Below the pieces are notes generated by a model. That model was given only the letters and a program-made list of their open reading frames with translations. It did no database searches and was not told where the DNA came from. Position numbers and translations under genes: made by a program. A stretch of DNA of 36,501 nucleotides from Acidobacteria bacterium Ga0077522 (GTDB taxonomy: Bacteria > Acidobacteriota > Vicinamibacteria > Vicinamibacterales > Vicinamibacteraceae): contig LNDN01000016.1 of NCBI GenBank assembly GCA_001464065.1, forward strand, positions 1-36,501, written 5' to 3'. Below are positions 1 through 36,501 of this stretch, piece after piece. Each line of letters begins with the position of its first letter. Position 1 is the stretch's first letter.

Positions 1-74
1 GCCCCGCCAGAACCTCACCCGCAACGACCAGTAGGGAACTTCGCGGCGCTGGCGTTCGTCCACCCATCCAGCCT

Positions 75-128
75 TGACGACAACTGTAGTCAGTGGCAGA
101 CTGCCTTCACTGCTTACAGTTGTAGTCA
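75..128. promoter_or_regulatory. Two palindromic operators for the BlaI-type repressor
   Basis: Seen: TGACGACAACTGTAGTCA (75-92) is an 18-bp palindrome with one mismatch, and TGCTTACAGTTGTAGTCA (111-128) repeats its right half exactly with a weaker left half. The shared half-site is TGTAGTCA, and the starts of the two sites are 36 bp apart. Known: BlaI/MecI repressors bind dyads built around ACA-N2-TGT just upstream of their own operon. Inference: this is the autoregulatory operator of the gene that starts at 151. No convincing -35/-10 pair was picked out in bases 1-74. Confidence 0.75.
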
Positions 129-150
129 CACGGCGACCGATGGAGTGACG

Positions 151-540
151 ATGATCACCAAACGCCCCGGCGAGCAGGAGCTCGCCCTGCTCACCTGGCT
201 GGCCGAGCACCCGGCCATCACCGTCGGGGAAGTCGCCGACCAGTACGGCGTGCCCAGGGACCTCGCCCGGTCCACGGTGCTGACGATGATGGAGCGGCTC
301 CGCAAGAAGGGGCATCTGTCTCGCAGACGGGTGCAGGGCGTATTTCGCTACACCACGGGCGCTGGCCAGGACGCCCTGCTGAAGGACGCCGTCGGCGCGT
401 TCGTGTCGCGCACGCTCGGCGGTTCGGTCTCCCCCTTCGTGGCCTACCTGAGCGACGAGGCCGAGGTCACACCCGAGCAGTTGACCGAACTCGAAGCGCT
501 GGTCGCGCGCCTCCAGACGCGAGCGAGGCGGTCGTCATGA
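151..540 (+). CDS. BlaI/MecI/CopY family transcriptional repressor
   Basis: A winged-helix repressor of about 129 residues, the usual BlaI/MecI length. The N-terminal 75 residues carry the family pattern: a short helix (EQELALLTWL), the recognition region around DLARSTVLTMMERLRKKG, and a wing with RRRVQGVFRY. The C-terminal 45 residues would form the dimerisation helices that the partner protease normally cleaves or signals to. ATG 151 is preferred because GGAG at 142-145 lies 5 nt upstream; a GTG at 145 is in frame but has no ribosome site. The stop overlaps the next start by 4 bp (ATGA), so the two genes are translationally coupled. Expected role: represses its own operon from the two upstream palindromes. 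The inducing signal is unknown. Confidence 0.9.
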   Translation: MITKRPGEQELALLTWLAEHPAITVGEVADQYGVPRDLARSTVLTMMERLRKKGHLSRRRVQGVFRYTTGAGQDALLKDAVGAFVSRTLGGSVSPFVAYLSDEAEVTPEQLTELEALVARLQTRARRSS

Positions 541-2435
541 CGCTCGTCCTGGTGCTGGACGCCCTGCGCGCCGGCAGTCTCGCCATGCTGGGCACGATCG
601 GCCGCGCCTCACTGGAGGCCACGGTCGTCGCCGGGGTGGTCTGGGGCCTCTGCCGCAGCCTGCCGACCATCCCACCGGCCGTACGGGCGTGGCTCTGGTG
701 GCTGGTCTCCCTCAAGCTGATGCTCAGCCTCCTGGGCATGCCCGCGCTGCCGCTCGCTTGGCTCCCGACGGCAACGTGGTCGCCGACGACGTCCGCGAGC
801 CCGATCGTGCTGCCTGCGCCGGACGACCTCGTACGTGACGCGTCCCTCCGCAGCCCGGCGGCCATGCCTGACCGCGTGCCCGTCGCCATCCCGTACGCCT
901 CGTTGTGGCCCATGGCGCTGCTCGTGGTGTGGCTCGTGGTGGCCGTGCGACAGGCCGCTGGACTCCTGCGAGCCTTCCAGGCCGCGCGACACCTCCGTCG
1001 ACAGGCGGTCCCCGCACCGCCCGGCATCGTCAGTCGTGCGGCGCGCGTGGCGCGCCTGTTCGCGCTCCCGGTGCTTCCCCGCGTCCTGGCATCACGGCTG
1101 ACCGCGGTGCCGCTGCTCACCGGCGTCATCCGGCCCGCCATCCTGTTGCCGGCCACGTCCGCGTCGGCACTGTCGCGGGCGGAGGTCGACCTGGTGCTCG
1201 GGCACGAGTTCGCGCACGTACGCCGCGGCGACCTGGTGTGGGGCTGGGTGCCGGCGCTCGCGTCGCGCCTGTTCTTCTTCCATCCCCTGGCGCGTCTGGC
1301 GGGTCGTGAGTACCTGGCCGCGCGCGAGGAAGCCTGCGACGCCGAGGTGCTGCAGACCCTCGACGTCGCCCCGGCCGACTACGGCCGACTGCTCGTGAAG
1401 CTCGGTGTGGCCACCACAGACGACGTGCTTGCGGCCGCAGGCTCGTCTCCCACGTTCGACCTGCTGAAGAGGAGACTGATCATGCTCGACCGTTCCAGTA
1501 CGCCGGCGTCCCGCTGGTGGTGGGCGATGACAGGCGCCACCGCCGTGTTGGTGCCACTGACCCTGGTGGCGCAGCCCGCGCCGCCCGCGCCGCCGCCGCC
1601 CCCCGCGCCCGTGGCCACGCATGCCGAGCCCATCGGGGTCGTACCGCCGCTGCCGCCCGCACCACCGGCGCCGCCCGCCGTCGTGTCACGGACCGACGTC
1701 ATCGACGACGTGCCGCCAGCACCGCCGGCACCACCCGCGCCCCCCGCGCCGCCGCTGCCGCCCCAGCCCCCGCCGGCTCGCGAGGGTCACCAGGCGCGGC
1801 ACAACGACCACCCGTGGGTGCTGCTCGGGCCAGGCACGCACAACATCATGTCGGGCGGGCCAGCCGACAAGGCCGCGGCCGAGCGCCATCGCACGTCGGG
1901 TTCGGAGCACGTCCTCTGGTTCCGGCATCAGGGCGTCGAGTACGTGAGCCACGACCCGGCGACGATCCAGGCAGTGCGCGACGCCTTCGCGCCAGCCAAC
2001 GCCGCGGGCGATGCCATGGGGCGCATCGGCGCGACGATGGGGGCCCAGGGCGGAGCGCAGGGCGCGCTCGGCGCCCGGCAGGGCGAACTCGGCGCCCGGC
2101 AGGCCGCGCTGGCGGCGAAGATGGCCGCACTCGCCGCGGGCAGAGCCGCGCGCGATGTGGAGTTGGCCCAGGGTGATCAGGCACGGCAGGAGCAGGCGCG
2201 GCAGGAGCTGCGACACCGGCGCGAGACGCTCGAGGCGGAGATGCGCGCGCTCGCCGCACAGCAGCGGGCGCTCGGAGACGAGATGCGCGCCATGAGCCGC
2301 ACGATGGAAACGCACGGGGCCGACATGAAGGCGCGGAGCCGAACGTTGCAGGAGGCGCTCGCCGTCGCGCAGGCGCAGACGGCTGCGATCTTCGATGCCG
2401 CGGTCGCGTCAGGCAAGGCCGTGCGCGCCCGGTAG
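537..2435 (+). CDS. BlaR1/MecR1-like M56 membrane metallopeptidase with coiled-coil C-terminus
   Basis: A 632-residue membrane protein coupled to the BlaI-type repressor. Hydrophobic segments lie near residues 25-40, 52-75, 120-145 and 328-346. The zinc motif HEFAH is at 223-227, followed by REEACDAE near 263-270, as in peptidase family M56. In BlaR1 the extracellular part is a penicillin-binding sensor, but here none is visible. After the last membrane helix there is a Pro/Ala-rich linker (about 347-415), a region of unknown fold (about 415-490), and then an Ala/Gln/Glu/Arg-rich stretch (about 500-615) that reads as a long coiled coil. Inference: a signal-activated protease that inactivates the repressor, with a sensor that does not bind beta-lactams. 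Codon use matches the neighbours. Confidence 0.85.
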   Translation: MTLVLVLDALRAGSLAMLGTIGRASLEATVVAGVVWGLCRSLPTIPPAVRAWLWWLVSLKLMLSLLGMPALPLAWLPTATWSPTTSASPIVLPAPDDLVRDASLRSPAAMPDRVPVAIPYASLWPMALLVVWLVVAVRQAAGLLRAFQAARHLRRQAVPAPPGIVSRAARVARLFALPVLPRVLASRLTAVPLLTGVIRPAILLPATSASALSRAEVDLVLGHEFAHVRRGDLVWGWVPALASRLFFFHPLARLAGREYLAAREEACDAEVLQTLDVAPADYGRLLVKLGVATTDDVLAAAGSSPTFDLLKRRLIMLDRSSTPASRWWWAMTGATAVLVPLTLVAQPAPPAPPPPPAPVATHAEPIGVVPPLPPAPPAPPAVVSRTDVIDDVPPAPPAPPAPPAPPLPPQPPPAREGHQARHNDHPWVLLGPGTHNIMSGGPADKAAAERHRTSGSEHVLWFRHQGVEYVSHDPATIQAVRDAFAPANAAGDAMGRIGATMGAQGGAQGALGARQGELGARQAALAAKMAALAAGRAARDVELAQGDQARQEQARQELRHRRETLEAEMRALAAQQRALGDEMRAMSRTMETHGADMKARSRTLQEALAVAQAQTAAIFDAAVASGKAVRAR

Positions 2436-2455
2436 CTTCCGTCCCTGGTGACGGT

Positions 2456-2479
2456 GGGTGGCCGCCGGAGCGGTCACCC
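2456..2479 (+). terminator. Hairpin after the blaI-M56 operon
   Basis: A 10-bp stem with one G-U wobble (GGGTGGCCGC with GCGGTCACCC) and a CGGA loop, 21 nt after the M56 stop codon and between two convergent genes. The following ATCCTTCC is only a weak T-tract. The wobble pair favours the plus-strand transcript. Confidence 0.55.
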
Positions 2480-2496
2480 ATCCTTCCAGACGAGAC

Positions 2497-3336
2497 CTAC
2501 TTCACGCTCCCCACACTCGCCGTCAGCGTGAACGGCACCTTGATCGTCTGCTGGTTCTGCCAGAGCTCCACCTCGATGGTGGCCGACGTCGCCTTGGCCT
2601 TCAGCGTGAAGCTGTACTCGCTCTCGTCCGAGGAGGTCATCGAGCCGTTCTGGTCGCTTTCGAGTTCGGTGCCGGCCGCATCGAGAAAGCGGAGACGCTT
2701 GATGTTGTTCGAGTTGGCGCCGGTGAGCTTCACCGCCAGCGACGCGCCGGTGTCGGTGGCGTCGAACTCGGAGACCGAGGCGGCGAAGGTGCCGAGCTGG
2801 AACGACGTCCCCTTCACCAACGCCACCTTCTTCGCCTGCACCGCGCGGGTGCCGGCCGCCGTCGTCACCGACAGCGCGCCACTGAGCGAGATCTGCTGCG
2901 CCCCGCTTGCGGGCACGACCGGCGAGCGCACTGTGATGATGCCCGCCGACTGGTCCTCCGTGTAGCTCGGAAACGACCCCCAGTCCGGCTCGATGTCGAG
3001 GTCCGTCTGCTTGTCGTCGGTCCAGGACTCGATGACGCATTCGTCATCGTCGATGTCGAGGATCGCGGTGCCGGGGGCGACCTTGACGGCGAGCGCGAGC
3101 GTCACGCCGGTCTGGCTGCCGAACGCGATGGTGTCGCCGAACCTCCCCTTGCCGAGGCTCTTGGCCGCGACCTGGACGCCGACGAGGCTGACGGTCGGGT
3201 TGGCTTGCGGCGCGGCCCTGGTCGCCGCCTTGGGCGCCGCCGGACGACGGGCCTGCGCGTGAAGTGTCGGCAGCGCGCCGAGCAGGGCGCCACAGGTGAT
3301 CGCAGTCGCGAGGGTGAAGCACAGTCGAGCGCGCAT
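2497..3336 (-). CDS. Secreted protein of unknown function
   Basis: About 279 residues. I do not recognise a family. The start at 3336 gives a clean signal peptide (MRARLCFTLATAI, then a hydrophobic run ending at LHAQA); an open frame extends to 3498, but those extra 54 residues look non-coding and AAAGGA lies properly upstream of 3336. The mature part is rich in Val, Thr, Ser and Ala with many short beta-like strands and an acidic patch (DIDDDE, then DDKQTDLDIEPD), which suggests an extracytoplasmic beta-sandwich. It faces the M56 gene tail to tail. The 296 bp between its start and the next gene (3337-3632) hold no ORF or motif that I can support. Confidence 0.6.
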   Translation of the reverse strand: MRARLCFTLATAITCGALLGALPTLHAQARRPAAPKAATRAAPQANPTVSLVGVQVAAKSLGKGRFGDTIAFGSQTGVTLALAVKVAPGTAILDIDDDECVIESWTDDKQTDLDIEPDWGSFPSYTEDQSAGIITVRSPVVPASGAQQISLSGALSVTTAAGTRAVQAKKVALVKGTSFQLGTFAASVSEFDATDTGASLAVKLTGANSNNIKRLRFLDAAGTELESDQNGSMTSSDESEYSFTLKAKATSATIEVELWQNQQTIKVPFTLTASVGSVK

Positions 3337-3632
3337 GGGCGGTTCGAATCCTTTCGCAGAGGGTAATGGCTCTGGCTGATCAACGGCTGCGCTGCCTCCG
3401 GCGAACACCGACTCGGGGAACTGGACCACAGGCGCTACGGTTCGGGTAGGTCTTACACGACAGCCTCTGCCGTGCCTCTCGCCCGATCGCGGCGCCAATC
3501 AGCCGAAATCCCTGCCATTTCGCTCGTCCGCGACGTCGGACCGCCGGTGACGGACTGGCACGAACGCTGCTCTGGGGTCAGCCGGGACTTTTCGTGTGCC
3601 GCATGCCGCGGTCACGCCATCCGGAGATCCAC

Positions 3633-3782
3633 ATGCTGCAAACTCTCGTCATCATCCTCGTGCTGTTGTGGTTGCTCGGCATGGTCAGCTCGTACACCAT
3701 CGGCGGCCTGCTGCACATCCTGCTGGTCATTGCGCTCATCCTCATCGTCGTGCGGCTCGCCAGCGGACGCTCGGTGGTGTGA
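3633..3782 (+). CDS. Lmo0937-family small membrane protein
   Basis: A 49-residue peptide, almost entirely two hydrophobic helices separated by a short turn: residues 2-18 (LQTLVIILVLLWLLGMV) and about 24-42 (GGLLHILLVIALILIVVRL), ending in a short polar tail. This is the length and pattern of the Lmo0937/DUF5670-type proteins, which are widespread and of unknown function, often seen with stress genes. The ATG at 3633 has GGAG 7 nt upstream; the open frame also begins at 3594, but those extra residues are not membrane-like. The next gene, on the same strand, encodes a BON lipoprotein, another envelope-stress type. Confidence 0.75.
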   Translation: MLQTLVIILVLLWLLGMVSSYTIGGLLHILLVIALILIVVRLASGRSVV

Positions 3783-3845
3783 CCGATTGGCGATATTGCG
3801 GTGAGGCCGCGCTTGCGACTAACGTGAGCTCTTCCTGAGGAACAC

Positions 3846-3877
3846 GCAGGGTCGGCTCGATGCCGAGCTGGCCCTGC
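3846..3877 (+). promoter_or_regulatory. 14-bp leader stem-loop before the BON lipoprotein gene
   Basis: GCAGGGTCGGCTCG (3846-3859) pairs along its whole length with CGAGCTGGCCCTGC (3864-3877), using two G-U wobbles, and closes a 4-nt loop ATGC. The stem ends 7 nt before the AGGAG ribosome site (3885-3889) and 19 nt before the ATG. There is no T-tract, so it is more likely a 5' UTR structure than a terminator. Its function is not known. Confidence 0.5.
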
Positions 3878-3896
3878 CCGCGAGAGGAGACGAGCG

Positions 3897-4457
3897 ATGC
3901 GCACGATGATGGGGCTGGCGGCTGGCCTGTTGCTGGCGAGCCTGACGGTGGGATGCGGTCAGTCCGAAGCGGAGCGGCAGGCCGAGGAGGCCCGCAAGGC
4001 GGCCGAGGCGGCAGCCAAGCAGATGGAAGCCGCAACGACCGAGGCGGCCAAGCAGGTCGAGGCCGCGACCAGGGAGATGGGCTCGCAGATGCAGAGCGCC
4101 GCGGCCGAGATGAGCAAGGCCGGGGCGGAGATGGCCGCCGCCGCGAAGACCGAAGGTGCGGCCGCCGCGGCGACGATGATGCAGGCGGGGGCGAACGCGG
4201 CGGTGGCTGCCGCCAGCGCGACGCAGACCGCAGCCGCCGCCATGTCGAGCGCCGCCACGACCGCGGCGGTCAAGACCGCGCTGGCCGCCGCGGCCGGCGT
4301 CGAGGCGTCGGCGATCAACGTCGACACCTCGGCCGATGGCCGCGTCGTCACCCTCAAGGGCACGGTCAAGACGGCGGCCGCCAAGGCCGCGGCCGAGAAG
4401 GCCGCCCAGGCGGCCGCGAAGACCGCGACCGTCAAGAACGAACTCGTCGTGCCGTAG
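3897..4457 (+). CDS. BON-domain lipoprotein with Ala-rich helical linker
   Basis: 186 residues. The N-terminus is a lipoprotein signal with its lipobox at LTVGC (Cys20). Residues 23-125 are a low-complexity Ala/Glu/Lys/Met stretch with heptad-like spacing, probably one long helix that spaces the domain from the membrane. Residues about 122-186 match a BON domain: AAVKTALAAAAGVEASAINV, then DGRVVTLKGTV, then a second helix and the closing KNELVV strand. BON proteins bind phospholipid or envelope partners and are often induced by osmotic or envelope stress. AGGAG at 3885-3889 sets the start, and a 14-bp stem-loop lies just upstream. Extreme Ala bias makes the reverse strand open over most of the gene; that frame is a shadow. 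Confidence 0.85.
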   Translation: MRTMMGLAAGLLLASLTVGCGQSEAERQAEEARKAAEAAAKQMEAATTEAAKQVEAATREMGSQMQSAAAEMSKAGAEMAAAAKTEGAAAAATMMQAGANAAVAAASATQTAAAAMSSAATTAAVKTALAAAAGVEASAINVDTSADGRVVTLKGTVKTAAAKAAAEKAAQAAAKTATVKNELVVP

Positions 4458-4469
4458 CGATGAGCCCGC

Positions 4470-4494
4470 CGGCCGGGCGCACCGCGTCCGGCCG
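4470..4494. terminator. Possible terminator hairpin between convergent genes
   Basis: CGGCCGG (4470-4476) pairs with CCGGCCG (4488-4494) around an 11-nt loop, in the 53 bp between the BON gene and the radical SAM gene. Neither side has a T-tract, so it is a weak candidate. Confidence 0.3.
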
Positions 4495-4510
4495 CGCGTC
4501 TGTCCCTCGC

Positions 4511-5542
4511 CTAATCCGGCACAGGCGCCGAGTGGCCAGCGGTCGTCGTCGCCGGGGCGTCGGGCGCCTCGTCACGGCGTCCGGTCACTCGCGCCACGGC
4601 TCGACCGATGCCCAGCGAGGCATCGAAAATCGCGCCGACTCGCAGTCCGCCGGGCAGCCGATGGCGCGCGATCGCGTCCAGTCCTGCCGACGCGATGCAC
4701 CCGCACTGGGCGCAGTCGGGATTGCCGCCGAACTGACAGGGTGTGATGCGGCGCTGCAAGTCCGAGGAGACGCAGAGCGTCGTCCTTGCGAACGTGCACT
4801 CGTCGGGCGACGACGGCGGGGTCAGATAGACCTCGATCATCCCCTTCGGCATGCGCAGTTTCGGAAAGCGGCTGCGCAGGTCCAGCAGCGTCCTGACGAC
4901 CCGTGCCCGGTCCTCCGGACGCAGGCGCTCTTCCGACTCCTCGCCCAGCTGCGGGGTGTAGAGGCTGAACCAGATCTGGCGCGTGTCCGCGTTGGCGGAC
5001 CAGAAGTCCAGGAACTCCTCGAGATACCCGTCGCGCTGCACGATCTGCCGCGTGATGGTGCAGTGCACCGTGATCTGCTGCCCCTTGATGTGCTTGAGGA
5101 TGCGATCGTAGGTGGCCGGAGCGCGACGCACGTTGTGTTCGGCGGGCAACCCGTCGATGGAGACCACGACCTGCAGACGGGGAATGCTGGCCCACGCCTC
5201 CGGAATCGGGCGCACGGCGCTGGTCACGACCTGTACATACAGGCCCTGCGCCGAGAGTTGCGGCAACAGCTGATCGAGTTCGCGGAACCGGACGAGCGGC
5301 TCGCCCCCGATGATCGAGAGGTGGAGCGGCTTGTGGAGGCGGACGGCCTCGAGCACGCCGGCGACGAGGGCGTCGCCCTTGAGATCGGCCATCTGGCGGA
5401 GCGTGACGTCGCCGCCGAGGTGGTCGTCACCGTATGCGTAACAGCCAGGACAGCGCAGCGGGCACTCCCTGGTGATTTCAATCGACAGATTCGGGCGGTA
5501 GCCCTGCAGGATGCGTCCCCAGGCCGGGAAAATCCCCTTCAT
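4511..5542 (-). CDS. Radical SAM protein, orphan
   Basis: About 343 residues. The [4Fe-4S]/SAM signature is CPLRCPGC (Cys27, Cys31, Cys34 from the ATG at 5542), followed by IIGGEP, the usual SAM-contact motif, so the enzyme should generate a 5'-deoxyadenosyl radical. Near the C-terminus a second group of cysteines (CTFARTTLC, then CQFGGNPDCAQCGC) resembles the auxiliary cluster region of SPASM-type enzymes, which modify peptides or proteins. The substrate is not identifiable: no precursor peptide, protease or other maturation gene is adjacent. GGGAGGA is directly before ATGATG, so 5542 or 5545 is the likely start; a GTG at 5554 would place the ribosome site inside the gene. Confidence 0.85.
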   Translation of the reverse strand: MKGIFPAWGRILQGYRPNLSIEITRECPLRCPGCYAYGDDHLGGDVTLRQMADLKGDALVAGVLEAVRLHKPLHLSIIGGEPLVRFRELDQLLPQLSAQGLYVQVVTSAVRPIPEAWASIPRLQVVVSIDGLPAEHNVRRAPATYDRILKHIKGQQITVHCTITRQIVQRDGYLEEFLDFWSANADTRQIWFSLYTPQLGEESEERLRPEDRARVVRTLLDLRSRFPKLRMPKGMIEVYLTPPSSPDECTFARTTLCVSSDLQRRITPCQFGGNPDCAQCGCIASAGLDAIARHRLPGGLRVGAIFDASLGIGRAVARVTGRRDEAPDAPATTTAGHSAPVPD

Positions 5543-5548
5543 CATTCC

Positions 5549-5578
5549 TCCCACGCGCAGTGCCGAACACGCGTGGGA
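5549..5578 (-). promoter_or_regulatory. Inverted repeat overlapping the radical SAM ribosome site
   Basis: On the minus strand TCCCACGCG (5578-5570) and CGCGTGGGA (5557-5549) form a perfect 9-bp stem with a 12-nt loop. The 3' arm contains the first part of the GGGAGGA ribosome site, so the folded RNA would partly hide it. It could equally be a DNA operator between the divergent radical SAM and DUF4190 genes. Confidence 0.5.
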
Positions 5579-5703
5579 ATTACTCTCTCACAGAAGGCGC
5601 GAGGCTCGTGCCGTTTCGCCACACGGATGAGTTGTGCGAGACTGCACGCGTTTTCGTTGAGATCTGCAGATCACGACCGCACCTCCCAAGGAGTCACACC
5701 CGC

Positions 5704-6018
5704 ATGTCCACGCCCTATCCTCCGGTCATCCCCGGCGCCGCTCCGCAGCAGTCCAGCAAGGCCACGATGGCCGTCGTCCTGGGCGTCCTCGGCATCGTCT
5801 GTTGCGGGTTGCTCGCGCCAGGCGCGTGGTACCTCGCGAGTGAAGAGATCAAGGCCATCGATGCCGGCCGCATTGCCGAGAGCAACCGCGGCATGGCGCA
5901 GGTGGCCAAGATCCTCGGCATCATCGGCACGATCCTGCTCGGACTCGCCCTGCTGTGGGTGCTGTTCTTCGGCGGCATGGCCGTGCTGGGCGCGCTGACC
6001 GGCGGCGCCGGCATGTAG
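5704..6018 (+). CDS. DUF4190-like small membrane protein
   Basis: 104 residues: a proline-rich N-terminus (STPYPPVIPGAAP), a first membrane helix (about 22-42, MAVVLGVLGIVCCGLLAPGAWY), a polar stretch with NRGMAQVAKILGIIG, and a second membrane helix (about 72-95). The order, with small-residue helices around a conserved short loop, is that of DUF4190 proteins, whose function is unknown. AAGGAG at 5688-5693 is 10 nt before the ATG and fixes the start; the open frame begins upstream at 5560 but that part is unlikely to be translated. The next gene starts 7 nt after the stop, so the two form an operon. Confidence 0.8.
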   Translation: MSTPYPPVIPGAAPQQSSKATMAVVLGVLGIVCCGLLAPGAWYLASEEIKAIDAGRIAESNRGMAQVAKILGIIGTILLGLALLWVLFFGGMAVLGALTGGAGM

Positions 6019-6025
6019 CGGCGCG

Positions 6026-6415
6026 ATGCCACTGCGCTGGACGGGACGGACGGTGGCGACGGCCACCGTCCTCCTCATCGCTGCGATCGTCGTGCTCTAC
6101 GCGCTGGACCCGACGCGCCAACGACTCACGCCGCCCTGCCCCTACCTGACGCTGACCGGGCTCGCCTGCCCGGGCTGCGGCCTGACGCGCGCGGTGCACT
6201 TCCTGCTGCACGGCGATATCGCGACGGCGTTCGCCTACAACCCGTGGGCCTTCGTGGGCGCCCCGGCCGTGCTCGCCTTCGCCTTGCTGCCCTCGGTGAC
6301 CGACGAGGCACGCACCCTGCGCCTCAGGAGCGGCATCTCATGGGTGATGCTCGTCGTGACGCTCGCCTTCTGGGTGTGGCGCAACACGGCCGCCTACCCG
6401 TTCATCCGCGTCTGA
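6026..6415 (+). CDS. DUF2752 membrane protein
   Basis: 129 residues with three likely membrane helices (about 11-30, 72-92, 108-124). The family hallmark is a Cys-rich segment after the first helix: CPYLTLTGLACPGCGLTRA, then the AFAYNPWAF segment before the second helix. These match DUF2752 (PF10825) well. The function is unknown. Conserved CPxCG-like cysteines in such proteins may bind metal, but that is not established. The gene lies 7 nt after the DUF4190 gene, and this pairing of DUF4190/DUF2752-type proteins suggests a shared envelope role. Confidence 0.85.
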   Translation: MPLRWTGRTVATATVLLIAAIVVLYALDPTRQRLTPPCPYLTLTGLACPGCGLTRAVHFLLHGDIATAFAYNPWAFVGAPAVLAFALLPSVTDEARTLRLRSGISWVMLVVTLAFWVWRNTAAYPFIRV

Positions 6416-6420
6416 TGATC

Positions 6421-6497
6421 GGGAGTCGGGAGTCGGGAGTCGGGAGTCGGGAGTCGGGAGTCGGGAGTCGGGAGTCGGGCACCGGCCACCGGGCACC
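6421..6497. repeat. Heptamer array, GGGAGTC x8 then GGGCACC-type units
   Basis: Eight perfect GGGAGTC copies (6421-6476) are followed in the same 7-bp register by GGGCACC, GGCCACC and GGGCACC. The array lies 6 bp after the DUF2752 stop. Three-G runs every 7 bp with 4-nt spacers also satisfy the canonical G-quadruplex pattern. The rest of the gap to msrA (6498-6568) holds no clear promoter. Confidence 0.95.
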
Positions 6498-6568
6498 GGA
6501 ACTCGACATGTCCGCATGTCGGCATTCTCAGCATTCGGCCTTTTCGGCATTCTCAAGGGTTTTCCTCC

Positions 6569-7219
6569 ATGTGGTTCAAGGATTCCGGTGCGCTTCGTGT
6601 TCCCTCTGCGGCTGAGGCCCTGCCTGGCCGCGAGACGCCTCTGCCTGTGCCGCCTCGTCATCACGTGTTGCCGGCCTCACTGACCGGACCGTTCCCGGAG
6701 GGCAGTGCTTTCGCGCTGTTCGGACTGGGCTGTTTCTGGGGCGCCGAGCGCAAGTTCTGGCAGCTGCCCGGCGTCATCTCGACCGCGGTCGGGTACGCGG
6801 GCGGGCACACGCCGAACCCGACGTACGAGGAAACCTGCACGGGCAGGACCGGTCACACCGAGGTCGTGAGGGTCGTGTTCGATCCGGCCGTCGTGCCGTA
6901 CGAGGTGCTGCTCCGGACGTTCTGGGAGAGCCACGACCCGACGCAGGGGATGCGCCAGGGCAATGACGTCGGCACGCAGTACCGCTCGTTCCTCGGCTGG
7001 TACGACGACGCGCAGCGGGCCGCTGCGGACGCGTCACGGGACGCCTACCAGTCGGCGCTGACGCAGGCCGGCTACGGCCCCATCACGACCGAGCTGGTGC
7101 CGGCACCGACGTTCTACTTCGCCGAGAGCTACCACCAGCAGTACCTGCACACGCACCCGAACGGCTACTGCGGTCTGGGCGGCACCCACGTGAGCTGCCC
7201 CATCGGCGTCGGCGTCTGA
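6569..7219 (+). CDS. msrA: Peptide-methionine (S)-S-oxide reductase MsrA
   Basis: 216 residues, close to the E. coli-type MsrA in length and layout, including its N-terminal extension ([16 protein letters not shown]). The catalytic cysteine is in GCFWGAER (Cys55). The conserved GYAGG, GHTEVV and [13 protein letters not shown] segments follow, and the C-terminal GYCG (Cys201) and SCP (Cys210) cysteines serve for resolving and recycling through thioredoxin. It reduces methionine-S-sulfoxide in oxidised proteins and free methionine, probably in the cytoplasm since no signal peptide is seen. It ends 7 bp from the convergent hybrid kinase gene. No strong ribosome site is visible before the ATG, so a slightly different start is possible. 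Confidence 0.95.
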
Positions 7220-7226
7220 GCCCGGC

Positions 7227-9338
7227 TCATCTCTCGAGGCGCTCGCGGACCAGGCGAATCAGGGCCGCCGGGCGATACGGCTTCTGCAGGAAGTTGACGC
7301 CATCGACCAGTGACAGGTCGATGGCGTCCGACTCCTGGCTGTAGCCACTGGTGAAGATCACCGGCAGGTCGGGCCGGGCCTGCATCAGTCGCTCGACCAG
7401 GTCGGTGCCCATGATCCCGTCGGGCATCACGATGTCGGTCAGCACGAGATCGATGTCCTGCTGGTAGCGCGACCAGAGGTCGAGCGCCTCACGCCCCGAG
7501 GCGGCCTCGTGCACCCGATAGCCCTGCCGCACCAGCACATCGCGCACCATCTCGCGCACCGGGAGTTCGTCTTCCACCACCAGGACGCACTCGTGCCCGC
7601 GCGGCAGTGGCGGCGGCGCCGCCGTCGGTGGCGCGGCCGGCCGCGCGCCGACGAGGCACTGCGGGACGTACACGTCGAACTGCGTGCCGGCACCGACCGT
7701 CGTTCGCACGTCGACCCAGCCCCGATGCTGTTCGACGATGCCGAACACCGTGGCCAACCCGAGCCCGGTCGATCGCGCCCGGTCCTTGGTCGTGTAGAAC
7801 GGCTCGAAGATGTGCGGCAGGTGTTCGGCGGCGATGCCGATCCCCGAGTCGCGCACCGTCATCCGCGCGTACTGCCCGCGGCCCGGCGCGGCCGTGGCCG
7901 ATCGGGGCGGATGCGCGTGGACGATCGCCGTCGAGACGATGAGCGATCCCCCGGTGGGCATCGCGTCACGCGCGTTGACGGCGAGGTTCATCAGGACCTG
8001 CTCGATCATGCCCGCATCGGCATTGATGTGGACCCGTCCGGGCGCGAGCACCGTGTGCAGTTCGATGTCGGCTCCGATGAGCCGTCGCAGCAGCTTGCCG
8101 AGGTCGGCGACGAGTTCGTTGACGTCGGTCGGGGTCAGCTGCACCACCTGCCGGCGACTGAAGGCCAGCAACTGCCGCGTGAGCTCGGCGGCCTTGTCGG
8201 CGGCCTCGCCGATGGCCCTGGCCGCGGGCACGACCTCGGCCGGATGACGCAGGCAGTCCTCCAGCAGCGATGACTGCCCCTGAATCACCGTGAGCAGGTT
8301 GTTGAAGTCGTGGGCGACGCCGCCGGCCAGCTTGCCGATGGCCTCCATCTTCTGGGACTGCCGCAGCTGCGCTTCGAGGCTGGCCCGCTTGGCCTCGCTC
8401 TCGCGGCGCTCCGACAGGTCACGGAGAAACGCGCTGTAGGACAGGCCCGCCGACGACGGCACCGGCACCAGGGACAGTTCGAGCGAGAGCACGCGCCCGT
8501 CCCGATGCGCACCGGTGACCTCCGCCCGCCGACTGATGCCGAGCGGGCAGGTCGGCGGGAAGCCGTCCGCCAGGGCGTCCACGAAGGCGCGGCAGCTGGA
8601 CTCCGCGAGGACGACCTCGTGGAAGGGACGCCCGACCACCTCGACCCGCAGCCACCCGAACAGTTCCTCGGCCCGCAGGTTCCATTCGGTGATGTCCCCC
8701 TGCGCCGTGAACGAGACCACGGCGTCCAGCGCGTGCTCGATGATCAGGCGCGTGCGCTCTTCGCTGGCGGCCAGCGCCCGTTCGGCCCGCCGACGCTCGC
8801 TGCGGCTCTCCGAGGCACGCAGTTCGCGTTCGATGGCCGGGACGAGACGCGTCAGGTTGCCCTTCATCACATAGTCGTTGGCGCCGAGCCGCATGGCCTC
8901 GATGGCCACGTGCTCGCCGACCGTGCCCGACACGAGCAGGCACGGCAGGTCGCGACAGTGCGCACGCACCATCTGCACGGCATCGAGACCGGAGAACCCC
9001 GGCATGGTGTGATCGACGAGCACCAGATCCCAGCGCCCGCCCTGCAGGGCGCCCTGCACCCCGCTGGCGTCCTGAACGCGCAGGATCTCCGGCGAAAAGC
9101 CTCCCCGCTCCAGGTGCCGCTGCACCAGCCACGCATCGTCGTGCGAGTCCTCGATGAGGAGGAGCCGGATGCTGCGGGGGCGCGGTCCCGACAGACTGCT
9201 CGGGCCGCCGATGACGGTTTCGCCGAAGAGCGCCTGCTGACCGAGGTCTGAGGTGTCGGCGTGCACCGGCCCGGCCGCACTGGTCGTCATGGGCGCGTTC
9301 TGGCGACGACGAAGCGGCGACGAGGCGTCCACGGACAT
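7227..9338 (-). CDS. Hybrid histidine kinase: REC-PAS-HisKA-HATPase-REC
   Basis: 703 residues. An N-terminal receiver domain (about 57-172) has LLIEDSHDD and phospho-acceptor Asp109 in [14 protein letters not shown] domain (about 195-310) follows, then a HisKA dimer domain with His343 in [11 protein letters not shown]. The ATPase domain has its N-box at [10 protein letters not shown] (451-460), DSGIGI (497-502) and TGLGLA (524-529). A Pro-rich linker leads to a second receiver (about 583-703) with Asp635 in [10 protein letters not shown] and Lys686. No membrane segment is seen, so it should be cytosolic. The start at 9338 is 1 bp after the stop of the upstream kinase, implying coupled expression. 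The open frame continues to 9611, but that part lies inside the upstream gene in another frame. Confidence 0.93.
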
Positions 9339-9339
9339 G

Positions 9340-10122
9340 TCAGGAGGCCTGCGCCGCCGGCAGCGACATGTAGAAGGTGGCGCCCTGCCCTGGAGCACTC
9401 TCGGCCCACAGGCGACCGCCGTGCCGTTCGACGATGCGGCGGGCGGAGGCGAGTCCGATGCCGAGCCCCTCGACGGGCGCGGCGGCATGGAGGCGCTGGA
9501 AGGGCACGCCGAGCCGGTGCGCCTGCCGCATGTCGAAGCCCGCGCCATTGTCGCGAACCGTAACGATGATCTCGTCGCCCGACAGCGAGGCGTCGACGTC
9601 GATGCGGGCATCGGCCCGACTTCGGGTGAACTTCCAGGCGTTGCTCAGGAGGTTCTCGAGCGCGATGGCGAGCAGTGTGCCGTCGCCGAGTACGGGGATC
9701 GAGGGGACGACGGTCGTGCGGACCTGCCGCGCCGGGTCGGCCTGGCGCAGATCCGCGAGGAGGTGGGTCGCCGTCTCGGCGAGATCACACGGGGCACTGC
9801 GCAAGGCCCCTCGGCTGAGACGTGACAGGCGCAACAGGGCATCCACGCGCTGTTCTACGGTCTGCGTGGCCTGCCGGATACGCTCGACATAGTCGCGCGC
9901 ACCTGCGGGCAGATGGCCGGCGTAGTCCTCGAGCAGCGCGGTCGCGTAGCCGTCGATGGCACGCAGGGGCGCCCGCAGATCGTGGGAGATGGCGTAGCTG
10001 AACGTCTCGAACGCCTGCTCGGCAGGAGCCGGTTCCGACGGAACGGGGGTACCGGGGGCCGGCGGCCCGTCGTGCGGGTCACCGGGCCTGGCACCTGACT
10101 GGGTGGGCGGAGTCAGGGTCAC
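9340..10122 (-). CDS. Sensor-less histidine kinase
   Basis: About 260 residues. After a Pro-rich disordered start, the HisKA domain carries FSYAISHDLRAPLRAIDGYA, the pattern of phytochrome-type kinases, with the phospho-accepting histidine in SHDLR. The ATPase domain has NLLSNAWKF (N-box), DNGAGFDM and GLGIGLA. No receiver, PAS, GAF or membrane part is visible, so the input must come from a partner. The downstream hybrid kinase, 1 bp away, begins with a receiver domain and is the obvious phosphotransfer candidate (inference). A GTG at 10122 is preceded by GGAAG at fair spacing; a TTG at 10152 is an alternative start that adds 10 residues. Confidence 0.88.
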   Translation of the reverse strand: MTLTPPTQSGARPGDPHDGPPAPGTPVPSEPAPAEQAFETFSYAISHDLRAPLRAIDGYATALLEDYAGHLPAGARDYVERIRQATQTVEQRVDALLRLSRLSRGALRSAPCDLAETATHLLADLRQADPARQVRTTVVPSIPVLGDGTLLAIALENLLSNAWKFTRSRADARIDVDASLSGDEIIVTVRDNGAGFDMRQAHRLGVPFQRLHAAAPVEGLGIGLASARRIVERHGGRLWAESAPGQGATFYMSLPAAQAS

Positions 10123-10182
10123 GGTCGAGTCTTCCGACAGTGTGTCGGCCAACCTCGGCGAGAACTGTAGACAACTGGTCGG

Positions 10183-11751
10183 TCAGGCTGAGCCCGCGAT
10201 CCCGGGTGCGCCAGCCTCCACGACGAACGACTGACGGGTCTCGATGGGCGCGCCGGGCCGCGTGACGTGCGGCACGACGCGAAAGTGGGTGGTCCAGGTC
10301 CGGGGCGTGACCTCGGCCAGCAGGTAGCCGCGCCGGTCGCACGTGAACCGGAGGTGGGGGTTGGCGCGCAGGATGGGATCGAGCGGGCCGGGATCGTCGC
10401 TGCCATCGCCACCGCTGGTCACCGAGGTGGTCACGAACTCGGCGCCGACCAGTGGCCGGTCGGGCAACCCGTCCGCGGGCAGCGATCCCGCGTAGTGACG
10501 ATGGACGTCACCGGTCAGGACGATGAAGTTGCGGGGCCGATCCGTGAACATCGCCTGGACGCGCTGACGCGCCGCGGCGTAGCCGTTCCAGCTGTCCATC
10601 GGGCGCGCGAGGCGGCCGTCCGGCAGCGGGCGCTGGAGGTCGCCGAAGAAGACCTGCTGCCCCAGCACGTCCCAGCGCGCGCGCGACACCGCCGCCCGGC
10701 CACGCAGCCAGGCCTCCTGCGTCGCTCCCAGCATCGTCCGGCCTGGCGAGAGGCGATCGGCACAGTCGACGCGGTTGCCATCGCCGCAGGGCTGGTCGTC
10801 GCGGAACTGGCGGGTGTCGAGCATGTACAGGCGCGCGAGGTCGCCCCAGGCGAGTTCTCTGTAGAGGCGGGAGGACGCGCCTCGCGGGGCTGCACCGCGA
10901 CGCAGCGGCATGATCTCGTGGTGCGCCGCGAAGGCGGCCGCACGACGTGTCAGGAACTGCGCGCGGGTCTGGGTGTCCTCGGGGATGTCGCCGGCCCAGT
11001 TGTTGTCGACCTCGTGGTCGTCCCACACCACGGCGAACGGCGCCGTCGCATGCAGCGTCTGGAGGTCAGGGTCGAGACGGTATTGGGCGTAGCGGCGGCG
11101 ATAGTCGGCCAGCGTGATGATCTCGCCCTGGTCGAAGGGCCTGGCGACGGGCGTGGCCGGGTTGCCCGCGTACTCGTAGATGTAGTCGCCGAGGTGCAGG
11201 ACCAGGTCGGGTCGCTCGGCGGCCAGGTGCGCGTAGGCCGTGAAGTAGCCGGTCTCGTAGCGCGAGCAGGACACGATGCCGAAGCGAGCCGCGTCGTCCT
11301 GACGGCCGCGTGCCGGCGCGGTCCGCGTGCGGCCGATCCGCGACTGGTGCCCCATCGCCGTGAAGCGGTAGAAGTACTCGCGGCCCGGGGCGAGTCCGGT
11401 GACCTCGACGTGGACGGCATGGGCGTCGGCCGGCTGGGCCGCGACCGTGCCCCGGCGCAGGACGCGGGCGAAGCGATCGTCGGCGGCCAGTTCCCACCGG
11501 ACCTGCACCGTGCGGGACGGCATGCCGCCGAGGCCATCGAGGGCCAGGGGTTGAGGCGCCAATCGGGTCCACAGGACGACGCTGTCGGCCCAGGGATCGC
11601 CAGACGCCACGCCGAGGGTGAAGGGCGTCGGCCCCGACACGTCGCGCAGGGCCAGGGCCGGCGCGCGCCCTGCCCAGGCCGTCATGGCCGCGGCGCCGGT
11701 GAGGATCAGGGAGCGGCGCGTGCGGCCATGGGGCGTCAGCAGGTCCGTCAT
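10183..11751 (-). CDS. Tat-exported PhoD-like alkaline phosphatase / phosphodiesterase
   Basis: About 522 residues. The start has a twin-arginine signal (TRRSLIL, then TGAAAMTAWAG), so the enzyme is exported folded, as PhoD enzymes are. Domain marks in order: an N-terminal Fn3-like domain ending in ASGDPW and VVLWTRL, then the metallophosphatase core with CSRYETG, LHLGDYIYEY, VWDDHEVDNNW, LDTRQFRDDQ and LTGDVHRHYAG. PhoD family enzymes use Fe/Ca to hydrolyse phosphate mono- and diesters and are often induced under phosphate starvation; no Pho box was recognised. A second ATG at 11760 would add three residues. It is divergent from manA with 77 bp between the starts. Confidence 0.92.
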   Translation of the reverse strand: MTDLLTPHGRTRRSLILTGAAAMTAWAGRAPALALRDVSGPTPFTLGVASGDPWADSVVLWTRLAPQPLALDGLGGMPSRTVQVRWELAADDRFARVLRRGTVAAQPADAHAVHVEVTGLAPGREYFYRFTAMGHQSRIGRTRTAPARGRQDDAARFGIVSCSRYETGYFTAYAHLAAERPDLVLHLGDYIYEYAGNPATPVARPFDQGEIITLADYRRRYAQYRLDPDLQTLHATAPFAVVWDDHEVDNNWAGDIPEDTQTRAQFLTRRAAAFAAHHEIMPLRRGAAPRGASSRLYRELAWGDLARLYMLDTRQFRDDQPCGDGNRVDCADRLSPGRTMLGATQEAWLRGRAAVSRARWDVLGQQVFFGDLQRPLPDGRLARPMDSWNGYAAARQRVQAMFTDRPRNFIVLTGDVHRHYAGSLPADGLPDRPLVGAEFVTTSVTSGGDGSDDPGPLDPILRANPHLRFTCDRRGYLLAEVTPRTWTTHFRVVPHVTRPGAPIETRQSFVVEAGAPGIAGSA

Positions 11752-11828
11752 GCGGCGCATTGTACGCAACGCGCTGTGTCACGGCGGTGACGCGGGGGCG
11801 GCCGTGGCCCGTGTCCTACAATCTCCTG

Positions 11829-12785
11829 ATGCACGTCTGGCAACGCCCGTTCGCCCTGCTGCCCACCTTCGCCCCGCGTCCCTGGGGGGTGATGGACCTC
11901 GCGCCGTGGTTTCCCAACCCGACCCCGGCCGTGAAGGTCGGCGAGGCCTGGTTCACGGCCGACGGCAATCCGACCGGTGCAGGCCCGACGTTCGGGGAGC
12001 TCACGCGCCGGCATCCGGCGGAGATTCTCGGCCCCGGGCAGGGGGAGGAGTGCCCGCTCCTCGTCAAGATCCTGTTCACCTCGGAGCGGCTCTCCATTCA
12101 GGTGCACCCCGACGACGAGTACGCGGCGATCCACCACGACGGGTCGCGCGGGAAGACCGAGGCGTGGCACGTGATTGCCGCCGAGCCCAACGCCACCATC
12201 GGGATCGGGCTGTCGGCGCCGCTGACACGTGAACAGGGCGAGGCCGCGGCCCTGTCAGGAGAGATCGAACACCTGATGGACTGGCGGCCGGCCGCCGCCG
12301 GCGACACGTTCCTGGTGCCTGCCGGCACCGTCCATGCCCTCGGACCAGGCCTGACGCTCATCGAGGTGCAGGAACAGTCCGACATCACGTACCGGCTGTT
12401 CGACTACGGGCGTGGCCGCGAGCTCCATCTCGAGCATGGCTTCGCCGTCTCCGACCTCGGGCCGTACACGCTCGGCAACGACACGCGCCACACCGCCGAC
12501 GCCGGTCGCACGATCCTCACGCACTGCCGCTACTTCACGATGGAGTGCCGGACGTCACGCGGCCAGTTGCTGTTTGCGCCGCTGGCGCCGCATTTCCATC
12601 TGGTGGTCGTGATCAAGGGCGAGGGCACGATTGCCGGCGAGCCCATGGTGCCGGGCGCCGTGTGGTGTGTGCCGGCCAAGGCCGACCCCTTCGTGATCGA
12701 GAGCTCCCAGAGCTGCGATCTGCTGATCACCTACCCGTCGGTCACGCCGACGGCCAGCTTCTACGAACCCTCCGAAACGGCCTGA
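11829..12785 (+). CDS. manA: Mannose-6-phosphate isomerase, class I
   Basis: 318 residues, the short bacterial form. The N-terminus has PFALLPTFAPRPWG. The zinc-binding motif is in IQVHPDDEYA, and the C-terminal cupin segment has PAGTVHALGPG, IEVQEQSDITYRLFDYGR and RELHLE. It interconverts mannose-6-phosphate and fructose-6-phosphate, feeding GDP-mannose or taking mannose into glycolysis. The ATG at 11829 begins the conserved part; the open frame from 11760 would overlap the divergent phosphatase start. The TetR gene begins 3 bp after the stop codon, suggesting co-transcription. Confidence 0.93.
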   Translation: MHVWQRPFALLPTFAPRPWGVMDLAPWFPNPTPAVKVGEAWFTADGNPTGAGPTFGELTRRHPAEILGPGQGEECPLLVKILFTSERLSIQVHPDDEYAAIHHDGSRGKTEAWHVIAAEPNATIGIGLSAPLTREQGEAAALSGEIEHLMDWRPAAAGDTFLVPAGTVHALGPGLTLIEVQEQSDITYRLFDYGRGRELHLEHGFAVSDLGPYTLGNDTRHTADAGRTILTHCRYFTMECRTSRGQLLFAPLAPHFHLVVVIKGEGTIAGEPMVPGAVWCVPAKADPFVIESSQSCDLLITYPSVTPTASFYEPSETA

Positions 12786-12788
12786 CGC

Positions 12789-13445
12789 GTGCCCCCCCCT
12801 TCCGACCCACCGCTCCGACTCACGCTCGGCGTCGGCGTGCGGCAGCTGGCCAAGGCGCAGACGCGACAGCGCGTGCGTGACGCCGCGCGGCACCTGTTCG
12901 TGGGGCGCGGCTTCGACGACACCACCACGCAGCAGGTGGCAGACGAGGCCCAGGTCGCCGTGGGCACGCTCTTCCAGCACGCCAGCGACAAGGAGGACCT
13001 GCTGCTGCTGGTCGTCCACGAGTTGCTGACCACCGCCGTCCAGCAGGCCTCGGCCCGAGGGTCGTCGCCGGATCTGCTGACCGACCTGACGCTGATGTTC
13101 GGAGGGCTGCTCGAGGTGTGTGCCGCGCTGGACCAGGCGGCTCGGCCGGCCGTGCGGGCCCAGTGGTTCGGCACCGGCCCCAACGCCCGCGCCGTGCAGT
13201 GGTTGCACGAGACGTTCCTCGACCAGGTGGCCGCGCGGCTCGAACGAGCGCAGCAGGCCGGCCAGCTCACCGACGGCGCCGATGCGCGGTTGCTGTCGCG
13301 CAGTCTCTCCGGCCTGTATCAGGGTGTGCTGCTCGACTGGCTGTGGACCGATGACGATCTGGACGCGGCGGTCGTGCGGCTGCGGGCGGCCTTCGCCCTG
13401 CAAATCATTCCTCTGCAGACGACAACGCCCGACGCGCCGCAGTGA
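12789..13445 (+). CDS. TetR/AcrR family transcriptional regulator
   Basis: 218 residues from a GTG start. The DNA-binding part is about residues 25-75: TRQRVRDAARHLFVGRGFDD, then TTTQQVADEAQVAVGTLFQHASDKEDLL, the typical TetR helix-turn-helix. The C-terminal two thirds is an all-helical ligand and dimer domain with no recognisable ligand signature. The start is uncertain: the GTG 3 bp after manA has no ribosome site and may rely on translational coupling. Its proximity to manA does not by itself show that it regulates manA. Confidence 0.88.
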   Translation: MPPPSDPPLRLTLGVGVRQLAKAQTRQRVRDAARHLFVGRGFDDTTTQQVADEAQVAVGTLFQHASDKEDLLLLVVHELLTTAVQQASARGSSPDLLTDLTLMFGGLLEVCAALDQAARPAVRAQWFGTGPNARAVQWLHETFLDQVAARLERAQQAGQLTDGADARLLSRSLSGLYQGVLLDWLWTDDDLDAAVVRLRAAFALQIIPLQTTTPDAPQ

Positions 13446-13484
13446 CGCGGCGCCCCGGGCGTGTCGGGTGAGGCGAGCGGAGCG

Positions 13485-14453
13485 CTAGGCCGAGGGCGGG
13501 GCTGGCGTGACCGGCGGCTGCCCTGCGAGGAACCGATCGAGCCTGGCGACGACGTCGGTGAGGTAGGCCTTGTCGCCGCCGCGGATCTCGGTGGTCATGA
13601 AGCCGTCGTACCCGATGTCGTGCAACGCCTTGCGCACCTCCGGCCAGTCGATGTTGCCCTCGCCGAGGTTGACCCAGCTGAACGTGCCCTTGTTCTGCAC
13701 GAGCTTGAAGTCCTTGAGATGGACCTTGCGGATGCGCGGGCCCAGCGTGCGGATCCAGTCCTGCGGGTAGGCGTAGAACACGATGTTGCCGACGTCGAAG
13801 TAGGCCTGGACGTACTTCGACTTGAAGCTGTCGACGTAGGCGTTCATCTCGAGCGGGCTGAGCAGGAACTTGTTCCAGACTTCCTCGATGCCGATGACGA
13901 TGCCCTGCTTCTCCGCCTCGGGCAGCAGGCGCTCGGTGATCACCTTGTGCGAGCGGGTCCACGCGTCCTGGTAGCTCGTCTTCGGATCCACCACCGCCGG
14001 CACGAGCAGCACCGTGTCGGCGCCGAGCAGCTTGGCGTTGGCAATCGACGTCAGCATGCCCTTGACGCTCTTGTCCACCACCGCGGCGTCCGACGACGAC
14101 AGCGGCGAGCGCCAGTGCTCGCTGTTCATCACCGAGTGGATCGGCAGCTTGGCCGCCTGCGCCGCCTTGGCGATCGCCTCGGCCTCGGCCGGACTCTCGA
14201 TGGTGTTCACTTCCATGCCCTCGAAGCCGACCTCGCGCGCCAGCGCGAAGCGCTCCTGGTAGGGCAGTTCCTTGGGCAGCATGCCGATCAGGACCGCCTT
14301 CTTCGGCGCGCCGCCGGGAGCCGCCGGGAGGGCTGCGGCCGCCGGGGCCGCGATGGCGCCAGGGGTCGGGATCAGGGCGGACGAGGCCGCTGCCGCTGCC
14401 GACATGACGCCGGCCTGCTTGAGGAACGAACGACGGGAGGTGTGAGTGGCCAT
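13485..14453 (-). CDS. Tat-exported sugar phosphate isomerase/epimerase-like TIM barrel
   Basis: 322 residues. A Tat signal (SRRSFLKQAGV, then an Ala-rich hydrophobic run) is followed by an Ala/Pro linker and a TIM barrel of the xylose isomerase-like / AP endonuclease 2 family. Likely metal ligands lie in IGIEEVWNKF, AYFDVGNIV, KVHLKDFK and TTEIRGG, in the order usual for the family. The likely reaction is epimerisation or isomerisation of a sugar or inositol derivative in the periplasm; the substrate cannot be read from sequence. Its start lies 10 bp after the ilvA stop, so it is probably transcribed with ilvA. The open frame continues upstream into ilvA, but that part is a shadow. Confidence 0.85.
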   Translation of the reverse strand: MATHTSRRSFLKQAGVMSAAAAASSALIPTPGAIAAPAAAALPAAPGGAPKKAVLIGMLPKELPYQERFALAREVGFEGMEVNTIESPAEAEAIAKAAQAAKLPIHSVMNSEHWRSPLSSSDAAVVDKSVKGMLTSIANAKLLGADTVLLVPAVVDPKTSYQDAWTRSHKVITERLLPEAEKQGIVIGIEEVWNKFLLSPLEMNAYVDSFKSKYVQAYFDVGNIVFYAYPQDWIRTLGPRIRKVHLKDFKLVQNKGTFSWVNLGEGNIDWPEVRKALHDIGYDGFMTTEIRGGDKAYLTDVVARLDRFLAGQPPVTPAPPSA

Positions 14454-14463
14454 GGGGGCGATT

Positions 14464-15981
14464 CTATGCCAGGAAGCGCTCGTAGGCGTCTTCGCCGGTG
14501 TCCTCGAACGTGCGGTAGCCGAGCGCCTCCAGGAAGCCGTCGAAGGCCTCGTCGTCGTCCACCGGCACTTCGAAGCCGGCCAGCACGCGACCGATGTCGG
14601 CGCCATGATTGCGATAGTGGAAGAGGCTGATGTTCCAGCGACCGCCGAGCGTGTCGAGGAACTGGAGCAGGGCGCCGGGTCGCTCGGGGAACTCGAACCG
14701 GCAGATGCGTTCGCGACCGACATCCCGCGATCGGCCGCCCACCATGTAGCGGATGTGCAGCTTGGCGAGTTCGCTCTGCGTCAGGTCGACCACGTGATAG
14801 CCGCCCTCCCGCAACTGCACCAGCACGTCATCGGCATCGGCGCGCGAGCGCGTGCCGACCCCCACGAAGATGTGCGCTTCGGCGCGCGTGCTCAGTCGGT
14901 AGTTGAACTCGGTGACGACCCGCGGGCCGAGAATGGTGCAGAACTGCCGGAACGCGCCCTTGCGCTCGGGAATGGTCACGGCGAAGAGGGCCTCGCGCTG
15001 CTCGCCGAGTTCGGCACGCTCCGCGACGAACCGCAGCCGATCGAAGTTCATGTTGGCGCCGGTCAGCACGGCGACCAGCGGCCCGCGCGGCGGCGTGGCC
15101 TGCGCCGCCACCCACGCCTTGAGGCCGGCCACCGACAGGGCGCCGGCCGGCTCCATGATGGTGCGGGTGTCGTCGAAGACGTCCTTGATCGCGGCACAGA
15201 TCGCGTCGTTGTCGACCAGCACGATCTCGTCCACGGTCTCCGTGGCGATCGCGAACGTGTGCTCGCCGACCTCGCGCACGGCGACGCCGTCGGCAAACAG
15301 CCCGACGCGCTCGAGCACGACCCGATGGCCCGCGTCGAGGGAGCGCTTCATCGCGTCGGCATCGACGGGCTCGACGCCGATGATGCGCACCGAGGGCATG
15401 ACGGCCTTGACGTACGCCGCGATGCCGGCGAGCAGACCGCCGCCGCCGACCGGGATGAAGATGGCGTCGAGGGCCCCGGGACGCTGGCGCACGATCTCGT
15501 CGCCGACGGTCCCCTGCCCCGCGATGACCAGCGGATCGTCGAACGGGTGGATGAACGTCTCTCCCGTCCGCGACGCCTCCTCGGAGGCGAACGCATACGC
15601 GTCGGCGTAGGTATCGCCGGCCAGCACCACTTCGGCGCCGCGATTGCGGACCGCATCGACCTTGATGTCCGGCGTCGTCCGCGGCATGACGATGCGGGCG
15701 CGCATGGCGAGGTGCTGGGCCGACATCGCCACGCCCTGCGCGTGGTTGCCGGCACTGGCGGCGATGACGCCCCTGGCCCGCTCGTCCGCCGTCAGGCGCG
15801 CCATGCGGTTGTAGGCGCCGCGAATCTTGAAACTGAACACCGGCTGCAGGTCTTCGCGCTTGAGCAGCACCGGCACGCCGAGTCGGGCCGACAGACGCGG
15901 GGCGCCATCGAGCGGGGTCTCGCGCGCGACATCGTAGACGCGGCTGGTGAGGATCTCCCGGAGGAGTGAGTCGAACGGCAC
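14464..15981 (-). CDS. ilvA: Threonine ammonia-lyase, biosynthetic
   Basis: 505 residues, close to E. coli IlvA (514). The PLP lysine is Lys52 in FSFKIRGAYN, the glycine-rich phosphate loop is VGGGGLLAGI, and AASAGNHAQGVA is present. The C-terminal third (about 325-505) holds two ACT-like regulatory domains (FAVTIPERKGAFRQFC and RFEFPERPGALLQFL), so this is the isoleucine-inhibited biosynthetic form, not the short catabolic one. It converts threonine to 2-oxobutanoate plus ammonia, the first step of isoleucine synthesis. No other ilv gene is in the window. The promoter region is occupied by a heptamer array. Confidence 0.95.
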   Translation of the reverse strand: MPFDSLLREILTSRVYDVARETPLDGAPRLSARLGVPVLLKREDLQPVFSFKIRGAYNRMARLTADERARGVIAASAGNHAQGVAMSAQHLAMRARIVMPRTTPDIKVDAVRNRGAEVVLAGDTYADAYAFASEEASRTGETFIHPFDDPLVIAGQGTVGDEIVRQRPGALDAIFIPVGGGGLLAGIAAYVKAVMPSVRIIGVEPVDADAMKRSLDAGHRVVLERVGLFADGVAVREVGEHTFAIATETVDEIVLVDNDAICAAIKDVFDDTRTIMEPAGALSVAGLKAWVAAQATPPRGPLVAVLTGANMNFDRLRFVAERAELGEQREALFAVTIPERKGAFRQFCTILGPRVVTEFNYRLSTRAEAHIFVGVGTRSRADADDVLVQLREGGYHVVDLTQSELAKLHIRYMVGGRSRDVGRERICRFEFPERPGALLQFLDTLGGRWNISLFHYRNHGADIGRVLAGFEVPVDDDEAFDGFLEALGYRTFEDTGEDAYERFLA

Positions 15982-15995
15982 AGGACGACTATAGC

Positions 15996-16051
15996 GGGAG
16001 TCGGGAACCGGGAACCGGGAACCGGGAACCGGGAACCGGGAGTCGGGAACC
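15996..16051. repeat. Heptamer array, mixed GGGAGTC and GGGAACC units
   Basis: Eight units in strict 7-bp register: GGGAGTC, five GGGAACC, GGGAGTC, GGGAACC. It begins 15 bp upstream of the ilvA start codon, on the opposite sense. It has the same unit family and G-run spacing as the array at 6421-6497. Confidence 0.95.
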
Positions 16052-16068
16052 GGGGGACCGCTTGGGAG

Positions 16069-16089
16069 GGCCCGCTCGCCGAGCGGGCC
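16069..16089. repeat. REP-like palindrome, copy 1
   Basis: GGCCCGCTC (16069-16077) and GAGCGGGCC (16081-16089) form a perfect 9-bp stem with a GCC loop, with GCTACC just after it (GGTAGC when read from the minus strand). It is 12 bp past the HAD phosphatase stop and could also act as its terminator, although no T-tract follows. Confidence 0.7.
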
Positions 16090-16101
16090 GCTACCCCCCT
16101 G

Positions 16102-16731
16102 TCACTCGGCGAGCAACACGGCGTGGAGGTCCTTGACCGAACTCGCAATCGCGTCAGGACCCGCGGCACGCAGATCCTGTGCGGAGTGCACCCCCCAGGT
16201 CACCGCACACGTCCGCAGGCCTGCCGCGCGCCCGGCCGCGATGTCGGTGACGGCGTCGCCGATCATCCACGCCCCGGGACGGCCGACGCCGGCCAGCGCA
16301 TGCGCGATGACGTCTGGCGCAGGCTTGTGCGGGAAGCCGTCGGTCCCCTGCACATGATCGACACGGTCGACCAGGTCGAGCCGCTCCATCACGGTGCGCG
16401 CCATCCATGTCGTCTTCGTCGTCGCCACGGCCAGGGCGTGGCCACGACCCCGCAGCCGCTCGAGAAGGTCGACGATGCCGGGGTAGGGGCGGGTGCGGTC
16501 GGCACAGCGTTCGGCGTAGTCGCGGCGATACTCGGCCACCAGCGTGTCGATGGCGTCGGCCGGGGCCCAGGGCGCGTACATGTCGCGCAGCGGCTTGCCG
16601 ATCTGCGTGCGCACCGCCTCGGCACTGGGCGGATCGGCACCGATCACATGAAAGCTGCGGCAGAACGCGGCGCTGATGTCATCGAACGAGTCGACGAGCG
16701 TGCCATCCAGGTCGAAGACGATCGCGGTCAC
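16102..16731 (-). CDS. HAD-family phosphatase, phosphoglycolate phosphatase-like
   Basis: 209 residues from a GTG start. HAD motif I is VFDLDGTLVDS at the N-terminus, motif II is in ATTKTTW, the motif III lysine is in KPAPDVI, and motif IV is MIGDAVTDIAAGRAAG. The helical cap between motifs I and II is the C1 type of Gph/PGP enzymes. Likely activity is removal of phosphate from 2-phosphoglycolate or a similar small metabolite; exact specificity cannot be assigned. The GTG at 16731 is the first sensible start, placing motif I at residue 5; the longer open frame to 16848 would run through the REP pair and is rejected. Confidence 0.88.
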   Translation of the reverse strand: MTAIVFDLDGTLVDSFDDISAAFCRSFHVIGADPPSAEAVRTQIGKPLRDMYAPWAPADAIDTLVAEYRRDYAERCADRTRPYPGIVDLLERLRGRGHALAVATTKTTWMARTVMERLDLVDRVDHVQGTDGFPHKPAPDVIAHALAGVGRPGAWMIGDAVTDIAAGRAAGLRTCAVTWGVHSAQDLRAAGPDAIASSVKDLHAVLLAE

Positions 16732-16759
16732 GAGGTCAGTGTAGCAACCGGGAGTCGGT

Positions 16760-16846
16760 GGGTAGGGCCGGTTCTCCGAACCGGCCGTCGGCGCCTGCTT
16801 CGATGAACTGCGTGGTGACGGCCCGCTCGGAGAGCGGGCCCTACCC
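16760..16846. repeat. Head-to-head REP pair (BIME-like element)
   Basis: Plus-strand copy: GGGTAG then GGCCGGTTC-TCC-GAACCGGCC (16766-16786). Minus-strand copy: GGGTAG then GGCCCGCTC-TCC-GAGCGGGCC (stem 16820-16840). Both have a perfect 9-bp stem, the same TCC loop and a GTAG tetranucleotide at the 5' foot, and they point towards each other across 33 bp. REP elements mobilised by RAYT transposases have this layout. No RAYT gene is in the window. Confidence 0.75.
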
Positions 16847-16887
16847 AACCTGGGGCTGCGCCTTCAACGGTCAGCGCTTCCGCAATG

Positions 16888-16917
16888 AAAAAGGGCCGCT
16901 CGAGAGCGGCCCTTTTT
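16888..16917. terminator. Strong bidirectional terminator after metK
   Basis: AAAAA, then GGGCCGCTC-GA-GAGCGGCCC, then TTTTT. The G/C stem is perfect and has A5 and T5 flanks, so it works in either direction. It lies 9 bp after the metK stop on the minus strand. Confidence 0.92.
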
Positions 16918-16925
16918 CGTTCACC

Positions 16926-18035
16926 CTACGCTTCCCAGGGCAACCCGGGACGGCCGAAGTGGCCGTAGTTCGTCGTCTGCCGGTAGATGGGGCGCAGCAG
17001 GTCCAGCGTCTTGATGATGCCGGCCGGTCGCATGTCGAACGTCTTGCGGACGAAGTCCTCGGCGGCCTTGTTGTCGCCCGTGCCGAACGTCTCGACGAGC
17101 AGCGAGGTCGGCTGCGCGACGCCGATGGCGTAGGAGAACTGCACTTCACAGCGGTCGGCCAGCCCGGCCTTGACGACTTCGCGGGCCACGTAGCGACCGA
17201 AGTAGGCCGCGCTGCGGTCCACCTTGGACGGGTCCTTGCCCGAGAACGCGCCGCCGCCGTGCCGCGCCGCCCCGCCGTACGAATCGACGATGATCTTGCG
17301 GCCGGTGACGCCGGCATCGGCCGAGGGGCCGCCGTGCGAGAAGCTGCCCGAGGGATTGACCAGGAACAGGTCCTTCGCGGGCGTCCAGTCGCCGAGCACG
17401 CGCGGCGCGAGTTCCTCTATGACGTAGGCCTTGATGTCGTCCTGGCTGGCCTCGGCCACGTGCTGCGTCGACACGACCACGCGCTCGATGGCCACCGGCT
17501 TGCCGTCCTCGTAGCGCACCGACACCTGGCTCTTGCTGTCGGGACGAATCCAGCGATAGGCGCCGCCCTTCTTGCGATCCTCGGCGAGGCCGCGCGTGAG
17601 GCGGTGCGACAGCAGAATCGGCAGCGGCATGAGCTCGGGGCTCTCGTTGCTCGCATAGCCGAACATCAGGCCCTGATCGCCGGCGCCCTGCTCCTCGGCC
17701 GCCTTGTCGACGACGCTGGAGTTGATTTCCTTGGACTGCGCCGTGATCTTGAGGATGACCTGCACGCCGTCGGCGTTGAAGACCTCATCGGCCCAGTCGT
17801 AGCCGATCTCGCGAATCGCCTGGCGGGCGATCTTCTCGTAGTCGACGTCCTTCGCGCCGGTCGTCACTTCGCCGGCGAGGACCACGAGGTCTTCCTTGAC
17901 GAGCGTTTCCACCGCCACCTTGGAGGTGGGATCCTGAGAGAGACAGGCGTCGAGCGCGGAGTCGGAGATGAAGTCGGCCACCTTGTCCGGGTGGCCCTCC
18001 GACACGGACTCCGACGTGAGAACGAAACGGGACAT
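16926..18035 (-). CDS. metK: S-adenosylmethionine synthetase
   Basis: 369 residues, slightly short for MetK (about 380-400). The N-terminus has [19 protein letters not shown], with the ATP/metal-binding histidine in GHPDK. Further conserved segments are [12 protein letters not shown], the P-loop [15 protein letters not shown] and the C-terminal [12 protein letters not shown]. It makes S-adenosylmethionine from methionine and ATP. It is followed by a strong terminator. The 136 bp before it (18036-18171) are GC-rich without an obvious aptamer. The SAM-type riboswitch of this transcription unit lies further upstream, before the small gene at 18172-18465. Confidence 0.97.
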
Positions 18036-18171
18036 GCGGGGTTAATCCTTCGGGTGATGCAAGTACGTTGGGGCCGGAGCTTCGCCGTGCCAGCCGTTCA
18101 CGTGCCCACGCTCGTGCCCTTCCGGGCCCGTCGGGGCTCGGGCGCACGAGGGTGGACGGGCGCCGGGCGGC

Positions 18172-18465
18172 TCAGCTCACGCGGCGCAGCACGCCTTCGG
18201 AACTGACGGTCGCCAGGATTTCGTCCCGGCGGCCCCGCGCCTCGGTCAGATCGTCCGTCTTGAGCGAATGGCGAATCCGCTCCTGACGCCAGCCGTCAAT
18301 GATAACCGTGTAGGCAATCCACCAGAAGCGGCCATTGCGCCAGAGGTGATGATTCTCACCCAACCGCTGGAACCGGCGGTCGTCGGGCGACAGCGCCACC
18401 TGGAGAGACGGCCGACGCAGGGCCGGGACCGATGAGGACTCTGTGGGGGAGGCGGTCAAAATCAC
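18172..18465 (-). CDS. Small protein resembling a recombinase arm-binding domain
   Basis: 97 residues from a GTG with GGAG 9 nt upstream. The C-terminal 60 residues read like the N-terminal arm-type DNA-binding domain of tyrosine recombinases: HLWRNGRFWWIAYTV, then RIRHSLKTDDLTEARGRRDE, i.e. an aromatic beta strand, a basic strand with a SL-T-D turn, and a helix with ARxRRDE. No catalytic domain follows; the gene stops and metK comes 136 bp later on the same strand. It could be a remnant, but the intact frame, good ribosome site and a riboswitch in its leader argue for a working gene. Function unknown; DNA or RNA binding is the natural guess. The open frame extends to 18744 but runs through the riboswitch and is rejected. 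Confidence 0.65.
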   Translation of the reverse strand: MILTASPTESSSVPALRRPSLQVALSPDDRRFQRLGENHHLWRNGRFWWIAYTVIIDGWRQERIRHSLKTDDLTEARGRRDEILATVSSEGVLRRVS

Positions 18466-18479
18466 GTGTCTTCTCCTGA

Positions 18480-18508
18480 GCAACCAAGTGAAGACATTCG
18501 GAGGTTGC
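18480..18508 (-). promoter_or_regulatory. Candidate expression platform of the SAM riboswitch
   Basis: Between aptamer and GTG, GCAACC (18508-18503) can pair with GGTTGC (18485-18480), ending beside the GGAG ribosome site. A competing 7-bp stem TGTCTTC/GAAGACA would take in part of the same site, and CCTCC just after GCAACC could pair with GGAG. These alternatives suggest control of translation start rather than termination, since no T-tract is seen. Pairings are read by eye. Confidence 0.35.
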
Positions 18509-18541
18509 GGGGTGATCGCCCGCACGGACACTTTTGTTTGT

Positions 18542-18662
18542 TCGTCTCGAACCGCATCGCCGCGGTCGGCTGCCTGCGCCGACCGGGCTGGCACCTTGGG
18601 ATGTCCGCCCCAGGTTGCCGGGCCCGCACTGTGCGGACCGCTCCGGATGTCGAGGAAGACGA
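18542..18662 (-). promoter_or_regulatory. SAM-I-clan riboswitch aptamer
   Basis: On the minus strand the sequence holds the SAM-I core in order. P1 is TCGTC (18662-18658) with GACGA (18546-18542), extended by TCGA/TCGA. A P2-like hairpin around GTCCGCAC/GTGCGG comes next, then GGCAACC (18619-18613). A P3 stem TGGG/CCCA leads directly into AAGGTGCC (18597-18590), and a perfect 7-bp P4, GGTCGGC/GCCGACC, follows. GGCAACC and AAGGTGCC flanking P3 are the most conserved parts of SAM-I and the SAM-I/IV variants. The metK gene downstream fits SAM feedback. The P2 kink-turn is not clear, so the exact subclass is open. Confidence 0.78.
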
Positions 18663-18671
18663 TAGCATTAC

Positions 18672-19142
18672 ATGTGGAGATACACAAGCGTGGATTTACA
18701 GAATGATTCCATAACGGTCGGGGTTCGGCACCTCGGCACCGCACAGACGCCCCAGTACCAGACCCCTGGGGCAGCGGCCTTCGACCTGGCCGCCGCCGAG
18801 ACCGTGACGGTCGCGCCGGGGCGGCTGGCCCTCGTCCCGACGGGCCTGGTGTTCGCCGTTCCCGACGGGCACTTCCTCGCGATCGTCGCCAGGAGCAGCC
18901 TGCCCAAACGCGGCCTGCTGGTCGCCAATGGCCTCGGTGTGCTCGACAGCGACTACCGCGGCCCCGCCGACGAGGCCCGCGTGCTGGTGCTCAACTACAC
19001 CGACGCGCCGGTGACGGTCGCCGCGGGCGACCGTATCGCCCAGGCGTTCGTGCTCCGGGTGCCCCGGGTGCAGTTCGTGCCCCTCGCCCACGACGCTGGC
19101 GCGGACTCCAGAGGCGGGTTCGGCTCGACCGGGGAGCGGTGA
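18672..19142 (+). CDS. dut: dUTP diphosphatase
   Basis: About 156 residues, the length of homotrimeric dUTPases. All five motifs can be found: TPGAAAFDLAAAE (1), ARSSLPKRG (2), NGLGVLDSDYRGP (3, with the catalytic Asp in DSDYRG), GDRIAQAFVL (4) and the C-terminal SRGGFGSTG (5). It hydrolyses dUTP to dUMP and pyrophosphate, which keeps uracil out of DNA and supplies dTMP synthesis. The ATG at 18672 has no ribosome site; a GTG at 18690 has GGAG 10 nt upstream and would also keep all motifs. The 5' end nearly touches the riboswitch transcribed from the other strand. Confidence 0.93.
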   Translation: MWRYTSVDLQNDSITVGVRHLGTAQTPQYQTPGAAAFDLAAAETVTVAPGRLALVPTGLVFAVPDGHFLAIVARSSLPKRGLLVANGLGVLDSDYRGPADEARVLVLNYTDAPVTVAAGDRIAQAFVLRVPRVQFVPLAHDAGADSRGGFGSTGER

Positions 19143-19147
19143 GACGG

Positions 19148-19210
19148 GGGGCTCAGGGCTCGGGGCTCGGGGCTCAAAAGACAAGGCTCAAGGCTCAAGG
19201 CTCTAGGCTT
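19148..19210 (+). repeat. Heptamer array, GGGCTCA/AGGCTCA family, left of the IS remnant
   Basis: Nine units in 7-bp register: GGGCTCA, GGGCTCG twice, GGGCTCA, an odd unit AAAGACA, AGGCTCA twice, AGGCTCT, AGGCTTG. The unrelated unit keeps the spacing. The array begins 6 bp after the dut stop codon. Confidence 0.9.
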
Positions 19211-19394
19211 GGGGGCGGGCGTCAGCGCCGTGCTACCGGACGGATCCCGTGTGAGGTATCTGCTGAACACCTTGTTCATCCGGAGCGCAGTCGGACGACG
19301 GGTGTTGCGACACAACCGTCGCTGGACTACCCGCGCTCGACGATGAGCCGCTGGCGGCCGCGATTCGGGCTCTGACGTCCGCCGCAGGTCCCGC

Positions 19395-19760
19395 GGCCAC
19401 CGGTGGTGCGCGACGAACGCGACACCTGGCGAGCGGCGGCATGTGGACATCACGCTGCTGGGCCGGTTTCGGCAGGCCAGGCACCGGGCGCCTGGGGACC
19501 GGCAGCGCCACTGGCGGAGCGCGCGCGGGACGTGGCCATCGATGACCACGCGCGGCTCCCTTGCGTGGAGGTGCCAGCGCGTGACGAGTGACAACGGGCG
19601 CGACGGCGTGTCGCGCGTCTTCGCCGCGCACTGCCCGACCCTGGCGCTGCGGCACCTGTGGACGCGGCCGTCAACGCCTCGATCCAACGGGGAAGGCCGA
19701 GCGTGTCATCCAGACGCTGCAACGCGCGTGGGTGAACGCCCAGCCCCCAACCGTCAGCCA
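19395..19760 (+). pseudogene. IS481-type transposase remnant, multiply frameshifted
   Basis: No intact gene, but consecutive pieces of an IS481-family DDE transposase are readable by switching frames. From 19425: PGERRHVDITLLGRF. From 19532: VAIDDHARLPCVEV, holding the family DD motif. From 19581: VTSDNGRDGVSRVFAAHC, then LRHLWTRPSTPRSNG. From 19690: GKAERVIQTLQRAWVNA. The four pieces need at least three frame changes, plus one before the first piece (RDERDT). Before 19395 and after 19760 (to about 19850) the similarity fades. No terminal inverted repeats were found. This remnant occupies the only long gene-free stretch of the window (19143-19912). Confidence 0.82.
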
Positions 19761-19860
19761 CTCCTCACGCGACCGCGCAACGCGGCGTGACGAACCCGCG
19801 TGCGCGCATCAACAGCCACGGCCGCGGGGCAGCCACGTCCCAGCCGCCGCGGGCACGACG

Positions 19861-19914
19861 CCCCGAGCCCTGAGCCCTGAGCCCGTTCTACTGAGCCCTG
19901 AGCCTCGAGCCCCT
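19861..19914 (-). repeat. Heptamer array, GGGCTCA family, right of the IS remnant
   Basis: Read on the minus strand: GGGCTCG, AGGCTCA, GGGCTCA, an odd unit GTAGAAC, GGGCTCA twice, GGGCTCG. Same unit family as 19148-19210, opposite orientation, and again one unrelated unit that keeps the 7-bp spacing. It abuts the 3' end of the RND permease gene. Confidence 0.9.
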
Positions 19915-22900
19915 ACGACCCCACCCGCGTCGCCGCCGGCTGCGGCAGGTCGATCGGCTCGCTCGCGTGGCCGTGCGACGCCTTGTTGCCGCGGCGGAAC
20001 AGCCGCAGCGAGAAGTCGCGCAGGCCGGCCATGATGTCGTACAGCGTCGGAATCACCAGCAGCGTCAGCAGCGTCGAGGTGATCACCCCGCCGATGACGG
20101 CGCGGCCGAGCGGCGCCCGGAAGTCGGCGCCTTCGCCGTGCCCGATGGCCACCGGGATCATGCCGGCCACCAGCGCGATGCTGGTCATCAGAATCGGCCG
20201 CAGTCGGACGCGGCCGGCCTCGATCAGCGCCTCGCGGCGGTCCATCCCCTGCTCCATCGACCACTTGGCGAAGTCGATGAGCAGGATGGCGTTCTTGGCC
20301 ACGATGCCCATGAGCAGGATGACGCCGATCATGCTCATCAGATTGAGCGTGGTGTTGGTGAACAACAGCGCCAGCATCACGCCGATGAGCGACAGGGGCA
20401 GCGACACCATGATGGCCAGCGGGTCGAGGAACGACCCGAACTGCAGCACCAGCACGAAGTACATCAGCATGATCGCCAGGCCGAGCGCGGCGATGATGCC
20501 GCCGAAGACCTCCGCCTGGTCGGCCGACTCCCCGCCGGTCGACAACTCGTAGCCGGCCGGCAGCGGCACGTTGGCCGCGAGCCTGGGCATGATGTCGTTG
20601 AGCACTTCGTTCAGCGATCGCACCTCGGTGTTGGCCTCGATCTTGATGACCCGATCACGATTGAGGTGGTCGATCCGGGCCGGACCGATGTTGGTCTCCA
20701 GCCTGGCCACCTGACCGAGCGGCATCAGCACGGGCCCCTGCGGCCCCTGGACCGCGATGGGCAACTGGGACAGGTCCTTCAGGTTCTGACGCGACTCCGG
20801 CGCCAGCCGCACGTAGACGTCGCGCGTCTCGCCCTCGGGATCGATCCAGTCTCCCGTGTCGATGCCAGCAAATGCCGGGCGCAGCGCCTGGGCGACCTGC
20901 CCGACGGTGACCCCGAGCGATCCGGCCAGCCCGCGGTCCATCAGGATGTCGATCTCGGGTTTGCGGCCCTTGGTGGAGAGACCGACGTCGACCGCGCCCG
21001 GGACCTGCCGCACCTCATCGCGCACGCGCTCGGCCAGCACCGCCAACTCGTCGGCCTTCGGACCGGTCAGCTGCAGCTGGATCTGCTTGAAGTTGCCGAA
21101 GAAGTTCGTGTTGATCCAGGCCTCGACGCCCCCGAGATTGAGCAGGCGCGCGCGCAGTTCGGCGGCGACGTCCTCCTGCCGCCGCGTGCGCTCGGCGCGC
21201 GGCTTCAGCCGGACGTAGACCGATCCCTCGTCCACCGACTCGGTCTGTCCACCGATGCTCGTGTAGGTGTAGGCCACTTCGGGCAGGGCCCGGGCGATGG
21301 CCGACACCTCCTGCGTCTTGAGCTGGGTGTAGGCGATGTTGGACCCCGGCGGCGTCGTCACGATGACGCTGAACTCGGAGTTGTCCATGATCGGCATGAA
21401 GGCGCCGCCGATCAGGCCCATCGCCGGCAGCGCCAGGGCGCCGACGAACGAGGCCACCGTCAGCAGCACCATCGCGAAGCGGTGCCGCAGCGCCCAGCTG
21501 ATGACGTACTTGTAGCGGTCGGCCTGCCGGTCGAACCACCGGTTGAACCGGTCGAGGGCCCGCGACACGAAGCTGCGCTGCTCCATCGGCACGTGCGGAT
21601 CCGGCCAGTACGCCGACAGCATCGGGTCGAGCGAGAACGAGACGAACAGCGACACCAGCACCGAGCAGGCGATGGTCAGCGCGAACGGCGCGAACCACTG
21701 CTGCGCGAGGCCGCCCATGTAGGCGATCGGCACGAAGACGACGACGATCGAGAAGGTCGTCGCGGCGACGGCCAGTCCGATTTCCGCCGTGCCCTCGCGG
21801 GCCGCGGTGTAGTGGTCCTTGCCCATCTCGACGTGACGCACGATGTTCTCGCGCACCACGATCGCATCGTCGATGAGGATGCCGATGGCCAGGGACAGGC
21901 CGAGCAGCGACATCGTCTCGAGCTTGAAGCCGAACATCAGGACGGCGATGAACGAGGCGAGCACCGAGACCGGCAGCGCGAGGCCCGTGATGACGGTCGA
22001 GCGCCACGAATTGAGGAACAGGAAGACCGTGAACACCGTCAGGACGGCACCCTCGATCAGCGCCGACTGGACGCTCTCGACCGAGGCCTCGACACGCGAC
22101 CCGGCGTCGCGCACCAGCTTGAGCTCGACGCCCGGCGGCAGGGTCTTCTGCACCTCGCGGACCTTGGCAATCACCGCCTCGCTGACGGTGGTCGTCGAGG
22201 CGTTGGTGGTCTTCTTGACCTCGATGCCGACGGCGTTGCTGTTGTTGTAGGCCGCGCCCGTGCGCGGCTCCTCGGCGCCGTCGTAGACCCGCGCGACATC
22301 GGCCAGCCGCACGATGCGACCGCTCGACTGGCTGACGACGATCTGGCCGAACTCGTTGGGCGACTGCAGGCGGCCGCGCAGGCGGATCGTGCGCTCCTGG
22401 ATGCCGCCCTGCAGCCGGCCGACGGGCACGGCGAGGTTCTGCGACTGCAGCGCGCCGACGACCTGCCCGACACCGACGCCGGCGGTCTGCATCGCCCGCG
22501 GATCGATCTCGACGGTGATCTCCCGCTCGATGGCCCCGACGACGAGCACTTCGGCGACGTTGCGGATGCCGCGCAGCTCGTTGGTCACGCCGGGATCGGC
22601 CAGCTGCGTCAGCTGGGCGCCCGTCAACTTCTCGGACGTCAGCGCCAGCGTCACGATCGGGAAGTCGTTGGGATCGAAGCGCTTGAGAATCGGCTCCTCG
22701 ATCTCGAGCGGCAGCTCGTTGCGAATCTCGGAGATCTTATCGCGAATCTCCTGGACGGCCTCGGCCGGCTCCTTGCCGAACTCGAACTCGGCGACGATCA
22801 CGCCGAAGCTGTCGAGCGACTGGGAGTCCATCTTCTTGAGGCCGCTGATGCTCGAGATGCCTTCCTCGATCGGGTCGATCAGATCGCGCTCGACCTGGTC

Positions 22901-23068
22901 GGGCGACGCGCCCGGGAATGGCAGCGACACCGAGACGACGGGTGGCGCGATCTCGGGGAATTCGTCGACCTCGAGCTGCAGCAGCGCGAAGGTTCCGAAG
23001 ACCACGAGCGCCAGCATCGACACGATGGTGACGACGGGGCGCTTGATGGCGAAATCGGAGATGAACAC
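19913..23068 (-). CDS. RND multidrug efflux permease, AcrB/HAE1 type
   Basis: 1051 residues, full length for an AcrB-type inner-membrane pump. The first helix begins at FAIKRPVVTIVSMLAL, followed by the porter-domain LPFPGASPDQVERDL. The helix-4 proton-relay aspartates are in GILIDDAIVVREN, and the second half repeats the layout, with GIVAKNAILLIDFA. It takes substrates from the periplasm or membrane and drives them out through the TolC-type channel using the proton gradient. It is the last gene of a four-gene unit with its adaptor, outer-membrane channel and TetR regulator, with 28 bp between it and the adaptor gene. Substrates cannot be predicted. Confidence 0.96.
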   Translation of the reverse strand: MFISDFAIKRPVVTIVSMLALVVFGTFALLQLEVDEFPEIAPPVVSVSLPFPGASPDQVERDLIDPIEEGISSISGLKKMDSQSLDSFGVIVAEFEFGKEPAEAVQEIRDKISEIRNELPLEIEEPILKRFDPNDFPIVTLALTSEKLTGAQLTQLADPGVTNELRGIRNVAEVLVVGAIEREITVEIDPRAMQTAGVGVGQVVGALQSQNLAVPVGRLQGGIQERTIRLRGRLQSPNEFGQIVVSQSSGRIVRLADVARVYDGAEEPRTGAAYNNSNAVGIEVKKTTNASTTTVSEAVIAKVREVQKTLPPGVELKLVRDAGSRVEASVESVQSALIEGAVLTVFTVFLFLNSWRSTVITGLALPVSVLASFIAVLMFGFKLETMSLLGLSLAIGILIDDAIVVRENIVRHVEMGKDHYTAAREGTAEIGLAVAATTFSIVVVFVPIAYMGGLAQQWFAPFALTIACSVLVSLFVSFSLDPMLSAYWPDPHVPMEQRSFVSRALDRFNRWFDRQADRYKYVISWALRHRFAMVLLTVASFVGALALPAMGLIGGAFMPIMDNSEFSVIVTTPPGSNIAYTQLKTQEVSAIARALPEVAYTYTSIGGQTESVDEGSVYVRLKPRAERTRRQEDVAAELRARLLNLGGVEAWINTNFFGNFKQIQLQLTGPKADELAVLAERVRDEVRQVPGAVDVGLSTKGRKPEIDILMDRGLAGSLGVTVGQVAQALRPAFAGIDTGDWIDPEGETRDVYVRLAPESRQNLKDLSQLPIAVQGPQGPVLMPLGQVARLETNIGPARIDHLNRDRVIKIEANTEVRSLNEVLNDIMPRLAANVPLPAGYELSTGGESADQAEVFGGIIAALGLAIMLMYFVLVLQFGSFLDPLAIMVSLPLSLIGVMLALLFTNTTLNLMSMIGVILLMGIVAKNAILLIDFAKWSMEQGMDRREALIEAGRVRLRPILMTSIALVAGMIPVAIGHGEGADFRAPLGRAVIGGVITSTLLTLLVIPTLYDIMAGLRDFSLRLFRRGNKASHGHASEPIDLPQPAATRVGS

Positions 23069-23096
23069 GTCAGCTTCTCCTTGAACAGGACGGCAA

Positions 23097-24287
23097 CTAC
23101 GACTTCGGCCCGGACTCGGGGGCAGCCGGCGCGGCTCCTGCCGTGGCCCGCTGCGACCGATCGACCACGGTGACCTGCGTGCCGGGCGTGACCCCCTGCG
23201 CGACGCCGGTCAGCAACACGTCGCCTTCCGACAGGCCGTCGACGACCTCGGCGCGCTCGTTCTGCGCATCGACGAGCCCGAGCCGGATCGTCGTCTTCTC
23301 GACCTTGCCGCCGCGGATGCGCAACACCGTCGGCTGCGTGTCCATGTCGGCGATGACGCTCAGCGGCACGATGAGGCCCCGGCGCGACGCCTGCGTGACC
23401 CGGCCGTCGGCAAACAACCCGGCGACCAGCCGGCCACTGCGGTTGTCCACCGTCACCCAGAGCGGGACCTGGCGCGTGGTCGGGTCGGCCGTCGGGCTGA
23501 TGCGCTCGACCTTCCCGGTGAACTGCTGATCGGGATAGCCGCGGACCTGGAACGCGACCTCGGCGCCGACGCGCACGCGCGACAGCGACTCCGACGGCAG
23601 CGACGCCTCGAGCTGGATGCTCGACGGGTCGACGATCGTGTAGAGCGCCGTGCCGGGCGCCACCACATCGCCGGCGTTGACCGGGCGCTCCGCCACGATG
23701 CCGGAGATCGGCGCGGTCACGGTGGCGTCGCCGAGGGCCTTGCGCGCATTGCTCAGCCGACTCCGGGCGCTGGCCAGTTCCGATTCGAGCCGCACCACCT
23801 CGTTGCGCGCCCCTTCGACGGCGCGTTCGGCCACCGCGCCGGCCGTCACCAGGGTCTGCGCCCGCGCCAACTCGCGCTTCGCGAGGTCGAGCGCCTGCTC
23901 CTGCGAGCGCACCGACGATTCGGCCGACGACACGGCTTCGTCCGCCGTACGCGCCTCGATGCGCGCGAGCAGCTGGCCACGCCGCACCGCCTGGCCCTGC
24001 TCTGCCGTGACGGTCAGCACGGAGCCGCCGATCTCGGCGCGGACTGTCGCCTGCGTCTTCGGCGCCAGCGTGCCCGAGACCGCAGGCCCGGTGACGATGT
24101 CGTCGGCGATCACGGCGACGGTGTTCTCCTTGCCGATGTCCAGGACGGCGGGAGCCGCCGCGGCCGTCCCTCCGGCGTCCTTGGCCGCCTCCGAGCCGCC
24201 GCACGCCGCCGCCAGCGACGCCACCAATCCGACCGCCAGCCAACTCGTGCGGCCGCGCCGCGCCTTTCGTGTCATCGCGTCTCTCAC
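23097..24287 (-). CDS. RND efflux periplasmic adaptor lipoprotein
   Basis: 396 residues. The lipoprotein signal ends at LAAACGG (lipid-anchored Cys29). The membrane-fusion-protein layout follows: a half lipoyl segment (VRAEIGGSVLTVTAEQGQAV), an alpha-helical hairpin (about 110-165), the second lipoyl half (DATVTAPISGIVAERPVNAGD), then the beta-barrel and membrane-proximal domains. It bridges the inner-membrane pump and the TolC channel. Its start overlaps the tolC-like stop by 4 bp (ATGA). An in-frame ATG four codons later is an alternative start. A Pro/Ala tail ends the protein. Confidence 0.93.
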   Translation of the reverse strand: MRDAMTRKARRGRTSWLAVGLVASLAAACGGSEAAKDAGGTAAAAPAVLDIGKENTVAVIADDIVTGPAVSGTLAPKTQATVRAEIGGSVLTVTAEQGQAVRRGQLLARIEARTADEAVSSAESSVRSQEQALDLAKRELARAQTLVTAGAVAERAVEGARNEVVRLESELASARSRLSNARKALGDATVTAPISGIVAERPVNAGDVVAPGTALYTIVDPSSIQLEASLPSESLSRVRVGAEVAFQVRGYPDQQFTGKVERISPTADPTTRQVPLWVTVDNRSGRLVAGLFADGRVTQASRRGLIVPLSVIADMDTQPTVLRIRGGKVEKTTIRLGLVDAQNERAEVVDGLSEGDVLLTGVAQGVTPGTQVTVVDRSQRATAGAAPAAPESGPKS

Positions 24288-25927
24288 TGACGTACTCCCG
24301 TCTGCGTCCCGCTGCCAGCCGTGCCGGCGCCCGCCGCTGTGGTGCCACCCGCCGCCGTCATCGCGCCCGTCGGCTGCGCCGCGCCCGAGGCCACGGCGCT
24401 GGCCGTGGCGCCCCCGCCGCCACCGACGCTGCCGCCGCCGACCGGCAGGTCGGGCAGCAGGGCGAGTCGCGAGCGCGTGACCTGCAGGTCGCGCGCGGCC
24501 TGGGCGCGCGAGGCCTCCGCGCGCTCGAGGGCGAGCCGCGCGTCATTGAGTTCGAGCTGCGTCGACAAGCCCTCGCGATACCGCACGTCGGCGATCTGAT
24601 AGGCGCGCTGCGCCTCCTCGACCGTGCCCGACGAGGCCTCCCACGCCGCGCGTGCGGCCCGCCACATGGCATGGGCACTGCGCTGATCCAGGTCCGACAG
24701 TTCCTGCACCAGCTGCAACTGCTGCCGGCTCTCTTCGAGCGTGGCCTCGGCGATGGCGCGATTGGCCTTGCGGCGCCCGCCATCCAGCAGGGGCAGCGAC
24801 ACGGCGGCGCCGACGGTCCAGTCGCGCTGCTTGAAGGCCGGCAGCGGATCGTAGGCGTAGGCGATGAACGACGAGGTGAGGCTCACCTGCGGCTTGAACT
24901 GGGCCTGCGTCACCGCGACCGCCGCCTCGTTGGCCTGCACACCCGCTTCGACCTGCTTGACCGCCGTTCGATCCAGCGCCTTCAACCCGGCCTCGGCTTC
25001 GGCCAGCGCGGCCGTCCACCGACCGGCCAGCGCGCCGTTGGGCTCGGTCAGGTTGGCATCGAGTTCGAGCGGCTGATCGGCCGGCACGTTGATCAACTGC
25101 CTGAGGCGCAGATAGGCGAGGTCGCGCTGGATCGTGCTGCGGATCACGGCGGCGCGCTGGTTGTCGCGCGACACCCGGGCCCGCAGCACTTCGAACTCCG
25201 CAATCTGCCCCACCTTGAACTGCAGTTCGATCTGACGCAGCGTCTCGCCGGCCTGCGTCAGCGTGGCCTCGGTGATCGTCACGAGGCGGTCGCTCAGCGC
25301 GGCGTCGTAGAACGCGGTGGCGACGTCGAGATCGAGCTGCGCGCGCGTCGTGGTGACGCCCAGCGTGGCCGCATCGCGACCGGCCCGGGCCTGTCGTTCC
25401 TGCGCGCGCAAGGTGCCGCCGTCGTAGACGCGCTGGGCGAACTGCAGGCTGGCCGTCCAGGTGTTGAGCTGACCGAACGGCAGGTCCGTGTCACCGCCCC
25501 CGCCGAACGGGTTGCCCGGAGGGCACTGCAGGAAGCGCTCGAGTTCGGCCACGCGCTGATCGACGGGCGCGCCGGCGTTGACGGTCAGCCCCGGGCAGGG
25601 CGCCGCCGCCGCGTCGGTGTCGAAGATGCCGTCGAACTGGGTCTGCAGCGTGCGCTGGTAGCCAATCGCCGAGTTCAGCTGCGGGTACAGGCCGCTGCGC
25701 ACGAGGTCGACCTGGCCGGACGCCCGCTTGACGCCGGCCTCGGCCGCCGCGACCTGCTCGCTGCCGCCCTCGGCCAGTTGCAGCGCCTCGTCGAGGGTGA
25801 CCCGACGCACGGGCGTGGAAGACGACGCAGGCGGTGTGGGCGCCTGGCCGGAGACGGGCGCGGCCAGCAGCAGCCCCGCCAGCACGGCGGCCGACGCGGC
25901 ACGAGGGGAACCGAAGGACTTATCCAT
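24284..25927 (-). CDS. TolC family outer-membrane efflux channel
   Basis: 547 residues from ATG 25927, with a signal peptide (SAAVLAGLLLAAPVSGQA) and the duplicated long-helix layout of TolC/OEP proteins: VTLDEALQLAEGGSEQV near the start of the first repeat and LDGGRRKANRAIAEATLEESRQ in the second. It ends in a Gly/Ala/Thr-rich low-complexity tail (about the last 60 residues), longer than usual. The start codon lies inside the end of the TetR gene (8-bp overlap), so translation of the two is coupled. It forms the exit duct for the RND pump encoded downstream. Confidence 0.93.
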   Translation of the reverse strand: MDKSFGSPRAASAAVLAGLLLAAPVSGQAPTPPASSSTPVRRVTLDEALQLAEGGSEQVAAAEAGVKRASGQVDLVRSGLYPQLNSAIGYQRTLQTQFDGIFDTDAAAAPCPGLTVNAGAPVDQRVAELERFLQCPPGNPFGGGGDTDLPFGQLNTWTASLQFAQRVYDGGTLRAQERQARAGRDAATLGVTTTRAQLDLDVATAFYDAALSDRLVTITEATLTQAGETLRQIELQFKVGQIAEFEVLRARVSRDNQRAAVIRSTIQRDLAYLRLRQLINVPADQPLELDANLTEPNGALAGRWTAALAEAEAGLKALDRTAVKQVEAGVQANEAAVAVTQAQFKPQVSLTSSFIAYAYDPLPAFKQRDWTVGAAVSLPLLDGGRRKANRAIAEATLEESRQQLQLVQELSDLDQRSAHAMWRAARAAWEASSGTVEEAQRAYQIADVRYREGLSTQLELNDARLALERAEASRAQAARDLQVTRSRLALLPDLPVGGGSVGGGGGATASAVASGAAQPTGAMTAAGGTTAAGAGTAGSGTQTGVRQ

Positions 25928-26546
25928 GATGAACAGCGGCCTCAGGCGCGGGCGCGGAGTCCGGCGCGGCAACGGCTCGGACGCCGATGGCCCGCAGAAA
26001 GAACGTCACGTATCGCTGCGGCGCCTCCGCGGCGGAGTACGGGTAGCACTGGGGGTGTACGTCACGCCCCATGGCGTCGGCGAACACGACCCCGCTCAGG
26101 ACGCTGGACGCCACGGCGATGTCGACGTCGGGCGCACACAGGCCGGCGTCGCGGAGTCGCTCCAGGTAGGCCCGCAGCGTGTGCTCGATGGACGTGCCGA
26201 TCCGGTCGCCGATGCAGGCCATGTCCGGATGGGACTGGGCGTCGGCCATGGCCGCCTTGATCAGGCGGTTGTTCCGCAGCACGAACTCGAAGTGACGGGT
26301 CGTCCAGTCCAGAAGTTCGGCGGCCGGGTTGGCGGGCACCGTCGGCAGGACCGCTTCGTCCTGGAGCCGCTCGACCGATCGCAGGACCGCCTCGAGAATC
26401 AGCCCTTCCTTGGAGCCGAACTGGCGGAAGAGCGTGACCTCGTTGACCCCCGCCTCCTGGGCGATGCGTCGGGTGGTGGCCCCGCGAAAACCGGCGATGG
26501 CAAACACCTTCACCGCAGCCTCGAGCAATTGTTCGCGCACGTCCAT
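25920..26546 (-). CDS. TetR family regulator of the RND operon
   Basis: 208 residues. The N-terminal helix-turn-helix is classical: VREQLLEAAVKVFAIAGFRG, then TTRRIAQEAGVNEVTLFRQFGSKEGL. The C-terminal ligand domain has no recognisable signature. It is the first gene of the operon and overlaps the tolC-like gene by 8 bp. Upstream lie two copies of a TGCAAGC-N4-ACTTGC site, the expected kind of operator. Inference: it represses its own operon and releases when it binds a pump substrate, as AcrR and TtgR do; the divergent hydrolase gene may share this control. Confidence 0.9.
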   Translation of the reverse strand: MDVREQLLEAAVKVFAIAGFRGATTRRIAQEAGVNEVTLFRQFGSKEGLILEAVLRSVERLQDEAVLPTVPANPAAELLDWTTRHFEFVLRNNRLIKAAMADAQSHPDMACIGDRIGTSIEHTLRAYLERLRDAGLCAPDVDIAVASSVLSGVVFADAMGRDVHPQCYPYSAAEAPQRYVTFFLRAIGVRAVAAPDSAPAPEAAVHHG

Positions 26547-26607
26547 GAGTCAGTGGGGTGCCGCACGACGCGGCAGGCCGTCCGTTGTACCTGAGAGGCG
26601 TCAGGAA

Positions 26608-26626
26608 TGCAAGCAACCACTTGCTT
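26608..26626. promoter_or_regulatory. Candidate TetR operator, copy 1
   Basis: TGCAAGCAACCACTTGCTT contains the perfect dyad AAGCAA-N4-TTGCTT. It lies 62 bp upstream of the regulator start codon, between divergent genes, and shares TGCAAGC-N4-ACTTGC with copy 2. Confidence 0.65.
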
Positions 26627-26669
26627 TCCCTCGCGAAGTTCCGAACGGCCCACTCGAACTCGGCCGCAG

Positions 26670-26686
26670 TGCAAGCGCTTACTTGC
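26670..26686. promoter_or_regulatory. Candidate TetR operator, copy 2
   Basis: TGCAAGCGCTTACTTGC has the dyad GCAAG-N6-CTTGC. Its start is 62 bp from that of copy 1, about six helix turns, so both sites face the same side of the DNA. It lies 49 bp before the divergent hydrolase start. Confidence 0.65.
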
Positions 26687-26734
26687 GACGCCCTCCAAGG
26701 GACGAAGGTTCCCCGCCGGAAGTTCCGTTAGCCT

Positions 26735-27682
26735 GTGGCCGTGCTTCCCTGCGGCGTGAACCTGCCCTGGATCCGATACGGCGGCGACTTCGGCGCCAAC
26801 GCGTGGTCCCCCGCCGGCGGGCTCTCGACCCGTGACCGCGACGACCTGGACCGTACGCTGGCCGCCGCGGCCGACGCCGGCGCCGAGGTCGTCCGCTGGT
26901 TCCTCTTCGGCGACGGGCGGGCGGGATTCGTGCTCGACGCGCAGGGCCAACCGTGCGCCCTGCAGCGCGTGGTGCTCGACGACCTCGCGGTGGCCCTCGA
27001 CGCCCTCGCCCGCCACGGCCTGCGCATGGTGCCCGTCCTGTTCGACTTCACCTGGGCGGACGCCGCGCGACACGTCGAGGGGGTCACGCTCGGTGGCCGC
27101 GCGGCGCTGCTCCGCGATCCCGTGGCGCGCCACCGTCTCTGGCGGGCCGTGGACGACCTGCTGCTGGCCTTCGGGCGCCACCCCGGCATCGCGATGTGGG
27201 ACCTGTGGAACGAACCGGAGTGGATGGTCGCGCCCTGGCGTCCGCCGGCGCGACGATTCGCCCCGCGTCGGCTGCGGCAGTACCTCGAGGAACTGCGACT
27301 GCACGTGCGCTGGCATGCCCGACAGCCAGTGACGCTGGGGCTCGCGAGCGCGGCCGGCCTGCCGCTCTGCCGGCACCTCGATCTCGACGTGCTGCAGGTG
27401 CACTGGTACGACCATCTCGATCGTCGTGCGCCACTCGCGCCGCGTCCACGCGTCGCGTGGAGCACGGCCCCGATCATCCTCGGCGAGTTCCCGACACGAG
27501 GCAGCGCCCGCGCCCCCGGTCAGATCGTCGACACCGCGCGCGCGGCCGGGTACGCGGCGGCGTGGCCCTGGTCGCTGCGCGCCGACGATCGCAGCACCGA
27601 TGCCGATGCGACGCTCGCGGTGCTGCAGGTGGCCGGCACGATGGCGCGCGCACCCGATCGGCCTGGCGACGCGCCTCGGTGA
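26735..27682 (+). CDS. GH5-like TIM-barrel glycoside hydrolase
   Basis: 315 residues from a GTG start. The pattern is that of clan GH-A: a general acid in WDLWNEPEW (NEP motif at the end of strand 4), DVLQVHWYDH at about strand 6, and a nucleophile Glu in IILGEFPT. This fits a cellulase or beta-mannanase-like enzyme acting on a beta-glycan, but the exact substrate is unclear. No signal peptide is visible, which is unusual for polysaccharide hydrolases and points to an intracellular or non-classically located protein. It is divergent from the RND operon across a 188-bp region with two TetR-type palindromes. Confidence 0.75.
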   Translation: MAVLPCGVNLPWIRYGGDFGANAWSPAGGLSTRDRDDLDRTLAAAADAGAEVVRWFLFGDGRAGFVLDAQGQPCALQRVVLDDLAVALDALARHGLRMVPVLFDFTWADAARHVEGVTLGGRAALLRDPVARHRLWRAVDDLLLAFGRHPGIAMWDLWNEPEWMVAPWRPPARRFAPRRLRQYLEELRLHVRWHARQPVTLGLASAAGLPLCRHLDLDVLQVHWYDHLDRRAPLAPRPRVAWSTAPIILGEFPTRGSARAPGQIVDTARAAGYAAAWPWSLRADDRSTDADATLAVLQVAGTMARAPDRPGDAPR

Positions 27683-27706
27683 CCGTGTGTGCGCCCTCGT
27701 CATGCC

Positions 27707-27719
27707 TGCATAAGATGCA
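27707..27719. promoter_or_regulatory. Short palindrome before the ATP-grasp gene
   Basis: TGCAT-AAG-ATGCA, a perfect 5-bp dyad 21 bp before the ATG at 27740, in an AT-richer patch of the 57-bp gap (TAAGATGCAACTTACGTTACAC). It could be an operator or part of a promoter; the evidence is only its symmetry and position. Confidence 0.3.
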
Positions 27720-27739
27720 ACTTACGTTACACTTCCCTC

Positions 27740-28759
27740 ATGCGTCGCCTGCGCGTGCTGTGTCTCATGCACGACTACCTCGTGCCCCCGGAGGACGACA
27801 GCAAGTACGACATCTCGGTGCCGTGGAAGACCGAGTTCGACGTCAAGAACACGCTCGAGGTGATGGGCCACGAAGTGCGCGTGGTGGGCGTCGGCGACGA
27901 CCTGGCGGTGATGCGCACGGCGACCAAGGACTTCGCGCCGCACATCGTCTTCAACCTGATGGAGAACTTCACCGAGGTCGGCGTGTTCGATCAGAACATC
28001 GTCAGCTACCTCGAACTCCTCAAGGTGCCGTACACGGGCTGCAATCCGCGCGGCCTGATGCTCTCGCGCGACAAGGCGCTCTCCAAGCAGCTGCTGTCGT
28101 ATCACCGCATCCCGGTGCCCGACTTCACCGTCTTCCGGGTCGGCCGGCCGGTGCAACGGCCCAAGCGACTCACCTTCCCGCTGATCGTGAAGTCCCTGAC
28201 GCAGGAAGCGTCCATCGGCATCTCGCAGGCCTCGGTCGTCGAGTCGGACGACAAGCTGCGCGAACGCGTCCACTTCATCCACCGCAGCGTCGGCACCGAT
28301 GCCATCGTCGAGCGCTACATTCCCGGCCGCGAGCTCTACGTGGGCATCGTCGGCAACCTGACGCTGAAGGTGTTCCCGGTCTGGGAACTGAACCTCGGCA
28401 ACCTGCCGCGCGAGAACTGGCGCATCGCCACCGAGCGCGTCAAGTGGAGCGGCAGCTATCAGCAGAAGCACGACATCATGAGCGGCCCCGCCGCGGCCCT
28501 CGACGAGGGCGTGGCCGAGCGGATCCAGCGCCTGTGCAAGCGCGTCTACCGCACGCTCGATCTGAGCGGCTACGCCCGCATCGACCTCCGCCTCACCGAC
28601 GAGGGCCGGGTCTACGTGCTCGAGGCCAACGCCAACCCGCAGATCGCCTACGGCGAGGACTTCGCCGAGGCGGCCGAAGCCGCCGGGCTGGCCTACGACC
28701 AGCTCCTGCAACGGATCATCAACTACGGCCTCGCCTGGCGCCCCGAACGGCGCGGCTAG
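27740..28759 (+). CDS. ATP-grasp ligase, D-Ala-D-Ala ligase-like
   Basis: 339 residues from ATG 27740. The N-terminal domain has HIVFNLMENFTEVGVFDQNI and LKVPYTGCNPRGLMLSRDKALSKQL, the pattern of D-alanine ligases. The ATP-grasp core has PLIVKSLTQEASIGIS, IVERYIPGRELYVGIVGN, and the metal-binding end SGYARIDLRL, then VYVLEANANPQIAYGEDFA. It should join an amino group to a carboxylate using ATP. Several bacterial proteins of this type are not true Ddl enzymes and act on peptides or other small molecules; the absence of nearby mur genes makes a non-Ddl role likely. The frame extends upstream to 27689, but the conserved part begins at 27740. Confidence 0.82.
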   Translation: MRRLRVLCLMHDYLVPPEDDSKYDISVPWKTEFDVKNTLEVMGHEVRVVGVGDDLAVMRTATKDFAPHIVFNLMENFTEVGVFDQNIVSYLELLKVPYTGCNPRGLMLSRDKALSKQLLSYHRIPVPDFTVFRVGRPVQRPKRLTFPLIVKSLTQEASIGISQASVVESDDKLRERVHFIHRSVGTDAIVERYIPGRELYVGIVGNLTLKVFPVWELNLGNLPRENWRIATERVKWSGSYQQKHDIMSGPAAALDEGVAERIQRLCKRVYRTLDLSGYARIDLRLTDEGRVYVLEANANPQIAYGEDFAEAAEAAGLAYDQLLQRIINYGLAWRPERRG

Positions 28760-28818
28760 GGGCCGCAGGGAAGGGTGGACGCGACGCACGCGTTTGGGAC
28801 ACAGTAGCGCCGAACCGC

Positions 28819-29019
28819 ATGCGCATCCCTCGCGTCGCTCTCTGGCTCTTCGCCCTGTACCTGCTCGTGTACGTCGGCTTCATGGCGGTGGCGGCCTTCG
28901 CCCCCGGCCTGATGGCGACGACGCCACTGGCCGGACTGCCGCTCTCGCTCCTCTACGGCCTGCTGCTCATCGCCCTGGCCTTCGTCCTCGCCGCGCTGTA
29001 CCTGCGCCTGGCCCGCTGA
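28819..29019 (+). CDS. DUF485-like small membrane protein
   Basis: 66 residues with two membrane helices (about 7-29 and 41-63), linked by a short loop. It ends 7 bp before a sodium:solute symporter gene. In E. coli and many bacteria, actP (acetate symporter) is preceded by yjcH, a DUF485 protein with two helices, so this is probably the short counterpart. It is shorter than typical DUF485 proteins (about 100 residues). The ATG at 28819 lies in the last part of a longer open frame that is otherwise a shadow of the ATP-grasp gene. Confidence 0.7.
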   Translation: MRIPRVALWLFALYLLVYVGFMAVAAFAPGLMATTPLAGLPLSLLYGLLLIALAFVLAALYLRLAR

Positions 29020-29026
29020 ACCCGCC

Positions 29027-30922
29027 ATGGTCTACGTCACCTCGCCGCTTGCCGTCGGCGTGTTCCTCGCCTTCGTGCTCGGTGTCCTCGCCCTGAGCTG
29101 GTGGCTCGGCCGCGGCGCCACGTCGGCCAGCGGCTACTACGCCGCCCACGGCCAGATCCACTGGTTCGTCAACGGCATCGCGTTCGCCGGTGATTACCTG
29201 TCCGCGGCGTCGTTCCTCGGCATCTGCGGCATGATCGCCTTCTACGGCTACGACGGCTTCCTCTACTCGATCGGGTATCTGGCCGGCTGGATCGTCGCCC
29301 TGTTCGTCGTCGCCGAACCGCTCAAGCGGATGGGCAAGTTCACCTTCGCCGATGCGCTCGACGCCCGCTTCCAGTCACGCGGCATCAAGCTGGCGGCGGC
29401 GATCAGCACGCTGGTGGTGAGCCTCTTCTACCTGATCCCGCAGATGGTGGGCGCCGGCGTGCTCATCAAGCCGCTGCTCGGCTTCTCGCACGCGTCCGGC
29501 GTGCTGATGGTCGGCATCGTCGTCACCATCATCGTCGTGACGGCGGGGATGGTCTCGACCACGTGGGTGCAGTTCATCAAGGGCGGGCTGCTGGTGGCCT
29601 TCTGCCTGCTGCTCACGGTGATGATCCTGCGGCGGGGGTTCGAGGTGCCGACCACCCTGCCGGTGACCCCGGTCAGCGTCGCGGAGGTCGAGCGGCAGGG
29701 GCCGACGATCGTCGACCCGGACTGGCCCGCCGCCACGTGGCTGCAGGTGCAGTTGCCCGGCGGTGCGGTGCATACGTACCGCCGTCTGCCCGACGGCCGT
29801 GCCCGCCTCACGCAGGTGGTCACGACCGGTCCCGACGGGACGCGGGTCGATGGCGTGCCCCAGGGCCTGGGCGACGGCCAGCACGATCTCACGCCGATTG
29901 GCGCCGTGACGGCGCTGCCCGGCGGGGTGACGCGCACGGGCCCGCTCGGGCCGATGGCGTTCCTCCGGACGTTCAACGAGGCCACCATCGAGACGTGGAC
30001 CTCCGAGCGGCGCGAGCTCTCGGGCGGGCGCATCGCCACCGTGTACACGCCGCGGACGCAGACGGGCGCCGACCTGCTGCAGCCCGGAGCAAGCCCGACC
30101 TTCAGGGGCGTGCGCAGCAGCGCCCTCTTCGACAAGCTCGACTTCCTGTCGCTGATGCTCGCGCTGTTCGCGGGCACGGCGTCGCTGCCGCACATCCTGA
30201 TCCGCTACTACACGGTCAAGGACGTGATGGCCGTGCGCAAGAGCACGGTGACGGGCATCGGCGCCATCGGCCTGTTCTACGTCCTGACGCTGTACCTCGG
30301 GCTCGGCGCCATGACCAGCGGCGCGCTCGACGTCACCAACACCAACATGGCAGCGCCACTGCTGGCGCGCAGCTTCAGCGAGCCGCTGTTCGCCGTCATC
30401 TCCGCCATCGCGTTCACGACCGTGCTCGGCACCGTCAGTGGCCTGATCCTGGCGGCCAGCGGCGCGGTGGTGCACGACCTGCTGACCCACGTGGTCGGCA
30501 TGGACCTGACCGACGATGCCAAGGTGCGCGCGGGCAAGATCGTCGCCGTGGGCGTCGGCATCGTCGCGATGCTGCTCGGCGTGGCGTTCGAGAAACTCAA
30601 CGTGTCGTTCCTGGTCGGGTGGGCCTTCAACGTCGCGGCCTCGGCCAACCTGCCGTCACTCGTGATGCTCCTGTTCTGGAAGCGCACGACCAAGGAAGGC
30701 ATCGTCGCCGCGATCCTCGTCGGGATGGCGAGTTCGCTCGGCTGGATCCTCTGCAGCGCGCAGGCCTTCAAGGACGTGTACGGCTGGCCGCCGGAGACCG
30801 CACCGGTCCCCTTCAGCCAGCCGGGGATCGTCACCATCCCGCTCGGGTTTCTCGTGCTCGTCGCGGTGTCACTGATGACACGTCCCTCGGAGCGCCAGAT
30901 GGCGTCGGCGTCGGGCAGCTAG
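29027..30922 (+). CDS. Sodium:solute symporter, ActP (acetate)-like
   Basis: 631 residues. The SSS core is clear: YYAAHGQIHWFVNGIAFAGD near the N-terminus, GDYLSAASFLGI, and FAGTASLPHILIRYYTVKD, which is characteristic of cation/acetate symporters. Between the helix at about 186-203 and the helix at about 370-390 there is an extra-membrane segment of about 160 residues (about 208-368), much longer than the same loop in E. coli ActP (549 residues in total). The preceding DUF485-like gene supports the ActP assignment. The stop codon shares CTAG with the convergent haloperoxidase-like gene. Confidence 0.88.
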   Translation: MVYVTSPLAVGVFLAFVLGVLALSWWLGRGATSASGYYAAHGQIHWFVNGIAFAGDYLSAASFLGICGMIAFYGYDGFLYSIGYLAGWIVALFVVAEPLKRMGKFTFADALDARFQSRGIKLAAAISTLVVSLFYLIPQMVGAGVLIKPLLGFSHASGVLMVGIVVTIIVVTAGMVSTTWVQFIKGGLLVAFCLLLTVMILRRGFEVPTTLPVTPVSVAEVERQGPTIVDPDWPAATWLQVQLPGGAVHTYRRLPDGRARLTQVVTTGPDGTRVDGVPQGLGDGQHDLTPIGAVTALPGGVTRTGPLGPMAFLRTFNEATIETWTSERRELSGGRIATVYTPRTQTGADLLQPGASPTFRGVRSSALFDKLDFLSLMLALFAGTASLPHILIRYYTVKDVMAVRKSTVTGIGAIGLFYVLTLYLGLGAMTSGALDVTNTNMAAPLLARSFSEPLFAVISAIAFTTVLGTVSGLILAASGAVVHDLLTHVVGMDLTDDAKVRAGKIVAVGVGIVAMLLGVAFEKLNVSFLVGWAFNVAASANLPSLVMLLFWKRTTKEGIVAAILVGMASSLGWILCSAQAFKDVYGWPPETAPVPFSQPGIVTIPLGFLVLVAVSLMTRPSERQMASASGS

Positions 30923-32178
30923 CGCGACGGTTCGCGCTCCACGAAGGCCGCCAGCGGGCGGAGCTGGGTGTCGACGGCGTAGTCGCCAACCTGCTCGCCG
31001 AGTCGGAAGCCGCTGTCGACGGCCGACCGGAAGTGGATGCCGGCCAGCATGCGTGACGCGCCGTTCTCGCGCGCCGCCTCCGACAGGCACCAGAACTGCC
31101 GACGGATGCCGGCATAGGGTGCCCCGCTCTCCATCGTGAACGAGACCAGGTCGGTGCCGAGCAGTCGCGCCATGGTGCGGGCGGCCGCGGCCCCGAGCAC
31201 CGTGTGCGTGGACGGGTGATCCGGCACCGGCGGCGTCGGCAGGAAGCTGAGCCAGGTGGCGTCGCCCCCGTCACGAATGGCCGTCACTGGCCGCCAGAAG
31301 CGGTAGTGATACTTGCCCTCGAACCCCGCGATGAAGCCGTCGGCCATCGCGATGTTGACGAGCGCGTAGAAGCGCGCACGATCCCAGGCATCCATCGGGC
31401 GTGTCTCGAGGACGGCGCGCGCCACGCGGTTCCACCCCTGCGTCGAGTTCTCGTACCAGAACTTCGCGATGGCGCTCTGCTCCTCGGTGCGCGTGCTGTC
31501 ATCCGCCCGTCCGATCCGACGAATCTCGGCCACCTCGGCGCGGGCACGGGGGCTGCCTGGCGCGGGCGGAGGATCGGGCCGGAACTGCGACGCGGTCTGC
31601 AAGGCGAAGGGCGCGATGCCCCCCCACTGCACGAACATCGCCGGCGTGAGATCGGGCGGCGTCGGCCGGTAGTCGCCGGCCACGTCACGCGGGACGTACG
31701 GCACCTCGCGATCGGCACCATCCACGGCGCGGAGGTCGAGCACCGCGCGAGCCGCCCGCCGCCCGACGACGATGCCGGCCAGCCGTGTCTGGGGGTCGGT
31801 CTCCCTGGCCAGCGCCTGCTCGTAGAGGGCGGCATAGGCATCGGCATGCTGCGGCAGGAGCGTCACCAGCACCTCGCGCGCGGCCGCGGCGACGGCGACG
31901 TCCACCGAGGCTCCCGGCACGGCCGGGGCGTCGAGCGCATACGGCTGGTACTTGCGGACCACGCTGTTGACGGCGTCGTGAATCGCCAGGTGCAGGATGG
32001 CGAAGATCCGCGACTCGGTGAGCGGGTCGGTCTCGGTCGAGGCCGCGGTCGTGGTGGCCACGACGTTCCAGCGTGTGACCTCGTCGGCCGCCGCCGCTGC
32101 CCGTGTGGGCAGCGGGTGCGCGAGTATCGCCGTGATCAGCAGGGCGCCGGCCAGGCCGGGTCGTTGGTCGATGAACAT
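30919..32178 (-). CDS. Vanadium haloperoxidase / PAP2-superfamily protein, secreted
   Basis: 419 residues from ATG 32178, set by a strong GGAGGAC ribosome site; the open frame to 32478 is a shadow. A signal peptide covers about residues 1-30. All three active-site blocks of the PAP2/vanadium chloroperoxidase superfamily are present and correctly spaced: K-x6-RP (Lys289, Arg296-Pro297), PSTH (322-325, usually PSGH) and SR-x3-G-x-H-x5-D (Ser375 to Asp388). So it should bind vanadate or phosphate in the periplasm. Whether it oxidises halides or acts as a phosphatase cannot be decided from these motifs. Confidence 0.87.
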   Translation of the reverse strand: MFIDQRPGLAGALLITAILAHPLPTRAAAAADEVTRWNVVATTTAASTETDPLTESRIFAILHLAIHDAVNSVVRKYQPYALDAPAVPGASVDVAVAAAAREVLVTLLPQHADAYAALYEQALARETDPQTRLAGIVVGRRAARAVLDLRAVDGADREVPYVPRDVAGDYRPTPPDLTPAMFVQWGGIAPFALQTASQFRPDPPPAPGSPRARAEVAEIRRIGRADDSTRTEEQSAIAKFWYENSTQGWNRVARAVLETRPMDAWDRARFYALVNIAMADGFIAGFEGKYHYRFWRPVTAIRDGGDATWLSFLPTPPVPDHPSTHTVLGAAAARTMARLLGTDLVSFTMESGAPYAGIRRQFWCLSEAARENGASRMLAGIHFRSAVDSGFRLGEQVGDYAVDTQLRPLAAFVEREPSR

Positions 32179-32407
32179 GATGCGTCCTCCGGGATGAATG
32201 CGGCTGGCCCGACGGGCGTGATGCCCTGGCCAGCACACCGGAGGAGACGGAACGGCGGCCGGCGCCGACGTGAAGGCAGGCTGAAGATTCGCTGAAAAGC
32301 CCCTGAATCGTCTGGACCTGTTACACTGACCGCGACGTCTCCACAGGCCCGCAGGACTTTTCCCGGCAGTGGGGGCGACATTCGCCTGCGAAAGGACCAG
32401 GTACGTT

Positions 32408-34078
32408 TTGTCGGAAACCCGCCTCAAGATTGCCCTCTTCATCGACTTCGACAACATCGAAATCGGCGTCAAGACCACCCTCGGTGGTCATTTCGACGTC
32501 GGCGCGGTGCTCGAAGCGATGAAGGAACGCGGCGAGGTGGTCACCAAGGTGGCATACGGGGATTGGACCCGCGCCGGTGACTACAGCCGCTCGCTCACTC
32601 AACACGCCATCCAGATGGTGCAGCGCAACTTGACGCCCGGTGGCGACAAGAACGGCGCCGACATCAATCTCGCGCTCGATGCGCTCGAGATGGCCTTCAC
32701 CCACAGTCACATCAACGCCTTCGTGATCGTCGGCGGCGACAGCGACTTCATGGCGCTGGTCGAGAAGCTCAAGCTCTACGACCGGCAGGTCTTCGTCGTC
32801 GGCGGCCGCGCCTTCACGAGCGTGATCCTGCAGAAGAACTGCACGGAGTTCATCGCCTACGAGAACCTCATCGGGCGACGCGGCAGCAGCAGCCGTGGCG
32901 GCGCGAGCAAGGACGTCAAGGACGCCATGCCGCTGCTCAAGCGTGCCCTCAAGGTCCTGGCCGACCGCGAGGTCATGCCGCAGCTCGGCGTGCTCAAGAG
33001 CACGCTGCTCCAGCTGGACTCGACCTTCTCCGAGCGCGAGTATGGCGCCGGCACGTTCCGGGACTTCGTGCAGAAGCTCGAACGGGCCCAGCAGGTCACG
33101 CTGCGCGGTGACGAGCGCAGCCTGCTCGTCGAGCTGCGTGAGGGCGTCGAGGTGCCCGACTACGTCGCCAGCACGCCGCCGGTCGCGGTGCAGCATCACG
33201 CGCCGCGTGCCGCCGCCCCGGTGGCCCAGCCCGCGGCAGCGCCGCCGGCCGCGAGCCAGGCGGCCCCGCCGATGCTGGCCGTCGACGCCCCGCCCGATGC
33301 CGGCGCGGTCGCCGCGCTCGATCCCGCCGCGGCCGGCCTGCAGGCCGAAGGCTACGCGATCATTCGTGACATCTTCCTGCGCCCGGGCATCGTCTCGCGC
33401 TGGCCGCTCTACGTGCGTCAGGCCAAGCAGGTGATTCGCGGCGCCAACGAAGGCTTCGACGAGCGCAAGCACGGCTTCAACGGCATCGTCGATGCCCTGC
33501 GCTACTCGCAGCGCGAGGGGCTGTTCCGCCTCGACCGCGATCGCCAGGGCGTCATCCGCATCTACCCGGGCACGCTGCTGGCCGAGCCGGGCAGCGAGCA
33601 CGCCGAGTCGCACGGCGAGGCCGATCAGGCCGAGCCCGTGCTGGCGGAGATGTTCGACGGCCACGCGCCGGCGCCCACGGCCGACGTGGACGACCTGCAC
33701 GAACCCGGCGACGTCAACGGCAACCGGGCGCGGCCCGGCGAAGAACCGCGCGTGACGCGACCGGGCCGGCGTGGCCGCGGCGGTCGCGGTCGCGGCCGCG
33801 GTGGCGACTCGCTGCCGCCGGTGGTCGTCGAGCCGGAGATCGAGGTGCCGACGCAGGACGGCGACCTGTTCCCCGAGGCCAGCGTCGAGACGCCGGTCCC
33901 GGTCGAGCCCGACACGACGCCAGACGTCGAGCCCGAGGCCGAGCCGGCAACGCCGACGCGGTCGACCACGACCCGCAAGAAGGCGCCGGTGCGCAAGAAG
34001 ACCGCGGCGGCGGCAACCACCACCGCCCGCAAGAAGGCCGCGCCCGTCAAGAAGGCGGCCCGCAAGACGTCGCGTTAG
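32408..34078 (+). CDS. NYN ribonuclease with two OST-HTH/LOTUS modules, RGG box and H1-like tail
   Basis: 556 residues from a TTG start with AGG 7 nt upstream. An NYN (DUF88/LabA-like) nuclease domain (about 5-156) has the acidic residues of the PIN-like fold: FIDFDN (Asp13, Asp15), GADINLALD (Asp85) and VGGDSDF (Asp111, Asp113). An OST-HTH/LOTUS domain follows (about 168-242), and a second, more divergent LOTUS-like domain lies at about 310-388. Then come an RGG-type stretch (GRRGRGGRGRGRGG, 453-466), an acidic/Pro linker, and a Lys/Ala/Thr-rich tail (about 518-556) like histone H1 C-termini. NYN-LOTUS proteins are thought to cut or bind structured RNA; the two basic tails should increase nucleic-acid binding. 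No obvious operon partner. Confidence 0.85.
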   Translation: MSETRLKIALFIDFDNIEIGVKTTLGGHFDVGAVLEAMKERGEVVTKVAYGDWTRAGDYSRSLTQHAIQMVQRNLTPGGDKNGADINLALDALEMAFTHSHINAFVIVGGDSDFMALVEKLKLYDRQVFVVGGRAFTSVILQKNCTEFIAYENLIGRRGSSSRGGASKDVKDAMPLLKRALKVLADREVMPQLGVLKSTLLQLDSTFSEREYGAGTFRDFVQKLERAQQVTLRGDERSLLVELREGVEVPDYVASTPPVAVQHHAPRAAAPVAQPAAAPPAASQAAPPMLAVDAPPDAGAVAALDPAAAGLQAEGYAIIRDIFLRPGIVSRWPLYVRQAKQVIRGANEGFDERKHGFNGIVDALRYSQREGLFRLDRDRQGVIRIYPGTLLAEPGSEHAESHGEADQAEPVLAEMFDGHAPAPTADVDDLHEPGDVNGNRARPGEEPRVTRPGRRGRGGRGRGRGGDSLPPVVVEPEIEVPTQDGDLFPEASVETPVPVEPDTTPDVEPEAEPATPTRSTTTRKKAPVRKKTAAAATTTARKKAAPVKKAARKTSR

Positions 34079-34099
34079 TCGGCGCTCACGCGTCACACG

Positions 34100-34131
34100 A
34101 AGGCTCGCCCTGGACACCCGGGGCGGGCCTT
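34100..34131 (+). terminator. Terminator hairpin after the NYN gene
   Basis: A 11-bp stem, AAGGCTCGCCC with GGGCGGGCCTT, with one T-G wobble, a 10-nt loop, and TTCG after it. It lies 21 bp after the stop and before the convergent PEGA gene, which it could also serve. Confidence 0.65.
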
Positions 34132-34179
34132 TCGTGCGTCTGGGCGGCCCGTCGGTCGACGGGCTCGGACCCGACGCGA

Positions 34180-36501
34180 TCAGAACTCGATGCGCTGCCC
34201 CGAGCGGACCGTCATCGCCTGCCGTCGTTCGGTGCCATCGCCGCGGCGGATGAGGATGTCGTGGGTGCCAGGCGCGACGGTGATCGTGCCGGGCGTGGTG
34301 CCCGCAGACGCGCCGTCGACGAACACCTCGGCTTCTTCCTGCAACGTCAGGGACGCCGGCTGCACCGTGAAGGGCACGCGATTGACGGCGCCGGGCTCGA
34401 CGGTCACCGTCAGCCACTGACGAATGCCGAGGGCGTCGTTGACCGCCTGCACCCGATGCGTGCCGGGAGGCAGCAGAATCTGGCCGTCCATGCTGGACCC
34501 GATGCGATCACGGCCGCGCAGCAGCAGGTTCACCTCGACCGGCGCGTCCACCAGAATCCAGCCGGCGAAGATCTTGACGTCGAGCGGTGTCGTCTCGTCG
34601 GCGATGACCGTCGCCGTGACGTTCACCGTCCCGGCGTCGCTGCGCAGCATGAGGCTCTGGTCCCCTGCGGGCAGATCTTCGAGCAGGAGCGGTGCCGTGC
34701 CCCGGGACTTGCCCTGCAGGAAGATCTCGGCGCCTGCGGGCGTGGACGTGATCTGCAGGCGCCCCTTGCCGCCCACCGTCGACGGCCAGTCCACCGACTG
34801 CGTGGTCACGACGCCGACGCTGATCTCGACCGGCATCTCGCGGACGCTGCGTCCCTGGCGCAGTCCCAGCTTGTGACGACCGGGCGCGACCTCCTCGCGG
34901 AACGGCGTGCGCCCGACGACCTTGTCGTCCAGCAACACTTCCACGCCCATCCTTGTCGTCTGCACCACGAGCGTGCCGCCGGCCCCGGGCTGCACCCACC
35001 ACCAGGCGGCGAATGCCGCCCCCTGGAACAGCGCCAGCAACAGCGAGGCCGCCAGCACCCGACGAAACTTCGATCCGCCCGACGACACCCGATGCAGTGA
35101 TCCCTCGCTGCCTCGGAAATCGCTGGCAGAGGAACGGGAGGACATCGTAGGCGTTGGCCCGATGGCGTCGGCCATCGACGTGATCGACGCGTGGCCCCCC
35201 CGCGATCCCAGGTCGTCGCGGTCCGGCATGCCGACCGCCTGAATGACCGGCTCGTACTGGCGCGCCGTGTCCACGGGCACCGACGCCGCCACGTGCGGCA
35301 ACGCCACCTGAGGGACGGTCCTCGGGTTCGAGATCGGACCCGGCCCAGACGACGCCGCGGGGCGCGTCGGTGCGGCCGGGACGACCGCCTCGCCCGACAG
35401 CATCACGGCCGCAGGATAGGCACCGGTGTCCCAGCCATCGGCGCTGTGCTCGGGCACCTCCGACACGGGAGCGGCCGGCGCAGGCGGCACGTGCGCCCCA
35501 TGAGAAGGGACCTGCCCGAGATCGGCGGGAGGCGTCCAGACAGGAACCTGTCGATCGAGCAACGACCGCGAACGTGGCGGCCCCTCGACGGGCACGTCCA
35601 CCGCCACGGGCGGCTGTTCGGCCACGCGGTGGACCGGCACGGCTGCCGGCATGGCCACCGGCGTCGGGACCACGATCGTCGCTTCCTTGCGCGTCTCTTC
35701 CTTGCGCGCGCCCTTCTTGCGTCGCGGGCGGCGCTTGCGCCTGGCAGACGACGCGGCCTCGGCTGGCGTCTCGGGCGTCGCGGCCACCAGCGTCTCGGGT
35801 GCGCTGGACTCCGGGGCCGGTGGCTCCGTCGCGTGCTCCGACGTCAACCCGTCCCACGCGTCACGCACCTCATCGTCATCGACGATGACGACCTCCGGCA
35901 CGATGACGACCTCGGGGACGATCACGGACTCGACCGGCGACACGTCGACGTCGACGTCCGCAGGCAGTTCGACCGCCTCGGGCGCAGGAGGGGCCGTCGG
36001 TTCAGCCTCGGACGCTGGCTCCGGCGCCGGCTGCGGCTCGGGTTCTGGCTCGGACTGCAGCTCTGGCTCGGGCTCAACCACCGGCTCCAGCGCCGGCTCC
36101 GGCTCCGCCTGAGCCTGCAGTTCGGGCTGCGGCTCGGGCTGCAGTTCCGGCTGAGGCTCGGGCGCGGCCGTGAGCTCGACCTGCTCGGCCTCGTACGGCG
36201 GGTCGGCAAGCAGCACTGGCGCGTCGATGGGCAACGCCTCGACCGGGACGACGATCGCCACATCGTTCGCTGGCGCGATCGCCGACACGTCCGGGGGCAA
36301 CTCCACACAGGCGACGGCGTCCTCGACGAGACCGCTGCCGTCGTCACTTCTGGCAGTGTCGGCCTGCTCCACCGGTTCGGCAGAGACCGCTTCGACGACG
36401 TCGGACGGCACGGCTGCCAGCGGCTGGTCGGCGGCGTGCGTGGCAAAGAACGCTGGCGAGGTGTCCGCGGCGCCGGCCTCCTCGGGCGAGATGCCGAGGA
36501 A
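34180..36501 (-). CDS. PEGA-repeat membrane protein, N-terminus beyond the window
   Basis: Partial: the frame is open to the right edge, so the real start is outside (the first start codon inside is a GTG at 36411, but [10 protein letters not shown]... precedes it). From N to C: an acidic Glu/Pro/Ala low-complexity region with EPEPELQ-type repeats, a Lys/Arg cluster ([19 protein letters not shown]), a Pro-rich region, one membrane helix ([20 protein letters not shown], about 36411 minus 449 codons), then three or more PEGA repeats ([60 protein letters not shown]). PEGA repeats are beta-sheet modules that are often found on the outer side of the membrane, sometimes in kinases. No kinase domain is visible in this part. 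Confidence 0.85.

Follow-up and report, generated by a model that had tools for sequence, protein, structure and literature searches.

The window, a stretch of 36,501 nucleotides from Acidobacteria bacterium Ga0077522 (contig LNDN01000016.1), carries on its minus strand a SAM-I/IV riboswitch that probably turns off translation of a dedicated small protein, itself similar to an arm-type DNA-binding domain. The close linkage between the riboswitch and the gene of this protein is kept across two phyla, and conserved, mutually exclusive pairings are present in the expression platform between them. SAM riboswitches are mostly known upstream of methionine and SAM genes. The coordinates of all features are collected in Table 1.

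Over the whole window, RF01725 (SAM-I-IV) was the sole match of cmscan at gathering thresholds, covering 18655-18524 on the minus strand and model positions 1-99 of 99. SAM-I-IV was again the top SAM-clan model when the scan was narrowed to 701 bases around the aptamer, and RF00162 (SAM-I) was not the best-scoring model of the clan. The score of 42.2 bits lies barely above the gathering score of 41.1, and the identity of the RNA is secure because of comparative evidence, namely the same RNA in front of homologous ORFs; the folding energy of the riboswitch stretch alone is unremarkable (z -1.75). Among 20 small-gene loci scanned at E up to 0.1, 11 had any Rfam match; RF01725 was found in ten, reaching its cut-off in three, and RF00162 was the better model in one (L095), far under its own cut-off. 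The published Rfam model therefore under-detects the riboswitches of this group. The letters of the ligand core are common to SAM-I, SAM-IV and SAM-I-IV, and a P3-loop pseudoknot with the 3' side is a trait of SAM-IV and SAM-I/IV. The window RNA is firmly a member of the known SAM-I/IV class, and we infer from this membership that it binds SAM. A preliminary description of the sequence had placed a SAM-clan riboswitch at 18542-18662; the Infernal comparison with the Rfam SAM-clan models and the comparative evidence agree with it, and its coordinates overlap the aptamer and omit the expression platform as well as the 3' strand of the pseudoknot. Having seen no kink-turn in P2, it had also offered a SAM-I/IV variant or a new subtype. 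The former holds and a new subtype is not needed, because PMC2864571 describes the SAM-I/IV class as being without the P2 internal loop of SAM-I and SAM-IV.

Table 1. Features of the riboswitch and the genes that follow it (window positions).
Feature	Position	Strand	Evidence or remark
SAM-I/IV riboswitch aptamer	18524..18655	(-)	RF01725, 42.2 bits
5' strand GACATCCGGAG	18641..18651	(-)	part of P1 (SAM-bound state) or of the 11-nt antisequestor helix with 18503-18493
P2 hairpin, 7 bp, no internal loop	18621..18639	(-)	96.7% of cells paired; 4/7 pairs with both-side changes
P3 with core GGCAACC ... AAGGTGCC	18590..18619	(-)	8/9 pairs invariant
P3-loop pseudoknot strand CGGACA	18602..18607	(-)	97.3% of cells paired; 3/6 pairs with both-side changes
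P1 3' strand GATGC	18554..18558	(-)	4/5 standard pairs in the window
P5 hairpin GTTC/GAAC	18540..18552	(-)	92.3% of cells paired; 3/4 pairs with both-side changes
Pseudoknot 3' strand TGTCCG	18525..18530	(-)	13-sequence alignment
Antisequestor 3' strand CTCCGAATGTC	18493..18503	(-)	10/11 pairs in the window
Sequestor hairpin ATGTCTTC ... GAAGACAC	18466..18497	(-)	7/8 pairs in the window; 92.2% of cells paired over 13 sequences
Gene of 97-aa protein, arm-type DNA-binding-domain-like, direct riboswitch target	18172..18465	(-)	dN/dS 0-0.10, relatives, fold
metK (S-adenosylmethionine synthetase)	16926..18035	(-)	PF00438, PF02772, PF02773; 136 nt past the small gene

The structure assigned to the OFF state was evaluated in a 13-sequence alignment with five measures and 500 shuffles, with slid versions of the same structure as control. 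Pairing is possible in 89.6% of its cells, and 14 of its 44 pairs show changes on both sides. On four of the five measures none of the 500 shuffles scored as high; the fifth (further pair types) was unexceptional, with 50 of 500 as high. The slid versions reached 36-49% paired cells, a comparison in which the drawing of the structure on the window's own row by itself favours the drawn version. P2 consists of seven continuous pairs in the window RNA, the P3-loop pseudoknot with the 3' side is present, and seven further rows share the four of five standard pairs of P1. A long insertion throws the row of G005 out of alignment at P1 and P5. A further helix after the pseudoknot ("P6") was unsupported in this alignment (49.2% paired) and was rejected.

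The gene that follows the riboswitch begins with GTG at 18465, preceded by AGGAG at 18477-18473. Between four same-genus genomes, the 64-codon core has in-frame dN/dS ratios of 0 to 0.10, with 14-20 of the 16-24 substitutions per pair in third positions, and the shifted frames give ratios above 2. This codon pattern marks the 97-aa ORF as a real protein-coding gene under strong purifying selection. Members of its family occur in 9 of 40 relatives and 13 of 396 genomes of the window's phylum (the two sets overlap), and in 16 of 392 genomes of a second phylum, that of a Planctomycetota-titled MAG. Counting the window protein, the two sets of genomes hold 31 stand-alone members, to which one full tyrosine recombinase (L106) is added. 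The member of G004 is truncated by a contig end; with the start codons chosen, the other 30 measure 65-133 aa, and 17 of their aligned columns reach at least 90% identity, all within the motif HHLW...WW...R.R.SL.T...AR..RD. On seven viral contigs (L046-L052) there are short relatives that stand alone and have no riboswitch (67-74 aa where measured), and in five of these contigs (L048-L052) the coding context just upstream is similar. In a tblastn search of a phage collection, the window protein and one viral relative found no match. On the other side of the riboswitch, a divergent dUTPase ORF (18672-19142, plus strand) starts within about 20 bases of the riboswitch 5' end, so the promoter of the small gene may overlap the start of the dUTPase coding region.

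A covariance model (R1) was built from 12 small-gene loci, the window's and L023 among them, and five other copies. Upstream DNA is available for 30 small-gene loci, and in 28 of them R1 places a riboswitch before the gene (E no higher than 0.0083; one match, at a contig end, is partial). Twelve of the matches are found by construction, and the other 16 come from loci outside the model. By eye, one of the remaining two loci begins inside the RNA (L045) and the other has the core (L093). R1 found nothing at the recombinase locus or at any of the seven viral loci. Across 28 small-protein genomes R1 matched at E 0.01 in 23, and in 20 the copy at the small gene was the sole match; G003 has three copies, G411 two, and G004 only a copy elsewhere than at the small gene. 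In G001 and G002 there are two and four copies.

Its neighbor metK is much less constant. It follows the small gene in eight of the 31 genomes (G000-G005, G244, G359) and is not next in the other 23, of which 22 hold it elsewhere: 21 on another contig and one (G465) upstream on the same contig; it was not matched in G573. Other genes seen by eye after the small gene encode a penicillin-acylase-like protein, a radical-SAM protein, a MoxR-like ATPase and unrelated products. The riboswitch is thus constant and metK occasional, which makes the small protein the conserved riboswitch target, and it is very likely that the riboswitch regulates it. A simple consensus scan of 17900-18900 returned no terminator-like or promoter-like sites, and metK of the window would probably be affected as well if it lies on a shared transcript. 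The preliminary description had rightly read a first gene other than metK with metK behind it. Its proposal that SAM controls the small protein together with, or instead of, metK corresponds to two gene arrangements that both occur.

Several riboswitch copies have other neighbors. SAM-I/IV copies stand before a MoxR-like AAA ATPase gene in L028 (4962-9350), L077 and L044; a MoxR-like ATPase operon of G003 has a metK-like gene at its end, and in G367 the small gene lies between the riboswitch and a MoxR-like ATPase gene. Four same-genus genomes have a second SAM-I/IV copy, located before a short ORF that starts with MCLDPRP (L029, 5735-6151, minus strand; L030, 4983-5390, plus strand; L033, 4288-4687, plus strand; L082), and a membrane-protein-like ORF comes next in three of them.

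The expression platform offers two competing pairings. The sequestor encloses the ribosome-binding site AGGAG and ends at the GTG start; one of its eight pairs changes on both sides over the 13 sequences, and in all 28 loci this segment is predicted to fold into a hairpin close to the start codon, a count made without a shuffle control. Directly 5' of this hairpin lies CTCCGGGTGTC, with which GACATCCGGAG is also able to pair (94.4% of cells paired, slid versions 36-52%). This antisequestor has 9-11 of 11 pairs in each of the 13 sequences, an alignment with no double-sided change and with unexceptional shuffle controls (60 and 28 of 500). A divergent clade uses GCATCAGGAA with TTCCTGATGC or TTCCTGGTGC instead, and covariation appears because this second clade was added to the alignment: over 27 sequences 90.9% of cells are paired and 21 cells carry double-sided changes, whereas the shuffles average 8.2 and none of 1000 is as high. 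The strands of this larger set were placed by best match, two of them by hand, which favours pairing and not covariation itself; G623, with only 7 of 11 pairs and no plausible antisequestor, was excluded. When the platform region was shuffled, a match as long arose in 0 of 500 for seven of 14 sequences, and in up to 57 of 500 for the weakest. The window's copy is weaker than many of its relatives, since the antisequestor contains a C-A mismatch and the sequestor also falls one pair short. Given the two alternative pairings, the GACATCCGGAG strand can belong either to P1 or to the antisequestor, and the 3' strand of the antisequestor can pair either with the 5' strand or with the ribosome-site strand, in each case one excluding the other.

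The energies of constrained ON and OFF folds, computed for the 13 sequences, differ by no more than 6.7 kcal/mol, and with ligand and pseudoknot left out of the calculation the ON fold is lower in 12 of them; the window's values on the same basis are -87.1 (ON) and -85.6 kcal/mol (OFF). Since the exclusive pairings are conserved and carry compensatory changes, SAM is predicted to turn translation off. In the presence of SAM, P1 and the P3-loop pseudoknot would form and the 3' strand CTCCG(GG)TGTC would stay free; its GTGTC end and the letters after it would then pair with GAAGACACC and hide the ribosome site beside the start codon. In the absence of SAM, GACATCCGGAG would leave P1 and capture the CTCCG(GG)TGTC strand, which would free the ribosome site and permit synthesis of the small protein. 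SAM and the pseudoknot would thus tip a nearly equal balance toward P1 and a sequestered start. A different platform is seen by eye in genomes without the small protein, where several SAM-I/IV copies are followed by hairpin-plus-T-run terminators (L064, L065, L067, L068, L069); those of L065, L067 and L069 stand before metK, with the same aptamer.

AlphaFold2 predicts a strand-strand-strand-helix order for the 58-residue core, aligned with its relatives (mean pLDDT 87.7), that is, a three-stranded sheet with a C-terminal helix. When this core was re-aligned to PDB chains, three of the six best rows were arm-type domains of P4-like integrases: 3rmp_C in second place (Z 5.5, rmsd 1.4 A over 47 residues), 3jtz in fourth (Z 5.1, 1.6 A over 47) and 3ju0 in sixth (Z 4.9, 1.9 A over 49). 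An unrelated mitoribosomal chain came first (Z 5.7) and a Plasmodium AP2 domain third; Z about 5 is a range where common arrangements also score, and the integrase rows are tied with the unrelated ones. Foldseek gave no match at E 0.001 for the full 97-aa model or for the core, and three integrases stand far down its viral list (E 0.19-0.41). The re-aligned full-length model had no integrase among 50 rows, a sequence search of solved structures returned nothing up to E 1, PHROGs gave a single member at E 0.076 and NCBIfam none. The tyrosine recombinase G469/L106 has a homologous N-terminal domain (E 1.6e-6) followed by PF00589 at 52.3 bits. All nine members of alignment A1 match Pfam DUF6538 (PF20172) weakly. 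The window protein scores 16.5 bits against a cut-off of 27; six further bacterial stand-alone members scanned singly gave 18.2-21.8 bits, and one viral relative reached 27.1. The predicted fold, the DUF6538 matches and the recombinase domain all support the "recombinase-arm-like" label given in the preliminary description. As a structural prediction, a stand-alone arm-type (AP2-like) DNA-binding domain of the integrase kind is well supported, and a protein of this fold would likely bind DNA.

Two other explanations of the locus have to be weighed against a dedicated switch, and we consider both very improbable. The riboswitch could simply serve metK, the small ORF being incidental or a leader ORF, as metK is next in the window and in seven more genomes, and several other SAM-I/IV copies of the window's phylum directly precede it. 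This explanation is largely refuted by the 23 genomes in which metK is not next and, in all but one, lies elsewhere, as well as by the purifying selection on the ORF and the position of the sequestor at the ORF's own start codon. Alternatively, the small protein might be an integrase remnant or a mobile-element gene captured downstream of the riboswitch. The homology to the recombinase N terminus and the short stand-alone relatives on viral contigs speak for such an origin, whereas 30 intact copies with their nearly invariant columns, a core dN/dS of about 0.10 or less and a constant linkage in two phyla speak against a remnant. The small protein is likely derived anciently from an integrase or mobile-element gene, and present decay is not likely.

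What the dedicated small protein does may be connected with a motif, (C/T)ATGACA, located about 50 nt upstream of the aptamer. It is present at 21 of the 27 small-gene copies with enough upstream DNA, a count that is partly circular because the motif was spotted in these upstream regions first and counted afterwards; it is absent in G000-G003, G005 and G634, and all five copies of the window's family lack it. A 28th copy (G011) is cut on its contig, and its motif site lies on another contig (C38). Other riboswitch copies in small-protein genomes carry the motif in 8 of 8 cases, whereas all 23 copies from genomes that lack the protein are without it (Fisher 1.3e-7); these controls come from 18 genomes, all of the window's phylum, and include some weak matches. 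One genus supplies seven of the eight, and four of the seven apparently represent one orthologous locus, so that about five loci are independent. Of the 29 motif-bearing copies, 17 have a nine-base gap between the letter that follows the motif and a TTG. A strict pattern with this spacing and a -10 box has 12 matches in the 31 small-protein genomes, eight of them at riboswitches, and one in 43 genomes without the protein; its reversed control has two in all 74. Outside riboswitches this leaves 4 sites in 31 genomes against 1 in 43, and a second pattern gives no excess there (5 in 31 against 4 in 43; reversed control 10 in all 74). There is no clear genome-wide excess, and the sulfur genes found at some sites are no more than suggestive. 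They comprise a PAPS-reductase gene behind a leader encoding MCCCC (G359) and NMT1-type binding-protein genes behind leaders encoding MCACCC or MCACC (G000, G002), one of these in the window's own genome; further sites precede TatA-like, YceI-like and LysR-like (G038) genes or stand at no evident promoter. The window itself has no good site, with four matches at two mismatches, fewer than the 12.6 expected by chance. The Cys-rich leaders (MCACCC, MCACC and MCCCC in L197, L198 and L179) carry terminator-like hairpins after TGTCAT(AT)GACA-like sites and likely represent cysteine attenuation.

These distributions allow two readings of the motif. The small protein may be a transcription factor that is made only at SAM scarcity and binds (C/T)ATGACA, most often at that nine-base distance from a TTG -35 box, activating its own and other SAM-riboswitch promoters as well as some sulfur-assimilation operons; we put this forward tentatively, as somewhat less than probable. 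An action on metK through the motif was rejected, since the motif occurs in none of 24 metK upstream regions (about 350 bases) of small-protein genomes, as in none of 28 control loci. Alternatively, the motif could be the site of another regulator of sulfur metabolism and the small protein otherwise employed, for example in RNA binding or in modulating that regulator, a possibility that we take seriously and place not far short of even. The sites before Cys-leader operons and the LysR-like gene, the lack of the motif in the window's family and its absence before metK all favour another regulator, while the contrast between riboswitch promoters with and without the protein in the genome stands against it. 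Should the transcription-factor reading hold, SAM would be sensed by RNA and the signal relayed by a domesticated integrase arm domain.

Judged by titles and the openings of abstracts, neither a fixed partnership between a riboswitch and a small protein of this kind nor this platform was found in our searches of the open-access literature, and SAM terms are absent from PMC11109978; the small protein family is apparently undescribed. In two phyla this riboswitch class is steadily accompanied by one protein family, and the copy at the small gene is often the sole model match in its genome; the partnership points to a circuit in which SAM is sensed by RNA and relayed by protein. The system is small and testable, as the ON and OFF pairings of the proposed platform are open to mutation. 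It also suggests that an integrase-type DNA-binding domain has been co-opted for metabolic regulation.

Compared with known proteins, members of alignment A1 show a weak likeness to DUF6538, with the window protein below the cut-off. The arm-type domains of P4-like integrases (3rmp, 3jtz, 3ju0) share three strands and one helix with the predicted core, at 20-26% identity; the window protein differs from them in standing alone without a catalytic domain, in its very likely control by a riboswitch and in its motif HHLW...WW. Among RNAs, SAM-I (S box, RF00162) belongs to the same clan (CL00012), and the window RNA differs from SAM-I and SAM-IV in lacking the P2 internal loop and kink-turn. With SAM-I-IV (RF01725) it has in common the core, P2 without an internal loop, P3, P1, P5 and the pairing of the P3 loop with a strand 3' of P5. 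It differs from the known members in its direct target, a small arm-type-domain protein, and in its platform: some SAM-I-IV relatives without the small protein have, by eye, terminator-like platforms, whereas that of the window combines an antisequestor formed by the 5' P1 strand with a start-codon hairpin.
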